DNA from: Verrucomicrobiaceae bacterium
GTDB taxonomy: Bacteria > Verrucomicrobiota > Verrucomicrobiia > Verrucomicrobiales > Verrucomicrobiaceae
NCBI GenBank assembly: GCA_029865835.1
Contig: JARXAL010000221.1
Location: 1-60,027 of the forward strand
Direction of reading: 5' to 3'
DNA: 60,027 nt
Part shown: in pieces, positions 1-60,027 of the stretch
Numbering within the stretch: position 1 is the first letter of the stretch
Layout of the letters: each line of letters begins with the position of its first letter
Translations under genes and position numbers: made by a program
The notes under the pieces: model-generated
Seen by the model: only the letters and a program-made list of their open reading frames with translations
Database searches by the model: none
What the model was told of the DNA's origin: nothing

Positions 1-1221
<1,221 letters not shown>

Positions 1222-1347
1222 TTAGCGCGACCACCTCGGTGCGCAACGCCCAAGGCGCCAGGGAAGTTCAAAAATCCCTGCCCCTTTCAATCGATCCAGT
1301 CACCCGCCCGAGTCGGCGACAGTCCTGCATTTTCCGCAGCAGCCCGA

Positions 1348-1962
1348 TCAAGGTTTCACGGGAGAGGCTTCGCCGCTGATCTTGAGGTTGCGGACTTTCA
1401 CCGTCTGTGAGGCGGCAAGCCAACTGCGGCTTTTTGCTGTGGCAAGGTAGGGGTGTTGGGCGCGGAGTTCGGTGCCATCAAGACGGGCGGCCATTTGGTC
1501 GTCTTTCCACTCGACGCGGAGCTTGTGCCACTGGCCTTGCTTCACGGCGAGCGGGAGTTCGGCGATGGTGTGTGAAGGTTTCACCGAGTCTTCGGCGATG
1601 CTGAGGCCCTTCGCGTTGATCACCACGCGGCCCACGTGCTTGTTTGAATCACAGCCGACGAGGAATGATCCAGCGCCATCCAACCGGAACTCCAACTCGA
1701 TCACCGCGCTGCCGAGGCCGATTTTGTGATGCAGCACCGGGATGTGCTTCTCCGCAGGGATATCGACCACACTGAGGACGCCGTCTGAAGGGATCCACTG
1801 GCCCTTTGACGTTACAAACGGAGCCACCAACGGCTCTGCAAAACTCGGGGTAGCGATGACGGGCAGCGGGCTATCATGCAGCAGGGGTTTTTCCGTCTGA
1901 GCCAGAGCGACTGAGGTGAAAGTGAGGATCAGGAGGGCGATGGGAGTGAGGAGTCGATGCAT
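1348..1962 (-). CDS. Secreted LamG/3-keto-disaccharide hydrolase-like (DUF1080-like) protein
   Basis: ORF 1348..2070; likely start MHRLLTPIALLILTFTSVALAQ (signal peptide); concanavalin-like fold features. Confidence 0.55.
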   Translation of the reverse strand: MHRLLTPIALLILTFTSVALAQTEKPLLHDSPLPVIATPSFAEPLVAPFVTSKGQWIPSDGVLSVVDIPAEKHIPVLHHKIGLGSAVIELEFRLDGAGSFLVGCDSNKHVGRVVINAKGLSIAEDSVKPSHTIAELPLAVKQGQWHKLRVEWKDDQMAARLDGTELRAQHPYLATAKSRSWLAASQTVKVRNLKISGEASPVKP

Positions 1963-1972
1963 GGCTGTGCGG

Positions 1973-2671
1973 TTAGGGGGTGGGCAGAGTGGCTTGGACG
2001 TGAACGTCGTCGATCTCGATCCCTTTCTCGCCGCCGCTCTGCATCCACAGCAGCTTGCGTTTGCCTGCATTGAAGTTGGCCCGAGTCAGCGTCTTGCTCC
2101 AGCGATTGCCATCGATGCTCATGAGTACTTGTTCCCCATGAAAGGCGAGTTTGACCTCATGCCAATCATTGCTTTTCAAGTCGACTTTCTCCAAGGGGAG
2201 GTGCTCATTCAGTCGATACGCACCGCTGACTTGATCCGCAGGCCGCTTGTTCTGACGCAGTGGATGGTGCTCGTCCTTGGAATGCGCATCCACCTCCAGT
2301 TGCACACCTTCCCGAAGCAACTTCACGCGCAGCATGTGATCGACGCTGCCGAAACCGTCATCACCATCGACAAAGAACCAAAGCCAACCGCCTGCGGCCA
2401 AATGCCGATATCGAAACGAGATGGTGAGGTCGCTGCCTTCGACGGGCAGATAAACCATCGGAGGGTATTTTCCACCGCTGGAGCCGCGCGTCCAAAGCAC
2501 TCCATCCCGCACTTCGGTGTTTTTGTTTGGGATTGGCGTCGTGAATCGACTGGCGTCAAAAGGGGCATCGAACGTTTCGTGGATCAGAAAAGGTTTCGGG
2601 GTATCGGCAGCGTTGAGCGCGGTCGAAAGAATGGCGATCGCAGCGAAGGGGAATTTCATTTTGGCTCTCAT
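1973..2671 (-). CDS. Secreted LamG/DUF1080-like protein
   Basis: Start MRAKMKFPFAAIAILSTALNA overlaps the sulfatase stop as ATGA; similar architecture to the downstream gene. Confidence 0.55.
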   Translation of the reverse strand: MRAKMKFPFAAIAILSTALNAADTPKPFLIHETFDAPFDASRFTTPIPNKNTEVRDGVLWTRGSSGGKYPPMVYLPVEGSDLTISFRYRHLAAGGWLWFFVDGDDGFGSVDHMLRVKLLREGVQLEVDAHSKDEHHPLRQNKRPADQVSGAYRLNEHLPLEKVDLKSNDWHEVKLAFHGEQVLMSIDGNRWSKTLTRANFNAGKRKLLWMQSGGEKGIEIDDVHVQATLPTP

Positions 2672-4182
2672 GGTTTTGTTTTGCCCTTTCCTTTTGGCAA
2701 CGGATTGCCGTCTTTGTCCACCACGGCTCCGCCGAAGTAGGGGTATTTGTCCCACGCATCATTGGTGGGGTCCACTCGTGGGTCGGCCGTGTCGCGCATC
2801 CAACGCTCGACGCGGGCGCGAAGGTCCTGCCGGGTGGCGGCATATTCGGCGCGGTTGGCGACGTTGGTGAGTTGGTGTGGATCGGTGCGCAGGTCGAACA
2901 GCTCCTCACCGGGGCGCTTGTCGAAAGAGAGGTCGAAGAACTTTTTCATCTCCGGCTGGTCGAGGTTGGCGAGGATGAACGCCTTTGCACGCGAGCCATC
3001 CACGTCCCCATAGTCCCCCACGGCGAAATAGGCCTTTGGGTCGCCTGCGGGCCAGCGGTCGGAGCGCATGTTCCAGAGGTAGAGGAAGTCCTTGGTGCGG
3101 ATGCCACGGATGGGATAGCTCAGGTCACCTCGCCGGACATTGGCGTGGCGCTCGCGTTCCACGAAGACGTGGTCGCGCGCAGTGGCGGAGGTTTGGCCGA
3201 GCAGCACCTCGAGAAAACTGCGTCCGGTCATTTCGTCAGCGGGCTTCAAACCCGCGGCTTGGAGGAAGGTGGGGGCCAGATCGGTGAGATTGATGAAGTC
3301 ATCCACTTGGCGACCGGCCTGGAGCTTGCTGCCCCAGCGAATTGCGAGCGGCACACGGGTGCCGGTGTCGTAGCAATTGGCCAGGCCCCGGGGCATTTGC
3401 CAGCCGTTGTCGCTGGTGTAAACGACGAGGGTTTCATCGAGGAGATGGCGCTTTTCGAGTTCGGCGACACAACGGCCGGCATCCGCATCCACGCGACCGA
3501 CGGCGCCGTAGTAGGCGAGGAGGTTGGTGCGGACGGTGGGCGAGTCGGGCAACTCGGGCGGCACCTTGACGGAAGCGGAGTCGAGGCCCGCCCAGCCATC
3601 CGGTTCGTAGCGCCATTTGTTCAGGGAGGTGTCGGTATTGCCGCTCCAAAAGAAGAAGGGCTTCGCCGGGTCACGCTGCGCCATGAACTCGGCAAAATCT
3701 TTGAACTGTCTGCCCACCGGATTTTCGGTCCAGCCAAAGTCCTTGTAGTTGCCTGGGGACCAGCCTTTGCCACTAAAGCCGACCTCGTAACCTGCGGCGC
3801 GCAGGGCATCGGTGAAGACTTTCAGCTTTCTCGGGAAGGCGCTCCACAGGCTGGCGGCATCTTTGAGTTGGTGTGCGGCGCGTCCTGTTAGAATGGACGA
3901 ACGGGTGGGCGAACAGGACGGGACTGGACAAAAGGCATGGTTGAACAAAACGCCCTCACGAGCCATGCGGTCGAACACGGGTGTTTTCGCTGTGGGATCG
4001 CCCAAGACGCCGGCGTGGGGCCAGGACCAGTTGTCGGCTATGAACAAAAGGATATTCGGCTTGTCCGCTGGCGGTGAAGCGGCGGCGGCATGCAGTCCGG
4101 CTAGAGCAAGCAGCAGCGGGGTGAGAAGGTGGATGAGGAGGGCTTTCATCATTGGGCACGGGGGAACGGTAACGTGCTTCAT
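2668..4182 (-). CDS. Sulfatase (arylsulfatase family, secreted)
   Basis: DKPNILLFIADN N-terminal motif and formylglycine motif CSPTRSSILTGR. Confidence 0.93.
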   Translation of the reverse strand: MKHVTVPPCPMMKALLIHLLTPLLLALAGLHAAAASPPADKPNILLFIADNWSWPHAGVLGDPTAKTPVFDRMAREGVLFNHAFCPVPSCSPTRSSILTGRAAHQLKDAASLWSAFPRKLKVFTDALRAAGYEVGFSGKGWSPGNYKDFGWTENPVGRQFKDFAEFMAQRDPAKPFFFWSGNTDTSLNKWRYEPDGWAGLDSASVKVPPELPDSPTVRTNLLAYYGAVGRVDADAGRCVAELEKRHLLDETLVVYTSDNGWQMPRGLANCYDTGTRVPLAIRWGSKLQAGRQVDDFINLTDLAPTFLQAAGLKPADEMTGRSFLEVLLGQTSATARDHVFVERERHANVRRGDLSYPIRGIRTKDFLYLWNMRSDRWPAGDPKAYFAVGDYGDVDGSRAKAFILANLDQPEMKKFFDLSFDKRPGEELFDLRTDPHQLTNVANRAEYAATRQDLRARVERWMRDTADPRVDPTNDAWDKYPYFGGAVVDKDGNPLPKGKGKTKP

Positions 4183-7025
4183 TCGAGATAGAGGAGTTCG
4201 TTGGCGTTCAAGAGGGCGCGGCAGAAGGCTTCTGGGCCGTGGGTGGTGATGAGTTGAGTGGCGGCTTGGTGTTCTTTTTCTGATGGGGGGCGTTGGAAGG
4301 TGAGGGAGTAGGCTTTTGTGACGGGGTCGGCGGATTGGATGCGGGCCGCGAGGGACTTGGCCATGTCGAGGGTGAAGCTGTGATTGAGCAGGGTGAGGGC
4401 TTGCAGCGGGGTGGTAGTGTTGGCGCGTTTTGGGGCGGCGAAGGCGATGTCGGGGAGGTCGAAGTCATTGAGGACATCGACGATACTGGCGCGGGCATTT
4501 TGATGATAGACGGCGCGGCGATAGGTTTCGGGGCCGTGGGCGTCGAGCGGGAAGTAAGTGCAGACGTTGTTCTGGGTGAATTTGTAGAGGCGGAAGCCGG
4601 GGCCGCCCATAGGTTCGAGCTTCATCTGACCGGTGACGGTGAGCAGGGTATCGCGGAGTTCTTCGGCGCTGAGGCGGCGGGGCGGGAAGCGCCAGAGGAG
4701 GCGGGCGGATTTGTCGAGCTTGAGACCGTCTGGATGGCCTGCGGCGCTTTGCTGATAGGTTTTTGAGAGGAGGATTTCACGGTGGAGGTCCTTGAGTTTC
4801 CAGCCGTTGGCGACGAGTTTGGCGGCGAGGTAGTCGAGCAATTCAGGGTGGGTGGGTTTGCTGCCGAGGTAGCCGAAGTCACTGGGCGTATCGACGATGC
4901 CGGTCCCGAAGTGGTGCTGCCAGATGCGATTGGCGAGGACTCGAGATGTGAGGGGATTTTCGTCGCTGGTGATCCATTGGGCGAGGGTGAGGCGGCGCTG
5001 GCCTTCTTCGGCGTCGAGGGGAAGTTGGTAGGGTTTGGTGACTTGATTGAGGACGGCGAGGCTGGCGGGAACGACGGGGTCGCCGGGTTTCATGGGGTCG
5101 CCGCCTTTGTGGACGGTAGTGGGCTCTTTGGGTTGGGCGTGTGTGCCGACCCACATTTGGGGAAGTGGGGGCACGGCGTTGCGCTTCGTTTGGGTGGCGA
5201 GGATTTGTTGGCCTAAGGCGGTGAGCTTCTTCTGTTCGTCGGCGGTGATAACGCTGCGGCGGGCGCGCGCGATGCCGTGCCCGGGAGACCAGGGTTCACG
5301 GTCTTCATCGGTGGCGACGGTGGTCCAAGTTTGGCCGTCCAGGCTGACTTGAACTTCATACTCGGTGGGACTGGCGCCGCGGACTTTGCTTTCATCGGTA
5401 TCGCGATCTCCGCGTGCATTGATGAAGGTGATGCGATGAATGGTTTCGGGCTTAGCGAGGGTGAGCCTGAGTTCGGGCGGGCTGCCGATGAACCAAGCTT
5501 CGCCGCGCTGACCGTCGATGCAGTATTGAGGACCGTAGGCCTCAGGGAAGTCTTCAGCGGTGGTGGATTTGGCGCCTTCGGCGATGGTGCCGTTGGTGGC
5601 GAGGGCGACGTTGCGGTTGTCGGTATTCCAGACTTGGAACTCGGTGAGTTTGCCCCCACCACCCTTTGCGGCCTTGGATTGAAAGTCACTGCTGAAGCTG
5701 CGGATGATGAATTTGATGTGTTTGGCTTCGATGGGTGAGAAGGATTCATCGGTGCCGAATGGGTCGATTTTGGGCCTTGTGAACTTGGCTTGAGCAAAGG
5801 CGGCTTTGGCGCGTTTTTCGATGTCAGCTTCGAGTTGATCGCGCTCGGTCGTGAGGAGATTCAACTTCTGATTGAGGGGTTTGATGGAGGCTGTGTAGGC
5901 GGCTTGTTGTTCCTTTGTGGCGACGGTTCTTCGGCCGTGGGTTACGCCTTCGAAGGCGGCGCGGAGGCGGTAGTAGTCTTCGGTGGGGATGGGGTCGAAT
6001 TTGTGGTCGTGGCAGCGGGCGCAGTTGATGGTGAGGCCGAGGAAGGCGCCACTGGTGGCGGTGATCATGTCGTCGAGCGTGGCGGCGCGGATGTTTGCCT
6101 GCGCGACTTTGTCCTGGTTGCCGACGTCATCATAGGGACCAGCGACGAGGAAGGCGCTGCCGACTTCGATGTGGGGCTTGCCTTTGCCGATGACGTCACC
6201 GGCGAGGTGCTCGGTGATGAGTTGATTGAAGGGTTTGTCCTCGTTGATGGAGCGGATGACGTAGTCGCGGAAGGGGTAGAGATCGTCGATGATGAAATTG
6301 CGTTCGAAGCCGTTGGATTCGCCAAAGCGGACGACATCCAGCCAATGGCGGCCCCAGCGCTCTCCGTAGCGAGGAGAGGCGAGGAGGCGCTCAATGAGTT
6401 CTTTGTTGGCTCTAGTGTTGGTCTGGCAATCCTTGGCGAAGGCCTCGACTTCCTCGGGGGTGGGCGGGAGGCCGTGGAGGTCATACGTCATGCGACGGAT
6501 GAGGGTGCGCGGGTCGGCGGGGGGATTGAAGTTGACGCCCTTTTCTTTTAGTTTGGCGGCGATGAAGTCATCGATGTCTGGTGCGGTGTTGAGGTCGGTT
6601 TTGTTCGGCTGGAGGGACCACCAGGTTTTGTCGCCGCGCTTGGCTTCGATCTTAGCGCCATCGCGGGGATCGGGGGCGCCCATTTGGACCCAGGAGACGA
6701 GATCGGCGATGACGGAGTCGGGGAGTTTGGGTTTTTTGGGGGGCATCTCGAGGTCTTCTTCGAGATGCTGGATGGTGCGGATGAGGAGGCTGGCTTCTGG
6801 GTTGCCGGGGAGGATGGCGGGCTCGCCACTGTCACCGCCTTTTTCCCAACCGGCTTTGGAGTCGAGGTAGAGGTTACCTTTGAGTTTTTTGGCTTCGGCG
6901 CTGTGGCAGGAGTAGCAATGCTCGACAAGGATGGGTCGGACTTTTTGCTCGAAGAAGGCGATGCCTGCTGGGTCGGCGGCGAGGGTGGTCGACGAGACGA
7001 AGAGAATGAATGGAAGGGGTTTCAT
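4179..7025 (-). CDS. PSD1 (DUF1549/DUF1553) planctomycete-type cytochrome c-like protein
   Basis: VEHCYSCHSAEAKKLKGNLYLDS, LEMPPKKPKL, RYGERWGRHWLDVVRFGESNGFERN, CARCHDHKFDPIP. Confidence 0.92.
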   Translation of the reverse strand: MKPLPFILFVSSTTLAADPAGIAFFEQKVRPILVEHCYSCHSAEAKKLKGNLYLDSKAGWEKGGDSGEPAILPGNPEASLLIRTIQHLEEDLEMPPKKPKLPDSVIADLVSWVQMGAPDPRDGAKIEAKRGDKTWWSLQPNKTDLNTAPDIDDFIAAKLKEKGVNFNPPADPRTLIRRMTYDLHGLPPTPEEVEAFAKDCQTNTRANKELIERLLASPRYGERWGRHWLDVVRFGESNGFERNFIIDDLYPFRDYVIRSINEDKPFNQLITEHLAGDVIGKGKPHIEVGSAFLVAGPYDDVGNQDKVAQANIRAATLDDMITATSGAFLGLTINCARCHDHKFDPIPTEDYYRLRAAFEGVTHGRRTVATKEQQAAYTASIKPLNQKLNLLTTERDQLEADIEKRAKAAFAQAKFTRPKIDPFGTDESFSPIEAKHIKFIIRSFSSDFQSKAAKGGGGKLTEFQVWNTDNRNVALATNGTIAEGAKSTTAEDFPEAYGPQYCIDGQRGEAWFIGSPPELRLTLAKPETIHRITFINARGDRDTDESKVRGASPTEYEVQVSLDGQTWTTVATDEDREPWSPGHGIARARRSVITADEQKKLTALGQQILATQTKRNAVPPLPQMWVGTHAQPKEPTTVHKGGDPMKPGDPVVPASLAVLNQVTKPYQLPLDAEEGQRRLTLAQWITSDENPLTSRVLANRIWQHHFGTGIVDTPSDFGYLGSKPTHPELLDYLAAKLVANGWKLKDLHREILLSKTYQQSAAGHPDGLKLDKSARLLWRFPPRRLSAEELRDTLLTVTGQMKLEPMGGPGFRLYKFTQNNVCTYFPLDAHGPETYRRAVYHQNARASIVDVLNDFDLPDIAFAAPKRANTTTPLQALTLLNHSFTLDMAKSLAARIQSADPVTKAYSLTFQRPPSEKEHQAATQLITTHGPEAFCRALLNANELLYLE

Positions 7026-7028
7026 CGA

Positions 7029-8420
7029 TCAAGCAAGGATGTTCTGGAGGACGTGGCCGTGGACGTCGGTGAGGCGGCGGTTGGCGCCGTTGTGGTAGTA
7101 GGTGAGTTTTTCGTGATCGAGTCCGAGGAGGTGGAGCACGGTGGCGTAGAAGTCGTAGACGGTGGTGATATCGACGGCGGCGCGGCGGCCGAATTCGTCG
7201 GTCTCGCCATAGCTGACGCCGCCTTTGACACCGGCGCCCATCATCCAGGTGGTGAAGGCGTCGGGGTTGTGATCGCGTCCGCTGGTGCCTTCCTGATGGG
7301 TGGGCATGCGGCCGAACTCGGTGCACCAGACGACGAGGACGTCGTTCAACATGCCGCGTTGTTTGAGATCGGTGAGGAGGGCGGCGGTGGGTTGATCGAA
7401 GATGGGACAATGGCGCTCGTAGTCGGCTTTGAGGGTTTTGTGGGCATCCCAGTTGAGGAGGCCGTCGACGGCGCTGGCGCGTGAGGCGCAGTAGAGGCTG
7501 ACGTAGCGGACGCCTTGCTCGAGGAAGCGACGTGCGAGGAGGCAGTTTTTGGCATAGGCGGCTTTGAGTTTGTTGCTGTCGTTGGTGCCGTAGAGGTCCT
7601 GGATGTGTTTTGGCTCGTGCGAGAGATCGCTGACTTCCGGCGCGGTGAGCTGCATTTTGGCGGCGAGTTCGTAGGCGGCCATGCGGGCGCGGAGTTCGTC
7701 ATTTTCGGCGCGGGCGTCGGCGTGCTGGGAGTTGATGAGGTGGAGGAAGTCGCGTGTGGCTTTTTCGGTGGCGGGTGGGATCGAGGAGGGTCGAGCGAGG
7801 TTGCGGAGGGTCTGCTGGGCGGCCATGGAAATGCCTTGATGTTCGGCGGAGAGGAAGCCGTTGCTCCAGTTGGCCTTGCCGTTGGGGGGCTCGCCGCGGA
7901 GGTCCTGGATGGAGATGTAGGTGGGCAGGTTGTCATTGAGGCTGCCGAGGCCGTAGCTGACCCAGGAGCCTGCGCTGGGGAAGCCATCGCGGGTGAAGCA
8001 GGAGTTCATGTTCACACAGCCGGGCCCGTGGGTATTCGTGCGGCTGGTCATGCTGTGGATGAAGGCCATGTCATCGGCATGACGGGCGATGTGAGGCAGC
8101 ATGGAGCTGATCCGTTTGCCGCTTTGACCGGCGGGTTGGAAGGCCCAAGGGGATTTCATGAGGTTGCCGTTTTTGCCCTGGAAGGTGACCTCGGTGGCAC
8201 CTGGGAGGGGTGTGCCGTGATACTTTTCCAGCATGGGTTTGTGGTCCCACAGGTCGACGTGCGAGGCGGCGCCTGGGCAGAAGATTTGCAGCACTTGCTT
8301 GGCCTTTGGTGGAAAGTGCGGTTGGTGTTTGGGCGGGTCGGCCATGAGCCGGGAGAGTGCGACACCGGTGAGGCCGGTGGTCATTTGGCTGAGGAATTGG
8401 CGGCGTTGGAGGAGGTTCAT
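7029..8420 (-). CDS. DUF1501 domain-containing protein
   Basis: RRQFLSQMTTGLTGVALSRLM twin-arginine-like leader; FGRMPTHQEGTSGRDHNPDAFTTWMMGAGVKGG typical of DUF1501. Confidence 0.92.
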   Translation of the reverse strand: MNLLQRRQFLSQMTTGLTGVALSRLMADPPKHQPHFPPKAKQVLQIFCPGAASHVDLWDHKPMLEKYHGTPLPGATEVTFQGKNGNLMKSPWAFQPAGQSGKRISSMLPHIARHADDMAFIHSMTSRTNTHGPGCVNMNSCFTRDGFPSAGSWVSYGLGSLNDNLPTYISIQDLRGEPPNGKANWSNGFLSAEHQGISMAAQQTLRNLARPSSIPPATEKATRDFLHLINSQHADARAENDELRARMAAYELAAKMQLTAPEVSDLSHEPKHIQDLYGTNDSNKLKAAYAKNCLLARRFLEQGVRYVSLYCASRASAVDGLLNWDAHKTLKADYERHCPIFDQPTAALLTDLKQRGMLNDVLVVWCTEFGRMPTHQEGTSGRDHNPDAFTTWMMGAGVKGGVSYGETDEFGRRAAVDITTVYDFYATVLHLLGLDHEKLTYYHNGANRRLTDVHGHVLQNILA

Positions 8421-9127
8421 GGCGCGGAGGGAGATGCCGGGTCGAGACCGAGGTCGGTGCGGGCGGAGATCAGGTGTTGGCGGGTGAGGTCTGCGGCAGC
8501 GGCGGGGTTGCGATTTTCGATGGCTGAGATGATGAGATGGTGTTGATGGATGGCGGTGTGCGGTGTGACTCGGCGGTAGCCACGGTTGAGGCTGGCTTGG
8601 AGGAGATCGGAGAGGGAGTGGAGGATGAGGGCGGCAATTTGATTGCCGGAGGCGACCGCAAGAAGGCGATGAAAGTCCATGTCAGCAGCGACGGAGTCCG
8701 CTGGTGTTTTTGCGTTTACCAGATGTTGGTGGGTGGCGCGTAGGGCGATGCGTTGATCTTCGGTGGCGCGTTCGGCGGCGAGTCGGGCGTTTTCGGGCTC
8801 GACGATGAGTCGGAGTTCGAGGAGTTGGCGGAGGCGGTCCATTTCGTCTGGGACCAGGATATGGAGGGTGTCCGTGAGGGGCTTGTGAAGTCGGTTGACG
8901 GTGTGGATGCCGAGGCCATGGCGGATTTCGAGAAGGCCTTGTTGCTCCAGGCGTTTGGTGGCTTCGCGGATGACGCTGCGGCTCACACCGAGTTGGGTGG
9001 CGAGTTCGCGTTCGGTGGGGAGGCGGGTGTTTTCTTCGTGGGTGTCACTGCGGACGAGTGCGGCGAGGCTTTGGGAGACCTTTTCGACAAGGGAGGGGGG
9101 GCGGTCGATGGTGGGGAGGGTCATCAT
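8417..9127 (-). CDS. FadR/GntR (FCD)-type transcriptional regulator
   Basis: wHTH RLPTERELATQLGVSRSVIREATKRLEQQGLLEIRHGLG plus helical FCD C-terminus. Confidence 0.92.
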   Translation of the reverse strand: MMTLPTIDRPPSLVEKVSQSLAALVRSDTHEENTRLPTERELATQLGVSRSVIREATKRLEQQGLLEIRHGLGIHTVNRLHKPLTDTLHILVPDEMDRLRQLLELRLIVEPENARLAAERATEDQRIALRATHQHLVNAKTPADSVAADMDFHRLLAVASGNQIAALILHSLSDLLQASLNRGYRRVTPHTAIHQHHLIISAIENRNPAAAADLTRQHLISARTDLGLDPASPSAP

Positions 9128-9138
9128 GATTCATCAGG

Positions 9139-9149
9139 TGGTCTGACCA
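9139..9149. promoter_or_regulatory. Putative GntR/FadR-family operator TGGTCTGACCA
   Basis: Perfect 5-bp arms TGGTC/GACCA around one base, 12 bp upstream of the regulator start. Confidence 0.65.
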
Positions 9150-9289
9150 ATCGACTACGGGGGGGCGGTTTGAGTTCTTTCGGGTGGTTTTTGAGGGGGT
9201 TCGGTGGGCCTGCGGATTTGCGTGTCGTTTCGATTGGATGGAAAGTGTCACTGGCGTGGGGATCGGTTTGAGTCGATAGACTGCGGCGC

Positions 9290-10195
9290 ATGGCGGAATC
9301 GATCCCGGTTATTTTGAATCCGGCTGCGCGCAGCACGAAGGCGGCGCGGCGTTTGGCGGCGATTGAGGCGTTGCAGCCGTCGCCACGGGTGCATCTGACG
9401 AGTCGTCCGGGAGATGCCCAGCTTTTGGCAGAGGGGCTGGTGAAGGAAGGTCACCCTTTGATTGTGGCGGCAGGAGGCGATGGGACGATGAATGAGGTGC
9501 TGCAGGGGCTTTGCTTGGCGAATGCGGCGAAGGCTCCGGGAGCTGAGCAGGCGAGGTTGGGGGTGCTGCCGATGGGGACGATGAATGTGTTTTCTTTGGA
9601 GCTAGAGTTGCCCGGGAACGATTTGGTTTCTTGCTGGGAGAGGATTGCGTCCGGCCACACGCGCGAGGTCGATTTGTGGAGGGCGAACGAGCATTTTTTC
9701 ATCCAACTCGCTGGGGTGGGTGTCGATGCGGAGATCATTCGCCAAACGACGTGGGAGGCGAAGAAGCGGCTTGGGCCTTTGAGTTACGTGCTTTCAGCGC
9801 TTCGGGTGATGCGGGGGAAATCACCCATGCTGACGGTGGAGGTGCCGGGAGAGGCACCGCGGGTGGGGTCATTGGTTTTGGTGGGCAACGGGCACCATTA
9901 CGGAGGGCCGTTTCGGTTGTTTGAGCGCGCGGACTCCCATGATGGGCTGCTGGATGTGTTGGTTTTTCACCAGGTGGGTCCGTGGGAGTTAGCCCAGTTG
10001 GTGCGTCGGTTGACGACGAGTGGCTACTCGCCGAGCGAGGATCTTGAGTATCTGCAGGCGAGAGAGTTCACGGTGAGGGCAAGTGATCCAACTTCGAAGG
10101 GAGCGAGGGTACCGATGGAATTGGACGGTGAGCTGCGGGGTGAGGCACCGGTGCATTTCAGACCGGCGGATCGTCGGTTAACGGTGGCTGTTTGA
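9290..10195 (+). CDS. Diacylglycerol/lipid kinase family protein
   Basis: IPVILNPAARSTKAARR ... VAAGGDGTMNEVLQGL, GVLPMGTMNVF. Confidence 0.9.
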   Translation: MAESIPVILNPAARSTKAARRLAAIEALQPSPRVHLTSRPGDAQLLAEGLVKEGHPLIVAAGGDGTMNEVLQGLCLANAAKAPGAEQARLGVLPMGTMNVFSLELELPGNDLVSCWERIASGHTREVDLWRANEHFFIQLAGVGVDAEIIRQTTWEAKKRLGPLSYVLSALRVMRGKSPMLTVEVPGEAPRVGSLVLVGNGHHYGGPFRLFERADSHDGLLDVLVFHQVGPWELAQLVRRLTTSGYSPSEDLEYLQAREFTVRASDPTSKGARVPMELDGELRGEAPVHFRPADRRLTVAV

Positions 10196-10241
10196 GACGC
10201 ATCAAGAGCCAAGGGGCCCAACAACAGCACTCCTTGACTCT

Positions 10242-10267
10242 TTAGACCGGGTCTTGAAACGGTCTAA
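10242..10267. repeat. Perfect 8-bp inverted repeat between convergent genes (possible bidirectional terminator)
   Basis: TTAGACCG-N10-CGGTCTAA between the lipid kinase and recA 3' ends; no strong T-tract. Confidence 0.4.
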
Positions 10268-10290
10268 GCCCAGCTCCAGCAGGGGATTGG

Positions 10291-11397
10291 TTACTCTTCG
10301 ACGACGTCGGCAGGGGCGGCGGCGCTGGCGCTTGGGCGGCTTGGGCCGGCGGCGAGGTCGCGCTTGTCCTTGAGTTTGCTTTTCACCTCAACCTCGATGT
10401 CGGCGTAGAGAGTGGGGTCGTTGCGCAGGGCTTCCTTGGCGGCGTCGCGCCCCTGTGCAAGTTGGCTGCCTTTGTAGCTGATCCAGGAGCCGCGTTTTTG
10501 GAGGAGGTCGAAGTCGAGGGCGAGGTCAAGCAGGGAGCCGACGTTGGAGATGCCCTCGTTGTACATGATGTCGAACTCGGCCTCGGTGTAGGGGGGGGCC
10601 ATCTTGTTTTTGACGACCTTCACTTTGGTGCGGTTGCCGGTGACGGTGCCATCGCTGGTTTTGATGGCGCCGATGCGGCGGATGTCGAGGCGCATGGAGG
10701 CGTAGAATTTGAGGGCCTTGCCGCCAGGGGTGGTTTCGGGGTTGCCGAACATGACGCCGATTTTTTCACGGATTTGGTTGGTGAAGATGGCGCAGGTGCG
10801 GGCCTTGGAGATAATGGAAGTGAGTTTCCGCATGGCGGCGGACATGAGGCGGGCCTGGGCGCCGACAGTGGAGTCGCCGATTTCGCCATCGAGTTCCTGG
10901 CGGGTGACGAGGGCGGCGACGGAGTCGAGGACGACGACTTCGAGGGCGTTGGAGCGGACGAGGGTTTCGCAGATGCGAAGGGCTTCTTCACCGGAGCTGG
11001 GCTGGGAGACGAGCAATTCGTCCATGTTCACACCGAGGCGGCGGGCGTAGCCGGGATCGAGGGCGTGTTCGACGTCGATGAAGGCGGCGAGGCCACCGGC
11101 TTTTTGGGCTTGGGCGATGGCGGTGAGGGTGAGGGTGGTTTTACCGGAAGATTCAGGGCCGTAGATTTCGACAATCCGGCCCCGGGGGAAACCGCCGACT
11201 CCGAGGGCCTGGTCGATGAGGAGGTTTCCGGTGGGAATGACGGAGACGTCGACGATTTTGTCGTCGCCCATGCGGAGGATGGCGCCTTCGCCGAAGTCCT
11301 TTTGGATCTGCTGGATGGCGAGGTCGAGGTTTCGGGCACGGGCGTCGGCGAGTTTTTGAGCGCCGGAGTCACTGTCTTTGGAGGGGGATCGAGCCAT
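10291..11397 (-). CDS. recA: Recombinase RecA
   Basis: [61 protein letters not shown]; start MARSPSKDS at 11397. Confidence 0.97.
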
Positions 11398-11447
11398 GGT
11401 GTGAGGGATAGAATAGGGTGAATGAGACAAAAACGATCCAGAATAGA

Positions 11448-11461
11448 TGTTCTTGAGAACA
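11448..11461. promoter_or_regulatory. Putative LexA (SOS) box upstream of recA
   Basis: TGTTCTTGAGAACA = TGTTC-N4-GAACA, about 51 bp upstream of the recA ATG. Confidence 0.75.
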
Positions 11462-11573
11462 CTTTTGTGCCTTTTTGGGAGGTTCGTAAAGGAAAATGTG
11501 TCTTGGAGGTGGAAATTTTTGTCGTGGAAGGGTGGGGCTTGGAGGATGGGGCGAGAACGTGGTAGTCTGGGGG

Positions 11574-12449
11574 ATGATGCTGAAATGTCTTTCGGGGTGG
11601 CTGCCGGGGCTCTGTTTTTTGCCGACGATGATGGTGGGCCAAGAGCTGCCGGATGTGACTTCGGTGGCGGCGGATTTGGAGGTGCCTGTCATGGTGACGG
11701 ACGGTCCTGAGGCGGGTAAAAGGGTGCGAGCGGTGACGACGGGTTGGGAGGGGACGGAGGTGCATCATTCGCTTTGGTTGCCGCCGGAGTGGACGGCGAC
11801 GTCGCGGTGGCCGGTGGTTGTGGAGTTGGCGGGGAACGGGGGCTACAAGAACAAATATGGGGATGTTTGCGACGGTTCGGTGGCTGGTTGTCTGCTGGGA
11901 TACGGGATGAGCGGTGGGCGCGGGATGATTTGGGTGTGTGCGCCTTTTGTGGAGGTGGCGGGGGATGGGGCCAAGCGGAACGCGGTGAAGTGGTGGGGGG
12001 ATGTGGAGGAGACCAAGCGATATCTGAAGGCGACGGTGGCGGAGGTGTGCGAGCGGTTTGGCGGTGATTCGGAGCGCGTGGTGCTAGCGGGGTTTTCGCG
12101 CGGGAGCATCGGGTGCCATTACATCGGATTGCATGATGAGGCGATGTCGAGACTGTGGCGGGCGTTCGTTTGTCACAGTCATTTTGACGGGGTGGTAGAA
12201 AAGTGGCCGTATCCGGGGGCGGACCGGGGATCGGCGTTGGAGCGGCTGAGGAGGTTGGGGAATCGGCCGGAATGGGTCAGCCATGAGGGAGGAACAGGAC
12301 AGACGGAGACTTATTTGAAGGGCACGGGGGTAAAGGGGGAATGGACATTTGTGGCGATGCCGTATCGCAATCACACGGATGCGTGGGTACTGCGGCCCAT
12401 CCCGGAGCGGGCACGGTTGCGGGCGTGGCTGGCGGAGGCTTTGAAGTAG
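11574..12449 (+). CDS. Secreted alpha/beta hydrolase-like protein
   Basis: [31 protein letters not shown] nucleophile-elbow-like GFSRG; N-terminal hydrophobic segment. Confidence 0.65.
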
Positions 12450-12511
12450 GCGGTCAGGGGGCTTCGGAAGTTCTTGCCAGAAGCGTTGCGACTCCCTAGG
12501 CTGGCGCCCTC

Positions 12512-12844
12512 ATGAGCCAAAGCCCTCTCGATGCCCCTTCGCCCGCACTGAATCCCGACTGGGAAAAGTTGGAGGCGAAGCCTGAATTTCGCGCGTTGCT
12601 GGTGCGCAAGCGCCAGTTCATCGTGCCGTCGTTGGTGTTCTTCATGCTGTTCTACTTGGCGTTACCCATTCTGGTCGGTTACTGGCCGGACTTGATGAAA
12701 ACGAAAGTCTGGGGCGAGGTGAACATCGCTTATGTATTCGCTCTGTCGCAGTTCTTGATGGCGTGGATCATGGCCTTTCTGTATGTCCGCGTGGCGGCGA
12801 AGTGGGACAAGTCCGCTGCGGCCATCATTCAGGGTCACGAATGA
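12512..12844 (+). CDS. DUF485 family membrane protein
   Basis: FRALLVRKRQFIVPSLVFFMLFYLALPILVGY; adjacent to the acetate symporter. Confidence 0.88.
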   Translation: MSQSPLDAPSPALNPDWEKLEAKPEFRALLVRKRQFIVPSLVFFMLFYLALPILVGYWPDLMKTKVWGEVNIAYVFALSQFLMAWIMAFLYVRVAAKWDKSAAAIIQGHE

Positions 12845-12847
12845 TTC

Positions 12848-14482
12848 TTGATGCTCTGTTCCTCCCTCGCCTTCCCCTCTCAACTCCCGATTCTCTCTCT
12901 TTCCATGGCTAATGCTCCTTTGATCATGTTCCTCGCTTTCGTGGGACTCACGCTGCTCATCACTTTTTGGGCGGCCAAGAAAAACACCGGGGCGAGCGCC
13001 TACTTTGCCGCAGGCCGAAGCATCACGGGCTGGCAAAACGGTTTGGCGGTGGCGGGCGACTACATGAGTGCGGCGAGCTTTTTGGGCATCTCGGGGATGA
13101 TTTGTTTCTCGGGTTACGACGGGTTCATGTATTCGGTGGGGTTTCTGGTGGCTTACATCACGGTGCTGCTGGTCGTGGCGGAGCCATTGCGCAATGCGGG
13201 CAAGTACACGATGGCGGATTTGTTGGCGTATCGGCTGAAGCCTCGTCCGGTGCGGGCGCTGGCATCGCTCAGCACACTGACGGTTTCGACCTTTTATATG
13301 ATCGCTCAGATGGTGGGTGCTGGGGTGATCATTCAGCGGTTGATTGGACTGCCGTTTGCACCGGCGGTGGTGGGAGTGGGGGTACTGATGCTGGTGTACG
13401 TGGTGTTTGGCGGGATGCTGGCGACGACGTGGGTGCAAATCATCAAGGCGCTGCTGTTGATCGCTGGGGCGCTGCTATTGAGCTTTTTGGTGCTGCAGTT
13501 CCATGAGTTCAGCTTCACCAAGTTCTTCAACGCGGTGGCACATGCGGACTACGGTGGCACGGCGGAGCCTAAAAATCTGATGGAGCCGGGTCTGAAGTTT
13601 GGGGTCGCGGCTGCGGGGCCCTGGGGGCCGCTGGATTTGATTTCGCTGTGTCTGGGGCTGGTGCTGGGAACGGCGGGACTTCCTCACATTTTGGTGCGTT
13701 TTTACACGGTGCCGGATGCGAAGACGGCGCGGTCGAGCGTGGTCTGGGCGATGGCGATCATTGGGGCGTTCTACATCATGACGACGTTCTTTGGTTTTGG
13801 GGCGGCGACGATCTTGGAGAAGGCCGAAATTCTCACAGCCGAGGGTAAACCGGATACCAACATGGTGGCACCAATCCTGGCCAAGCATCTGGGTGGCGAG
13901 CTTTTCTTTGCGTTTATCAGTGCCGTGGCTTTTGCGACGATCCTGGCGGTGGTGGCCGGTTTGACGATGAGTGCGAGCGCGTCGTTTGCGCATGATTTTT
14001 ATTCGAACGTGATTCATCACGGCAAAGAGAACCGGCCGGGGATGGAGATTCGGGTGGCCCGGATCACGGCGTTTTGTGTGGGGGCGGTGAGTATCGGGAT
14101 CGCGATTTATCTGGGGCCCAGCGTGAATGCGGCATTCCTGGTGGGGCTGGCGTTTGCGGTGGCGGCGTCGGCGAATTTGCCGGTGATTGTGCTGAGTGTG
14201 TTTTGGAAGCGATTCAACACGAGTGGGGCAGTGGCTGGGCTGGCGGTGGGGTTGATTTCGTCGATTGTGCTAATCATGCTGAGCCCGAACGGCGTGTTTG
14301 GCAAGGCGGGGGCGATTTTCCCCTTGGAGAATCCAGGGATTGTGAGCATTCCCATCGGTTTTCTGGCCGCCTGGTTGGGCACGATCCTGACGGCGCGTGA
14401 TCCAGCTGCGGAGGCGAAGTTCGCTGAGCTGAGGGTGCGGGCACATACTGGATTGGGATCTGAAAAGGCGACCTCCCACTAG
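12848..14482 (+). CDS. actP: Cation/acetate symporter (SSS family)
   Basis: ASAYFAAGRSITGWQNGLAVAGDYMSAASFLGISGMI, GTAGLPHILVRFYTVPDAKTARSSVVWA. True start may be downstream (MANAPLIMF). Confidence 0.93.
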   Translation: MMLCSSLAFPSQLPILSLSMANAPLIMFLAFVGLTLLITFWAAKKNTGASAYFAAGRSITGWQNGLAVAGDYMSAASFLGISGMICFSGYDGFMYSVGFLVAYITVLLVVAEPLRNAGKYTMADLLAYRLKPRPVRALASLSTLTVSTFYMIAQMVGAGVIIQRLIGLPFAPAVVGVGVLMLVYVVFGGMLATTWVQIIKALLLIAGALLLSFLVLQFHEFSFTKFFNAVAHADYGGTAEPKNLMEPGLKFGVAAAGPWGPLDLISLCLGLVLGTAGLPHILVRFYTVPDAKTARSSVVWAMAIIGAFYIMTTFFGFGAATILEKAEILTAEGKPDTNMVAPILAKHLGGELFFAFISAVAFATILAVVAGLTMSASASFAHDFYSNVIHHGKENRPGMEIRVARITAFCVGAVSIGIAIYLGPSVNAAFLVGLAFAVAASANLPVIVLSVFWKRFNTSGAVAGLAVGLISSIVLIMLSPNGVFGKAGAIFPLENPGIVSIPIGFLAAWLGTILTARDPAAEAKFAELRVRAHTGLGSEKATSH

Positions 14483-14559
14483 AACGAACGCATCAGTTCT
14501 GAGACTGTGACTGGCCAAAGCCCACAATAGGCACTAGCATCGACTCCATTTCCATACCC

Positions 14560-15444
14560 GTGACCAATCCAACACCTTCCGACACGCCCCCTCCCTCCGC
14601 CCCCACACCTCGCCGGGCAGCCTCTTCCTCAGCGGCCAAGAAGGCGGTTTCAAAGGCTAGTGAGGCGGCACCACCGCGTGCAGGCGGGCGGCCGGCTTTT
14701 GCGAGAAAGAACCCTGCGGCCTATCGTGGCGGCAGGGTGCGTGACAGAAAGGTCGAACCAGAGGAGGAGATTCCCGCAGAAGAGCCAAAGATTGAGGCGG
14801 TGGAGCCTGCCGAAATTCAGCCACCAAAGGCTGTTTTGAGCGAGGTGCATTCCGAATCGAGTGACACTCAGCCCGATGCCGCTCCCCCGAGGGAGGATAG
14901 CGGGGTGCGCCAGGAACATTCGTCAAACCCGCAACGTGAGCCCCGGCGTGACCAACGTCCGCAGGATCGAGATCAGCGGCCGTATGATCGTGAGCCGCGT
15001 CCGCACGACCGGGATCAACGGCCTTATGATCGTGATCGTGATCGTGATCGTGGCCCGCGACCCAATCGCCCCGAGCGGTCTGACAGGCCGGACCGATGGG
15101 ATCGACCCCCCGCACCACGTCCTGAGCGGCCATCGTTTGATCTGCGAGAGCTTTCGGATAAAGCCTGGCAGCTCTTTTCCGCCGAGTTGCGCGAGGAAGG
15201 GGTGACTTTCGTGGATGATACGGACGCTGAGAAGCTGACGAATCGCTGCTTCAAGCTTGCTGAGATCTTCATTAGGCAGCGGCAGCGGCGGTTGAGTTCT
15301 GTCTCGGGCTCGTCTTTGCCCGAGGAGCGCCGTAGGGACGAATCGCGCTCGACTCAACCCCAGCCTGCAAGACAGGAACTTCCTGCCGAGGAACGCACAG
15401 CCGAACCTTCCAATGAGGAAGACGGTGATAGAGATTTGGCTTGA
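14560..15444 (+). CDS. Low-complexity Arg/Asp/Pro-rich hypothetical protein with a short folded C-terminal region
   Basis: DRDQRPYDREPRPHDRDQRPYDRDRDRDRGPRPNRPERSDRPDRWDRP followed by SFDLRELSDKAWQLFSAELREEGVTFVDDTDAEKLTNRCFKLAEIFI. Confidence 0.65.
   Translation: MTNPTPSDTPPPSAPTPRRAASSSAAKKAVSKASEAAPPRAGGRPAFARKNPAAYRGGRVRDRKVEPEEEIPAEEPKIEAVEPAEIQPPKAVLSEVHSESSDTQPDAAPPREDSGVRQEHSSNPQREPRRDQRPQDRDQRPYDREPRPHDRDQRPYDRDRDRDRGPRPNRPERSDRPDRWDRPPAPRPERPSFDLRELSDKAWQLFSAELREEGVTFVDDTDAEKLTNRCFKLAEIFIRQRQRRLSSVSGSSLPEERRRDESRSTQPQPARQELPAEERTAEPSNEEDGDRDLA
15028..15051. repeat. Tandem hexamer (GATCGT)x4 inside a coding region
   Basis: GATCGTGATCGTGATCGTGATCGT read directly. Confidence 0.9.
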
Positions 15445-15458
15445 TCAGCCTCGATTTT

Positions 15459-16988
15459 TCATCGGCGCCACTGATAGACCCACTTCTCGGAGATGGTCTT
15501 TTCGGCTTGTTTGAGTTCGGCGCTCATTTCGATAAGCTTTGAGCTTTCTGGGACGCGGATTTGGAAGAAGGCACGCCAGCCTTTGGTTTCGGGATTTTTC
15601 ATGACTCGGGCGTCAAGGACCTCGGCTTTGTCGCCACCGGTGAGCTCCACTTTGACTTCGGGCACCCAATCGGCGGGCGGAGCTGGGTCAGTAAGGCCGC
15701 GGGAGAAATCGACGACGTAGAGGTGGTCGGTGGTGGACTTCATGACGAAGCCGCGCCGGGTGGCGAGGACTTTGGCGAGGAGGCCCGGGACATGTTCCTC
15801 AAGCCAGTCGAGGCGGTATTCGAAGTTGAGAGGTTCTTCGGGTGTGGTGGGGATGGTTTTGGGCTGCCAGAAGGCAACGATGTTGTCCCAGGTCTCCTCA
15901 CCGGTGGAGAGTTCGACGAGACCGACGCTGCCCTCGCCAAAGCCTTTGATGGGCTCGACCCAGACGGCGGGGCGGAGGTGGTAGTTGGCTTCGAGATCCT
16001 CGAAGTTCTTGAAGTCCCGGTCGCGTTCGCCGAGGCCGAAGCCTTTTAATTTGGGTACCTCAAAGAAGCTGAGGCGCATGTCGCGGCCGTTGTCGAGGGG
16101 ACGCCAGAGGGTGGGGCCGCCTTCGACTTCGATCTGGAGGCCGTCGGAGTCATGGACTTCGGGGCGGAAGTCGTAGGGTTTCGGGTGGGTGTTCTCGCCA
16201 TACCAGAACATGGAGGAGAAGGGGGCGAGGCCGAGCATTTTGACGGGTTTGCGCACGTAGAGGCTGCCAGTGACGAACATGCCAGTGGTTTTGCCGGGCA
16301 TGGTGGAGAAGCGGTAGGCACCGGTGATGCTGGGTCCGTTGAGGAGGGCGAGGCAGGTAAAGAGTTTGTCGTCCTTGGCGGGGGGGACGATCCAAAAATG
16401 GGTGAAGTCGGGGAACTCTTCCGGCGCACCGCCGATGGTGTTAACGGCGACGCCTCGGGCGGAGATGCCATAGCCGAGTTCGGTGGTGACGGAGCGGAAG
16501 TAGCTGGCACCCATGAAGACGAGGAACTCGAAGCGGCGGTCGGCCACGCTATTTGGCGCGAGGATGCGGAAGCCGGCGTATCCGGAAGGAGCGGCTGCGT
16601 TGGCGGGGACTTTGACGCCGCCGTAGTCGAAGAGTTTGGTGTCGAAGGGGATGGGTTCGGTCTTGCCGGGGACGAGGTTGAAGAAGCCGACGGGTTTTTT
16701 AAACATCCAGCCGGGGTGGAAGAATTCGACGCGGAAGGTGTCGTCAGGGCTGGTGAAGAGGGCTTTTTCAGGGATGAAACGGATTTGCCGATGGTCGTCG
16801 TATTTCAGGCCTTCGTAGAAGGGGTCCAAATTGGCAGGTGGGGCTTCGTAAGGAGCGCGGGCGAGTTCCTGAGCGAGTTTTTGGAGGCTTTCGAAGTCGG
16901 TGACCTGGAGGTAATCCGGCGCGGCGGACAGGCAGGTGACCAAGGCGAAACTGACGACGACGAGACGCAGCGGAAGGGATGGCTTCAT
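15459..16988 (-). CDS. opgG: Glucan biosynthesis protein G-like (periplasmic, OpgG/MdoG family)
   Basis: FESLQKLAQELARAPYEAPPANLDPFYEGLKYDDHRQIRF, GYAGFRILAPNS, LGASYFR-like motifs. Confidence 0.88.
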   Translation of the reverse strand: MKPSLPLRLVVVSFALVTCLSAAPDYLQVTDFESLQKLAQELARAPYEAPPANLDPFYEGLKYDDHRQIRFIPEKALFTSPDDTFRVEFFHPGWMFKKPVGFFNLVPGKTEPIPFDTKLFDYGGVKVPANAAAPSGYAGFRILAPNSVADRRFEFLVFMGASYFRSVTTELGYGISARGVAVNTIGGAPEEFPDFTHFWIVPPAKDDKLFTCLALLNGPSITGAYRFSTMPGKTTGMFVTGSLYVRKPVKMLGLAPFSSMFWYGENTHPKPYDFRPEVHDSDGLQIEVEGGPTLWRPLDNGRDMRLSFFEVPKLKGFGLGERDRDFKNFEDLEANYHLRPAVWVEPIKGFGEGSVGLVELSTGEETWDNIVAFWQPKTIPTTPEEPLNFEYRLDWLEEHVPGLLAKVLATRRGFVMKSTTDHLYVVDFSRGLTDPAPPADWVPEVKVELTGGDKAEVLDARVMKNPETKGWRAFFQIRVPESSKLIEMSAELKQAEKTISEKWVYQWRR

Positions 16989-17100
16989 GTTAAGATGTAA
17001 GTGGAGAATGCTTGCTCGCGGCGGGGAGTCAACCAGAGGGATGAAAGCGTTTGAATAAACTCCTCGCCCCCGGCGTCGAAACCATTACCTTGCCCCCTTA

Positions 17101-17715
17101 ATGCCTGCCGCTGCTGCCGCGCCCGAAACTGGAGAAGATGCCGTCCTCGACATCGACCTGGTTCGGCGCTGCCAAGCGGGAGACACCCGTGCGTTTGACG
17201 CGCTGGTGACCAAATACCGGGGTCGGGTCTATGCCATGGCTTATCATCTCGTCCAAAATGAAACCGAAGCGTGGGACCTCGCCCAGGAGGCCTTCATCAA
17301 GGCTTGGCGGGCGGTGTCCAGCTTCAAGGGCGATTCGGCGTTTTACACCTGGCTGTTCCGAATCACTCACAACGTGGCTTACGACTGGCTCAGGAAGAAA
17401 AAAATTCGGGCGGACGGGAATGAATTTGATGATTCCAGGGCGGACCACGGGGTAGCTGCTGGCGCGGAAACGGTGGCTCGAGCCGTGCCGGCGCCCGATA
17501 CCGCGATGAAGCAGGCGGAGTTGGGGCAGCGGATTCGCGAGGCAATTGCCCTGCTGTCCCCCGACCATCAGCAGGTGATCCTGCTGCGGGAGGTCGAAGG
17601 TCTCGCCTATGAGGAAATCGCTAGCGCCATGAAATGCTCCGTCGGCACGGTCATGTCCCGTCTCTTTTACGCACGCAAAAAACTCCAGGAAATCCTACAC
17701 GATCTACGCCCATGA
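17101..17715 (+). CDS. ECF-type RNA polymerase sigma factor
   Basis: AFDALVTKYRGRVYAMAYHLVQNETEAWDLAQEAFIKAWRAV ... VILLREVEGLAYEEIASAMKCSVGTVMSRLFYARKKL. Confidence 0.93.
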   Translation: MPAAAAAPETGEDAVLDIDLVRRCQAGDTRAFDALVTKYRGRVYAMAYHLVQNETEAWDLAQEAFIKAWRAVSSFKGDSAFYTWLFRITHNVAYDWLRKKKIRADGNEFDDSRADHGVAAGAETVARAVPAPDTAMKQAELGQRIREAIALLSPDHQQVILLREVEGLAYEEIASAMKCSVGTVMSRLFYARKKLQEILHDLRP

Positions 17716-18365
17716 AAACCACACCAGAGAATCAAGATGCCACGCCGCCTGATTGGATGCGCTGGCTGGATGGGGAAATGCCCGCCGGCGAACGTGCCGC
17801 GTTTGAGCGAGAGTTGGCCGGTGACCCTGGCCTGCAAGCCGAAGTGGAAGCTGCCCGTCATCTCAGCGCGATGCTCAAGCAGGAGCTGCCCGCTGAGATG
17901 AGCATTCCGCATGCGGATTTTTTCAACTCTCAAATTCAAGTGAGGCTGTCGCAGATGGAGGCTGAAGAGCGTCGGTCCGTGCCTGTTGCGGCGAGCCCGT
18001 GGCTGGGCTGGCTTCGAATGCCGTGGCTGATCGGTGCCGCAGCGGTGGTGGTTGCCCTTTTGGCCGTGCGGCGAGATGAGGCACCGAGCTCTGAGTCGAA
18101 CACGCTGGTGATGAGCACTTATGCGCCGAATCCAAAAGTGGTGGTGAATGCGTTTCATTCTGACGCGGCCGAAGCGACTGTGTTGATGCTGGAAGGTTTG
18201 GAAGAATTGCCGGCGGACCGCAAGGTGGTGGGCTGGCATTTGGACAGTGGGCTGACTGATCCTGCCTCGATGAGCACGGCTTTTTCGGGTCCTTCGGGCG
18301 AGGTTGAGGTGGTCATGACGCGCGATGCGAGAAATCAGCCCCGTCTATGGGTGCCCCGCAGTTAG
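17712..18365 (+). CDS. Membrane anti-sigma factor-like protein
   Basis: ATGA overlap with sigma gene; MRWLDGEMPAGERAAFERELAGDPGL N-terminus and one TM segment. Confidence 0.75.
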   Translation: MKTTPENQDATPPDWMRWLDGEMPAGERAAFERELAGDPGLQAEVEAARHLSAMLKQELPAEMSIPHADFFNSQIQVRLSQMEAEERRSVPVAASPWLGWLRMPWLIGAAAVVVALLAVRRDEAPSSESNTLVMSTYAPNPKVVVNAFHSDAAEATVLMLEGLEELPADRKVVGWHLDSGLTDPASMSTAFSGPSGEVEVVMTRDARNQPRLWVPRS

Positions 18366-18371
18366 ACCCCC

Positions 18372-18893
18372 ATGAATCGCTCTCTTTTCCTCTTGGTTGT
18401 GGTTTGGCTTGTCGCAAGCGGCACGCCCTGGCTGTCAGCCCAGCCAGTGCCACCGCCGGCCAGTCCGGCCGCTCGGCCCGCCACGGATGGCAAGGTTTGG
18501 GGGGCGTTGGTTTATGCCACGGACTCAAAGGAAAAGCTTACCGGCGTGAAGTCAGAGCCGTCGAAGTTTCTGCCGGATATGGATCAAAAGTTGGCCAAAG
18601 TCTTTCCGTGGACGCACTTCGAGATTGTCGGACAGCACACGCAGGACGTCTTTCGGGAATATGAGTCGTGGGTGGTGCCTTCGGCGGATTTGTTTTTGAA
18701 AGTCGACTCCAAGGGGCCAGATGCCGGGGGAGGGGTGCACCTGCATTTGCAATTTTGGCGACAAGAGCAGGTGCTTCTAAAAACCGACGCACTCTTGCGG
18801 CCCAAGAGCCCGCTTTTTATTTCTGGTCCGAAGTGGCGGGATGGCCAATTGCTCTTTGTGCTGGTGTTGGCAGACGAAACGACGCCCCAGTGA
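18372..18893 (+). CDS. Secreted hypothetical protein
   Basis: Signal-peptide-like MNRSLFLLVVVWLVASGTPWLSAQ; no recognisable family. Confidence 0.6.
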   Translation: MNRSLFLLVVVWLVASGTPWLSAQPVPPPASPAARPATDGKVWGALVYATDSKEKLTGVKSEPSKFLPDMDQKLAKVFPWTHFEIVGQHTQDVFREYESWVVPSADLFLKVDSKGPDAGGGVHLHLQFWRQEQVLLKTDALLRPKSPLFISGPKWRDGQLLFVLVLADETTPQ

Positions 18894-18974
18894 CGTCCGA
18901 CGATTGAAGGAGAAACAGCAGCGAATTGCTGGACCGAAGGTAGAAAAACGCGCCTCCTAGCGTATAAATCGTCC

Positions 18975-19589
18975 TTGATCATGCCAATCCGCCTTCTCCC
19001 GCTCCTCCTTTCATCCAGTCTCTTGGCTGCGAATCTTTCCGCCCAAGAGGTGAAGCCCGCGACGGATCCTCATGCCGCACACGCCGCACATGGCTCGGTT
19101 CCCGGGCTGAAGAAAGAGCTGTATGAGGGCCTCACTGAGGTGGACTTCATGAAGTTGGGAGACAAACCGAAGACCGTGAAAGTGGTCCTGATCGCCACCT
19201 TTTCAGACGACAATCACGGAATGAATTTCAACGGCTACTCGAAAGGCGCCGCGACTTGGTTCGTGCCGGTGGGCTGGACCGTTGAGGTGGAGTTCATCAA
19301 TCCCAGCCCGGTGCCACACAGTGCCATTGTGATCGAGCAGGCGGACACTAAAAAACTTCAAGTGGCCGAGCCCTGGTTTGAGGGTGGCGCGGTCGAAAAA
19401 CACATTCAAGGCATTGCCGTATCGAAAGCGAAGTTCACCTTCACGGCTGATGAAGAGGGCGAGTATGCGTTTGCCTGTGGCTTTCCAGCGCACGCCATCG
19501 CAGGCCACTGGGTAGGCCTCGAAGTCACTGCGGAAGGGACGAAGCCGATGCTGAAGTTGGGAGATGCGGAAGCCAAAGAGATCAAATAG
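18975..19589 (+). CDS. Cupredoxin / sulfocyanin-like periplasmic copper protein
   Basis: NPSPVPHSAIVIEQ ... EEGEYAFACGFPAHAIAGHWVGLEV; N-terminal His-rich DPHAAHAAHGS after signal peptide. Confidence 0.7.
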   Translation: MIMPIRLLPLLLSSSLLAANLSAQEVKPATDPHAAHAAHGSVPGLKKELYEGLTEVDFMKLGDKPKTVKVVLIATFSDDNHGMNFNGYSKGAATWFVPVGWTVEVEFINPSPVPHSAIVIEQADTKKLQVAEPWFEGGAVEKHIQGIAVSKAKFTFTADEEGEYAFACGFPAHAIAGHWVGLEVTAEGTKPMLKLGDAEAKEIK

Positions 19590-19670
19590 GTACTCATCCT
19601 TATCATCGGCCGGGTGGCGACGAAACGCGGTTCCGGCACGGCTCTTGCTCCTCAGGGTTGGCCCACCAAG

Positions 19671-19698
19671 TTGACATCTACTGTCCAACCCCTATTCT
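19671..19698 (+). promoter_or_regulatory. Candidate sigma70-like promoter for the cysJ-like gene
   Basis: TTGACA-N16-TATTCT upstream of the ATG at about 19720. Confidence 0.4.
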
Positions 19699-19719
19699 GC
19701 CGACCCTTTTTTGACACTC

Positions 19720-20874
19720 ATGAGCACCCCCGTCCCTGGAAAACCGGTCTATAACGTCAAGAACCCGTTCATCGCGCATCTGAAGCAAGCGTATGATCTA
19801 TCGACACCAGAGGCGCCAAAAAACACGCGGCATTACGAGATCGATTTATCCGGATCCGGCTTAGAGTACCTCCCTGGCGATAGTTTGGCTGTGCTTGGAA
19901 CCAATGACCCGGTTTTGGTCAGCGACACGCTAGCGGCGTTGGGCTTTACGGGGGATGAAGTCGTGACCCACCCAAAAGGTGGTGAAGCTTCGATCCGTCA
20001 GATGCTGACAGAGTACTACTTGATTACCGAGCCCGACAAAAAACTGATGGCGGCCATTGTTGAGAAAACGGGTGGCGAGTCCTTATTGGCACCACTGCTC
20101 GATCCGGAAAAGAAGGAGGAGCTGAAAAGCTACCTTTGGGGTCGGTTTGTGATTGATTTGCTTTTGGAGAACCCAATGGCAAAGTTTGAGCCACAGGAGT
20201 TTTGTGGTGTCCTCAAGAAACTGAACATCCGTCTTTACTCGATTTCTTCGAGCCAGAAGGCAGTGGGTGAGGAAGTGCATCTGACGGTGGCGACTGTGCG
20301 ATTCAACAGCCATGGGCGTGAACGCGGGGGAGTGGCCTCGACCTTTCTGTCGCGAATTGATTCCAGCATCGCCATCCCGGTTTTTGTGAATCCAGGCAAG
20401 GGATTTCGCCTGCCCGAACCGGAGGAAGAAACGCCTGTCATCATGTGCGGTCCAGGGACGGGGATTGCTCCCTTCCGCGCATTCCTTCAAGAGCGGAAAG
20501 CCACCAACGCCAAGGGTAAAGCGTGGCTCTTTTTTGGCGAGGTCAGCAGTAAGAGTTGCTCCTTTTACAAAGACGAATTCGACGCCTATTTGGCTGACGG
20601 AACCTTGAGGCGGCTTGATTGCGCATGGTCCCGTGATCAAGCTGAGAAGATCTATGTGCAGCACAAGATGATCGAAGCAGGCGCTGAATTCTGGGCCTGG
20701 CTTGAGCAAGGAGCTCTCTTTTACGTCTGTGGTGATGCCTCGCGCATGGCGGTCGATGTCGACAAAGCCTTGCATTCCCTCATTGAGACACACGGCGGCA
20801 AGACCAGTGAAGAAGCTGCTGCCTACGTGGAGCAAATGAAGAAGGACAAGCGCTATCGACGCGACGTTTATTGA
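19720..20874 (+). CDS. Sulfite reductase flavoprotein alpha-type subunit (FAD/NADP domain, no flavodoxin domain)
   Basis: KNTRHYEIDLSGSGLEYLPGDSLAVL, RLYSISSSQ, GPGTGIAPFRAFLQER, YVCGDASRMAVDVDKAL. Confidence 0.9.
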   Translation: MSTPVPGKPVYNVKNPFIAHLKQAYDLSTPEAPKNTRHYEIDLSGSGLEYLPGDSLAVLGTNDPVLVSDTLAALGFTGDEVVTHPKGGEASIRQMLTEYYLITEPDKKLMAAIVEKTGGESLLAPLLDPEKKEELKSYLWGRFVIDLLLENPMAKFEPQEFCGVLKKLNIRLYSISSSQKAVGEEVHLTVATVRFNSHGRERGGVASTFLSRIDSSIAIPVFVNPGKGFRLPEPEEETPVIMCGPGTGIAPFRAFLQERKATNAKGKAWLFFGEVSSKSCSFYKDEFDAYLADGTLRRLDCAWSRDQAEKIYVQHKMIEAGAEFWAWLEQGALFYVCGDASRMAVDVDKALHSLIETHGGKTSEEAAAYVEQMKKDKRYRRDVY

Positions 20875-23076
20875 TCAGACCGTCTGCAACAAATCTCGCA
20901 GGCAAGTCCATCGCTTCCTGCTTTCTTGTTTTTGCACGGCAAGCCTCAGGGCCTTTGGATCACCGACAAGTACAACGAGTTTGCGGGCTCTTGTGATGCC
21001 TGTATAAACGAGGCTTCTTTCGAGCATGACAAAATGTTGGGTGCTCACAGGAATGATCACGCAAGGGAACTCGCTACCCTGGCTCTTATGGATGGTCATC
21101 GCGTAGGCAGACTGCAAGGCGTCTAGCTCACCAGGTTCATACGCAACCTCACGACCTCCGTCGAAGCGGACATGCACTTTGACGGGGTCCAAATCCATAC
21201 TCGCAATGACACCCAGGTCACCGTTGAACACATCTTTTTCATAATCATTGAGGGTTTGAAGCACTTTGTCCCCTACCCGAAAAGACGTGCCAAAGCGCTC
21301 AATCTCGTATTTGAATTCGTTGGGCGGGTTGAGCGCTGCTTGAAGAGCGTGATTCAAGACGCGGGTGCCCAGGCTATTGCGATTCATTGGTGTCAGGACC
21401 TGGATGTCTTGAATCGAATCCAGCCCATACTTGGCGGGCAATCGGGTTTTGACGAGTTGCACCACCGTCTCAGCAGTCGCTTCGGGGGTGGCGGCCTCTA
21501 AGAAAAAGAAATCGCTGTCCCGATGGGGAGTCAAATCGGGCACCTGGCCGCCATTAATCGAGTGAGCGCTTGTGATGATGCGGCTGCTAGCGGCCTGGCG
21601 GAAGATTTCGGTGAGCTTCACACATGGAACCTGACCACTGGCAATGGCGTCCTGAAGCACCTTACCGGGACCGACACTCGGGAGTTGGTCGGCATCACCC
21701 ACCAGAAGCAGCTTGGCACCTTGTGGAAGGGCTGAAAGGAACTGAGCCATCAGCGGAGCGTCAATCATCGAAACTTCGTCCAACACGAAAACATCTCCCT
21801 GGAGTGGACGCCCGCGATGTCGACCCCAGATACCAGACCCTTGAGACTCAAGGAGGCGATGCAGTGTCTTGGCCTCGATGCCCGCGCTTTCCTGTAGGCG
21901 GCGAGCGGCTCTCCCGGTAGGGGCAGCCAGAACGATTTTCTTTCCAGCTGCCTGATGAATCGACAAAAGTGTGCGGACCAAGGTCGTCTTGCCCACTCCC
22001 GGTCCCCCGGTGATGATGAGAACCTGCTGCCTCATAGCCTCCCTGACCGCTTGTCTTTGACTCTCAGCGAGCGTCAGTTTTTGACTGGCCTCAGCTTGAG
22101 CGATCGCAGTCTCGATGCCTTCTTCGGCGACTTCCAACTCAGCCTTGGATTTGGCAAGCGCCTTCAAGTGCTGGGCGATGCTCTGTTCCGCCCCGCGTAG
22201 GTGCGGTAAGGCGACAAAAGCTTCGTCAGCCATGATCGAAGCGGTTAACTCGCTGGCTTCAACTAAACGATCTACTACCAAGGCAACAGAAGCCTGAGCC
22301 ACTTCCAAAAGATGCGCTGCATGCTCCAACACACTGGCCCTGGGGAGGCAGGTATGTCCACGTTCCTCAGCTTCTGTCAAAGTGTGCAAAATACCCGCCT
22401 TCAAACGCTGGGGCGCGTCTTTCTCCATTCCGATCTGCATCGCAATTTGATCTGCGGTTTTGAAGCCGACCCCATGAATGTCCGCCGCGAGTTGGAACGG
22501 ATTTGCTTTCAGCACGGCTTCGGCGCTGTCTCCGTAGGTCTTATAGATGCGCAGTGCACGGGACGGACTGATGCCATGGCGGTGAAGAAAAAGCATGATG
22601 GCATGCACGGCCTTTTGCTTCATCCAAGATGCCCGGATCTCCTGACGCCGCTTACTGCCAATCCCCTCCACCTGCTCCAACTTCACGGACTCGTTTTCGA
22701 TGATGTCCAACGTCGCCGAGCCAAACTTGGCCAGGATACGCTTGGCGTAAGCTGGCCCGACTCCGTCAATCAGGCCGCTGCCGAGATAGCGTTCCAATCC
22801 GTCAAGCGTATCCGGACGATTCAGAGTCAGTTTTGCCGCCCTGAACTGATCCCCGTAGTCCCGTGCCCTCTCCCAGGTTCCGGTTGCATCGAGTTGCTCA
22901 CCCGGAACCACATGGGGCGCGTTGCCGATGACGGTCACAACCTGACGCGTCCGGCCCTCTGGTAACACCTTCAAAATGCAGTAGCCCGTGTCTTCTGAGT
23001 GAAATGTCACTCTTTCCACCGTGCCCTTCAGGCGCTCCTGTTCGGCGGTTGATGAAGCGGGACGGGACGATTTCAT
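20875..23076 (-). CDS. recD2: RecD2-type ATP-dependent DNA helicase
   Basis: GTVERVTFHSEDTGYCILKV, ITGGPGVGKTTLVRTLL, VLDEVSMIDAPLM, AYAMTIHKSQGSEFPCVIIP. Confidence 0.95.
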   Translation of the reverse strand: MKSSRPASSTAEQERLKGTVERVTFHSEDTGYCILKVLPEGRTRQVVTVIGNAPHVVPGEQLDATGTWERARDYGDQFRAAKLTLNRPDTLDGLERYLGSGLIDGVGPAYAKRILAKFGSATLDIIENESVKLEQVEGIGSKRRQEIRASWMKQKAVHAIMLFLHRHGISPSRALRIYKTYGDSAEAVLKANPFQLAADIHGVGFKTADQIAMQIGMEKDAPQRLKAGILHTLTEAEERGHTCLPRASVLEHAAHLLEVAQASVALVVDRLVEASELTASIMADEAFVALPHLRGAEQSIAQHLKALAKSKAELEVAEEGIETAIAQAEASQKLTLAESQRQAVREAMRQQVLIITGGPGVGKTTLVRTLLSIHQAAGKKIVLAAPTGRAARRLQESAGIEAKTLHRLLESQGSGIWGRHRGRPLQGDVFVLDEVSMIDAPLMAQFLSALPQGAKLLLVGDADQLPSVGPGKVLQDAIASGQVPCVKLTEIFRQAASSRIITSAHSINGGQVPDLTPHRDSDFFFLEAATPEATAETVVQLVKTRLPAKYGLDSIQDIQVLTPMNRNSLGTRVLNHALQAALNPPNEFKYEIERFGTSFRVGDKVLQTLNDYEKDVFNGDLGVIASMDLDPVKVHVRFDGGREVAYEPGELDALQSAYAMTIHKSQGSEFPCVIIPVSTQHFVMLERSLVYTGITRARKLVVLVGDPKALRLAVQKQESRKRWTCLRDLLQTV

Positions 23077-23163
23077 GACTCAGACTTAGCGCAACCGCTG
23101 GCGTGTTCCAAGTTTCTCCATGCATCGCTTGCAGTTTGACCGATCCAACTGACAATCCGCGCG

Positions 23164-23958
23164 ATGGAATTTTTGCCTGTTTCTCTGCCCTTTCTTGCTG
23201 AAATCAATGTTTTCGATTTCTCCTGGATTTCGACGCCCGAAGCGTGGGTTTCTCTGCTTACCCTCGCCGCGCTCGAGATCGTTCTTGGCATCGATAACAT
23301 TGTATTCATCTCCATCCTGGTCGACAAACTTCCAGAGGAGGACCGGGCACGCGGACGATTCATTGGACTTGCGCTGGCCATGGTCACGCGAATCATGCTT
23401 TTGCTCAGCATCACCTGGGTGATGCAACTCACCACTCCTCTTTTCACTGCATTAGGTCATTCAGTGACCGGGAAAGACTTGATTCTCATTGGTGGCGGCC
23501 TGTTTCTGTTGGCCAAAAGCACCCGCGAAATCCACCACAAGCTCGAAGATGATGTCGAAGGCGAACTGAAAAGTCAGGGCAAAACAGCCAATTTTGCCGC
23601 CATCATGATCCAGGTAGCCCTTTTGGACATCGTTTTTTCGCTGGATTCCGTGATCACTGCCGTCGGCATGGCCAGCTACATCATGGTCATGGTCATCGCG
23701 GTTATGGTGGCGGTCGGCTTCATGATGATCTTTGCAGGTTCAGTGAATCGCTTCATCAGCAAGCACCCGACAGTGAAAATGCTGGCCTTATCCTTCCTCC
23801 TGTTGATTGGAACCACCCTGGTGGCGGAAGGCTTCCACTTTCACTTTCCGAAAGGCTACGTCTATTTCGCCATGGCTTTCTCCGTTTTTGTGGAGTTGCT
23901 GAACCTCAAATCCACTGCTCGAAGGAAACTCAAGGCTCAAAACCACGGAGTTAACTGA
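23164..23958 (+). CDS. TerC family membrane protein
   Basis: LEIVLGIDNIVFISILVDKLP, ALLDIVFSLDSVITAVGM, VVAEGFHFHFPKGYVYFAMAFSVFVELLN. Confidence 0.94.
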   Translation: MEFLPVSLPFLAEINVFDFSWISTPEAWVSLLTLAALEIVLGIDNIVFISILVDKLPEEDRARGRFIGLALAMVTRIMLLLSITWVMQLTTPLFTALGHSVTGKDLILIGGGLFLLAKSTREIHHKLEDDVEGELKSQGKTANFAAIMIQVALLDIVFSLDSVITAVGMASYIMVMVIAVMVAVGFMMIFAGSVNRFISKHPTVKMLALSFLLLIGTTLVAEGFHFHFPKGYVYFAMAFSVFVELLNLKSTARRKLKAQNHGVN

Positions 23959-24023
23959 CATCAATTTCTTTTCCTAAGGCGGCGTTGACATTGCGCCTGA
24001 GGTTCCAATAGTGTCACTGGTTT

Positions 24024-24524
24024 ATGGCTTCTGACTTTCGCCTCTCCTTGCGCCTCCTTTGGGTGGCCTCCCTTCTCGTCTCCGCTAGTGCTCTTAGTTC
24101 CTGCTCAAGTGTAGGTGAGAGCCCGGGCGGCAAGATTTCCAAGGTCAAAGTATTCCATCTGATCCCCACCGAGCAGGTGAGATCTTCAGACCGTTCTCTG
24201 GCCTTCGAGCGCCAGTATCGGCTCCGTGGAGCGGTGACAGCAGCCGAACAGCGTGAACGCGCCGGGCAATACTATGATTTCCTCTGGAGTGTCACCGACC
24301 GCACTCAACCCGTGACGATCAAGATGCAGTACCGCCAAGCCAATACAGGTTTGGAAACGTTTGTCATGACTCAGGAAGTGACCAACGTCCGCCGTTCGAA
24401 CTGGAGCAATTTTCAGGTCACCGGGCCAGCCTACAATGGCAATGGCCGTGTGACCTCCTGGAAACTCACCTTGGAACGAGGTGGTGAAATCATCGGCTCC
24501 CAACAATCCTACCTCTGGGAATAA
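24024..24524 (+). CDS. Hypothetical lipoprotein
   Basis: Lipobox-like SALSSC; no recognised family. Confidence 0.65.
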   Translation: MASDFRLSLRLLWVASLLVSASALSSCSSVGESPGGKISKVKVFHLIPTEQVRSSDRSLAFERQYRLRGAVTAAEQRERAGQYYDFLWSVTDRTQPVTIKMQYRQANTGLETFVMTQEVTNVRRSNWSNFQVTGPAYNGNGRVTSWKLTLERGGEIIGSQQSYLWE

Positions 24525-24573
24525 AAGCCCAAACGACGCCCAGGCACCTCGCTTCCTTGAGGGCTAGTTGCTG

Positions 24574-24693
24574 TTATCCCTTTCTCCACTTCACCCACCC
24601 AATGTCTCGTCGCCAGTATTCGAACCCCGCGTCCATTTTGGATTGCGTGCGATTCCGGCGGCTTGTCCGTAGCGCTGAGGGCTGTTGTTTCAT
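24574..24693 (-). CDS. Candidate small ORF, 39 aa, W/R/K-rich (not in supplied ORF track)
   Basis: Reverse strand translation MKQQPSALRTSRRNRTQSKMDAGFEYWRRDIGWVKWRKG*; AGGTGG Shine-Dalgarno-like sequence 8 nt before ATG; otherwise unexplained 250-bp gap. Confidence 0.4.
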   Translation of the reverse strand: MKQQPSALRTSRRNRTQSKMDAGFEYWRRDIGWVKWRKG

Positions 24694-24778
24694 GACTTTC
24701 CCCACCTGGCGGCAAAGTATTCCCTGGACCAGCCATCAACCCGACTGAACCCCGAGACTCGCCCAACCCCCATTTGCT

Positions 24779-25312
24779 TTGCCCGCTGTGTCCGCCCCTT
24801 CAACCATTCTCGTAGGCCGTGTCGGTGGACTTTTCTGGCTGCGTGTGGAGGGCAAGGGAACCTTCCAAAACAGTCTCCAGGTCAAGGATGCCTTTGAGCG
24901 CATGACCAAAGCCGGAGTGCGTTCTTTCGTCGTCGATCTCGAGCGCTGTCCCATCATGGACAGCACTTTTCTGGGCACCCTGACCGGAGCCGCGGTGCTA
25001 CTTCGTGACTTCGAAGGAACCGTCAGCGTGTTGAACGCCAACCCGCGCAACCTCCAACTGATGACCAGTCTCGGACTGGACTACATCTTGGACGTGGATG
25101 CAGGCGGAGAAAAATTTCCCACCCAGCGCCGTCAAGTGACGGCTCATCTGGACAACTGCGCCGAGACCACTGCCGCCACCCGCAAGGATCAGGCAGAGCA
25201 TGTTCTAGAAGCTCACCAGGCCCTCGCAGATCTTAGCGAGGACAACCAATGCCGCTTCCAGGACGTCATCGACTTTCTCGAGAAAGAACTCGAAAACCGC
25301 AGTGGTGGCTAG
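24779..25312 (+). CDS. STAS domain anti-sigma factor antagonist-like protein
   Basis: VRSFVVDLERCPIMDSTFLGTLTGAAVLLRDFEGTVSVLNANPRN; start uncertain (TTG 24779 or GTG 24788). Confidence 0.88.
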   Translation: MPAVSAPSTILVGRVGGLFWLRVEGKGTFQNSLQVKDAFERMTKAGVRSFVVDLERCPIMDSTFLGTLTGAAVLLRDFEGTVSVLNANPRNLQLMTSLGLDYILDVDAGGEKFPTQRRQVTAHLDNCAETTAATRKDQAEHVLEAHQALADLSEDNQCRFQDVIDFLEKELENRSGG

Positions 25313-25363
25313 CGCCCGGTCAGTTCGTGGTCTGGAGCAGCCCGCCAGAGAAGGCAGCCGCCC

Positions 25364-26827
25364 ATGGCCACACCCTCTATGAGCCCACTTTCCTCCATCC
25401 TGCTTCTCATTCTGCTCATCGTCCTAGCAGGACTTTTAGTGGTGATGCATCGTCGCCACAAAGATCGGCTCCAGAACGCTCAGGAAAGGCAAAATACCAT
25501 CCTGGCAGAAGAGCGACGCCTCTTCGCTTTCCTGCATGATTTGGGCGAGTCAATCAGCCACGACAGTCGCCGGAACGCCATCCATCGCCTCATCGTTGAG
25601 GGTGCCCAGCGAGTCACAGACAGCGGGGGCGGAGCCTTGTATCTGCTTGATGAAGCCCAAAAATGCCTCGTTCCCAAGTTTCACTCCGATGAGTGCTCCC
25701 CCCTGGTCGAATTGCCAGAGCGCATCATCGCCATGGCCAAACAGAACCCCAGCTCCCTGTTGAGCTTTCTCCGCCTACATGCCGTGGGCAAAGACGTCGG
25801 AGCCCTCGGCGCCGTATTCACCAGCCAGCGCGCCGAAATCGTTGCCAATCTGAAACGCGACGCCCGCTTCGGCAAGTCCAATAATCCCCTCCACCTGCCC
25901 GCTGCCGCCATGATCAGCCCGATCAGTTGCGGGAATCGTCATCTCGGCGTGCTCGCCGTCACCAGCCCACGGGACCGCTCGACCTTTGACGAAAACGACT
26001 TCGAAGTCTTCCGGTCTCTCGCGGAGCAATCCGCCTTTGCCCTTGCCAACGCCCTGGTCCGGCAAGAAGCCAATGCCAAACAGCAAATCGACGCCGAACT
26101 GCGCGCCGCCAGTGCCGTTCAGCGCATCCTGCTGCCTGACCAGGACCCCAAACTCAACGGCTACACCGTCGCCGGCCAAAATATTCCCGCCCGCATCTTA
26201 AGCGGAGATTTTTATGACTACATCGAGCTTGAGGGCGGCCGCCTGGGCCTTGTCATCGCCGACGTCTCAGGAAAAGGCACCGCCGCCGCTCTCATTTCCG
26301 CCATGTGTCGTGCTGTCATGCGCACCCTGGCCCCGCAGGAGTCATCCCCCGCTGCGGTTCTCTCCAAAGTGAACCGCCAACTCTTTCCGGACATCCGAGA
26401 GGACATGTTCATCACCATGGCTTACCTCGTGCTCGACCCGTCTTCCGGTGAAGTCATCTACTCCCGCGCAGGCCACACGGCGCCCCTCGTCTGGCATGCT
26501 ACCACCGGGCTTGTGGAGACACTGAACACTCCTGGAATGGCTGTAGGCATCGACAAAGGCGATGTGTTTGAGCGGATCGCCAGGGATGTCTCCATTCACC
26601 TTGATCCCGGCGACACGCTCCTGCTTTACACGGACGGGATCAGCGAAGCCACTGACAACAAAGAACTCATGTTCGGAGAAGAGCGCGTCGAACGAGCCCT
26701 CGCGCTGCGCGCTGCTCAGGGACCCCGAACCATTGTCCAAGGCCTCCTGCAAGAAGTGGATGTCTTCGTCGCCGGACAGCGTTCCCTGGATGACATCACC
26801 TTGATTGCAGTGCAGAAGACGGCATAG
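25364..26827 (+). CDS. GAF + PP2C/SpoIIE-type serine phosphatase (RsbU-like)
   Basis: AASAVQRILLPDQDPKLNGYTVAGQNIPARILSGDFYDYIEL ... DVSGKGTAAALISAMCRAVMRT ... LLYTDGISEATD. Confidence 0.93.
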   Translation: MATPSMSPLSSILLLILLIVLAGLLVVMHRRHKDRLQNAQERQNTILAEERRLFAFLHDLGESISHDSRRNAIHRLIVEGAQRVTDSGGGALYLLDEAQKCLVPKFHSDECSPLVELPERIIAMAKQNPSSLLSFLRLHAVGKDVGALGAVFTSQRAEIVANLKRDARFGKSNNPLHLPAAAMISPISCGNRHLGVLAVTSPRDRSTFDENDFEVFRSLAEQSAFALANALVRQEANAKQQIDAELRAASAVQRILLPDQDPKLNGYTVAGQNIPARILSGDFYDYIELEGGRLGLVIADVSGKGTAAALISAMCRAVMRTLAPQESSPAAVLSKVNRQLFPDIREDMFITMAYLVLDPSSGEVIYSRAGHTAPLVWHATTGLVETLNTPGMAVGIDKGDVFERIARDVSIHLDPGDTLLLYTDGISEATDNKELMFGEERVERALALRAAQGPRTIVQGLLQEVDVFVAGQRSLDDITLIAVQKTA

Positions 26828-26859
26828 TTTCCCTCCCCTCAATCCAAAAAACTTACCGT

Positions 26860-27429
26860 ATGTCCGAAACTGATCCCTCCATCCCGTCTCTAGAGACCGA
26901 TCCAGCCACCACAGCGGAAGAGTTGTCTCCAAACGACAACGTGACCCCGGTAGATCCCCTCGAACAGGCCCTGCTCGACATCGAGAAATGGAAAGACCTC
27001 GCTTACCGGAGCCAAGCCGAACTCGACAACTTCCGCAAACGCGCCACCCGTGAGGGCCAGGAAGCCCGCGCTTTTGCGAATGGCGAGTTGCTTCGCTCCA
27101 TTCTACCGATTCTCGACAACTTCGAAATGGGCCTCAACGCCGCCCGCGCTGAATCTGAGAAATCCATGATCTTCATGGGCATGCAAATGGTGCATCGCCA
27201 GTTTCAAGAATTCCTCAAAGACTTTGGAGTTCAGGAAATCGAATCGCTCGGCAAAGCGTTCGACCCGAACCTCCATGAGGCCGTTTCCCAGGAAGTCACC
27301 ACCGAACATGCCGAAGGCACGATCATCCGCGTCACCCGTCCTGGGTATCGCCTGAAGGAGCGTTTGCTCCGGCCTACTTCCGTCATTGTCGCAGCGGCCA
27401 ATGCGCCAGATTCCCCGGCTGAGGCGTAA
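26860..27429 (+). CDS. grpE: Nucleotide exchange factor GrpE
   Basis: KWKDLAYRSQAELDNFRKRATREGQEARAFANGELLRSILPILDNFEMGL ... VTRPGYRLKERLLRPTSVIVA. Confidence 0.94.
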   Translation: MSETDPSIPSLETDPATTAEELSPNDNVTPVDPLEQALLDIEKWKDLAYRSQAELDNFRKRATREGQEARAFANGELLRSILPILDNFEMGLNAARAESEKSMIFMGMQMVHRQFQEFLKDFGVQEIESLGKAFDPNLHEAVSQEVTTEHAEGTIIRVTRPGYRLKERLLRPTSVIVAAANAPDSPAEA

Positions 27430-27467
27430 CCTGATCCCAACTTTTACCCCGACTCTTCTTTTCATTC

Positions 27468-28613
27468 ATGGCTGACAAGCGCGACTACTACGAGGTCCTT
27501 GGCGTCTCCCGGGACGCCACTGCGGATGACCTCAAAAAAGCCTACCGCAAACTCGCGGTGAAATATCACCCCGACAAAAACCCTGACGACAAGTCGGCCG
27601 AGGAGAAATTCAAAGAAGTCAGCGAAGCTTATGACGTCCTGAACGACGACCAAAAGCGCGCGGCATATGACCGCTATGGACATGCCGCGTTCGCGGGTGG
27701 CATGGGCGGTGGTGCAGGCGGCGGCGGCATGCATGATCCGTTCGACATCTTCAAAGAAGTGTTCGGCGGCGGTGGCGGCGTTTTTGAGTCCTTCTTCGGC
27801 GGTGGCGGCGGTGGAAGTCAGCGTCGCAGCGGTGGCCCCCAACGGGGATCTGATTTGCGTTACGCTCTCGAGATCACCCTCGAAGAAGCCGCTCACGGCG
27901 CCGAGCGCGAGATCGAGTATGAGCGCCTCGTGTCCTGCAAAACCTGCACCGGGAGTGGCTCGGCCTCCGGCAGCGGCAAAAAAACCTGCCGCACCTGCGG
28001 AGGCGCGGGCCAAGTCATTTCCTCGCGCGGCTTTTTCCAGGTACAACAAACCTGCCCCGATTGCGGCGGCACTGGCGAGACCATCACGGATCCCTGCAAA
28101 CCCTGCCGGGGCGTGGGTCGGGTCAAAGAACGCACCCGCGTTCGCCTGCGCATTCCCGCTGGCATCGAGGAAGGCTCCCGCCTGCGCTCGCAAGGCAATG
28201 GCGACACCGGCACTGCCGGCGGCGCACCTGGCGACCTGTACGTCGTCATGCACCTCAAGCCTCATGACGTCTTCCAACGCGATGGGGACGACCTGCACTG
28301 CGAGATGCCCATGTCCTTCACAACGGCTGCCCTCGGAGGAGAGCTCACTGTTCCCACGATCGAAGGCAAAGCGACCGTCAAGATTCCAGCAGGCACGCAG
28401 AGCGGCACGACCTTCCGCCTCCGCAGCAAGGGTCTCAAGCACCTGGGTGGCGCCAACAACGGTGACCTCTACGTCCACGTTCAAATCGCCGTCCCTACCA
28501 AGCTCAATGGCGACCAAAAAGCCAAACTCCAGGAATTCGCCAATCTGATTGGCGAAAACGCCTCTGAGATGGAGGAAAGCTTTTTCGAGAAGGCCAAAAA
28601 GTTCTTCAGCTAG
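27468..28613 (+). CDS. dnaJ: Chaperone DnaJ
   Basis: J domain with HPD and four CxxCxGxG zinc motifs ([32 protein letters not shown]). Confidence 0.96.
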
Positions 28614-28734
28614 GCACCAAGTCCGACCTCACCGGCCCGAATTTCCTCACAAAACCCATGAGCAGCGCAAAAAGCGGCTTGTTCGAGGGTTTTTGTCCAA
28701 TGCCGACGCTTTGCCGCCTCTTGTTCCCAGCACG

Positions 28735-31700
28735 ATGAACCCGCCTTCCTCATTCCATCTCTGGACCCGTCCCCTATTGACGTTCGCCCTGCTCATGCCA
28801 GCCACGCTCAACGCCGCTGACGCTGAAGGCGTCAAGTTCTTCGAGATGAACATCCGCCCCCTGCTGGCGCAAAAATGCTTCGAGTGCCACGGCAAGGACA
28901 AACAGAAAGCTGATCTGCGGCTCGATCACATCGACCACATCCGCGCCGGAGGCAGCCATCATGGCCCTGCCATCGTCAGCGGTCCCGTCGAAAAATCTCC
29001 TTTGATCCAGGCCATCGAATACAAGGACTCTGAGTTCGAGATGCCACCGGATGAAAAGCTCACCAGCGAGCAGATTGATCTGCTCAAAAAGTGGGTCGCT
29101 ATGGGAGCTCCCTGGCCGGAAGGCGAAGTCGCCCCGAAAGGCCCCTACAAGCCGGGTGTCATCTCTGCCGAGGAAAGAGCTTGGTGGGCCTTTCAACCGC
29201 TCAAGAAAGTCACCCCTCCCGCTCCCATCAAAGACAGTGGCTCAAACGAGATCGACCTCTTCGTTCGCGAGCGACTTGCCAAAGAGGGCCTGGCACCCTC
29301 CGCTGAGGCTTCGCCTGAGGAACTCATCCGGCGCGTCACTTTCGACCTCCACGGCCTGCCACCCACGCCAGAGGCCCTTCGGCAGTTTGTCTCCGCTTAC
29401 CGGGCCGCCCCAAGCGCCGCCGAGCGCAACCGGGTTTACGAAACTCTGATCGACGACCTCCTGGCGTCTCCCCATTATGGCGAACGCTGGGCCCAACATT
29501 GGCTTGACCTTGCCCGTTACGCCGAGTCCGAAGGTTACCGCCAGGATGCCTACCGCCCCAATGTCTGGCCTTACCGCGACTACGTCATCAAGGCCTTCAA
29601 CGCCGACAAGCCCTATGACCAGTTCATCCGCGAGCAGATCGCCGGGGACGAATTGGACCCTGAAAATCCGGAGGTCACCATTGCCACCGCCTTCCTCCGC
29701 CATGGCATCTATGAGTACAACCAACGCGACGCCGAAGGGCAATGGAAGCTCATACTCAATGAAGCCACCGGTGTCACCGCCGACGTCTTCATGGGCCTCA
29801 GCGTGCAGTGCGCCCAATGCCACGATCACAAATTTGATCCGATTCTGCAAAAGGACTTCTATCGCCTGCAGGCCTTCTTGAACAACGTCACCTGGCCGGA
29901 GGACAAGCTGCTCGCCACCCCTGATGCAGTGCGCGAACACGAAAAACAACTCGCCGCCTGGAAGCAAGCCGCCGCGGCTCCCCTTGCGGTCATCGACTCC
30001 ATCCTTGAGCCCCGCTATGCGAAGGCCGCCGAAAAGGCCATGAGCCTCTTTCCCGATGAGGTGAAGGCCATGTATGCCAAACCCAAGGCAGAACGCACTC
30101 CTTACGAAGAGCAAGTCGTGCAACTCGCCTACCGTCAGGCGGCCCTGGAACGCACCCGCTACAAAACGGACAAGATCCCTGAACCCGATGCCAGCCGCCT
30201 CAAGGAAGCCACAGCAGGACTCGCCCAATTTGACAGCCTCAAACCAAAGACGCCCCTGACCGCCTTCGTCATCGGCGAGACCGGCCTGAAACCCGCACCC
30301 GCCGCCTTCATCACCCGAAAGTCAGGCAAAGTCGAAACCAACCCAGGTTTCCTCACCATCCTCAGTCCCGAAGACGCGAAAATCCCGGAGCCAAAACCCG
30401 GTTCTGCCACCAGCGGGCGCCGCACGGTCCTGGCCAACTGGCTTGCCGACCCCCAAAACCCTCTGACGACTCGCGTCATTGTTAACCGGGTCTGGCAATA
30501 CCACTTCGGCCGGGGCCTGGTCTCCACGGCCAGCGACTTTGGCCGGCTGGGCGAAATGCCCACGCACCCCGAATTGCTTGATTGGCTGACTTCGGACTTT
30601 CTCGCCAACGATTGGCGCCTCAAGCCGCTGCACAAAAAGATCCTGCTCTCCGCCACTTACCGCCAAACCGCCCGGCGCGCACCCGATGCAACGGCCTTGT
30701 TGAAGGATCCCGAAAACAAGCTCCTCTGGCGCTTCCAGCCCCGGCGCCTGGACGCCGAAGAAGCTCGCGATGCGGCCCTCGCCGCCAGTGGCGAACTCCA
30801 GGACAAAGCGGGTGGCGAGGGCGAAGACGCCAAGAAGCCCCGCCGCAGCATTTACACCAAAAAAATTCGCAACACCCAGGACGAAATCCTTCGCAGTCTG
30901 GATGCCCCGGCGGGATTCTCCAGCACGCCAAAACGTGACGCCACCACCACCGCCACCCAAAGTCTGCTTTTTTTCAACGGCGACTGGCCGATGGAACGCG
31001 CCCGGCTCATGGCCGCCCGGCTGAACTCCGAACACTACAACGACACCACCTCCCAGGTGCGCAGCGCTTACGAGCTCACCTTCAATCGCTCCGCCACACC
31101 TGCCGAACTGAAGGCGGCCATTGCTTTCATCGAGAAGCAGACCGCGCAACTGAAAAGCGAGGAACCGCCGCCGCCGCCCGTCACCAGTCCCTTGGCTGAC
31201 CTTTCCAAGCGCTTCCCGCCCGCCGTCACCCAAATCGTCAAGACCACCAAAGCCCTGCATCTCCAACCCGGCAGCGCGCACGAAAAACTCAGCGTTAAGA
31301 CCGAGGACCCGGAAGGCGAACGTTTCTTTGTGGAGGCGCTCGTGAATCTGGATGCCCTTTATCCAGACGGGAATGTGCGCACCATCGTGTCGCGCTGGAA
31401 CAATGGCAAAACCGATGCCGGCTGGGCCTTTGGGGTGACCAGCCAGAAGTCGGCGTATCAGCCGAACAACCTCATCATGCAGTTGAGCGGCGATGATTTT
31501 CAAGGCACCCACGCTTATGAGGTCGTCGCCTCCGGTTTGCGGATCCCCACCGGCAAAGCGCATTACGTGGCCGCCTCAGTGAGCAATCGCCCGCTCGAAG
31601 GACGCCCGTTTGGCGGCAGCGTGACCTTCTATGCTCTGGACCTCACCGACCCCAACGCGACGATGCAAACCATCATGGTGCCGCATGAAGTCGTCGGGGG

Positions 31701-32019
31701 TTACATCGATGCCAACCGCGCCCTTGTGGTCGGTGGACGTGACTCGAATCCAGGCAGCCTTTGGGACGGCGGCATCGCTCAAGTCATTCTCTCGAATGGC
31801 GAGCGGAAACCGGAGTGGAAGCCCATGCAAAGTGCCGTCGCCAACTGCGTGATGAATCTCATCGGGCAGGATGTTCCTGTGAAATCCAATGACGTCTTCA
31901 CCTGGCAGGCAAGCGCCCCGATCGCGAAGCCCTCCACTCGCCCTGATCCCGCCCGCGAAGCGCTAACGGATTTCTGTCACGCTCTGTTGAACTCCAACGA
32001 GTTCTTTTACCTGCACTGA
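28735..32019 (+). CDS. PSD1 (DUF1549/DUF1553) protein with C-terminal LamG-like segment
   Basis: [56 protein letters not shown]; LamG-like insertion between DUF1553 parts. Confidence 0.92.
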   Translation: [1094 protein letters not shown]

Positions 32020-32039
32020 GGCAGGGCCGTGATCGGCGA

Positions 32040-32267
32040 TTACCGAAGGGTGCGGCGGCGGAGCATCAGGAGGAAGCCGTAGGCACCCAAGACGAGAGCG
32101 CCGCCCGTGGCCTGCTGGGCAGTTGGGGCCATCGAACCGGCGGGAGTGACCATGACGCGATTCATGGCGGTGAACCGATCGGCCGATTGAGACTCACCCC
32201 CTGCAAAAAGGAGAGCAACGAGAAGAGAAAGGGCGGCGATTCGAAGGGTTCCAAGGAGGGATTTCAT
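32040..32267 (-). CDS. Small secreted protein with C-terminal TM-plus-Arg (sorting-signal-like) tail
   Basis: Signal peptide MKSLLGTLRIAALSLLVALLFAGG and tail APTAQQATGGALVLGAYGFLLMLRRRTLR. Confidence 0.55.
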   Translation of the reverse strand: MKSLLGTLRIAALSLLVALLFAGGESQSADRFTAMNRVMVTPAGSMAPTAQQATGGALVLGAYGFLLMLRRRTLR

Positions 32268-32401
32268 TTGGCGAACAGCAGGTTGAAGGTTTTGCGTCTC
32301 AATTCTGGGGCACAGTATCAGTTTTCATAATTTCTGTCAACACGGTTCTGTAATTTTAATAACGAGTGTGTTTTCCATTTAATGTTTGGACTTCCTGATG
32401 G

Positions 32402-32415
32402 TTCAGGACCCTGAA
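32402..32415. promoter_or_regulatory. Near-perfect palindrome upstream of Hsp70 gene
   Basis: TTCAGG-AC-CCTGAA. Confidence 0.3.
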
Positions 32416-32520
32416 ATGCGATCTCTGGGCATGCTCGGTCGGTGCTTGACGCGGGGCATCGGCCACGGCATCGGACCACTCCGCACCTGAGGGTGCGTGC
32501 GCCGCGTTTCTTTATTCTTC

Positions 32521-34314
32521 ATGTCTGGCTTCATCCTCGGAATCGATCTCGGCACCACGAACTCCTTGGTGGGTGTGGTTGACAGCGGCTTCCCGATCCT
32601 GCTGGCGGACGCCGCTGGGGAGCGGCTGACGCCATCAGCCGTGCATGTGGCGGCGGATGGCACCCTGACGGTGGGCGCGGCGGCCCTCAGGCGCCGTGTG
32701 CTCGAACCTTCGCGGACGATTACCTCGGTCAAACGGTTGATTGGACATCGGGCAGGAGAGGCAGGGTGGGAGCCGCCTTATGATTTGAAGGCCTTGGGGC
32801 TGACACCCGTGGAGGTTTCGGCAGCGATTTTGGGCCATTTGAAGTCGGTGGCAGAAAGCGCTCTGGAGCAGGAAGTGACGCGGGCGGTGATCACGGTTCC
32901 GGCGTTCTTTAACGATGCCCAGCGGGCGGCGACCCGAGAGGCGGGAGAACGGGCCGGGCTAACGGTGGAACGCATTTTGAGCGAGCCGACAGCGGCAGCG
33001 TTGGCTTATGGTTTGGACAAGCTGGAGGGGCGGCGGCGCATTGCAGTCTATGATTTGGGAGGCGGGACGTTTGATGTGTCCGTGCTGGAACTTCGAGAAG
33101 GGGTTTTTGAGGTGCTGGCAACGGCGGGTGACACCCGGTTGGGCGGCGATGATTTGGACCGGTCCCTGGCGGTGGCCATTTGGAAAAAAGCCGCTCCCGA
33201 GGGTTCTCCGGATTGGGAAAACCTGGAAATGGGCAAGCGGGTCCGTTTGATCGAAGCGGCTGAAGGGGTGAAAAAGACGCTTTCAACTCAGGCCGTCGCA
33301 CCGGTGGAATTGCCGTTTTTTCTGGAGGCTTGGAGTCTGGCGGTGGAAGTGACCCGTGCGGAACTGGATGCCCTGGCGCGGCCATGGGTGGAGGCAACTC
33401 GAAAACACTGCCTGCGGGCACTGAGCGATGCGGGTCTGAAGCCTGCGGAGTTGGACGAGGTGGTGCTGGTGGGTGGCAGCACGCGGATGCCGCTGGTGCG
33501 CGAACGCGTGGCAGAATGGTTTGGCCGGGAACCGTGCACCACACAGCATCCCGACGAGGCGATTGCCTTGGGGGCGGTGATTCAAGGCGGCGTGCTTTCA
33601 GGCTCGCTCAGGCAAGTGCTGCTGCTGGATGTCACCCCGTTGTCGCTCGGCATCGAGACCTTCGGCGGGCTGATGAATGTCATCATACCGCGCAACTCGA
33701 CGCTGCCCTGCAAGGCGGGTGAGCTTTTTACCAACGCGGTTTCCGGGCAGGCGAGCATGCTCATTCGGGTGCTGCAAGGGGAGCGGGAACTGGCGAAAGA
33801 CAATTGGGAGCTGGGTCGGGTGGAGGTGCCTTTTACGCCGGGCCCGAAAGGCAGTGCCCGGGTGGGCGTGCAGTTTGCACTCAATGTGGACGGTCTCCTG
33901 GAGGTGCTGACTCGCGATACGGTGACAGGTGTCGATACTGTGCTGGCGATTCAGCGGACAGCCGTCGATGTGAATGATGAGGCGGTGGAAAAAATGATCG
34001 CCGAGTCGGTGGAGTTTGCACTGGAGGACATGAGTGAGCGGCAATGGACGGAGGCCGCGCTCAAGGGTCGCGAATTGATCGAGGCGGTGAAGGCCGCGCT
34101 GGATCAATTGGGTGAAGCCATTTCCACAGAGGAGTCCGCTGCACTGAGCGCCTTGGCAGAGGCAGTGGAACGTGAGCTTCAAGCAACGACGCATCAGGTG
34201 GCGGCATTGAAGGCAGCCAATCAGGCTTTGGACGATGCCACTCAGGAACTCGCGGTGCGACTCATCGAACAAGCGATGGAGGCGTCTTTGGCGCGGCGCG
34301 GCCTGGCGGACTAA
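32521..34314 (+). CDS. Hsp70 family chaperone (DnaK/HscA-like, non-canonical)
   Basis: [80 protein letters not shown]. Confidence 0.93.
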
Positions 34315-34919
34315 TTGCCAGCGTGCCGATTGGCGATCTGGGCGAAGGCGCGTGTCAGGGCTTCGTTCAGTTCGTCCAGGGTGGCTTTTTCAAGCGCGGG
34401 ATCGATTTCGTTGAGGGAACCAGACTGGGTGACGGGCTTGATCTCAACGGCGGTGGCGGTGGTGACTTCGGCAGGCATGACCACTTCGGCCTGGACGGGC
34501 TGCCAATGGCTTGTCGGTTCGCTCTCAAAGATGACCTCAGCGTTCACAAAGGGGACTTCCTCAATGACGCTTTCGGGAATGGTGGCGGACGGGGGTGTCG
34601 CGCGGGGAACAGCGTTGAGGGGCGCGAAGAGGCTTTCCAAAGTGAGTTCACCCATAGGCTTCACAGCAGGTTGAAGGGGGGTGGGTGCAGGGGTTGGCCC
34701 TGGAGTCGGGGCACTTTGCGCAGCCCACTGGCTGGTTTCCAGCGCCGCTTCATGCAGAGCGCTGCGGACTTCCTGCAACTGCAGCATTTGGTGCTCGAGA
34801 TTGCGAATCAACAGATCCCGTGTCTGCAGCAGATTGTCGGTAGCCGCGTCCAGACGCATGGAGATGGATTCCAGTCGGGTTTGAACGGACTCGGCGAGGG
34901 GAAGGGTGGAGGAAGACAT
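34311..34919 (-). CDS. Hypothetical protein (coiled-coil N-terminus)
   Basis: [37 protein letters not shown]; no recognised family. Confidence 0.6.
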
Positions 34920-35066
34920 GGCGGAATACCCATGAATATATTATGGCGTTTATAGAAAATCAATAAAAATGTACTTTTCGACTCTTCTAAGGGTGTTAAT
35001 AGACTGTGTCGAAGCTGTCAAAAAGGCGGTTGCGCCCTGCGCTGAAACGCTCTTATCGTCAAGTTC

Positions 35067-35570
35067 ATGAAGTCCTTTGTTAAAAGTCTACTGTCCGCCC
35101 GTGCCGAATTAGTCGCGGAATTCGCCAAAGTCGCCGCCCAACTCGAACAGCGGCTCGGTCACCTGGATGCGTTGCTGCAAGAGAATGATGTTGATACCGC
35201 CAGCCTTCCAAGCGTGGCCAATCCGGGCAAAGCTGCCGGCAAGAAGCGCGGTCGCAAGCCGGGATCGGTCTCCGCAAAGGTGGCGGAGAAAGCCCCTAAG
35301 GCGAAAAGGGGACGCAAAGTGCGCGGCAAGCCAGGCTTCAATGTGACGGGTGCTGTGCGGGAAGTCGTCGCGGGGATCAAAACGCCTTTTAACATCGCCA
35401 CGCTGCGTGATGAATTTGAACAACGCCATCCCGGTGTGCTGGCCACGCTGAATCGCGTGACGCTCAGCTTGGCCATGCAAAGCCTGGGTCGCAAAGGCGA
35501 GGTGACGACCAAGAAAGACCCGAATGGAAAAGGCAACCTGTTCGCCAAGACGAGCAAGCTGAAGATCTGA
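35067..35570 (+). CDS. Basic AT-hook-like DNA-binding hypothetical protein
   Basis: Two RGRK cores (KKRGRKPGS, KRGRKVRGKPG) between a coiled-coil N-terminus and a winged-helix-like C-terminus. Confidence 0.6.
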   Translation: MKSFVKSLLSARAELVAEFAKVAAQLEQRLGHLDALLQENDVDTASLPSVANPGKAAGKKRGRKPGSVSAKVAEKAPKAKRGRKVRGKPGFNVTGAVREVVAGIKTPFNIATLRDEFEQRHPGVLATLNRVTLSLAMQSLGRKGEVTTKKDPNGKGNLFAKTSKLKI

Positions 35571-35598
35571 TCGACATCGAAGACACCAAGCATTCATC

Positions 35599-35632
35599 AG
35601 GCCGGGCCGTCTCGCGACGCCCGGCCTTTTTT
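35599..35632 (+). terminator. Rho-independent terminator
   Basis: AGGCCGGGC-N11-GCCCGGCCT then TTTTT (9-bp perfect stem) just after 35570 stop. Confidence 0.9.
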
Positions 35633-35637
35633 GGAGT

Positions 35638-35988
35638 TCAATCCCGGTCTGGGAAGGTGAAGTCGCGCTGCTTTTCAGGGCGCAGTTTGGATCGCCCGCC
35701 AGCACGGCGGCGGAAGGGTTCGAAGACGAGGTCGGAGCCGTCGACTTTCATTTGGTAAACCATTTGAAGGAGTTTGCCGAGACGGCCTTTGGGCCAACCG
35801 GCTTTGTTGCCGAACCAGGCGAGGTATTCGGCGGGCAGATCGTAGATGGGAAGACCCTCAGGGGGAAAATGGGTGGGGCCGAACTTGCCAAAAGGCATGT
35901 GGGTTCGGCCGATGGCGTCGAGGTCGGCGCGCATGGCTTCCTGCAACGTCGGCTCACGGCCTGCGGGTTGCGGAAGTTGATCGGGCAT
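35638..35988 (-). CDS. DUF3820-like protein
   Basis: MPFGKFGPTHFPPEGLPIYDLPAEYLAWFG (DUF3820 signature). Confidence 0.8.
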   Translation of the reverse strand: MPDQLPQPAGREPTLQEAMRADLDAIGRTHMPFGKFGPTHFPPEGLPIYDLPAEYLAWFGNKAGWPKGRLGKLLQMVYQMKVDGSDLVFEPFRRRAGGRSKLRPEKQRDFTFPDRD

Positions 35989-36068
35989 GGGGGAAACACT
36001 AGCGGCAGAGTAGGCGCACTTCCAGCGCGGATCATTGACCGGAGGGTCACGCTCGCTATGGTCCAGCC

Positions 36069-37412
36069 ATGCCGATAAGCGTGCCGGATTTGTTCTCTGT
36101 GACGGCGGCTGTGTGTTTCGGGGTGGTGCTGCCGTGGGCGCAGCGGGTGGATGCCGGGTCGCCTGCATTGCTTCGAACCCTGGCCCTGTGGGGATTGCCT
36201 TTTCTGGTGTTGGCGGCGAGTTGGGAGCGGGGACCGATGGCGGCAGTGCTGGCGATGCCGGCGATGGTGTATGCGCTTTGGCTGTTCGCTTATGGTGCGG
36301 GGCGTTTTCTTGCGAATGCCGGGGAGTCGCCGGCGGTGAGTTGGCTGGAGGCGCTGTCTTCGAGTGGTCCGCTGGTGGCGGCGACGGCTTGGGTGTGGTC
36401 GCGCTACAACAGTCAGTTCGCGGGGTTTCCTGAGCCTTTGGCGACTCTGACGGTGGTGCATTTTTCAATCACGTTCGGAGTGCTGCCAGCGGCGCTGGTG
36501 GCTTGGACGCGGGCGATGCCTGATCGTCCCGGTCGGGGTGTGCAACATGCGGCGCTTTGGATTTACACGCTTTCCGCGCCGCTAACGGCGCTATGCTTTG
36601 CGCTGCGGACGGAGGTGATGCGGCCAGGGGCGGTGGAGGCGGTTTGTGCGGTGGCGTTTGCTACCGGGTTCAGTGTTTGGTGGGCAGGGATCGGGTCGAA
36701 TCGGGCGCGAGGGGCAGGTTTGCCGTTGGTCGTGGGGTTCGGGTTGGGAGCGGGTTATACGGTAACTCAGCATATGGGTTGGCCGTATTTGAGCATCCCT
36801 CAAATGTTTGGGATTCATGGGGCGCTGAACTTGATCGGGTCGGTTGCGCTGACGGCGTGGGCTCCAGTGCGCGCTGTGGTGCCGGGTGCTCCGGCTCCTG
36901 AGGCGCGGTTCCCAGTCGTCATGGGAGAAGCGGAATCCGCGCTGTTTGTGGACAAGCATCGGCGGGATTTAGGACCGTGGTCTGAAGCGGCGTTTGGACG
37001 CATGAAGGAGGCGCTGCTGGGGTATCGATTTTATCCGGCAACAACGATGGTGCGGAGGACGCAATTTGAGGAGGAAGGCAGGGCTGTGCGGGTGGGGGAT
37101 CGGATTGGCATGGGACTTTTGCTGCCCAACTTGCCAGGATTGCCGGCGGTTTGTTTGCCGGCGGTCGTGGAGGTGCATGAGGTGTTCGATGGCACGGAAG
37201 CGGTCCGGTTAGGCTATCGCACGACGACCTTTCATTACGGCCGTGGCCAATGGCTGGCGGAGGTGAGTCGACAGGAAGATCGGTTGGTGTTGGAGGTGCG
37301 CGCCCATGTGCGCCCAAGCCGCTGGTTTGTCTGGCTGGGCCTGCCGGTGTATCGGCGGTTTCAGCTGGGCGCTTTCCGCGCGGGGTGCGCGAATTTGCAG
37401 GCGTTGATTTGA
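36069..37412 (+). CDS. YndJ-like membrane protein with C-terminal DUF1990-like domain
   Basis: Multiple TM helices, then FYPATTMVRRTQFEEEGRAVRVGDRIGMGLLLP and GYRTTTFHYGRGQWLAEV. Confidence 0.72.
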   Translation: MPISVPDLFSVTAAVCFGVVLPWAQRVDAGSPALLRTLALWGLPFLVLAASWERGPMAAVLAMPAMVYALWLFAYGAGRFLANAGESPAVSWLEALSSSGPLVAATAWVWSRYNSQFAGFPEPLATLTVVHFSITFGVLPAALVAWTRAMPDRPGRGVQHAALWIYTLSAPLTALCFALRTEVMRPGAVEAVCAVAFATGFSVWWAGIGSNRARGAGLPLVVGFGLGAGYTVTQHMGWPYLSIPQMFGIHGALNLIGSVALTAWAPVRAVVPGAPAPEARFPVVMGEAESALFVDKHRRDLGPWSEAAFGRMKEALLGYRFYPATTMVRRTQFEEEGRAVRVGDRIGMGLLLPNLPGLPAVCLPAVVEVHEVFDGTEAVRLGYRTTTFHYGRGQWLAEVSRQEDRLVLEVRAHVRPSRWFVWLGLPVYRRFQLGAFRAGCANLQALI

Positions 37413-37421
37413 GCCCGTGGG

Positions 37422-38708
37422 CTATTTCATCAACGCCTCGATCTCTTCGGCTTCGATGGGGATGTCGGCCATGAGGTCGGTGTTGCTGGTTTCGCCGATG
37501 AGGATGTCGTTTTCGAGGCGGATGCCGAGGCCTTCTTCGCGGATGTAAATGCCAGGTTCGACGGTGAACACCATGCCTGCTTGGACGGGCTGCCAGGCGG
37601 GTGGAACGTCATGGACGTCGATGCCGAGATGGTGGGAGGTGCCGTGCATGAAGTACTTTTTGTACAGCGGCTTTTCGGGGTCCTGATCGGCGACGGCTTT
37701 GGGGTCGATGAGGCTGAGACGGATCAATTCGTCATTCATGAGTTCGCCGACTTTTTCCTGATATTCGCGGATGATGACGCCGGGTTTGAGCATGTCGCAA
37801 CAGGAACGGAAAACGCGCAGGACGGCGTTGTAAACATCGCGCTGACGGTCGGTATAGCGACCGTTGACAGGAATGCTGCGGGTGAGGTCGGCGTTGTAGT
37901 TGGCGTATTTGGCGGCGATGTCGAGGAGAAGCACTTGGCCGTCTTCGCAGCGGCAGTGGTTCGTGACGTAGTGCAGCACGCAGGCGTTCGCGCCACTGGC
38001 AATAATGGGGGTGTAAGCGAAGCCGCCGGAGCGCTTGCGGATGAATTCGTGGGCGAGCTCAGCTTCGACTTCAAACTCGTGAACACCAGGACGGACGAAT
38101 TTTAACAAACGCATGAAGCCGTCCCGCGTGATGCGACAGGCTTCTTGGAGGAGCGAGATTTCGTGGGGGCTCTTGATGCCGCGCAGGGGATAGAGAACGG
38201 GCGAAAGGCGCTCATAACGGTGCAGAGGATACTCATGCTGGCAGCGGCGGGCGAAGCGGAGTTCACGTGTTTCGACTGCGATGCTGGCGCGGGGGTGTTC
38301 GTTGCCATTGAGGAAAACGACGGAGGCTTGGCACATCAGCTGGCGGAAGAGGATCTCGAACTCGGAGGTCCAGACGATTTTTTGAATGCCAGAGCGTTCA
38401 CGCGCTTGGGCTTGGGTGAGTTTGTCGCCCTCCCAGATGGCGATGAGTTCGGAGGTCTCACGAACACAAAGGATTTCCCGTTGTTTGGGATCGGGAGCAT
38501 CAGGGAATAGGATGAGAACGGTTTCTTCCTGATCGATGCCACTCAGGTAGTAAAGGTCGCTGTTCTGAGCAAAGCCAAGCGTGCCGTCGGCATTGGTGGG
38601 CATGATGTCATTGGCATGCAAAATGACGAGTGCACCGGGCGGCAGGGCGGCGGCGAGGCGGCGGCGGTTTTCTATGAAGAGTTCAGCGGGAGCAGGTTGG
38701 TAGCGCAC
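37422..38708 (-). CDS. pepP: Xaa-Pro aminopeptidase (aminopeptidase P)
   Basis: LFIENRRRLAAALPPGALVILHAND, NSDLYYLSGIDQEETVL, MHGTSHHLGIDVHD, VEPGIYI; GTG start at 38708 proposed because upstream codons fall in a repeat. Confidence 0.88.
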   Translation of the reverse strand: MRYQPAPAELFIENRRRLAAALPPGALVILHANDIMPTNADGTLGFAQNSDLYYLSGIDQEETVLILFPDAPDPKQREILCVRETSELIAIWEGDKLTQAQARERSGIQKIVWTSEFEILFRQLMCQASVVFLNGNEHPRASIAVETRELRFARRCQHEYPLHRYERLSPVLYPLRGIKSPHEISLLQEACRITRDGFMRLLKFVRPGVHEFEVEAELAHEFIRKRSGGFAYTPIIASGANACVLHYVTNHCRCEDGQVLLLDIAAKYANYNADLTRSIPVNGRYTDRQRDVYNAVLRVFRSCCDMLKPGVIIREYQEKVGELMNDELIRLSLIDPKAVADQDPEKPLYKKYFMHGTSHHLGIDVHDVPPAWQPVQAGMVFTVEPGIYIREEGLGIRLENDILIGETSNTDLMADIPIEAEEIEALMK

Positions 38709-38730
38709 AGGGAGCAGTCGGTAAGTTTCG

Positions 38731-38766
38731 ACAGGATTAACAGGATTGCGCCAGATGAACAGGATT
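38731..38766. repeat. Three direct ACAGGATT repeats (intergenic-repeat-like element)
   Basis: ACAGGATT at 38731, 38740 and 38759. Confidence 0.8.
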
Positions 38767-38807
38767 TTGATGGGCAAATTTCGAGGCCGCCCGATGAATC
38801 CGTCAGG

Positions 38808-39908
38808 CTACTTAGCCGGTCTTTTGGCAGCAGCGGGATGGCGGTCGGCTTCGAGCCATTTCTCGAGCGCATCGCGAAAACGCTCCATGGGTAGGGCAAA
38901 GGTGGTGATGCGATCGGCGCGGGCGATGTTCACGGCGATGGCGCGTCCTTGCAGATCGAAAACGGGGCCGCCCATGTCATGCGGGAAAAGGGGCAGATCG
39001 TGCTGGAGAATTTCGGGGAAATCGTCGGTGCGGATGGAGATGCCGCCGTTGGCATAGTCGTCGCCTTCCCAGTTGGCGACGATTCGGGAGCGACTGGCGA
39101 GACGCACGCGTTTGCGGATTTCCTTGCCTTGACGTTTGATTTTGATTTCGACCTCGTCACCGATTTGGTGCTTCTGGATGATGACATTGACCTCGGGAAT
39201 GGAGGAGGCGCGTAGACCGTCGACAGTGACCAGGAGGTCCTCTTCCTTGAGGCCAGCGAGAGCGGCGGGGCTTTCTTCGGCGATGCCATTGATTTGCAGG
39301 CCGCCGTCGGTGGGTTTGCCTGAGATCCCAAGAGCGGCTCCGAGCCCCGGGATGGGACGGCGGGAAGCACTTAGCACACCGAGGCGCAGGTCGAAAATAG
39401 GGACGCCTTCAACGCCTTCTTCTAAAGCGGTCAAAGCGGGGGAAACCAGCCAGTGTCCCAAGCCAGCCGACACGGACGGAGCCCAAGTCACTGGGATGAC
39501 TGAGATCGGTCGGTTGTCGGGGGAAAGAGCCTGGCCGAGAACGAGGTCGAGTTTCACGTCGCGGCGGACTTCGCGCACGGCCCACGTGTCATCACTAGGA
39601 CGGGGGCGAAGACGGCAATCGTTCAGATGCAGGATTTCGGAGGCTTTGGAGATGAAATAGCCTTCCTGGCCGACAAAAGTGACCCCTACCAAAGCGCGGC
39701 CTTTGGCGTCCTCCAACCAACCGCTGGACGGCAGCACTTGGCGGGAGAGAGTCTGCAAGGCGCGGCGAACTTCGGGTCCATTGACCAATGGCAGGGGGAG
39801 GAGCGAATCGGGTAGTTTTTCGAGACGACTTTCTGCCGCTGCCGTGGAAAGAAGCCCCAGCAGCAACCCTGACGCTGCAAAAAAGATTCTGGTGAAGCGT
39901 CGGGTCAT
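38808..39908 (-). CDS. HtrA-like PDZ protein, predicted pseudoprotease
   Basis: PDZ segment INGIAEESPAALAGLKEEDLLVTVDG; trypsin-like fold but catalytic His and Ser positions replaced (FISKASEI; PHDMGGPVFDLQG). Confidence 0.7.
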   Translation of the reverse strand: MTRRFTRIFFAASGLLLGLLSTAAAESRLEKLPDSLLPLPLVNGPEVRRALQTLSRQVLPSSGWLEDAKGRALVGVTFVGQEGYFISKASEILHLNDCRLRPRPSDDTWAVREVRRDVKLDLVLGQALSPDNRPISVIPVTWAPSVSAGLGHWLVSPALTALEEGVEGVPIFDLRLGVLSASRRPIPGLGAALGISGKPTDGGLQINGIAEESPAALAGLKEEDLLVTVDGLRASSIPEVNVIIQKHQIGDEVEIKIKRQGKEIRKRVRLASRSRIVANWEGDDYANGGISIRTDDFPEILQHDLPLFPHDMGGPVFDLQGRAIAVNIARADRITTFALPMERFRDALEKWLEADRHPAAAKRPAK

Positions 39909-40951
39909 GGCTTGGATCCGGGGGCTTTTTGAGGTGGCTGGGCTTCCAGTTCTGCTTCAGCAGGTTTCTGCCCCAGCTTCACTTCGAGGACGCGCTCCAG
40001 ATCACCGCGTCGAATCTTGATCGTGATCAGGTCCCCGGGGGCCCTTTGGCGGACAATGGCGGCGAAGTGACTGTCGTCGATGAGGGATTCTCGATTCACT
40101 TCAAGCAGACGATCCGCCATTTTGAGTCCTGCGCGTGCGGCGGGTGATTCGGGAATGACTTCTTCAACTTCAATGGCGGCGGGATCAGCGGCCGAACGCA
40201 TGACAGATACGCCCAGATAGCCGCCGCTTCCAGTCGCCCAGGTTTGGATGACTTGACTTCCTTTCATGCGATCCCAGGAGCGGAGGAAGGGGGCCATGGA
40301 GACATGGACGTTTTGATTTCGTTCGGACAAGATCTGGCTGTGGATGCCGATGAGCTTGCCTTTCAAGTCAAACAGCGGACCTCCCGAGTCGCCACCCATA
40401 AGAACACAGTCGGTCTCCAGGCTATTGGCCTTTTGTTTGAGCACCCGCCCGACCCGGAGCACGAGACCACGCTCTTTGTCCCAGCCACCGGGGTGCCCTA
40501 GCGCGAAACACCAACTGCCGACACTGACTTTGCCGACATCACGCTCCACTTCGACTAAGGGCCAAGTGCGCTTTTTGTTACGGCGGTCGAGTTGGGCGAG
40601 ACCGGCGTCGGTTTTGTCGTCGAGACCCAGAGCGGTGGCTTTTTGCAGGGTTCCATCAGGCATGACGACCGTGATTCTGGCCCCTGGTTTCATGGTGACG
40701 TGAGCAGCGGTCAAGATGAGCCCGTCTGGCGAAACGATGACGCCGCTGGCAGTTCCGTCGCCATGACGCAGAACGACGAGCGATTGGCGAACGCGGCCGA
40801 GGTGCTCCTGCACGGTTTTTTGTACCTGCATCAGCGCCGGAATGTCGAGAGCCGGGGCGGGAGCCACCTCTGCCAAGCTGGGCAGACCAACTGTCAAAAG
40901 CGTCCCCGCTACGAAAGGCAGAAGGCACGCAAAGTTGGGAAATGAAGACAT
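39905..40951 (-). CDS. HtrA/DegP-like serine protease with PDZ domain
   Basis: LILTAAHV (His), KTDAGLAQL (Asp), MGGDSGGPLFDLKGKLIGI (Ser), PDZ PESPAARAGLKMADRLLEVN. Confidence 0.9.
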   Translation of the reverse strand: MSSFPNFACLLPFVAGTLLTVGLPSLAEVAPAPALDIPALMQVQKTVQEHLGRVRQSLVVLRHGDGTASGVIVSPDGLILTAAHVTMKPGARITVVMPDGTLQKATALGLDDKTDAGLAQLDRRNKKRTWPLVEVERDVGKVSVGSWCFALGHPGGWDKERGLVLRVGRVLKQKANSLETDCVLMGGDSGGPLFDLKGKLIGIHSQILSERNQNVHVSMAPFLRSWDRMKGSQVIQTWATGSGGYLGVSVMRSAADPAAIEVEEVIPESPAARAGLKMADRLLEVNRESLIDDSHFAAIVRQRAPGDLITIKIRRGDLERVLEVKLGQKPAEAELEAQPPQKAPGSKP

Positions 40952-41083
40952 GGCAAGGACAGATACGACGACCGGAAGGAAGTTGCAACGCTCCATGGGT
41001 CCGATTCCTCTCGGAAAGACGGTTGAATTCACCGTTCCCCTGCGCTTTTCTGCCACGTTCCCTATTTTCCTAAACTACCACAC

Positions 41084-42460
41084 ATGAAATACGATCTCAT
41101 CGTCATCGGCGGCGGACCTGCCGGATACGTCGGCGCCATTCGGGCAGCTCAACTTGGCAAAAAAGTAGCCTGCGTGGAAATGGATCGGGCCGGCGGCACC
41201 TGTTTGAACTGGGGGTGCATTCCGACGAAGGCACTGCTCAAGAATGCGGAGTTGTATCACACGCTCAGCCATCGTGCGGAGGAGTTCGGTCTGAAGATTA
41301 GCGGCCTGGAGTATGACTGGAGCAAGGTCATCGGACGCAGCCGGAAGGTTTCGGACAAGCTTTGCGGTGGCATCGAGTTCCTGTTCAAGAAGAACAAAAT
41401 CGACTATGTGCGCGGCACGGCGACGATTCCAGCCGCTGGCAAAGTGGAGGTCACCGCTACGGATGGCAGCAAGGAAACGCACGAAGCCACGAACATCCTG
41501 ATCAGCACGGGTGCGACCAGCCGCGACATGCCCGGGTTGCCTTACGATGGCCAAACGGTCATCAGCAGCCGGGAAGCGATGACGCTGGAGAAGCAACCGA
41601 AGAGCATTGTCATCATCGGCGCGGGCGCGATTGGTGCGGAATTCGCTTATTTCTTCAATGCCTACGGCACCCAAGTGACGATGGTGGAGATGGCGCCGAA
41701 TCTTTTGCCGGTGGAGGACACCGAGGTCAGCCAGACTTTGGAAAAGTCCTTCAAGAAACAGGGCATCCGCTTTTTGACCAACACCAAGACGACCGCCGCC
41801 AGCACGGACGGGACCAAGGTCAGCATCACCGTTGAAGGCGCGGCCAATGAGACAATCGAGGCGGAGGTTTGCCTCGTTGCCATCGGGGTGAAGCCCGTGA
41901 TGCCAGGCGGCGTTGAGTTCAAGCTGACTGAGCGCGGCTGGTTGCACACGGATGACCGTTATCAAACCAGCGTCCCTGGGATCTATGCGGCCGGTGACAT
42001 CATCGGGCCCCCTTGGCTCGCACACGTCGCGAGCTACGAGGCAATCCAGTGCATCGAGGGTCTCTACACCAAACACAAGCCGAAGAAAGTCGGTGTGTTC
42101 CCCGGCTGCACCTACTGCCATCCACAAGTGGCGAGCATCGGCCTCACCGAGCGCGCGGCCAAGGAAAAGGGTCTCAAGTTCAAGGTCGGCAAGTTCCCTT
42201 ACGTCGCCAGCGGCAAGGCTCTGGCTGCGGCGGAACCCGAAGGTTTCGTCAAGATTCTCTATGGTGAACCGCACGGCGAGATCCTAGGCGCGCACATCAT
42301 CGGCAGCGAGAGCACCGAGATGATCGCCGAGATCGGCCTGGCCATGAACCTCGAAGCCACCTGGGACGAGATCGAAGCCACCATCCACGCGCATCCAACG
42401 CTGAGCGAGATGATCAAAGAGGCGACAGAAGTCGCCAAGGGGCATCCGATCCACGTTTGA
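41084..42460 (+). CDS. lpdA: Dihydrolipoyl dehydrogenase
   Basis: YDLIVIGGGPAGYVGAIRAAQLGKKVACVE, GGTCLNWGCIPTKALL, C-terminal HAHPTLSEMIKEA. Confidence 0.96.
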   Translation: MKYDLIVIGGGPAGYVGAIRAAQLGKKVACVEMDRAGGTCLNWGCIPTKALLKNAELYHTLSHRAEEFGLKISGLEYDWSKVIGRSRKVSDKLCGGIEFLFKKNKIDYVRGTATIPAAGKVEVTATDGSKETHEATNILISTGATSRDMPGLPYDGQTVISSREAMTLEKQPKSIVIIGAGAIGAEFAYFFNAYGTQVTMVEMAPNLLPVEDTEVSQTLEKSFKKQGIRFLTNTKTTAASTDGTKVSITVEGAANETIEAEVCLVAIGVKPVMPGGVEFKLTERGWLHTDDRYQTSVPGIYAAGDIIGPPWLAHVASYEAIQCIEGLYTKHKPKKVGVFPGCTYCHPQVASIGLTERAAKEKGLKFKVGKFPYVASGKALAAAEPEGFVKILYGEPHGEILGAHIIGSESTEMIAEIGLAMNLEATWDEIEATIHAHPTLSEMIKEATEVAKGHPIHV

Positions 42461-42474
42461 GGTTGAGGTGAATC

Positions 42475-42900
42475 ATGAAGGCGATCATCGAGCACTTGAT
42501 TGTGGCGGTGATCGCCGTTGGGATGGCGCTCGTAGGGTATTGGTTGATCGGATGGTATCGGGATGGTTCAACCAGCCATCCCTTGGTTGAGTGGAAAGAT
42601 CCAGGGTGGGTAGTTTGGTCTTCCACCGCTTCCATCGCGACTTGGTTTATCCTTTATCGCATTTGTCGGTTATTGCATTGGCATGTCTTGCCCATTATGG
42701 GCGTTCTTAGCCCACTCATTGGAGGCATCCTTTTCTTTATACCTTACACGCTGCTACCTTGGATGATCATTTTCGGTTGTGCGCCGGTGGTCTTCCCCGT
42801 CGGAATTGCGACAGGCTTATTGATTAGCATTGCCACATTACCATTTCGACCCAGGGAGGTGCTATGGCGCAATGTGGATGCTTCACCTGCAACCGACTGA
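42475..42900 (+). CDS. Small multi-pass membrane hypothetical protein
   Basis: About four hydrophobic segments; no recognised family. Confidence 0.55.
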   Translation: MKAIIEHLIVAVIAVGMALVGYWLIGWYRDGSTSHPLVEWKDPGWVVWSSTASIATWFILYRICRLLHWHVLPIMGVLSPLIGGILFFIPYTLLPWMIIFGCAPVVFPVGIATGLLISIATLPFRPREVLWRNVDASPATD

Positions 42901-42939
42901 GTTGACTGCGCCGATAGTGAGAACACCTTTTTATAAGCC

Positions 42940-44550
42940 TCAATAACGCCGCACCACCTGATCCTCCGGTGGGCGGGTGTCGTCTTTTTCGGGGTAGTCG
43001 AGGGTGTAGTGCAGGCCGCGGCTTTCGTGGCGGCGGATGGCGCATTCGACGATGAGGGAGGCGCACTCGACGAGGTTGCGCAGTTCCAGGAGCTCGCTGG
43101 TGATGCGGAAATTCCAGTAAAACTCCTGCACCTCCCGCTTCAAATTACGGAGGCGGGCGGCGGCGCGCTGCAGGCGCTTGGTGGTGCGCACGATGGAGAC
43201 GTAATCCCACATGAGGCGGCGGATTTCATCCCAGTTGTGGTAGATGACGACGAGCTCGTCATTGTCCTCCGCATCACCCGTTTGCCAGGGCGGCACATCG
43301 ATGGGCAGCGCCTCTTCGCGACCCATGGGCAGTTTTCGCAGCAGGTGATTCACGGCGCGGTGGGAAAGTACAACGCACTCGAGCAGGGAATTGCTGGCGA
43401 GGCGGTTCGCCCCATGAAGACCGGTGCAGCCGACCTCTCCGACGGCACAGAGACCGCGGATGCGAGTGGCGCCGTTGATATCAGTCTGCACGCCACCGCA
43501 TTGATAGTGCGCAGCAGGCACCACAGGGATGGGGTCCTTCGTGATGTCGATGTCGACCTCCAGCAAGTTTTTGTAAATGGTGGGGAAGTGGGCGGTCACG
43601 AAGTCGGCGGGCTTGTGACTGATGTCGAGGTAGACACAGGGGCCGCCAGTGCGTTTGATTTCGTGGTCGATCGCGCGGGCGACAACGTCACGCGGGGCCA
43701 GCGAGCCGCGCGGGTCGTACTTGTGCATGAATTCGTTGCCTTCCTTATCAACGAGTCGGGCACCTTCGCCACGCATGGCTTCGGTGATGAGGAAGGAACG
43801 TCGCTCGGGATGATAAAGGCAAGTGGGATGAAACTGGATGAACTCCATGTTGGCCACACTGGCTCCCGCCCGCCAGGCCATAGCCACGCCGTCCCCAGTA
43901 GCGACTCGGGGGTTCGTGGTATAAAGATAAACGCGGCCGCTGCCGCCTGTGGCTAAGATGACCCGGTCCGAGCGCAACGCGACGACGGTGTCGTCTGACT
44001 CACGCAATACGTAGAGTCCTAACACACGATCTTCGGAGACGTAGCCCAGTTTTGATGTGGTGATGAGGTCAATGGCGAAGTGGTTTTCCAACAAGGTGAT
44101 GTTGGGCTCGGCCCGAACGGCGGCGAGGAGCTTTTCAGAGATCTCCCGACCCGTGGCGTCGGCGGCATGCAGCACGCGGCGCTGTGAGTGACCGCCTTCG
44201 CGGGTGAGATCAAATTCCAGATGCCCATCCTTGGCTTCTCTCTGGTCAAAGTCGACACCCCAGTTCACAAGTTCGTCGATGCGTGCCGGTCCCTCGGTGA
44301 CGATGGTGCGTACGGCCGCCTCATTGCAAAGCCCGGCACCCGCGATCAGCGTGTCCTGAACGTGCTGCTCGATGCTGTCTTCGTCACTGGTGACGCAGGC
44401 AATGCCGCCTTGAGCCCAATTCGAGTTGGAATCCAGCGCACCACGTTTGGTAACGACGGCAACAGTTCCGTGTCGCGAGGCATGAAGCGCTGCCGAAAGA
44501 CCGCCGGCACCGCTGCCGACGATGATGAAATCAAATCGTGTCATCTTCAT
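42940..44550 (-). CDS. nadB: L-aspartate oxidase
   Basis: FDFIIVGSGAGGLSAALHASRHGTVAVVTKR, SNSNWAQGGIACV, FIQFHPTCLYHPERRSFLITEAMRGEGA, GEVGCTGLHGANRLASNSLLE. Confidence 0.95.
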   Translation of the reverse strand: MKMTRFDFIIVGSGAGGLSAALHASRHGTVAVVTKRGALDSNSNWAQGGIACVTSDEDSIEQHVQDTLIAGAGLCNEAAVRTIVTEGPARIDELVNWGVDFDQREAKDGHLEFDLTREGGHSQRRVLHAADATGREISEKLLAAVRAEPNITLLENHFAIDLITTSKLGYVSEDRVLGLYVLRESDDTVVALRSDRVILATGGSGRVYLYTTNPRVATGDGVAMAWRAGASVANMEFIQFHPTCLYHPERRSFLITEAMRGEGARLVDKEGNEFMHKYDPRGSLAPRDVVARAIDHEIKRTGGPCVYLDISHKPADFVTAHFPTIYKNLLEVDIDITKDPIPVVPAAHYQCGGVQTDINGATRIRGLCAVGEVGCTGLHGANRLASNSLLECVVLSHRAVNHLLRKLPMGREEALPIDVPPWQTGDAEDNDELVVIYHNWDEIRRLMWDYVSIVRTTKRLQRAAARLRNLKREVQEFYWNFRITSELLELRNLVECASLIVECAIRRHESRGLHYTLDYPEKDDTRPPEDQVVRRY

Positions 44551-44612
44551 GTTACGTGTGCCATCACTCTGTCACTCAATCAATCAAGGTGCAATGTGGG
44601 TATCCGGCAGCT

Positions 44613-45470
44613 TCATTTGGGAACAAGTTCAATATTGTCGATCAATCTGGCCCCACCAAAAAAGACAGCGATTGCGATGAGGTGATGTTGGTTAGCCGGC
44701 AACATAGCTTTTTCTTCAAGTGATGAGGCATCAACGAGGCCAATGTAGTCCACCCTCCCAAGAGGTGCATGGGTGGAGAGGTGCTCGGCGACGAGGTGGC
44801 GCAATTGAATCGCTCCAGTGATGCCCTTATGCCAGGCAGCCAGGGCTTTTTCCAAGGCAACCCGCAGGGCAGGGGCCTGGGAGCGCTCTTCGGGAGTGAG
44901 ATAGCGATTGCGTGAACTCATGGCGAGGCCGTCGGCTTCGCGAACGGTTTCCATCCCATGAAGGCTGACCGGGATATCGAGATCACGCACCATGCGACGA
45001 ATGATGGCCAACTGTTGGAAGTCTTTTTTGCCAAAGACCGCTGCATCAGGTTGAACGAGGTTGAAGAGCTTGGCCACAACCGTGCAAACACCATCGAAAT
45101 GCCCGGGGCGACTGGTGCCACAGAGGACCTTGGACAGTGACTGTTCGATAATCTGAATGCTGCGGTCCGAATGGTAAATCTGACTGTTAGATGGAGCGAA
45201 AACCAAATCCGCCCCCGCCTCTCGACAGCCAGCAACATCAGATTCCAGCGTGCGTGGATAGCGATCCAAATCCTCTCCGGGACCGAATTGCAGCGGGTTG
45301 ACGAAGATACTCACAGCGACCTGACCAGAGTCTCCAGCGAGGCGCCTTGCCTCTCGGACCAGGTCCAGATGCCCCTGGTGAAGGGCACCCATGGTGGGAA
45401 CAAGAACAACAGGGGCAGTTGCCATTCGCCGCCAATGTCGAAGTTCAGATACGGTGTGCAGGAGCGTCAT
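44613..45470 (-). CDS. panC: Pantothenate synthetase
   Basis: VPTMGALHQGHLDLVREAR, VSIFVNPLQFGPGEDLDRYPRTLE, AVFGKKDFQQLAIIRRMVRDL, AMSSRNRYLTPEER. Confidence 0.96.
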   Translation of the reverse strand: MTLLHTVSELRHWRRMATAPVVLVPTMGALHQGHLDLVREARRLAGDSGQVAVSIFVNPLQFGPGEDLDRYPRTLESDVAGCREAGADLVFAPSNSQIYHSDRSIQIIEQSLSKVLCGTSRPGHFDGVCTVVAKLFNLVQPDAAVFGKKDFQQLAIIRRMVRDLDIPVSLHGMETVREADGLAMSSRNRYLTPEERSQAPALRVALEKALAAWHKGITGAIQLRHLVAEHLSTHAPLGRVDYIGLVDASSLEEKAMLPANQHHLIAIAVFFGGARLIDNIELVPK

Positions 45471-45471
45471 G

Positions 45472-46317
45472 TCAGGATTTCAGGTCGCGCGAGTCAAAGA
45501 TACCAAATCCGATGAGGAAAAAGGTAAGGTTCATGGCTCCCAGCACAGCGAAACTGCGAATGATCACCGGCCATGCCGGCTCCTCAGCGAGCACGCGACC
45601 GGCGGCTTGCATGTGATGAGTGAAGAGCAAGTGCTTGTAGTCCTCCATGAAACCCATGTTGCGCAGAATGAAGTCGATCAGCATGTAAGAAAGCGCGCCA
45701 ATCGTAGCCGCCGCCGGTTTGATGGGCATGCAAGAGAGCATGAAGCCAATGCTGGTGACGGTGATCATCGAAAGGGAAAGTGAGACAGAGGCCGCGATGT
45801 ATTTGCCCATGCCCGTCTGCCAGTCGTAAAAGGCGGCGATGCCAAGTTCGGGCACGAACGCAAAAAAACCACCTCCCCAGCCGGTGACAGCAAGCCCCAT
45901 CAAAAAGGCACTCCAGGCGATGAACTGAACCAACAGAACAGTGTAGGCCACACAAGTCAGGTATTTCACCAACAGAAGCCGGAAGCGGCTAATCGGACGT
46001 GCCAAAAGCATGCGCATGTGGCCATCTTCGTTTTCTTTGGCGACGATATCGCCCGAGACCAGCGTCATGTAGATGCCTCCCAATAAAAAAACGGAAGCCA
46101 TGAACAAGATCAGCGCCAGCGTTGGGGCAGAGTAATACTCGTCAAACACCTGCCCCTGCCTCGTGATGAGCGTTTTAAAATGGGTGGCACCCTTGATATG
46201 GACCAACGCGAGCACCGCCGCCTCAAGAGCTAGAAAGGCACCGAACCCCAAATAGGTGCGTTTGCGTGCGAGCAGCTTCAAGCACTCGGCACGCCATTGT
46301 TGAAAGAAGAGAAACAT
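45472..46317 (-). CDS. ABC transporter permease (ABC-2 type)
   Basis: MFLFFQQWRAECLKLLARKRTYLGFGAFLALEA; KENEDGHMRMLLARPISRFRLLLVKY. Confidence 0.85.
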   Translation of the reverse strand: MFLFFQQWRAECLKLLARKRTYLGFGAFLALEAAVLALVHIKGATHFKTLITRQGQVFDEYYSAPTLALILFMASVFLLGGIYMTLVSGDIVAKENEDGHMRMLLARPISRFRLLLVKYLTCVAYTVLLVQFIAWSAFLMGLAVTGWGGGFFAFVPELGIAAFYDWQTGMGKYIAASVSLSLSMITVTSIGFMLSCMPIKPAAATIGALSYMLIDFILRNMGFMEDYKHLLFTHHMQAAGRVLAEEPAWPVIIRSFAVLGAMNLTFFLIGFGIFDSRDLKS

Positions 46318-46334
46318 GGATGGTTGGGAGATGT

Positions 46335-47225
46335 TCAACGGCGGCGCAAGCCGAGGTAGAGCTCTTCGAGGGATTGTTTGTGTGGCTGCCAACTTTCGAC
46401 TCTGACGTTACCCTCAACGAGCGCCCGGAGGACGGTATGGCCTTCCATCGGGGGCGGCAATTCGACAATGCCTTCACGATCCATCTTCAGTTCCAATCGG
46501 GCACAGACGACCCGCCCTTCCTGAACGTCGGGCGAGGTTAACTGAAAACGCACTTTGTTTTCTCCACGCCCCGGAACGATGCCTTCAAAAACCTTTTTGC
46601 CCTCGCGCAGAATGACACAACGATCACACATCTGCTCGACCTCGCCCAAAAGATGGGAGTTCAACAAGATGGTCATTCCAAACTCATCACGCAAACGCAG
46701 GATGAACTCGCGAAACTCAGTGATGCCCTCGGGATCGAGCCCATCGGTCGGCTCATCAAGAAGCAGACACTTCGGCTGCGGCAAAAGCGCCTGGGCAAGG
46801 GCCAAACGCTGTCTCATGCCGTGACTGTAAGTGCCTGTTTTCGCATCAATGCGGTCATGTAACTGAACCAGCTTCACAATGCGACGTGCCTCGGCCTCAT
46901 CCCAATATCCAGAAAGGCTGCATAAAGCCTTCAAGTTCTGCCAGCCAGTGAGGTAGTCATAAAAGGCGGCGGCTTCGTAAATGGCTCCGATTTGTCGCAG
47001 CGCGGCTGCTCGCTGGGTCTGCACCGAATAGCCTCCAATATTCACCTGTCCCTTATCCGGGTGAACCATGCCGAGCATAATGCCCATCACCGTGCTCTTA
47101 CCCGCTCCGTTGTGCCCTAATAGACCCACAATTTCTCCCGCCTGGACCGAGAAGCCAACGTCGTCGAGCGCCAGCTTGCCTGCCTTCCACTGTTTGGTGA
47201 GATGTTGGATTTCGAGTAGTGCCAT
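46335..47225 (-). CDS. ABC transporter ATP-binding protein
   Basis: Walker A LGHNGAGKST; YSHGMRQRLALAQALL; LLLDEPTDGLDPEG. Confidence 0.94.
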   Translation of the reverse strand: MALLEIQHLTKQWKAGKLALDDVGFSVQAGEIVGLLGHNGAGKSTVMGIMLGMVHPDKGQVNIGGYSVQTQRAAALRQIGAIYEAAAFYDYLTGWQNLKALCSLSGYWDEAEARRIVKLVQLHDRIDAKTGTYSHGMRQRLALAQALLPQPKCLLLDEPTDGLDPEGITEFREFILRLRDEFGMTILLNSHLLGEVEQMCDRCVILREGKKVFEGIVPGRGENKVRFQLTSPDVQEGRVVCARLELKMDREGIVELPPPMEGHTVLRALVEGNVRVESWQPHKQSLEELYLGLRRR

Positions 47226-47246
47226 GCGGAGTGGGTATCTGTGATT

Positions 47247-47867
47247 CTACCGCCTGAATCCCTGAAGGAAGGCCTGCATGTTCTCAAGCATCTGAGCCAT
47301 CTCCAACTTCTTGGCGGGCTTGGCATCCCGATATTGCATCTCCAAACCGAATCCAATCATGTCGTCAAACTCGCCCTCCACGCTACCCTTCGGGCTGGCG
47401 GGATCAGTTGGCGGCTTGTCCTCGGGGTTCTTGGCTTTGTCGCCCCGACCCCCGGTCTCGCGCCGAAGACGAGCTGTGATGCCCTTGCGGGTCTCGGGTG
47501 ACATTTGTTCTAGAATGGTGATCACTTTTTTGAGGTGGTGTTCGACCGTTCCATCGGCGTAGCGATGCTGCTCGGGCTCGGAAAGAGAGTCAAAAAAAGC
47601 GCTTACCACGGTCTCTCCTTCTTCGCGAAGATCGCGGCGCTGGGAGAAATCAAGCAGGTTTTGGCTGGCAATAACGCGTTCCAGGTAGGCGGAACGAAGG
47701 TTGTCATTGAGGTTGGGGTTTTCCTGCCAGGGCGCAGCCTGCATCAACCCCATGACCTTTTCAGGATCTGAAACTTGATCCTCCGTAGACCACATCACCA
47801 CCGCAACGGCGGTCCAAGTGCACGCCACGAAAATCAATACGAGGGTCCAAGTTCGGTTGAGAGTCAT
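47247..47867 (-). CDS. Hypothetical membrane-anchored protein upstream of ABC transporter
   Basis: N-terminal TM MTLNRTWTLVLIFVACTWTAVAVVMW; no recognised family. Confidence 0.6.
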   Translation of the reverse strand: MTLNRTWTLVLIFVACTWTAVAVVMWSTEDQVSDPEKVMGLMQAAPWQENPNLNDNLRSAYLERVIASQNLLDFSQRRDLREEGETVVSAFFDSLSEPEQHRYADGTVEHHLKKVITILEQMSPETRKGITARLRRETGGRGDKAKNPEDKPPTDPASPKGSVEGEFDDMIGFGLEMQYRDAKPAKKLEMAQMLENMQAFLQGFRR

Positions 47868-47964
47868 GCCGGTGAGTTTCCATCCTCTACGGCTACCCGT
47901 AGCGATGCAAAACAAAAAATGGCGGTTGCCCTTTCACCTGCTGTGCCCCTACAATGGAGGCACT

Positions 47965-48543
47965 ATGGCCAATTTGAACAAAGTCATGCTGATCGGGAAT
48001 CTTACCCGCGACCCAGAAGTGCGTTACACCCCCAAAGGCACCGCCGTGGCGGACATCGGCCTTGCGATCAATCGCTACTTCCAAAACGACAACGGCGAGC
48101 GTCAGGAGGAAACCACTTTTGTCGATGTGACCCTGTGGGGAAAACAAGCGGAGCTTGCCCAGCAATACCTTGGCAAAGGACGCCCGGTCTACATTGAAGG
48201 GCGCCTTCAGCTCGACTCCTGGCAGGACAAGGACGGCCAGAAACGGAACAAATTAAAAATCGTCTGCGAAAACATGCAGTTCCTGGGTAGCCGCGACGGT
48301 GGGGGCTCAGGCGGTGGCGGCGGTCAACGCGACGAAGAAGAAGGCGGCGGTGGCGGTTACAATCGCCCACAACGTCAGTCTGGCGGTGGGGGCGGCTACG
48401 GCGGCAACCGCGGTGGGGGCGGAGGCGGTAACAGCGGAGGTTCTTCCCGTCCAGCACCCGCTCAGCGTCCAGCACCAAAAGACGATGATTTCGGTGACGG
48501 ACCCATTACCGACGGTCTCGACGAGGACGACATTCCATTTTAA
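47965..48543 (+). CDS. ssb: Single-stranded DNA-binding protein
   Basis: MANLNKVMLIGNLTRDPEVRYTPKGTAVADIGLAINR; Gly-rich linker; acidic tip LDEDDIPF. Confidence 0.96.
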   Translation: MANLNKVMLIGNLTRDPEVRYTPKGTAVADIGLAINRYFQNDNGERQEETTFVDVTLWGKQAELAQQYLGKGRPVYIEGRLQLDSWQDKDGQKRNKLKIVCENMQFLGSRDGGGSGGGGGQRDEEEGGGGGYNRPQRQSGGGGGYGGNRGGGGGGNSGGSSRPAPAQRPAPKDDDFGDGPITDGLDEDDIPF

Positions 48544-48549
48544 GATCGA

Positions 48550-49605
48550 TCAAGCCCGCACCGCCCAGCGCAGTTTGGCGCTTGAGGCTCGCGGGTTCGC
48601 TTGGATCTCCTTCCGGGAAGCTCGTATGACTTCACTGGCAATTTGTTTGTAGGATCCGTCTTGCAGTCCCTCTTGGAAGGCGGCCTTGACTCGGCGATCC
48701 TCACCCGAGTGGAAAGTCATGATGGCGACACGCCCTCCGGATCGGACAGCGTGGGGGACGCATCGCAGAAATGATTCCAAGACTCCAAATTCATCATTTA
48801 CGGCGATGCGTAGCGCCTGGAACACTCGGCGGACGGAAAGTTCACGTTCTTCCTCCAAGACGTGTCGCGGCAGGGCGCCACGAACCGTTTCAGCCAAAGC
48901 CTTCGTGGTCGTCAGTCCGCCGCTGGCAGCCTTAGTATGAAGATGTCGCGCTAGAGCTCCCGCAAAAGGCTCGTCAGCATTTTCGATGAGCAGAGACTCA
49001 ATCTTTTTCACATCAAGTCGCTGCAGAAGATCCGCCGCAGACTGACCCTTCTGCGGGTTCATACGCATATCCAGGGGGCCGGAAAGCTTGAAGCTGAAAC
49101 CCCGCGCAGGGTTATCGATCTGCATGGACGAAACACCCAGGTCCGCTAGAACGAAATCAGCTCCGTCATGCCAGCCAATCGCTTTGACAGCGTCAGCGAT
49201 CCCCGCAAAATTCGCTCTTCGCGAAACAAACGCATCTTCATCATAGCCCATTTGACGGAGCCGTTCAGTGGTCTTTGGCAACTCAATGGGGTCTTGGTCC
49301 ATACCCAATAGACGCCCTCCCGGTTGGACTCCCGCCAGCAAGCGTGACGCATGCCCGCCATACCCAAGCGTGGCATCGACTCCATGCTCACCCGGTTGCG
49401 GGGACAGCACTGTGAGGATCTCTTCGACCATGATCGGGACATGCTGGCCAGCTGGCGTCTTTCCGCTGGCTCGGACTTTAGCGACGGTTTCCGAGTACTT
49501 TTCCGGATCCAACTCCTTGTACTTCTGCTCAAATTGACGCGGGTGCGTGCCACGGTAGCGAGCGCGGCGCGGCGGGCGCGGGGCAGGGGATTCGTCGGCC
49601 ATCAC
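48550..49605 (-). CDS. rsmH: 16S rRNA (cytosine(1402)-N(4))-methyltransferase
   Basis: HVPIMVEEILTVLSPQPGEHGVDATLGYGGHASRLL; ADLGVSSMQIDNPARGFSFKLSGPLDMRMN. Confidence 0.95.
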   Translation of the reverse strand: MMADESPAPRPPRRARYRGTHPRQFEQKYKELDPEKYSETVAKVRASGKTPAGQHVPIMVEEILTVLSPQPGEHGVDATLGYGGHASRLLAGVQPGGRLLGMDQDPIELPKTTERLRQMGYDEDAFVSRRANFAGIADAVKAIGWHDGADFVLADLGVSSMQIDNPARGFSFKLSGPLDMRMNPQKGQSAADLLQRLDVKKIESLLIENADEPFAGALARHLHTKAASGGLTTTKALAETVRGALPRHVLEEERELSVRRVFQALRIAVNDEFGVLESFLRCVPHAVRSGGRVAIMTFHSGEDRRVKAAFQEGLQDGSYKQIASEVIRASRKEIQANPRASSAKLRWAVRA

Positions 49606-49946
49606 AGTTCGTTGTATTTGGCGTTTGAGCCGCGCGCTTTTTCGACCGGATACCGTATCTCGTTGCGCGCAAGTTTTGCCAGCATCGCGTCCTCCAATGA
49701 AATGCCCAGATTATGAGCCAGCTCAAACAGGAGGATGGCGACGTCGGCGATTTCATTCTCGATCTCAGGCTTCTTGGCCTCTGCGATCTGCTCAGCCTGC
49801 TCGGGAGACTTCCACACGAACGGTTGCATCAGTTCTCCTGCCTCCGCCGCGATGGCCACCACAAGGTCTTTGGGATTGTGAAAAATCATCCAGTCCCTGG
49901 CGTCGCGAAACGCGCAAATCCGCGCGGTGATCTCATCAATGCTCAT
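49602..49946 (-). CDS. MazG-like nucleotide pyrophosphohydrolase
   Basis: FHNPKDLVVAIAAEAGELMQPFVWKSPEQ; EIENEIADVAILLFELAHNLGI. Confidence 0.9.
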   Translation of the reverse strand: MSIDEITARICAFRDARDWMIFHNPKDLVVAIAAEAGELMQPFVWKSPEQAEQIAEAKKPEIENEIADVAILLFELAHNLGISLEDAMLAKLARNEIRYPVEKARGSNAKYNEL

Positions 49947-50001
49947 ATCTGCAAAGATGGGACCCGTATCGCCAACGGGCAAGCGAACGATTCAGGTTTG
50001 G

Positions 50002-51276
50002 CTAGGAGACCTTCGGTTCCCAGCCTTCGCGATAACTCCGAGACCACAAGGCTCTCGCTGCTTCATTGTCACCGCTGATTTTCTTCGTTGCCGCATCGAA
50101 CAAAACCGTGCTCTGGGTGCGCCAGGCAATATTGCCCAAATGACAGAGTAGGGTGCTTTTTTGACCCTCCTCAATTTCGGAATTGAGCGACGAACCACTG
50201 CGAATGGCATCGACGAAATTTTGGAAATGCGCCACATCACTGGTCGTGCCTTTTTTGGTCTCAACCTCAACACCTTTGAGGTCATACAAGGTGTAGTCGT
50301 CTTGGCTGCCAATGACGAGGCTGCCGCCTTCCCCGTAGATCGCCACGAAAGGACTCTTGTCTTGCGGACGCGGGTGGCAGGAACTGCCGTCCCAAAGCGC
50401 ACCACTATTGCCGAAATCATAGCCGGCGATAATGGTATCCGGCGTCTCCTGGGTATCATCGAAGTGGTAGCGGCCCCCAGTGCAAGTCACCTTGACAGGA
50501 TAATCAGCACCTAGCCCCCAACGAACCAGGTCCAGTCCGTGCGGACCATTGTTGGCAAGCTCACCGCCACCCCAGTGCCAGAGCCAATGCCAGTCGTAGT
50601 GAAGATATTTGGACACATCATCTCGAAGCGGCGCAGGCCCTTGCCAGAGATCCAGATCCACCTGCGCCGCGGGCTTCTGACCGCCCTGGCCTATGGCGGT
50701 CCGCTTGTTGTTGTAGAACGAACGCGCAAACGTGCGCTTGCCAATAACGCCTTCTTCCAACCGCTGTATCGCCTCACGCACCATCGCATAGCTCCGCCGT
50801 TGATTGCCCATTTGCACTCGGCGGTCATGCTTGCGCGCTGCCTCAACCATCAGTTCGGCCTCGCGCGGGTTGTGGCTGCCGGGTTTTTCAACGTAAACAT
50901 GCTTGCCCGCATTGCAGGCCAGGATGGTTGCGGGAGCATGCCAGTGGTTGGGCAATGCGAATGACATCGCATCCACATTTTTGTCCTCCAAAATCTTCCT
51001 GAAGTCCGTCGCCGTCTTGGGTGCCTTGCCTGATTTATCCTGAACCATCGCCAGACCCTTTGACAAACGCGACTCATCGACCTCGCATAAATAGGCAATC
51101 TCGACATTCTTTGTGTTTAGAAGTGCCGCTACGTGTCCCATTCCACGACCTAGTCCAACGACAGCAACTCTCACCCGATCATTGGCACCGTCGGCTGCAC
51201 GAAGACGAGTGGTCGATGAAAAGGCCGTGCCAGCACTCAGCACGACCGATTTTTGAAGAAGTTGGCGTCGGTTCAT
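50002..51276 (-). CDS. Gfo/Idh/MocA family oxidoreductase (secreted, twin-arginine-like leader)
   Basis: MNRRQLLQKSVVLSAGTAF; VRVAVVGLGRGMGHVAALL; YVEKPGSHNPREAELMVEAARK. Confidence 0.9.
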   Translation of the reverse strand: MNRRQLLQKSVVLSAGTAFSSTTRLRAADGANDRVRVAVVGLGRGMGHVAALLNTKNVEIAYLCEVDESRLSKGLAMVQDKSGKAPKTATDFRKILEDKNVDAMSFALPNHWHAPATILACNAGKHVYVEKPGSHNPREAELMVEAARKHDRRVQMGNQRRSYAMVREAIQRLEEGVIGKRTFARSFYNNKRTAIGQGGQKPAAQVDLDLWQGPAPLRDDVSKYLHYDWHWLWHWGGGELANNGPHGLDLVRWGLGADYPVKVTCTGGRYHFDDTQETPDTIIAGYDFGNSGALWDGSSCHPRPQDKSPFVAIYGEGGSLVIGSQDDYTLYDLKGVEVETKKGTTSDVAHFQNFVDAIRSGSSLNSEIEEGQKSTLLCHLGNIAWRTQSTVLFDAATKKISGDNEAARALWSRSYREGWEPKVS

Positions 51277-51374
51277 CCCGTACCAATCGCATATCAGACA
51301 CAACGTCTTGCACCGCTTCGACGATACAACACCTTGCGGGACAGCGTTTGCTTTGCTCCACTGCCTTCTCCGCC

Positions 51375-52682
51375 ATGCGCTTATCATCGTTTCTCCCGCT
51401 CCTCCTCCTGGCCATCGGTCAGCTCTCCGCTCAAACGCTCGTCACCACACCGCTGTTCTGGCCTGACAAAAACGGACCAACACTGAACGGTGCAGTCTCG
51501 GAGGCGGATACTGCGAAACTCCCGGTGGAATGGAACGCGGCCTCCGGCAAAAACATCGTCTGGCGTCTTCCCTTGGAGAATGAAGGACATTCCACCCCAG
51601 TCATCGGAGGGGACTTGATTTGGTTTACCTCCGCCACCAAGGACGGCAAAAAGCAATGGGTGCACGGGGTGAACCGCCACACAGGCAAGATGGTTCACGA
51701 CATTCTGCTTTTTGAAAACGCCAACCCCGAGGAGCTCGGTAATCCCCTGAACAACTACGCCGCACCGTCCTGCGTCTTGGACGAGAACTCAGTTTACGCC
51801 CACTTTGGCACCTACGGCACTGCCCGCCTCAACGCCGCTACGGGTGAAAAAATCTGGGAGCGCCGTGACATCAACGCGCGCCACTTCCGCGGCCCAGGTT
51901 CTTCGCCGCTGCTCTATGAAAACCTGATCGTCCTAACCTTCGACGGCATCGACCAACAGTATGTGACTGCCCTGGAAAAAGACACAGGCAAGACAGTCTG
52001 GAAAACCGCACGCACCACCGACTACGGAGACCTTGATGCCGAAGGCAAACCCACCCGGGATGGCGACATGCGCAAGGCCTACCACACACCCATTGTCTTC
52101 AACATCGCCGGCTCTCCCCATCTCATTTCAGTCGGCTCCCGCTCCGCCTTTGGCTACGATCCAGCCACAGGCAAAGAACTCTGGAACGTTCCCCACGGCG
52201 GCTTCAATGCGGCAGTGCGACCCATGCAACTGGGCGATATGATCTTCATCAATACGGGAGCCGAACGCGCCCACCTTCTTGGTATCCGCACGGATGCAAA
52301 CATGAAAGGCAACATCGCCGCGACGCATACGGTTTGGAATCACGAAAAACGGAACTCCAGTGAGGCTTGCGCAGTCATTCGAGACGGAAAAATCTTCCAA
52401 ATCACCCGCGGAGGAATCCTCACCGTCATCAATGCAAAGACTGGTGCCGAGGTGGCCGAGGGTCGTCTCGCAGGACAGCACCTGCCTTCACCCATCCTCT
52501 CAGCCGACAAACTCTACTTCAGCAACGACCGTGGCATCACCTTCATCGTTAGCGCGGACGAAAAGCTCCAAACCCTGCATGAAAACGAAATCGGCGAACC
52601 CTTCAGCGCTGGACCCGCTGTCGCCGAGGGTTCGCTTTACTTGCGCAGCAAGGCCGCACTTTATCGCATCGAGACGAGATAA
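51375..52682 (+). CDS. PQQ-like beta-propeller repeat protein (secreted)
   Basis: MRLSSFLPLLLLAIGQLSAQ leader; GVNRHTGKMVHDILLFENANPEELGNPLNNYAAPSCVLDENSVYAHFGTYG. Confidence 0.88.
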   Translation: MRLSSFLPLLLLAIGQLSAQTLVTTPLFWPDKNGPTLNGAVSEADTAKLPVEWNAASGKNIVWRLPLENEGHSTPVIGGDLIWFTSATKDGKKQWVHGVNRHTGKMVHDILLFENANPEELGNPLNNYAAPSCVLDENSVYAHFGTYGTARLNAATGEKIWERRDINARHFRGPGSSPLLYENLIVLTFDGIDQQYVTALEKDTGKTVWKTARTTDYGDLDAEGKPTRDGDMRKAYHTPIVFNIAGSPHLISVGSRSAFGYDPATGKELWNVPHGGFNAAVRPMQLGDMIFINTGAERAHLLGIRTDANMKGNIAATHTVWNHEKRNSSEACAVIRDGKIFQITRGGILTVINAKTGAEVAEGRLAGQHLPSPILSADKLYFSNDRGITFIVSADEKLQTLHENEIGEPFSAGPAVAEGSLYLRSKAALYRIETR

Positions 52683-52825
52683 AAATCGGCGCCAAAGAAC
52701 CGCAAGCGAGAGGCCTTGCGAAACCAATGATAGAGTAGATCCACCCTCAACCCATCGCGGATTTACGCCGTTCTCTTCCTCGGTGCTCTTGTTCCGTTGC
52801 CCAGCGACGGAGTGATCTAAGTGCT

Positions 52826-54094
52826 TTAGGCCGCACCCAAAACACCCTTCACATGTTTCATCGAGCCTGCGAAGCACTCATGCACATACTCCATGGCCTT
52901 TTTCACCTTCGCTTGGGCAGCGGGATAGTCCGCATCAATCGCGAACAATGTCTCCGCCATCTTTTCGACAGGTGTCTCGTCCATCTCCAGCAGCCATTCG
53001 GGCAGGCCGATGTCTTGGAACATCCAACACTTCGGTGAATGAAACTCCGAGTAGGTGTGAATGATCGGCGTGCCATTCGCGAGCGCGATGATGGGCGAAT
53101 GCGGCTCGTGGCAAACAATGGTGTGTGCCCTAGCAAAGATGGAAGCAGCCTCATCCGCGTTCCAAAAGTACCCCAGATTCACAACGTGCTTCTGGATCTC
53201 CGGTGGCAATGGATCGTGAATGAGCCGCTTGTTGTGTACCATCTCCTTGATCGTCTCAGGCGCGATGAGTACCTTGTGACCAGTCTTTTCCACCCAAAGC
53301 GTCACCAATTTGCGATACTTCGCCGCACGGCGCTCGTCATCGGCAATTTGCTCCGGCGTGGGATGCAGTGGATTGAGCTTTGGCGTGCGCGTGTCATCCA
53401 CGCCAGGCAATTTGGCAGTGTTGGTGCGCAATTGGATGGTGATGAACTTCCGATCCTCCAGGCCGAGTTTCTTCATCGTGGCAACTCCGCGCACGTCATC
53501 GCGCACATCGATACCGAAGCAGCCATCCGGTCCAAATTGCAGCGCGGCGGCCTTGATACCGGCGCCTTGGAGAATTTTGAGCGTCTTCGTCTCACGGGTG
53601 TAGATGAAGGAGGCTCCATTCAGCAAGGCAATGCGCTCCTCCGCGCCCTCGCCTTCGACCATGCTGGGAAAATACGACTGACCAAACAAGCCATACGGCT
53701 TGCCGGTCTTCTGGCAGAATTGCATGAAAGTGATGTCCTGCCCCATGCCAGAGTTGCGAATGAAGAAGTCGCATGCTTTGACCGCCTCCTGCAGCTTACG
53801 ATCCTTTTCCCCATCTTTGAAAAGATCGCCCTGCAAAATCTCCACCTTCGGAAAACGTGCCTTGATCATCGCCGTGACTCGTTCGTCCAGTTTCATCGCC
53901 CATAGCACGATTTTCACCTCCGGAAGATGCTCCTCAATCACCCGCAGCGTCCCAGGCGTGTGACCAATGTCGCCAATGTTCACCCTGTCCCATGCGGACT
54001 GCAGGACAATCGTCTTTGGCTTGCCATCAGCAGCAAAAACAGAACCACCAAGCGCGGCAGTAAGAGATGTGATAAAGTAACGGCGCGTGTTCAT
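52826..54094 (-). CDS. Polysaccharide pyruvyl transferase family protein
   Basis: VNIGDIGHTPGTLRVIEEHLPEVKIVLWAMKLDERV; IVCHEPHSPIIALANGTPIIHTYSEFHSPKCWMFQDIG. Confidence 0.82.
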   Translation of the reverse strand: MNTRRYFITSLTAALGGSVFAADGKPKTIVLQSAWDRVNIGDIGHTPGTLRVIEEHLPEVKIVLWAMKLDERVTAMIKARFPKVEILQGDLFKDGEKDRKLQEAVKACDFFIRNSGMGQDITFMQFCQKTGKPYGLFGQSYFPSMVEGEGAEERIALLNGASFIYTRETKTLKILQGAGIKAAALQFGPDGCFGIDVRDDVRGVATMKKLGLEDRKFITIQLRTNTAKLPGVDDTRTPKLNPLHPTPEQIADDERRAAKYRKLVTLWVEKTGHKVLIAPETIKEMVHNKRLIHDPLPPEIQKHVVNLGYFWNADEAASIFARAHTIVCHEPHSPIIALANGTPIIHTYSEFHSPKCWMFQDIGLPEWLLEMDETPVEKMAETLFAIDADYPAAQAKVKKAMEYVHECFAGSMKHVKGVLGAA

Positions 54095-54155
54095 GATGGG
54101 TAGGTCCAGGCAAAAGGCAGGATCTTCGCCTGTTTGGACACAAATGAGATTTTCC

Positions 54156-54920
54156 TCATCCATTCAGACCCCAGCGACGATGCAAAAAGCGCTCCCACGG
54201 CGAAAAGAGCACCTTGTCCGCGAGCAAACCAATGACCACAATGACGATCATGACCGCAGCCACTTGGTCCATCGCATTCAACTCACGACCAAAGTGAAGC
54301 AGGTGCCCGAGACCATAACCGGTGAGCAGTGTCACGTAAATCTCCGCTGCCATCAACGAGCGCCAAGCAAACGCCCAACCCTGTTTCATACCACTGATCA
54401 CATAAGGCATTGAAGCCGGTAGGATCACGTGTCGAAGGGTGTGAAACCCGGAACTGCCCATCGTAAGTGCGGCGCGCGTGTAAATCGGAGGTAGATTGCG
54501 CACGCCATTGTCCACGCTGATCAAGACAGACCACAGGGTACCCATGATCACGACGAAGAGCATGGCACTTTCACTTTGCCCGAACCAGATCAGCGCCAGC
54601 GGCACCCAACAGACACTCGGCAACGTTTGCAAACCCAGCGCCAAAACTCCGAGCGTGTCGTTCAGCGTCTGGCTGCGCGCCGTCATCAAACCCAGTGGCA
54701 AGCCGATCAGACAGCCAATCAGATACCCGGCCAAGAGACGTTTGATGGTCACCCACGAGGCGCTGAGGAGACTGCCATCCTGTAGCGCAACTCCCATATA
54801 CTCTCCGACCGCACCCGGACCCGGCAGCAACACAGGCGACCAGATGCCTGTCTTCACCAGCAGGTGCCAAATGAGAATCAGTGATGCAAAAAATGTTAGC
54901 GCGATAAAGAAGCGTTTCAT
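54156..54920 (-). CDS. ABC transporter permease, TauC/SsuC type
   Basis: GYLIGCLIGLPLGLMTARSQTLNDTLGVLALGLQTLPSVCWVPLALIWFGQSESAMLFVVIMGTLW. Confidence 0.92.
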   Translation of the reverse strand: MKRFFIALTFFASLILIWHLLVKTGIWSPVLLPGPGAVGEYMGVALQDGSLLSASWVTIKRLLAGYLIGCLIGLPLGLMTARSQTLNDTLGVLALGLQTLPSVCWVPLALIWFGQSESAMLFVVIMGTLWSVLISVDNGVRNLPPIYTRAALTMGSSGFHTLRHVILPASMPYVISGMKQGWAFAWRSLMAAEIYVTLLTGYGLGHLLHFGRELNAMDQVAAVMIVIVVIGLLADKVLFSPWERFLHRRWGLNG

Positions 54921-54926
54921 GATGGT

Positions 54927-55724
54927 CTATTCGGCTGACTGAACACGGGTGTGACCTTTGAGTGAGCGAGTGATTTCACCCGCAAGTCCCGCCAACGCAG
55001 GATCGTTGATGTCCCTGGGCCGTGGCAGATCCACCACGAATTGCTCGCGGATGCGGCCCGGATTGGGAGAGAAAAGAATCACTCGGTTTCCCAGACACAC
55101 AGCTTCCCGCACATTGTGAGTGACAAACAGTACCGTACGTTGACGCGCTTCATTGATGCGCTGAATGTCGGCATACAACTGCTCCCGCGTCATCGCATCC
55201 AGAGCGGCAAAAGGTTCGTCCATGAGCAGGACACGCGGATTCGGAGCCAATGCCCTGGCCAACGCCACTCGCTGGCGCATTCCCCCGGAAAGCTCGTGAA
55301 TGCTTGCACGCATCACCCGCTCCAATCCAACCAGTTTGAGATAATACTGAGCCACCTCCACACGCTCCTTATCGGTGAGGCCAGGCTTGAGTTTGAGCCC
55401 AAACATCACATTGCCCAGCACATCCAACCAAGGAAACAACGCGTGCTCTTGAAACATCACCATCCGCTCAGAACCTGGCCCCGTGACGCGCTTCCCGTCC
55501 ATCATCACCGATCCGGTATCGGGCGCCTCAAACCCAGCCACTAAGTTCAGCAGGGTCGATTTTCCACACCCGCTTGGTCCCACCAAGCAAACAAACTCGC
55601 CCTCATCAACCGTGAGCGTCGCCGACTCCAGCGCCAGAACTTTGCCGCGTTTGGAGGTGAAAGATTTGGACACACCGTCGATGTGTAGCTTAGCAGGTGG
55701 AGTGTTGAGTTCGTCTTGCATCAA
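54927..55724 (-). CDS. ABC transporter ATP-binding protein, TauB/SsuB type
   Basis: LVGPSGCGKSTLLNLVAGFEAPDTGSVMMDGKRVTGPGSERMVMFQEHALFPWLDVLGNV; LSGGMRQRVALARAL. Confidence 0.94.
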   Translation of the reverse strand: MMQDELNTPPAKLHIDGVSKSFTSKRGKVLALESATLTVDEGEFVCLVGPSGCGKSTLLNLVAGFEAPDTGSVMMDGKRVTGPGSERMVMFQEHALFPWLDVLGNVMFGLKLKPGLTDKERVEVAQYYLKLVGLERVMRASIHELSGGMRQRVALARALAPNPRVLLMDEPFAALDAMTREQLYADIQRINEARQRTVLFVTHNVREAVCLGNRVILFSPNPGRIREQFVVDLPRPRDINDPALAGLAGEITRSLKGHTRVQSAE

Positions 55725-55739
55725 AAAAGAAGCGGGGGT

Positions 55740-56726
55740 TCAGAGTGAAGCGGTTGGCTGCTTCCAATACAGGTTGTCCAAAGGCGGGGCCGAACGCAAA
55801 AATCCAGCCGCTTGAGCGTCCGCCAACAGCTTGCGCATCGCCGCCGGATCGACCTCGTCGGTTAGCGTCACACGTCGGAAGGCGCGCTCCAAAAGTTCAG
55901 GACTTGGAGCTTTGGTGGTCAATGCTTCCAACTCCAGCCTCATGAGCTCTTTGGCTTCATCCGCATTCGATCGAATCCACTCCGTTAGCTCTTGATGGGC
56001 CTTCACCAAACGAACCGCAAGTGCCGCATGCCTCTCAACAAAACCCGCCCGACCTGCCAACAAGGTCACAGGAGTCTCGGAATCCTCCAAAAACACCTTG
56101 GCGCTTTGTTCCATCTCCAATCGACTCGCCCAAGGCTCAGTCGTCCAGACAGCATCCAGCTCGCCCTTCGCAAACAAGGCCAATTGATCTGCATTCTTGG
56201 TTGGAATGACATACACCTCATGCTCCGTCATCGACACAGCAAACCCCTGCTCTCGCAGCCACGCTCTCGCCTGCACATCTTGCGTGTTGCCCAACTGCGG
56301 CGTGGCCAGCTTCTTGCCGCGAAAGTCCGTAGCCTTTGCGATACCCGACCCAGCGCGCACCAGCAATGCAGCGCCCCCATTTGCCGCCCCCGATAGCACC
56401 CGCATCTCACGCCCATCACTACGCACGAACGCATTGATCAAAGGACTTGGCCCCATGTAGGCAGCATCCAAGGAGCAGGCAAAAAACGCCTCCGCCACGC
56501 TCGGTCCGGCATTGTAAACAAACCAACGAACCTCCATCCGCAACCGCTCCTCGAACCAGCCCTTCCCTTGCCTCGTCATCTGATGGGCAACCAACGCTTG
56601 GACATGAGTCAGATTCGGAAAATGCCCCAAGCGCAGCACACCCTCCATCTCCCCACTCGACGGACGACAAGCGGGTAAGGCAGAAGCGAGGGCGACAAAA
56701 CGACGGCGATTCATGACAAAATTCAA
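55740..56726 (-). CDS. ABC transporter substrate-binding protein, TauA/SsuA/NrtA type
   Basis: LRLGHFPNLTHVQALVAHQ; LAMATPQ-like KKLATPQLGNTQDVQARAWL; DAVWTTEPWASRL; ATGA overlap with upstream gene. Confidence 0.9.
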   Translation of the reverse strand: MNFVMNRRRFVALASALPACRPSSGEMEGVLRLGHFPNLTHVQALVAHQMTRQGKGWFEERLRMEVRWFVYNAGPSVAEAFFACSLDAAYMGPSPLINAFVRSDGREMRVLSGAANGGAALLVRAGSGIAKATDFRGKKLATPQLGNTQDVQARAWLREQGFAVSMTEHEVYVIPTKNADQLALFAKGELDAVWTTEPWASRLEMEQSAKVFLEDSETPVTLLAGRAGFVERHAALAVRLVKAHQELTEWIRSNADEAKELMRLELEALTTKAPSPELLERAFRRVTLTDEVDPAAMRKLLADAQAAGFLRSAPPLDNLYWKQPTASL

Positions 56727-58174
56727 AAGGCGTTCACAGTGACTTCCAAATACGCAAAATCGGTGTCGCCAGGTCGAATGGTGTTGCGCACAAAGTCGCC
56801 TGGGAAAAAATGCGCGTACCCCAGAACCACCTCCAACTTTGAAGTGGCCTGCCAGCGAAAACGAACATCAAACTCATGCCCAACAAAGCTCCCATTGCTT
56901 CCTGTCGGGTCCCGCAAGGAGTCCAAAAGATAACGATCCGTCGGACTATCTAGCCAATACCAACTGTGTCCAAGATCAAACCTGAACCTCTCATGCGGCG
57001 CCATCTCCAGCCGCAACTTGGGAGTGCGGATGTTTTCAAACACAATGTAGTCGTTCGCTGACCAGGGGCGGGCAAATCCAAAGAATCGTTCAAAGCGATT
57101 GTCCGTGTCGTCATTAGGATCCGCATCGCCCGTGGCCTGACCATAAAAGACACTGATCCGAGGCTTCCAAGCAAGCTCCCAGCGATAGCCCACTTCAGCA
57201 GTCGCAGCCCACGCCGCCACATCGAGCGAGCCGTTGTGCCCAAACTGGTAGATGCCATTCAAATCAAAATCGAAACCCGTATCGCCCAGCCGTCCATACG
57301 CCCGCATCCCCGGCGAATGCACCACCCGCCCACCCGACACCTCGGAATCCGTAAACGCCAAATAAAACGGCTCCAACGTCACCACGTCAGACCAGCCGCG
57401 CCAATGCCCGATCGCAGCCCAAACCCACTGACCCTCCACAGGTCGATCCCACTCATACAGCAGCCGCTGCAAGGGCTGCACCGCAAGCAAATCCACACTC
57501 CACTCATTCGCCTCCTGCCCGACCGCCGCCTGAAAACCAAGAAACGTGTTCGCCGTGTTGCGCCATTGGTTGTTCGCCAGAAGACGCCGGTCAAGAAACT
57601 CGAAGTTGTGAATCCCGTATCGCAAACTCAGCGGCCGCTCGTTCCCGAGCGCATCACGGCCAAACAGATCATCAAAATACAACTCCGCATAAAGCCGAAT
57701 CACCTCGAATTCATTGGTGTCCCGATTGTCCTTCCCAAAATTTCCGTTGTAGCGCCGGGAGTCCTGCATCTCGAAAGCAAACCGAAAGGGATCCAGCAGA
57801 TCATGCACCCCCAAATAAAACCGTGTGCGATGCAGCAGCGGCTCGTCCAATCCAGCGATCGGTCGCCGAATGTCGTCATCGCGATACTCATATCGAAAGC
57901 GATAATCCAGTCCTATGTCCAACCAGTTCCAAGGCGAAATCGCATCCCAGCCAGTCTCACCCGCCGCTCGCGCATACTTCGGCGGATCCGGGTCTCGCCG
58001 CGTGCTGTAGCTATCGGCCTCACGATAGAAACTCTTCCTCTCAACCGGGGTCGTGATTCGGTCGACGGACGAAACCGGTTCGCCACCCCAGGAAAGAACC
58101 TGAGTCACTGCCAGAAACAAAAACGTGATTCGCTGGAAGAACATGCGGGTGAAGAAAAAGCGGTATGGGTCCAA
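56723..58174 (-). CDS. Alginate-export (AlgE)-like outer membrane beta-barrel protein
   Basis: WLDIGLDYRFRYEYRDDDIRRPIAGLDEPLLHRTRFYLGVHDLLDPFRFAFEMQDSRRYNGNFG; terminal aromatic FAYLEVTVNAF. Confidence 0.82.
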   Translation of the reverse strand: MDPYRFFFTRMFFQRITFLFLAVTQVLSWGGEPVSSVDRITTPVERKSFYREADSYSTRRDPDPPKYARAAGETGWDAISPWNWLDIGLDYRFRYEYRDDDIRRPIAGLDEPLLHRTRFYLGVHDLLDPFRFAFEMQDSRRYNGNFGKDNRDTNEFEVIRLYAELYFDDLFGRDALGNERPLSLRYGIHNFEFLDRRLLANNQWRNTANTFLGFQAAVGQEANEWSVDLLAVQPLQRLLYEWDRPVEGQWVWAAIGHWRGWSDVVTLEPFYLAFTDSEVSGGRVVHSPGMRAYGRLGDTGFDFDLNGIYQFGHNGSLDVAAWAATAEVGYRWELAWKPRISVFYGQATGDADPNDDTDNRFERFFGFARPWSANDYIVFENIRTPKLRLEMAPHERFRFDLGHSWYWLDSPTDRYLLDSLRDPTGSNGSFVGHEFDVRFRWQATSKLEVVLGYAHFFPGDFVRNTIRPGDTDFAYLEVTVNAF

Positions 58175-58198
58175 GACTGTCCCCTGAAGAAGGACAGG

Positions 58199-58948
58199 TC
58201 AAAGGTTCGCCGCATAAGCTTGCAACTGCCGATACTCACTCAGCATCCGTTTGACCGCCGCCACAGTGGCTTCCACCTGCTGCGCTAAGGGAGCCAAAGC
58301 CGGGGTCTCAAAAACGATCTCCAAAGGCCGCTCCCGTTGACTTGGCGGACCACTCAAGATTCCGGCGTAACCCTCCCGAATGATGCCCTGGTCAGCCGAA
58401 AAACCATCAATGATCTCCTGCGGGCAGCACGGCAAATGCTCATGCGCCGCCGCCAACGCCGGACGCAACAAGTGCTCACTCAACACCGCACCACTGACAA
58501 ATCCATAACACCCGTCACACTCATCATCCGAATGCAGCGCAATGATTCCATCATACCGTTCGGCGGTCAGCTCTCTCTCCAAATAGAGCACCTCAGGCTG
58601 GGAGGATCCCGTCCAAAATTCCCGGTTCAAATCCAGTCCGTTCTGGTTCGACCGAGTGCCCCGGCGATAGCCCGTCGGATTGCAGACAGGGAAAAAATGC
58701 AGCTCAAAGTCGCTCAACCCCTCAGGCATCTCCGCCGCCCACCGAGAGAGTTCCAACGCCGCCAAGACACCTGCTGGCTCATCGCCATGAATGCCCCCGA
58801 AAACACCGAACTTGTATCCCTGGCCCACCTTCTGCGGCTTCCGCACGATCTTTTGCAACGTGATCCCCTCGTCCGACGCCGCATGAGCTCTCCCTCCGCC
58901 GATTCGATCAGCGGGTCGGGTGTCCAGGTTTGAAGCAAAAGCAATCAC
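58199..58948 (-). CDS. M14/succinylglutamate desuccinylase-aspartoacylase-like zinc hydrolase
   Basis: FGVFGGIHGDEPAGVLAALEL (HxxE), NPTGYRRGTRSNQNGLDLNREF, IIALHSDDE. Confidence 0.85.
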   Translation of the reverse strand: MIAFASNLDTRPADRIGGGRAHAASDEGITLQKIVRKPQKVGQGYKFGVFGGIHGDEPAGVLAALELSRWAAEMPEGLSDFELHFFPVCNPTGYRRGTRSNQNGLDLNREFWTGSSQPEVLYLERELTAERYDGIIALHSDDECDGCYGFVSGAVLSEHLLRPALAAAHEHLPCCPQEIIDGFSADQGIIREGYAGILSGPPSQRERPLEIVFETPALAPLAQQVEATVAAVKRMLSEYRQLQAYAANL

Positions 58949-59075
58949 CCCACAAGGAATAAACTATAATCCCGATAGATCAAGTAGGTTTTTGGTTTTG
59001 CATGTCTCTAATGAACTAAATCCGCCTTTTCCTTGGCCTCCAGACTTTCCTTCCTATCCTCCGCCTCCCTCGCCC

Positions 59076-60027
59076 ATGTCTTTGAAACTTCGCCTCAATA
59101 CCGCCACCGCCACCCAAGTCGTCCTCGCCAAGATCGGCAACCCCCAGCGCGATGAACCCCTGCAAACCTCTCGCCACGTGTTCGACATCGCCGAATCCGA
59201 TCAGGAAGCTCTCACTGCCCTGTTTCTGAAACCCTTCAAGAACCTCATCGGCCATCGCTTTGTCCACTACACCTCCCTCGACAAACAAGAGATGTACCGC
59301 TGCGCCAAAACCGTTTTCGCCGACCCCGACAAGCTCCTGCCAGTCGGTATTGAAATCGCCCAACGCCTTTACGCCAAATCCAACCACCCCAACATCAAAG
59401 CGGGTGACCTCTGCATCGCCTTCCTCAAAGAAGTGCACATAGAAGGCGAACTCGTCAGCGGCCTCTGCATTCTCAAATCCGACAGCGTCGTGCCCTTCTT
59501 GAGCATCACCACCCACGAAGGCGACCTGCACCTCTCCACCCAACAAGGCATTCAGCCTGAGAAGATCGACAAAGGCTGCCTCATTCTCGATTACAAAGCC
59601 GAACAAGGTTACTACGTCCTCAACTTCGACCGCAGTGGTGGCGACACCAAATTCTGGGTGCGCGAGTTCCTCAGCGTCGAAGCCGTGCCCGACGCCGCCT
59701 TCCTCACCAACGCCTACGCCAAAATGGCCGTGTCATTCCTGGAAGAACAAAAACCAGAGGAAGACACTCCCCCATGGGACACCTGCAACGCCGCACGCGA
59801 AGCCCTCGAATACTTCGAAGAGCGGGACCAATTCGATCTCAATGAATTCGAAAAAGAAGTGCTCAAAACACCCGAAGCCGCCGCAGCCTTCGAAGAACAC
59901 CGAGCCCGCATCGCCGAAGAGCAGGGACAAACCCTCGACACCAGCTTCGAGATCTCAAAAAAGGACGTCACCAAAGCCAAGAAACGCATCGGTGCCGTGC
60001 TCAAGCTCGACACCGGCGTGGAGATCC
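59076..60027 (+). CDS. Nucleoid-associated (NdpA/YejK family) protein, 3' end outside window
   Basis: Translation from ATG 59076: MSLKLRLNTATATQVVLAKIGNPQRDEPLQTSRHVFDIAESDQEALTALFLKPFKN...FAKSNHPNIKAGDLCIAFLKEVH-type sequence; absent from ORF track because open at the edge. Confidence 0.72.
   Translation, partial: MSLKLRLNTATATQVVLAKIGNPQRDEPLQTSRHVFDIAESDQEALTALFLKPFKNLIGHRFVHYTSLDKQEMYRCAKTVFADPDKLLPVGIEIAQRLYAKSNHPNIKAGDLCIAFLKEVHIEGELVSGLCILKSDSVVPFLSITTHEGDLHLSTQQGIQPEKIDKGCLILDYKAEQGYYVLNFDRSGGDTKFWVREFLSVEAVPDAAFLTNAYAKMAVSFLEEQKPEEDTPPWDTCNAAREALEYFEERDQFDLNEFEKEVLKTPEAAAAFEEHRARIAEEQGQTLDTSFEISKKDVTKAKKRIGAVLKLDTGVEI

Follow-up and report, generated by a model that had tools for sequence, protein, structure and literature searches.

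A co-occurring HtrA-type protease and predicted pseudoprotease in Verrucomicrobiota, the latter with a PDZ domain placed at loop L3

The window analysed here, a 60,027-nucleotide stretch of DNA from a Verrucomicrobiaceae bacterium, carries a gene for an HtrA-type protease (UP) directly followed by a gene for a catalytically dead homologue (DN), and the two proteins very probably form one functional unit. DN is likely to be a regulatory or recruiting subunit. We favour, with fair confidence, an obligate protease/pseudoprotease unit in which DN recruits or senses by its PDZ domain and controls UP in trans. That DN activates UP in trans specifically via loop L3 is a more tentative proposal, to which we give somewhat less than an even chance. 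The unit itself is well supported, and the direction of control is what we infer.

UP and DN are both encoded on the minus strand. UP occupies 39905..40951 according to ORF calls and matches Trypsin_2 (2.5e-21) and PDZ; DN, which encodes 366 aa, was called at 38808..39908. The UP frame is open from a GTG at 41056, giving a 383-aa ORF whose numbering is used here for UP residues; the ATG at 40951 is the likelier start, because a predicted signal peptide lies right behind it. DN also has a hydrophobic, signal-like segment at its N-terminus (residues ~1-25). An earlier interpretation made from the letters alone (the sequence-only reading) had described a 4-bp overlap of the two genes, which we found as the stop/start sequence ATGA at 39905..39908 (minus strand), containing the UP stop and the DN ATG. 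This arrangement suggests translational coupling of UP and DN, and exactly the same overlap is present in 62 UP/DN pairs (151 separate DN genes examined). An aminopeptidase P gene (AMP_N + M24; 37422-38777, minus strand) lies 30 bp after DN. It adjoins the pair in ~27 loci of the family and at one locus (L085) that belongs to a different family, forming a three-gene peptidase cluster in some lineages. A three-gene operon with aminopeptidase P as the core unit was rejected, since it holds in only part of the family.

Homologues of both proteins were gathered from 143 relatives, 286 class genomes and 289 phylum genomes. Pfam placed a trypsin-like domain at UP residues 75-262 (40271..40834, minus strand). 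Its catalytic triad consists of His119 (LTAAHV; 40700-40702), Asp150 (TDAGL; 40607-40609) and Ser224 (GGDSGGP; 40385-40387), all on the minus strand, as the sequence-only reading had proposed, and the H-D-S triad was intact in 167/167 UP homologues. A C-terminal PDZ domain, also matched by Pfam, lies at 39962..40234 (minus strand) and is missing in some lineages. UP did not reach the NCBIfam cut-off for DegP, DegQ, DegS or HhoA (best 131 bits versus a cut-off of 416); by its sequence features we class it as an HtrA-type protease (S1C features) outside the named models. A shortened L3 in UP, with loss of the sensor loop, was also considered and discarded, as the profile alignment with other HtrA proteins of the same genomes contained only a one-residue gap.

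The active site of DN is broken. The protein reads YFISKASE around position 57; in the KASE motif (39636..39647, minus strand), Ser90 stands at the position of the catalytic His57, and Lys88 and Glu91 are conserved among 172 homologues. Gly193-Asp194-Ser195 of an active enzyme are replaced by His310-Asp311-Met312 (in PHDMGGP; 38973..38981, minus strand), a degenerate oxyanion/nucleophile loop in the homologue alignment, with His310 at Gly193 and Met312 at Ser195. The Asp102 position is retained as Asp121 in KLDL (39546..39548, minus strand), with D in 166 and N in 6 of the 172 homologues. The loss of His and the exchange of Ser for Met had been read from the single protein, and both were confirmed; the pattern is not due to chance, because it is common to 172 homologues. 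Position 57 was S in 166, T in 3, E in 2 and A in 1, and thus His in 0/172; position 195 was M86, C40, A15, V13, I9, T4, S2, L1 and N1 in 171 homologues, and thus Ser in 2/171; position 193 was non-Gly in 170/171. With His/Ser missing from the aligned catalytic positions of the family, one of the two refuting conditions set with the sequence-only reading was checked and did not overturn it. Without the catalytic His, Ser and oxyanion Gly193, DN is predicted to be permanently inactive. The Cys found at position 195 in 40 DN proteins is unlikely to serve as a new nucleophile, since it alternates with Met, Val, Ile and Ala, and position 57 is never His.

DN is, to judge from its dN/dS of 0.04-0.18, under purifying selection. 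A decaying duplicate that lies beside its parent by chance would have lost its active site in the same way, but this explanation has next to no probability and is already refuted by the dN/dS values, by the placement of UP and DN in two separate ancient clades and by their co-occurrence in 52/52 genomes (both described below).

The dead cleft has a conserved pattern of its own. Lys55 was kept in 165/172 homologues; K55, S57 and D102 are each conserved in ~96% of the 172, and Glu58 in 82%. The arginines of NIAR..DR near the C-terminus are conserved alongside these cleft residues. One explanation holds that DN has another, non-proteolytic activity, such as metal or ligand binding at a rebuilt K-x-S-E/Asp site, and is coupled to UP only genetically. 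The K55-S57-E58 and D102 cluster, the His of QHD and the NIAR..DR arginines are indeed conserved beyond scaffold needs, and MamO binds metal in a role distinct from its activation of MamE (PMC4794232). However, His303 of DN is T, S or N in 41/171 homologues, which makes a strict His site unlikely, and fusions in both orders and a fused-chain model with a pTM of 0.82 suggest physical association. We consider such a separate activity decidedly improbable.

The sequence-only reading had stated that the downstream protein keeps the fold and the PDZ domain. Both are present, but the domain order differs from that of HtrA, and the placement of the PDZ domain at loop L3 had been missed. Of the protease fold, residues 45-188 (39345..39776, minus strand; profile match to HtrA, and AlphaFold2) come first; they comprise barrel 1 and the first barrel-2 strands and end with GVLSASRRPI. 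The PDZ domain (residues 190-270; 39099..39341, minus strand; Pfam, AlphaFold2 and profile alignment) is inserted there, and the rest of barrel 2 (residues 271-350; 38859..39098, minus strand; Pfam and alignment) follows with the signature ILQHD..PHDMGGP..NIARADRxTTFALP. The PDZ domain was placed between the fold halves because the C-terminal piece of Trypsin_2 comes after it: positions 107-144 of the Pfam model match DN residues 280-326. The junction lies between GVLSASRR (GIISAxxR in HtrA) and ILQHD (LQTD in HtrA), that is, at loop L3. When the PDZ domain was removed from the DN family alignment, the profile probability was 99.8 against ordinary HtrA proteins of the same genomes and 99.7 against UP. 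An AlphaFold2 model of DN (pLDDT 90.6), in which the PDZ strands sit between barrel-2 strands, supports the insertion at L3. Foldseek with DN gave DegQ, DegP and MucD as the best matches (E ~1e-14), with a TM of ~0.3, as expected given the differing domain order; PDB sequence and fold searches returned conventional HtrA only, among the matches listed. In 168/170 DN proteins the PDZ domain is flanked by the two fold halves; one of these proteins (L082) fails only the boundary rule of the script. A survey found PDZ domains tethered C-terminally in trypsin-like proteins (PMC2605481), and in the open library searched, itself incomplete, we found no description of a PDZ domain within a trypsin fold. 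DN resembles an HtrA subunit in its predicted working but is no HtrA protease: the triad is absent and the PDZ domain is not C-terminal.

The pairing of UP and DN was retained among orthologues, so that the other refuting condition set with the sequence-only reading, orthologues without the pairing, did not overturn it either. UP lies directly upstream of DN on the same strand for 147/151 separate DN genes; the four exceptions are two contig ends, a locus where DN is beside a truncated fusion (L132), and a genome (G012) in which both genes are present and unlinked. The loci had been picked by DN matches, and the 286 class genomes were therefore searched independently for UP as a recheck of the pairing: 52 had both, 0 had UP only and 0 had DN only. 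For this count, UP matches scoring more than ~200 bits were set against full-family matches of DN, to which the PDZ-less fusion in G326 was added; ordinary HtrA proteins score below ~190 bits in the UP search. The 52 co-occurrences are not 52 independent events, as the genomes are related. The unit is near-universal in the family to which the window belongs, common in the order (Verrucomicrobiales) and sporadic beyond it, where it occurs in a few families of the class and in a single additional family of the phylum. By the matches obtained, this scattered presence in other families shows that the unit was gained or lost together. Neither gene is present in ten genomes of reduced size from a single genus (g12; G068, G090, G096, G105, G113, G118, G120, G122, G323 and G327), while in the same genus there are other genomes with two pairs. 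A scan of genome contigs with the single protein matched only two near-identical contigs, and a plasmid collection gave no match.

In the tree, UP and DN form separate clades, each with full support. A recent tandem duplication of UP into DN was rejected on this ground. Calling DN a paralogue of UP, as had been done at first, understates the age of the split between two ancient clades. The internal groupings of the UP and DN trees are mirrored, a second paralogous pair included, which indicates that pairs duplicate and descend together.

About 19 proteins join UP and DN in one chain. The order is UP-DN in 18 complete fusion proteins and DN-UP in L150, which by its arrangement is an independent fusion in reversed order. 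An AlphaFold2 model of one natural fusion (L084, 590 aa) had a pLDDT of 85.4, a pTM of 0.82 and 72 poorly ordered residues. It suggests a defined packing of both folds, as support and no proof: the fused-chain model was judged by pTM alone, and L084 is without the UP PDZ domain that the window pair carries. UP has lost its PDZ domain in several of the fusions and also in 11 genes that encode it separately. Every separate DN retains its PDZ domain between the fold halves, and PDZ is absent altogether in only two fusions, both UP-DN, at L163:1623-4421 and L151:2793-4919. The L163 protein has ~230 extra C-terminal residues with the motif GGSNMIG, by eye possibly a SASA/SGNH esterase. At another locus (L146:2369-4042 and 4048-6180), a DN-type protein lies directly upstream of a UP-DN fusion, making three protease folds in tandem with one predicted to be catalytic.

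For the co-expressed pair, the sequence-only reading had suggested a regulatory subunit, a hetero-oligomer or a substrate adaptor. The adjacency and co-occurrence of the genes, the mirroring of their trees, the existence of fusions in either order and the fused-chain model speak strongly for a functional unit, and the sequence does not choose among these roles. A guide to the possible working is DegS, whose L3 (residues 176-189, with Arg178) receives the PDZ signal and hands it to LD' of the neighbouring subunit, a relay that works both in cis and in trans (PMC11642142). Arg184 of DN (39357..39359, minus strand), equivalent to this activation-cluster Arg178, is retained in 170/172 homologues, and Gln302 of DN, equivalent to Gln191, in 164/171. 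UP is looser at the same positions (R121/K44, and Q64 with many others), where the register of the UP alignment is less certain. Since DN has no catalysis of its own and yet keeps the PDZ domain at L3 and the Arg and Gln, we infer that it senses or recruits by the PDZ domain and acts in trans on UP. UP and DN would then be a co-translated, periplasmic and obligate unit with UP as the sole catalytic subunit and DN as a permanently inactive HtrA-fold subunit with a PDZ domain built into L3. DN would bind UP directly, and its PDZ domain would bind a peptide at the C-terminus of a substrate or of a stress ligand. L3 of DN, with Arg184 and Gln302, would pass this binding event on to the loops around the active site of the adjoining UP, and the dead subunit would thereby recruit substrate and/or turn the live one on in trans. 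The PDZ-L3-LD' relay of DegS would in this way be divided over two gene products. Such a relay cannot be universal, because the fusions L151 and L163 have no PDZ domain, and the conservation of Arg184 and Gln302 may reflect folding.

DN could instead be an inhibitor or safety cap that binds UP and keeps it off until a PDZ ligand releases it. The evidence from pairing, co-translation and fusion fits this as well, and the unliganded DegS PDZ domain is itself autoinhibitory (PMC11642142). The retained activation-cluster Arg and Gln point the other way, as does the precedent of MamO, which activates MamE non-catalytically (PMC4794232) and which we regard as a functional analogy for trans control by a dead subunit; in the repeated covalent fusions, moreover, UP would stay inhibited for good unless a ligand gated the inhibition. 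Inhibition is in our estimate unlikely, although activation and inhibition are indistinguishable from the present evidence. A substrate receptor or chaperone, which catches clients by the PDZ domain and the dead cleft and passes them to UP without allosteric control, is a somewhat better candidate, though still on the unlikely side. It would agree with the invariant carboxylate-loop Gly194 of the DN PDZ domain (76-row alignment), with the conserved K55, S57 and D102 of the cleft, and with the loss of the UP PDZ domain in several lineages where that of DN is kept. Alone, it leaves the PDZ position at L3 and the near-invariant L3 Arg and Gln unexplained, and it overlaps with the preferred reading, in which DN recruits or senses and controls UP in trans.

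Among known systems, the closest analogue is MamE/MamO of the Magnetospirillum magnetosome (PMC4794232), of which UP/DN is not a member. Both systems pair a periplasmic HtrA-type protease with a trypsin-fold pseudoprotease that lacks Ser195 and Gly193, and MamE needs MamO, whose non-catalytic activation of its partner has been demonstrated (PMC4794232). MamO keeps His and Asp, has a TauE transporter domain and di-histidine metal binding, and direct contact with MamE was undetected (PMC4794232). In contrast, DN is without His and Ser, has its PDZ domain inserted at L3, belongs to another phylum, and is encoded by a gene that overlaps that of its partner and is repeatedly fused to it. Pfam gave PDZ and Trypsin_2 for DN and no TauE-like domain. 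The NCBIfam cut-offs for MamO and MamE (800 bits) were far from reached, and the MamO model matched 20/76 DN proteins weakly (best E 7e-11). UP and DN share the chymotrypsin fold and PDZ with DegS, DegP and DegQ (MEROPS S1C), which are homo-oligomers with C-terminal PDZ domains, whereas here one subunit is dead and has its PDZ domain inside the fold. In g12 genomes, a PDZ-less UP with a PDZ-bearing DN resembles Arabidopsis Deg5/Deg8, in which a PDZ-less HtrA is synergistic with a PDZ-bearing one (PMC3640471); unlike UP/DN, Deg5 and Deg8 both have the full triad, and the PDZ domain of Deg8 is C-terminal. In the open library searched, again incomplete, we found no description of the UP/DN pair. 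DN is no MamO, as it stays below the cut-off of that model and has no transporter domain.

A further proposal is an undescribed two-subunit HtrA machine of Verrucomicrobiota, in which allosteric sensing has moved to the dead subunit via a PDZ domain inserted in its own relay loop and the rebuilt, conserved K-x-S-E/Asp cleft of that subunit has its own ligand-binding or gating role; we hold this as a possibility well short of probable. In classical HtrA proteins, sensing and catalysis are combined in one chain. PDZ domains also govern protease access or activity in CtpB/SpoIVB and other PDZ-gated proteases, which have other folds or a domain order differing from UP/DN, and a dead partner carrying a PDZ domain within its fold is not known from such systems. 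Bacterial pseudoproteases are little explored, with MamO as the nearest known case. UP and DN, found across an order, would represent a natural parting of sensing from catalysis; mixing the two subunits would make the PDZ-L3-LD' relay directly testable, and the natural fusions are ready-made single-chain constructs.

Elsewhere in the window, two genes encode large PSCyt1-PSCyt2-PSD1 (planctomycete-type cytochrome) proteins (28549-32019, plus strand, and 4179-7025, minus strand), and a protein encoded at 36069-37412 (plus strand) has a DUF1990 domain joined to a YndJ-like membrane region.
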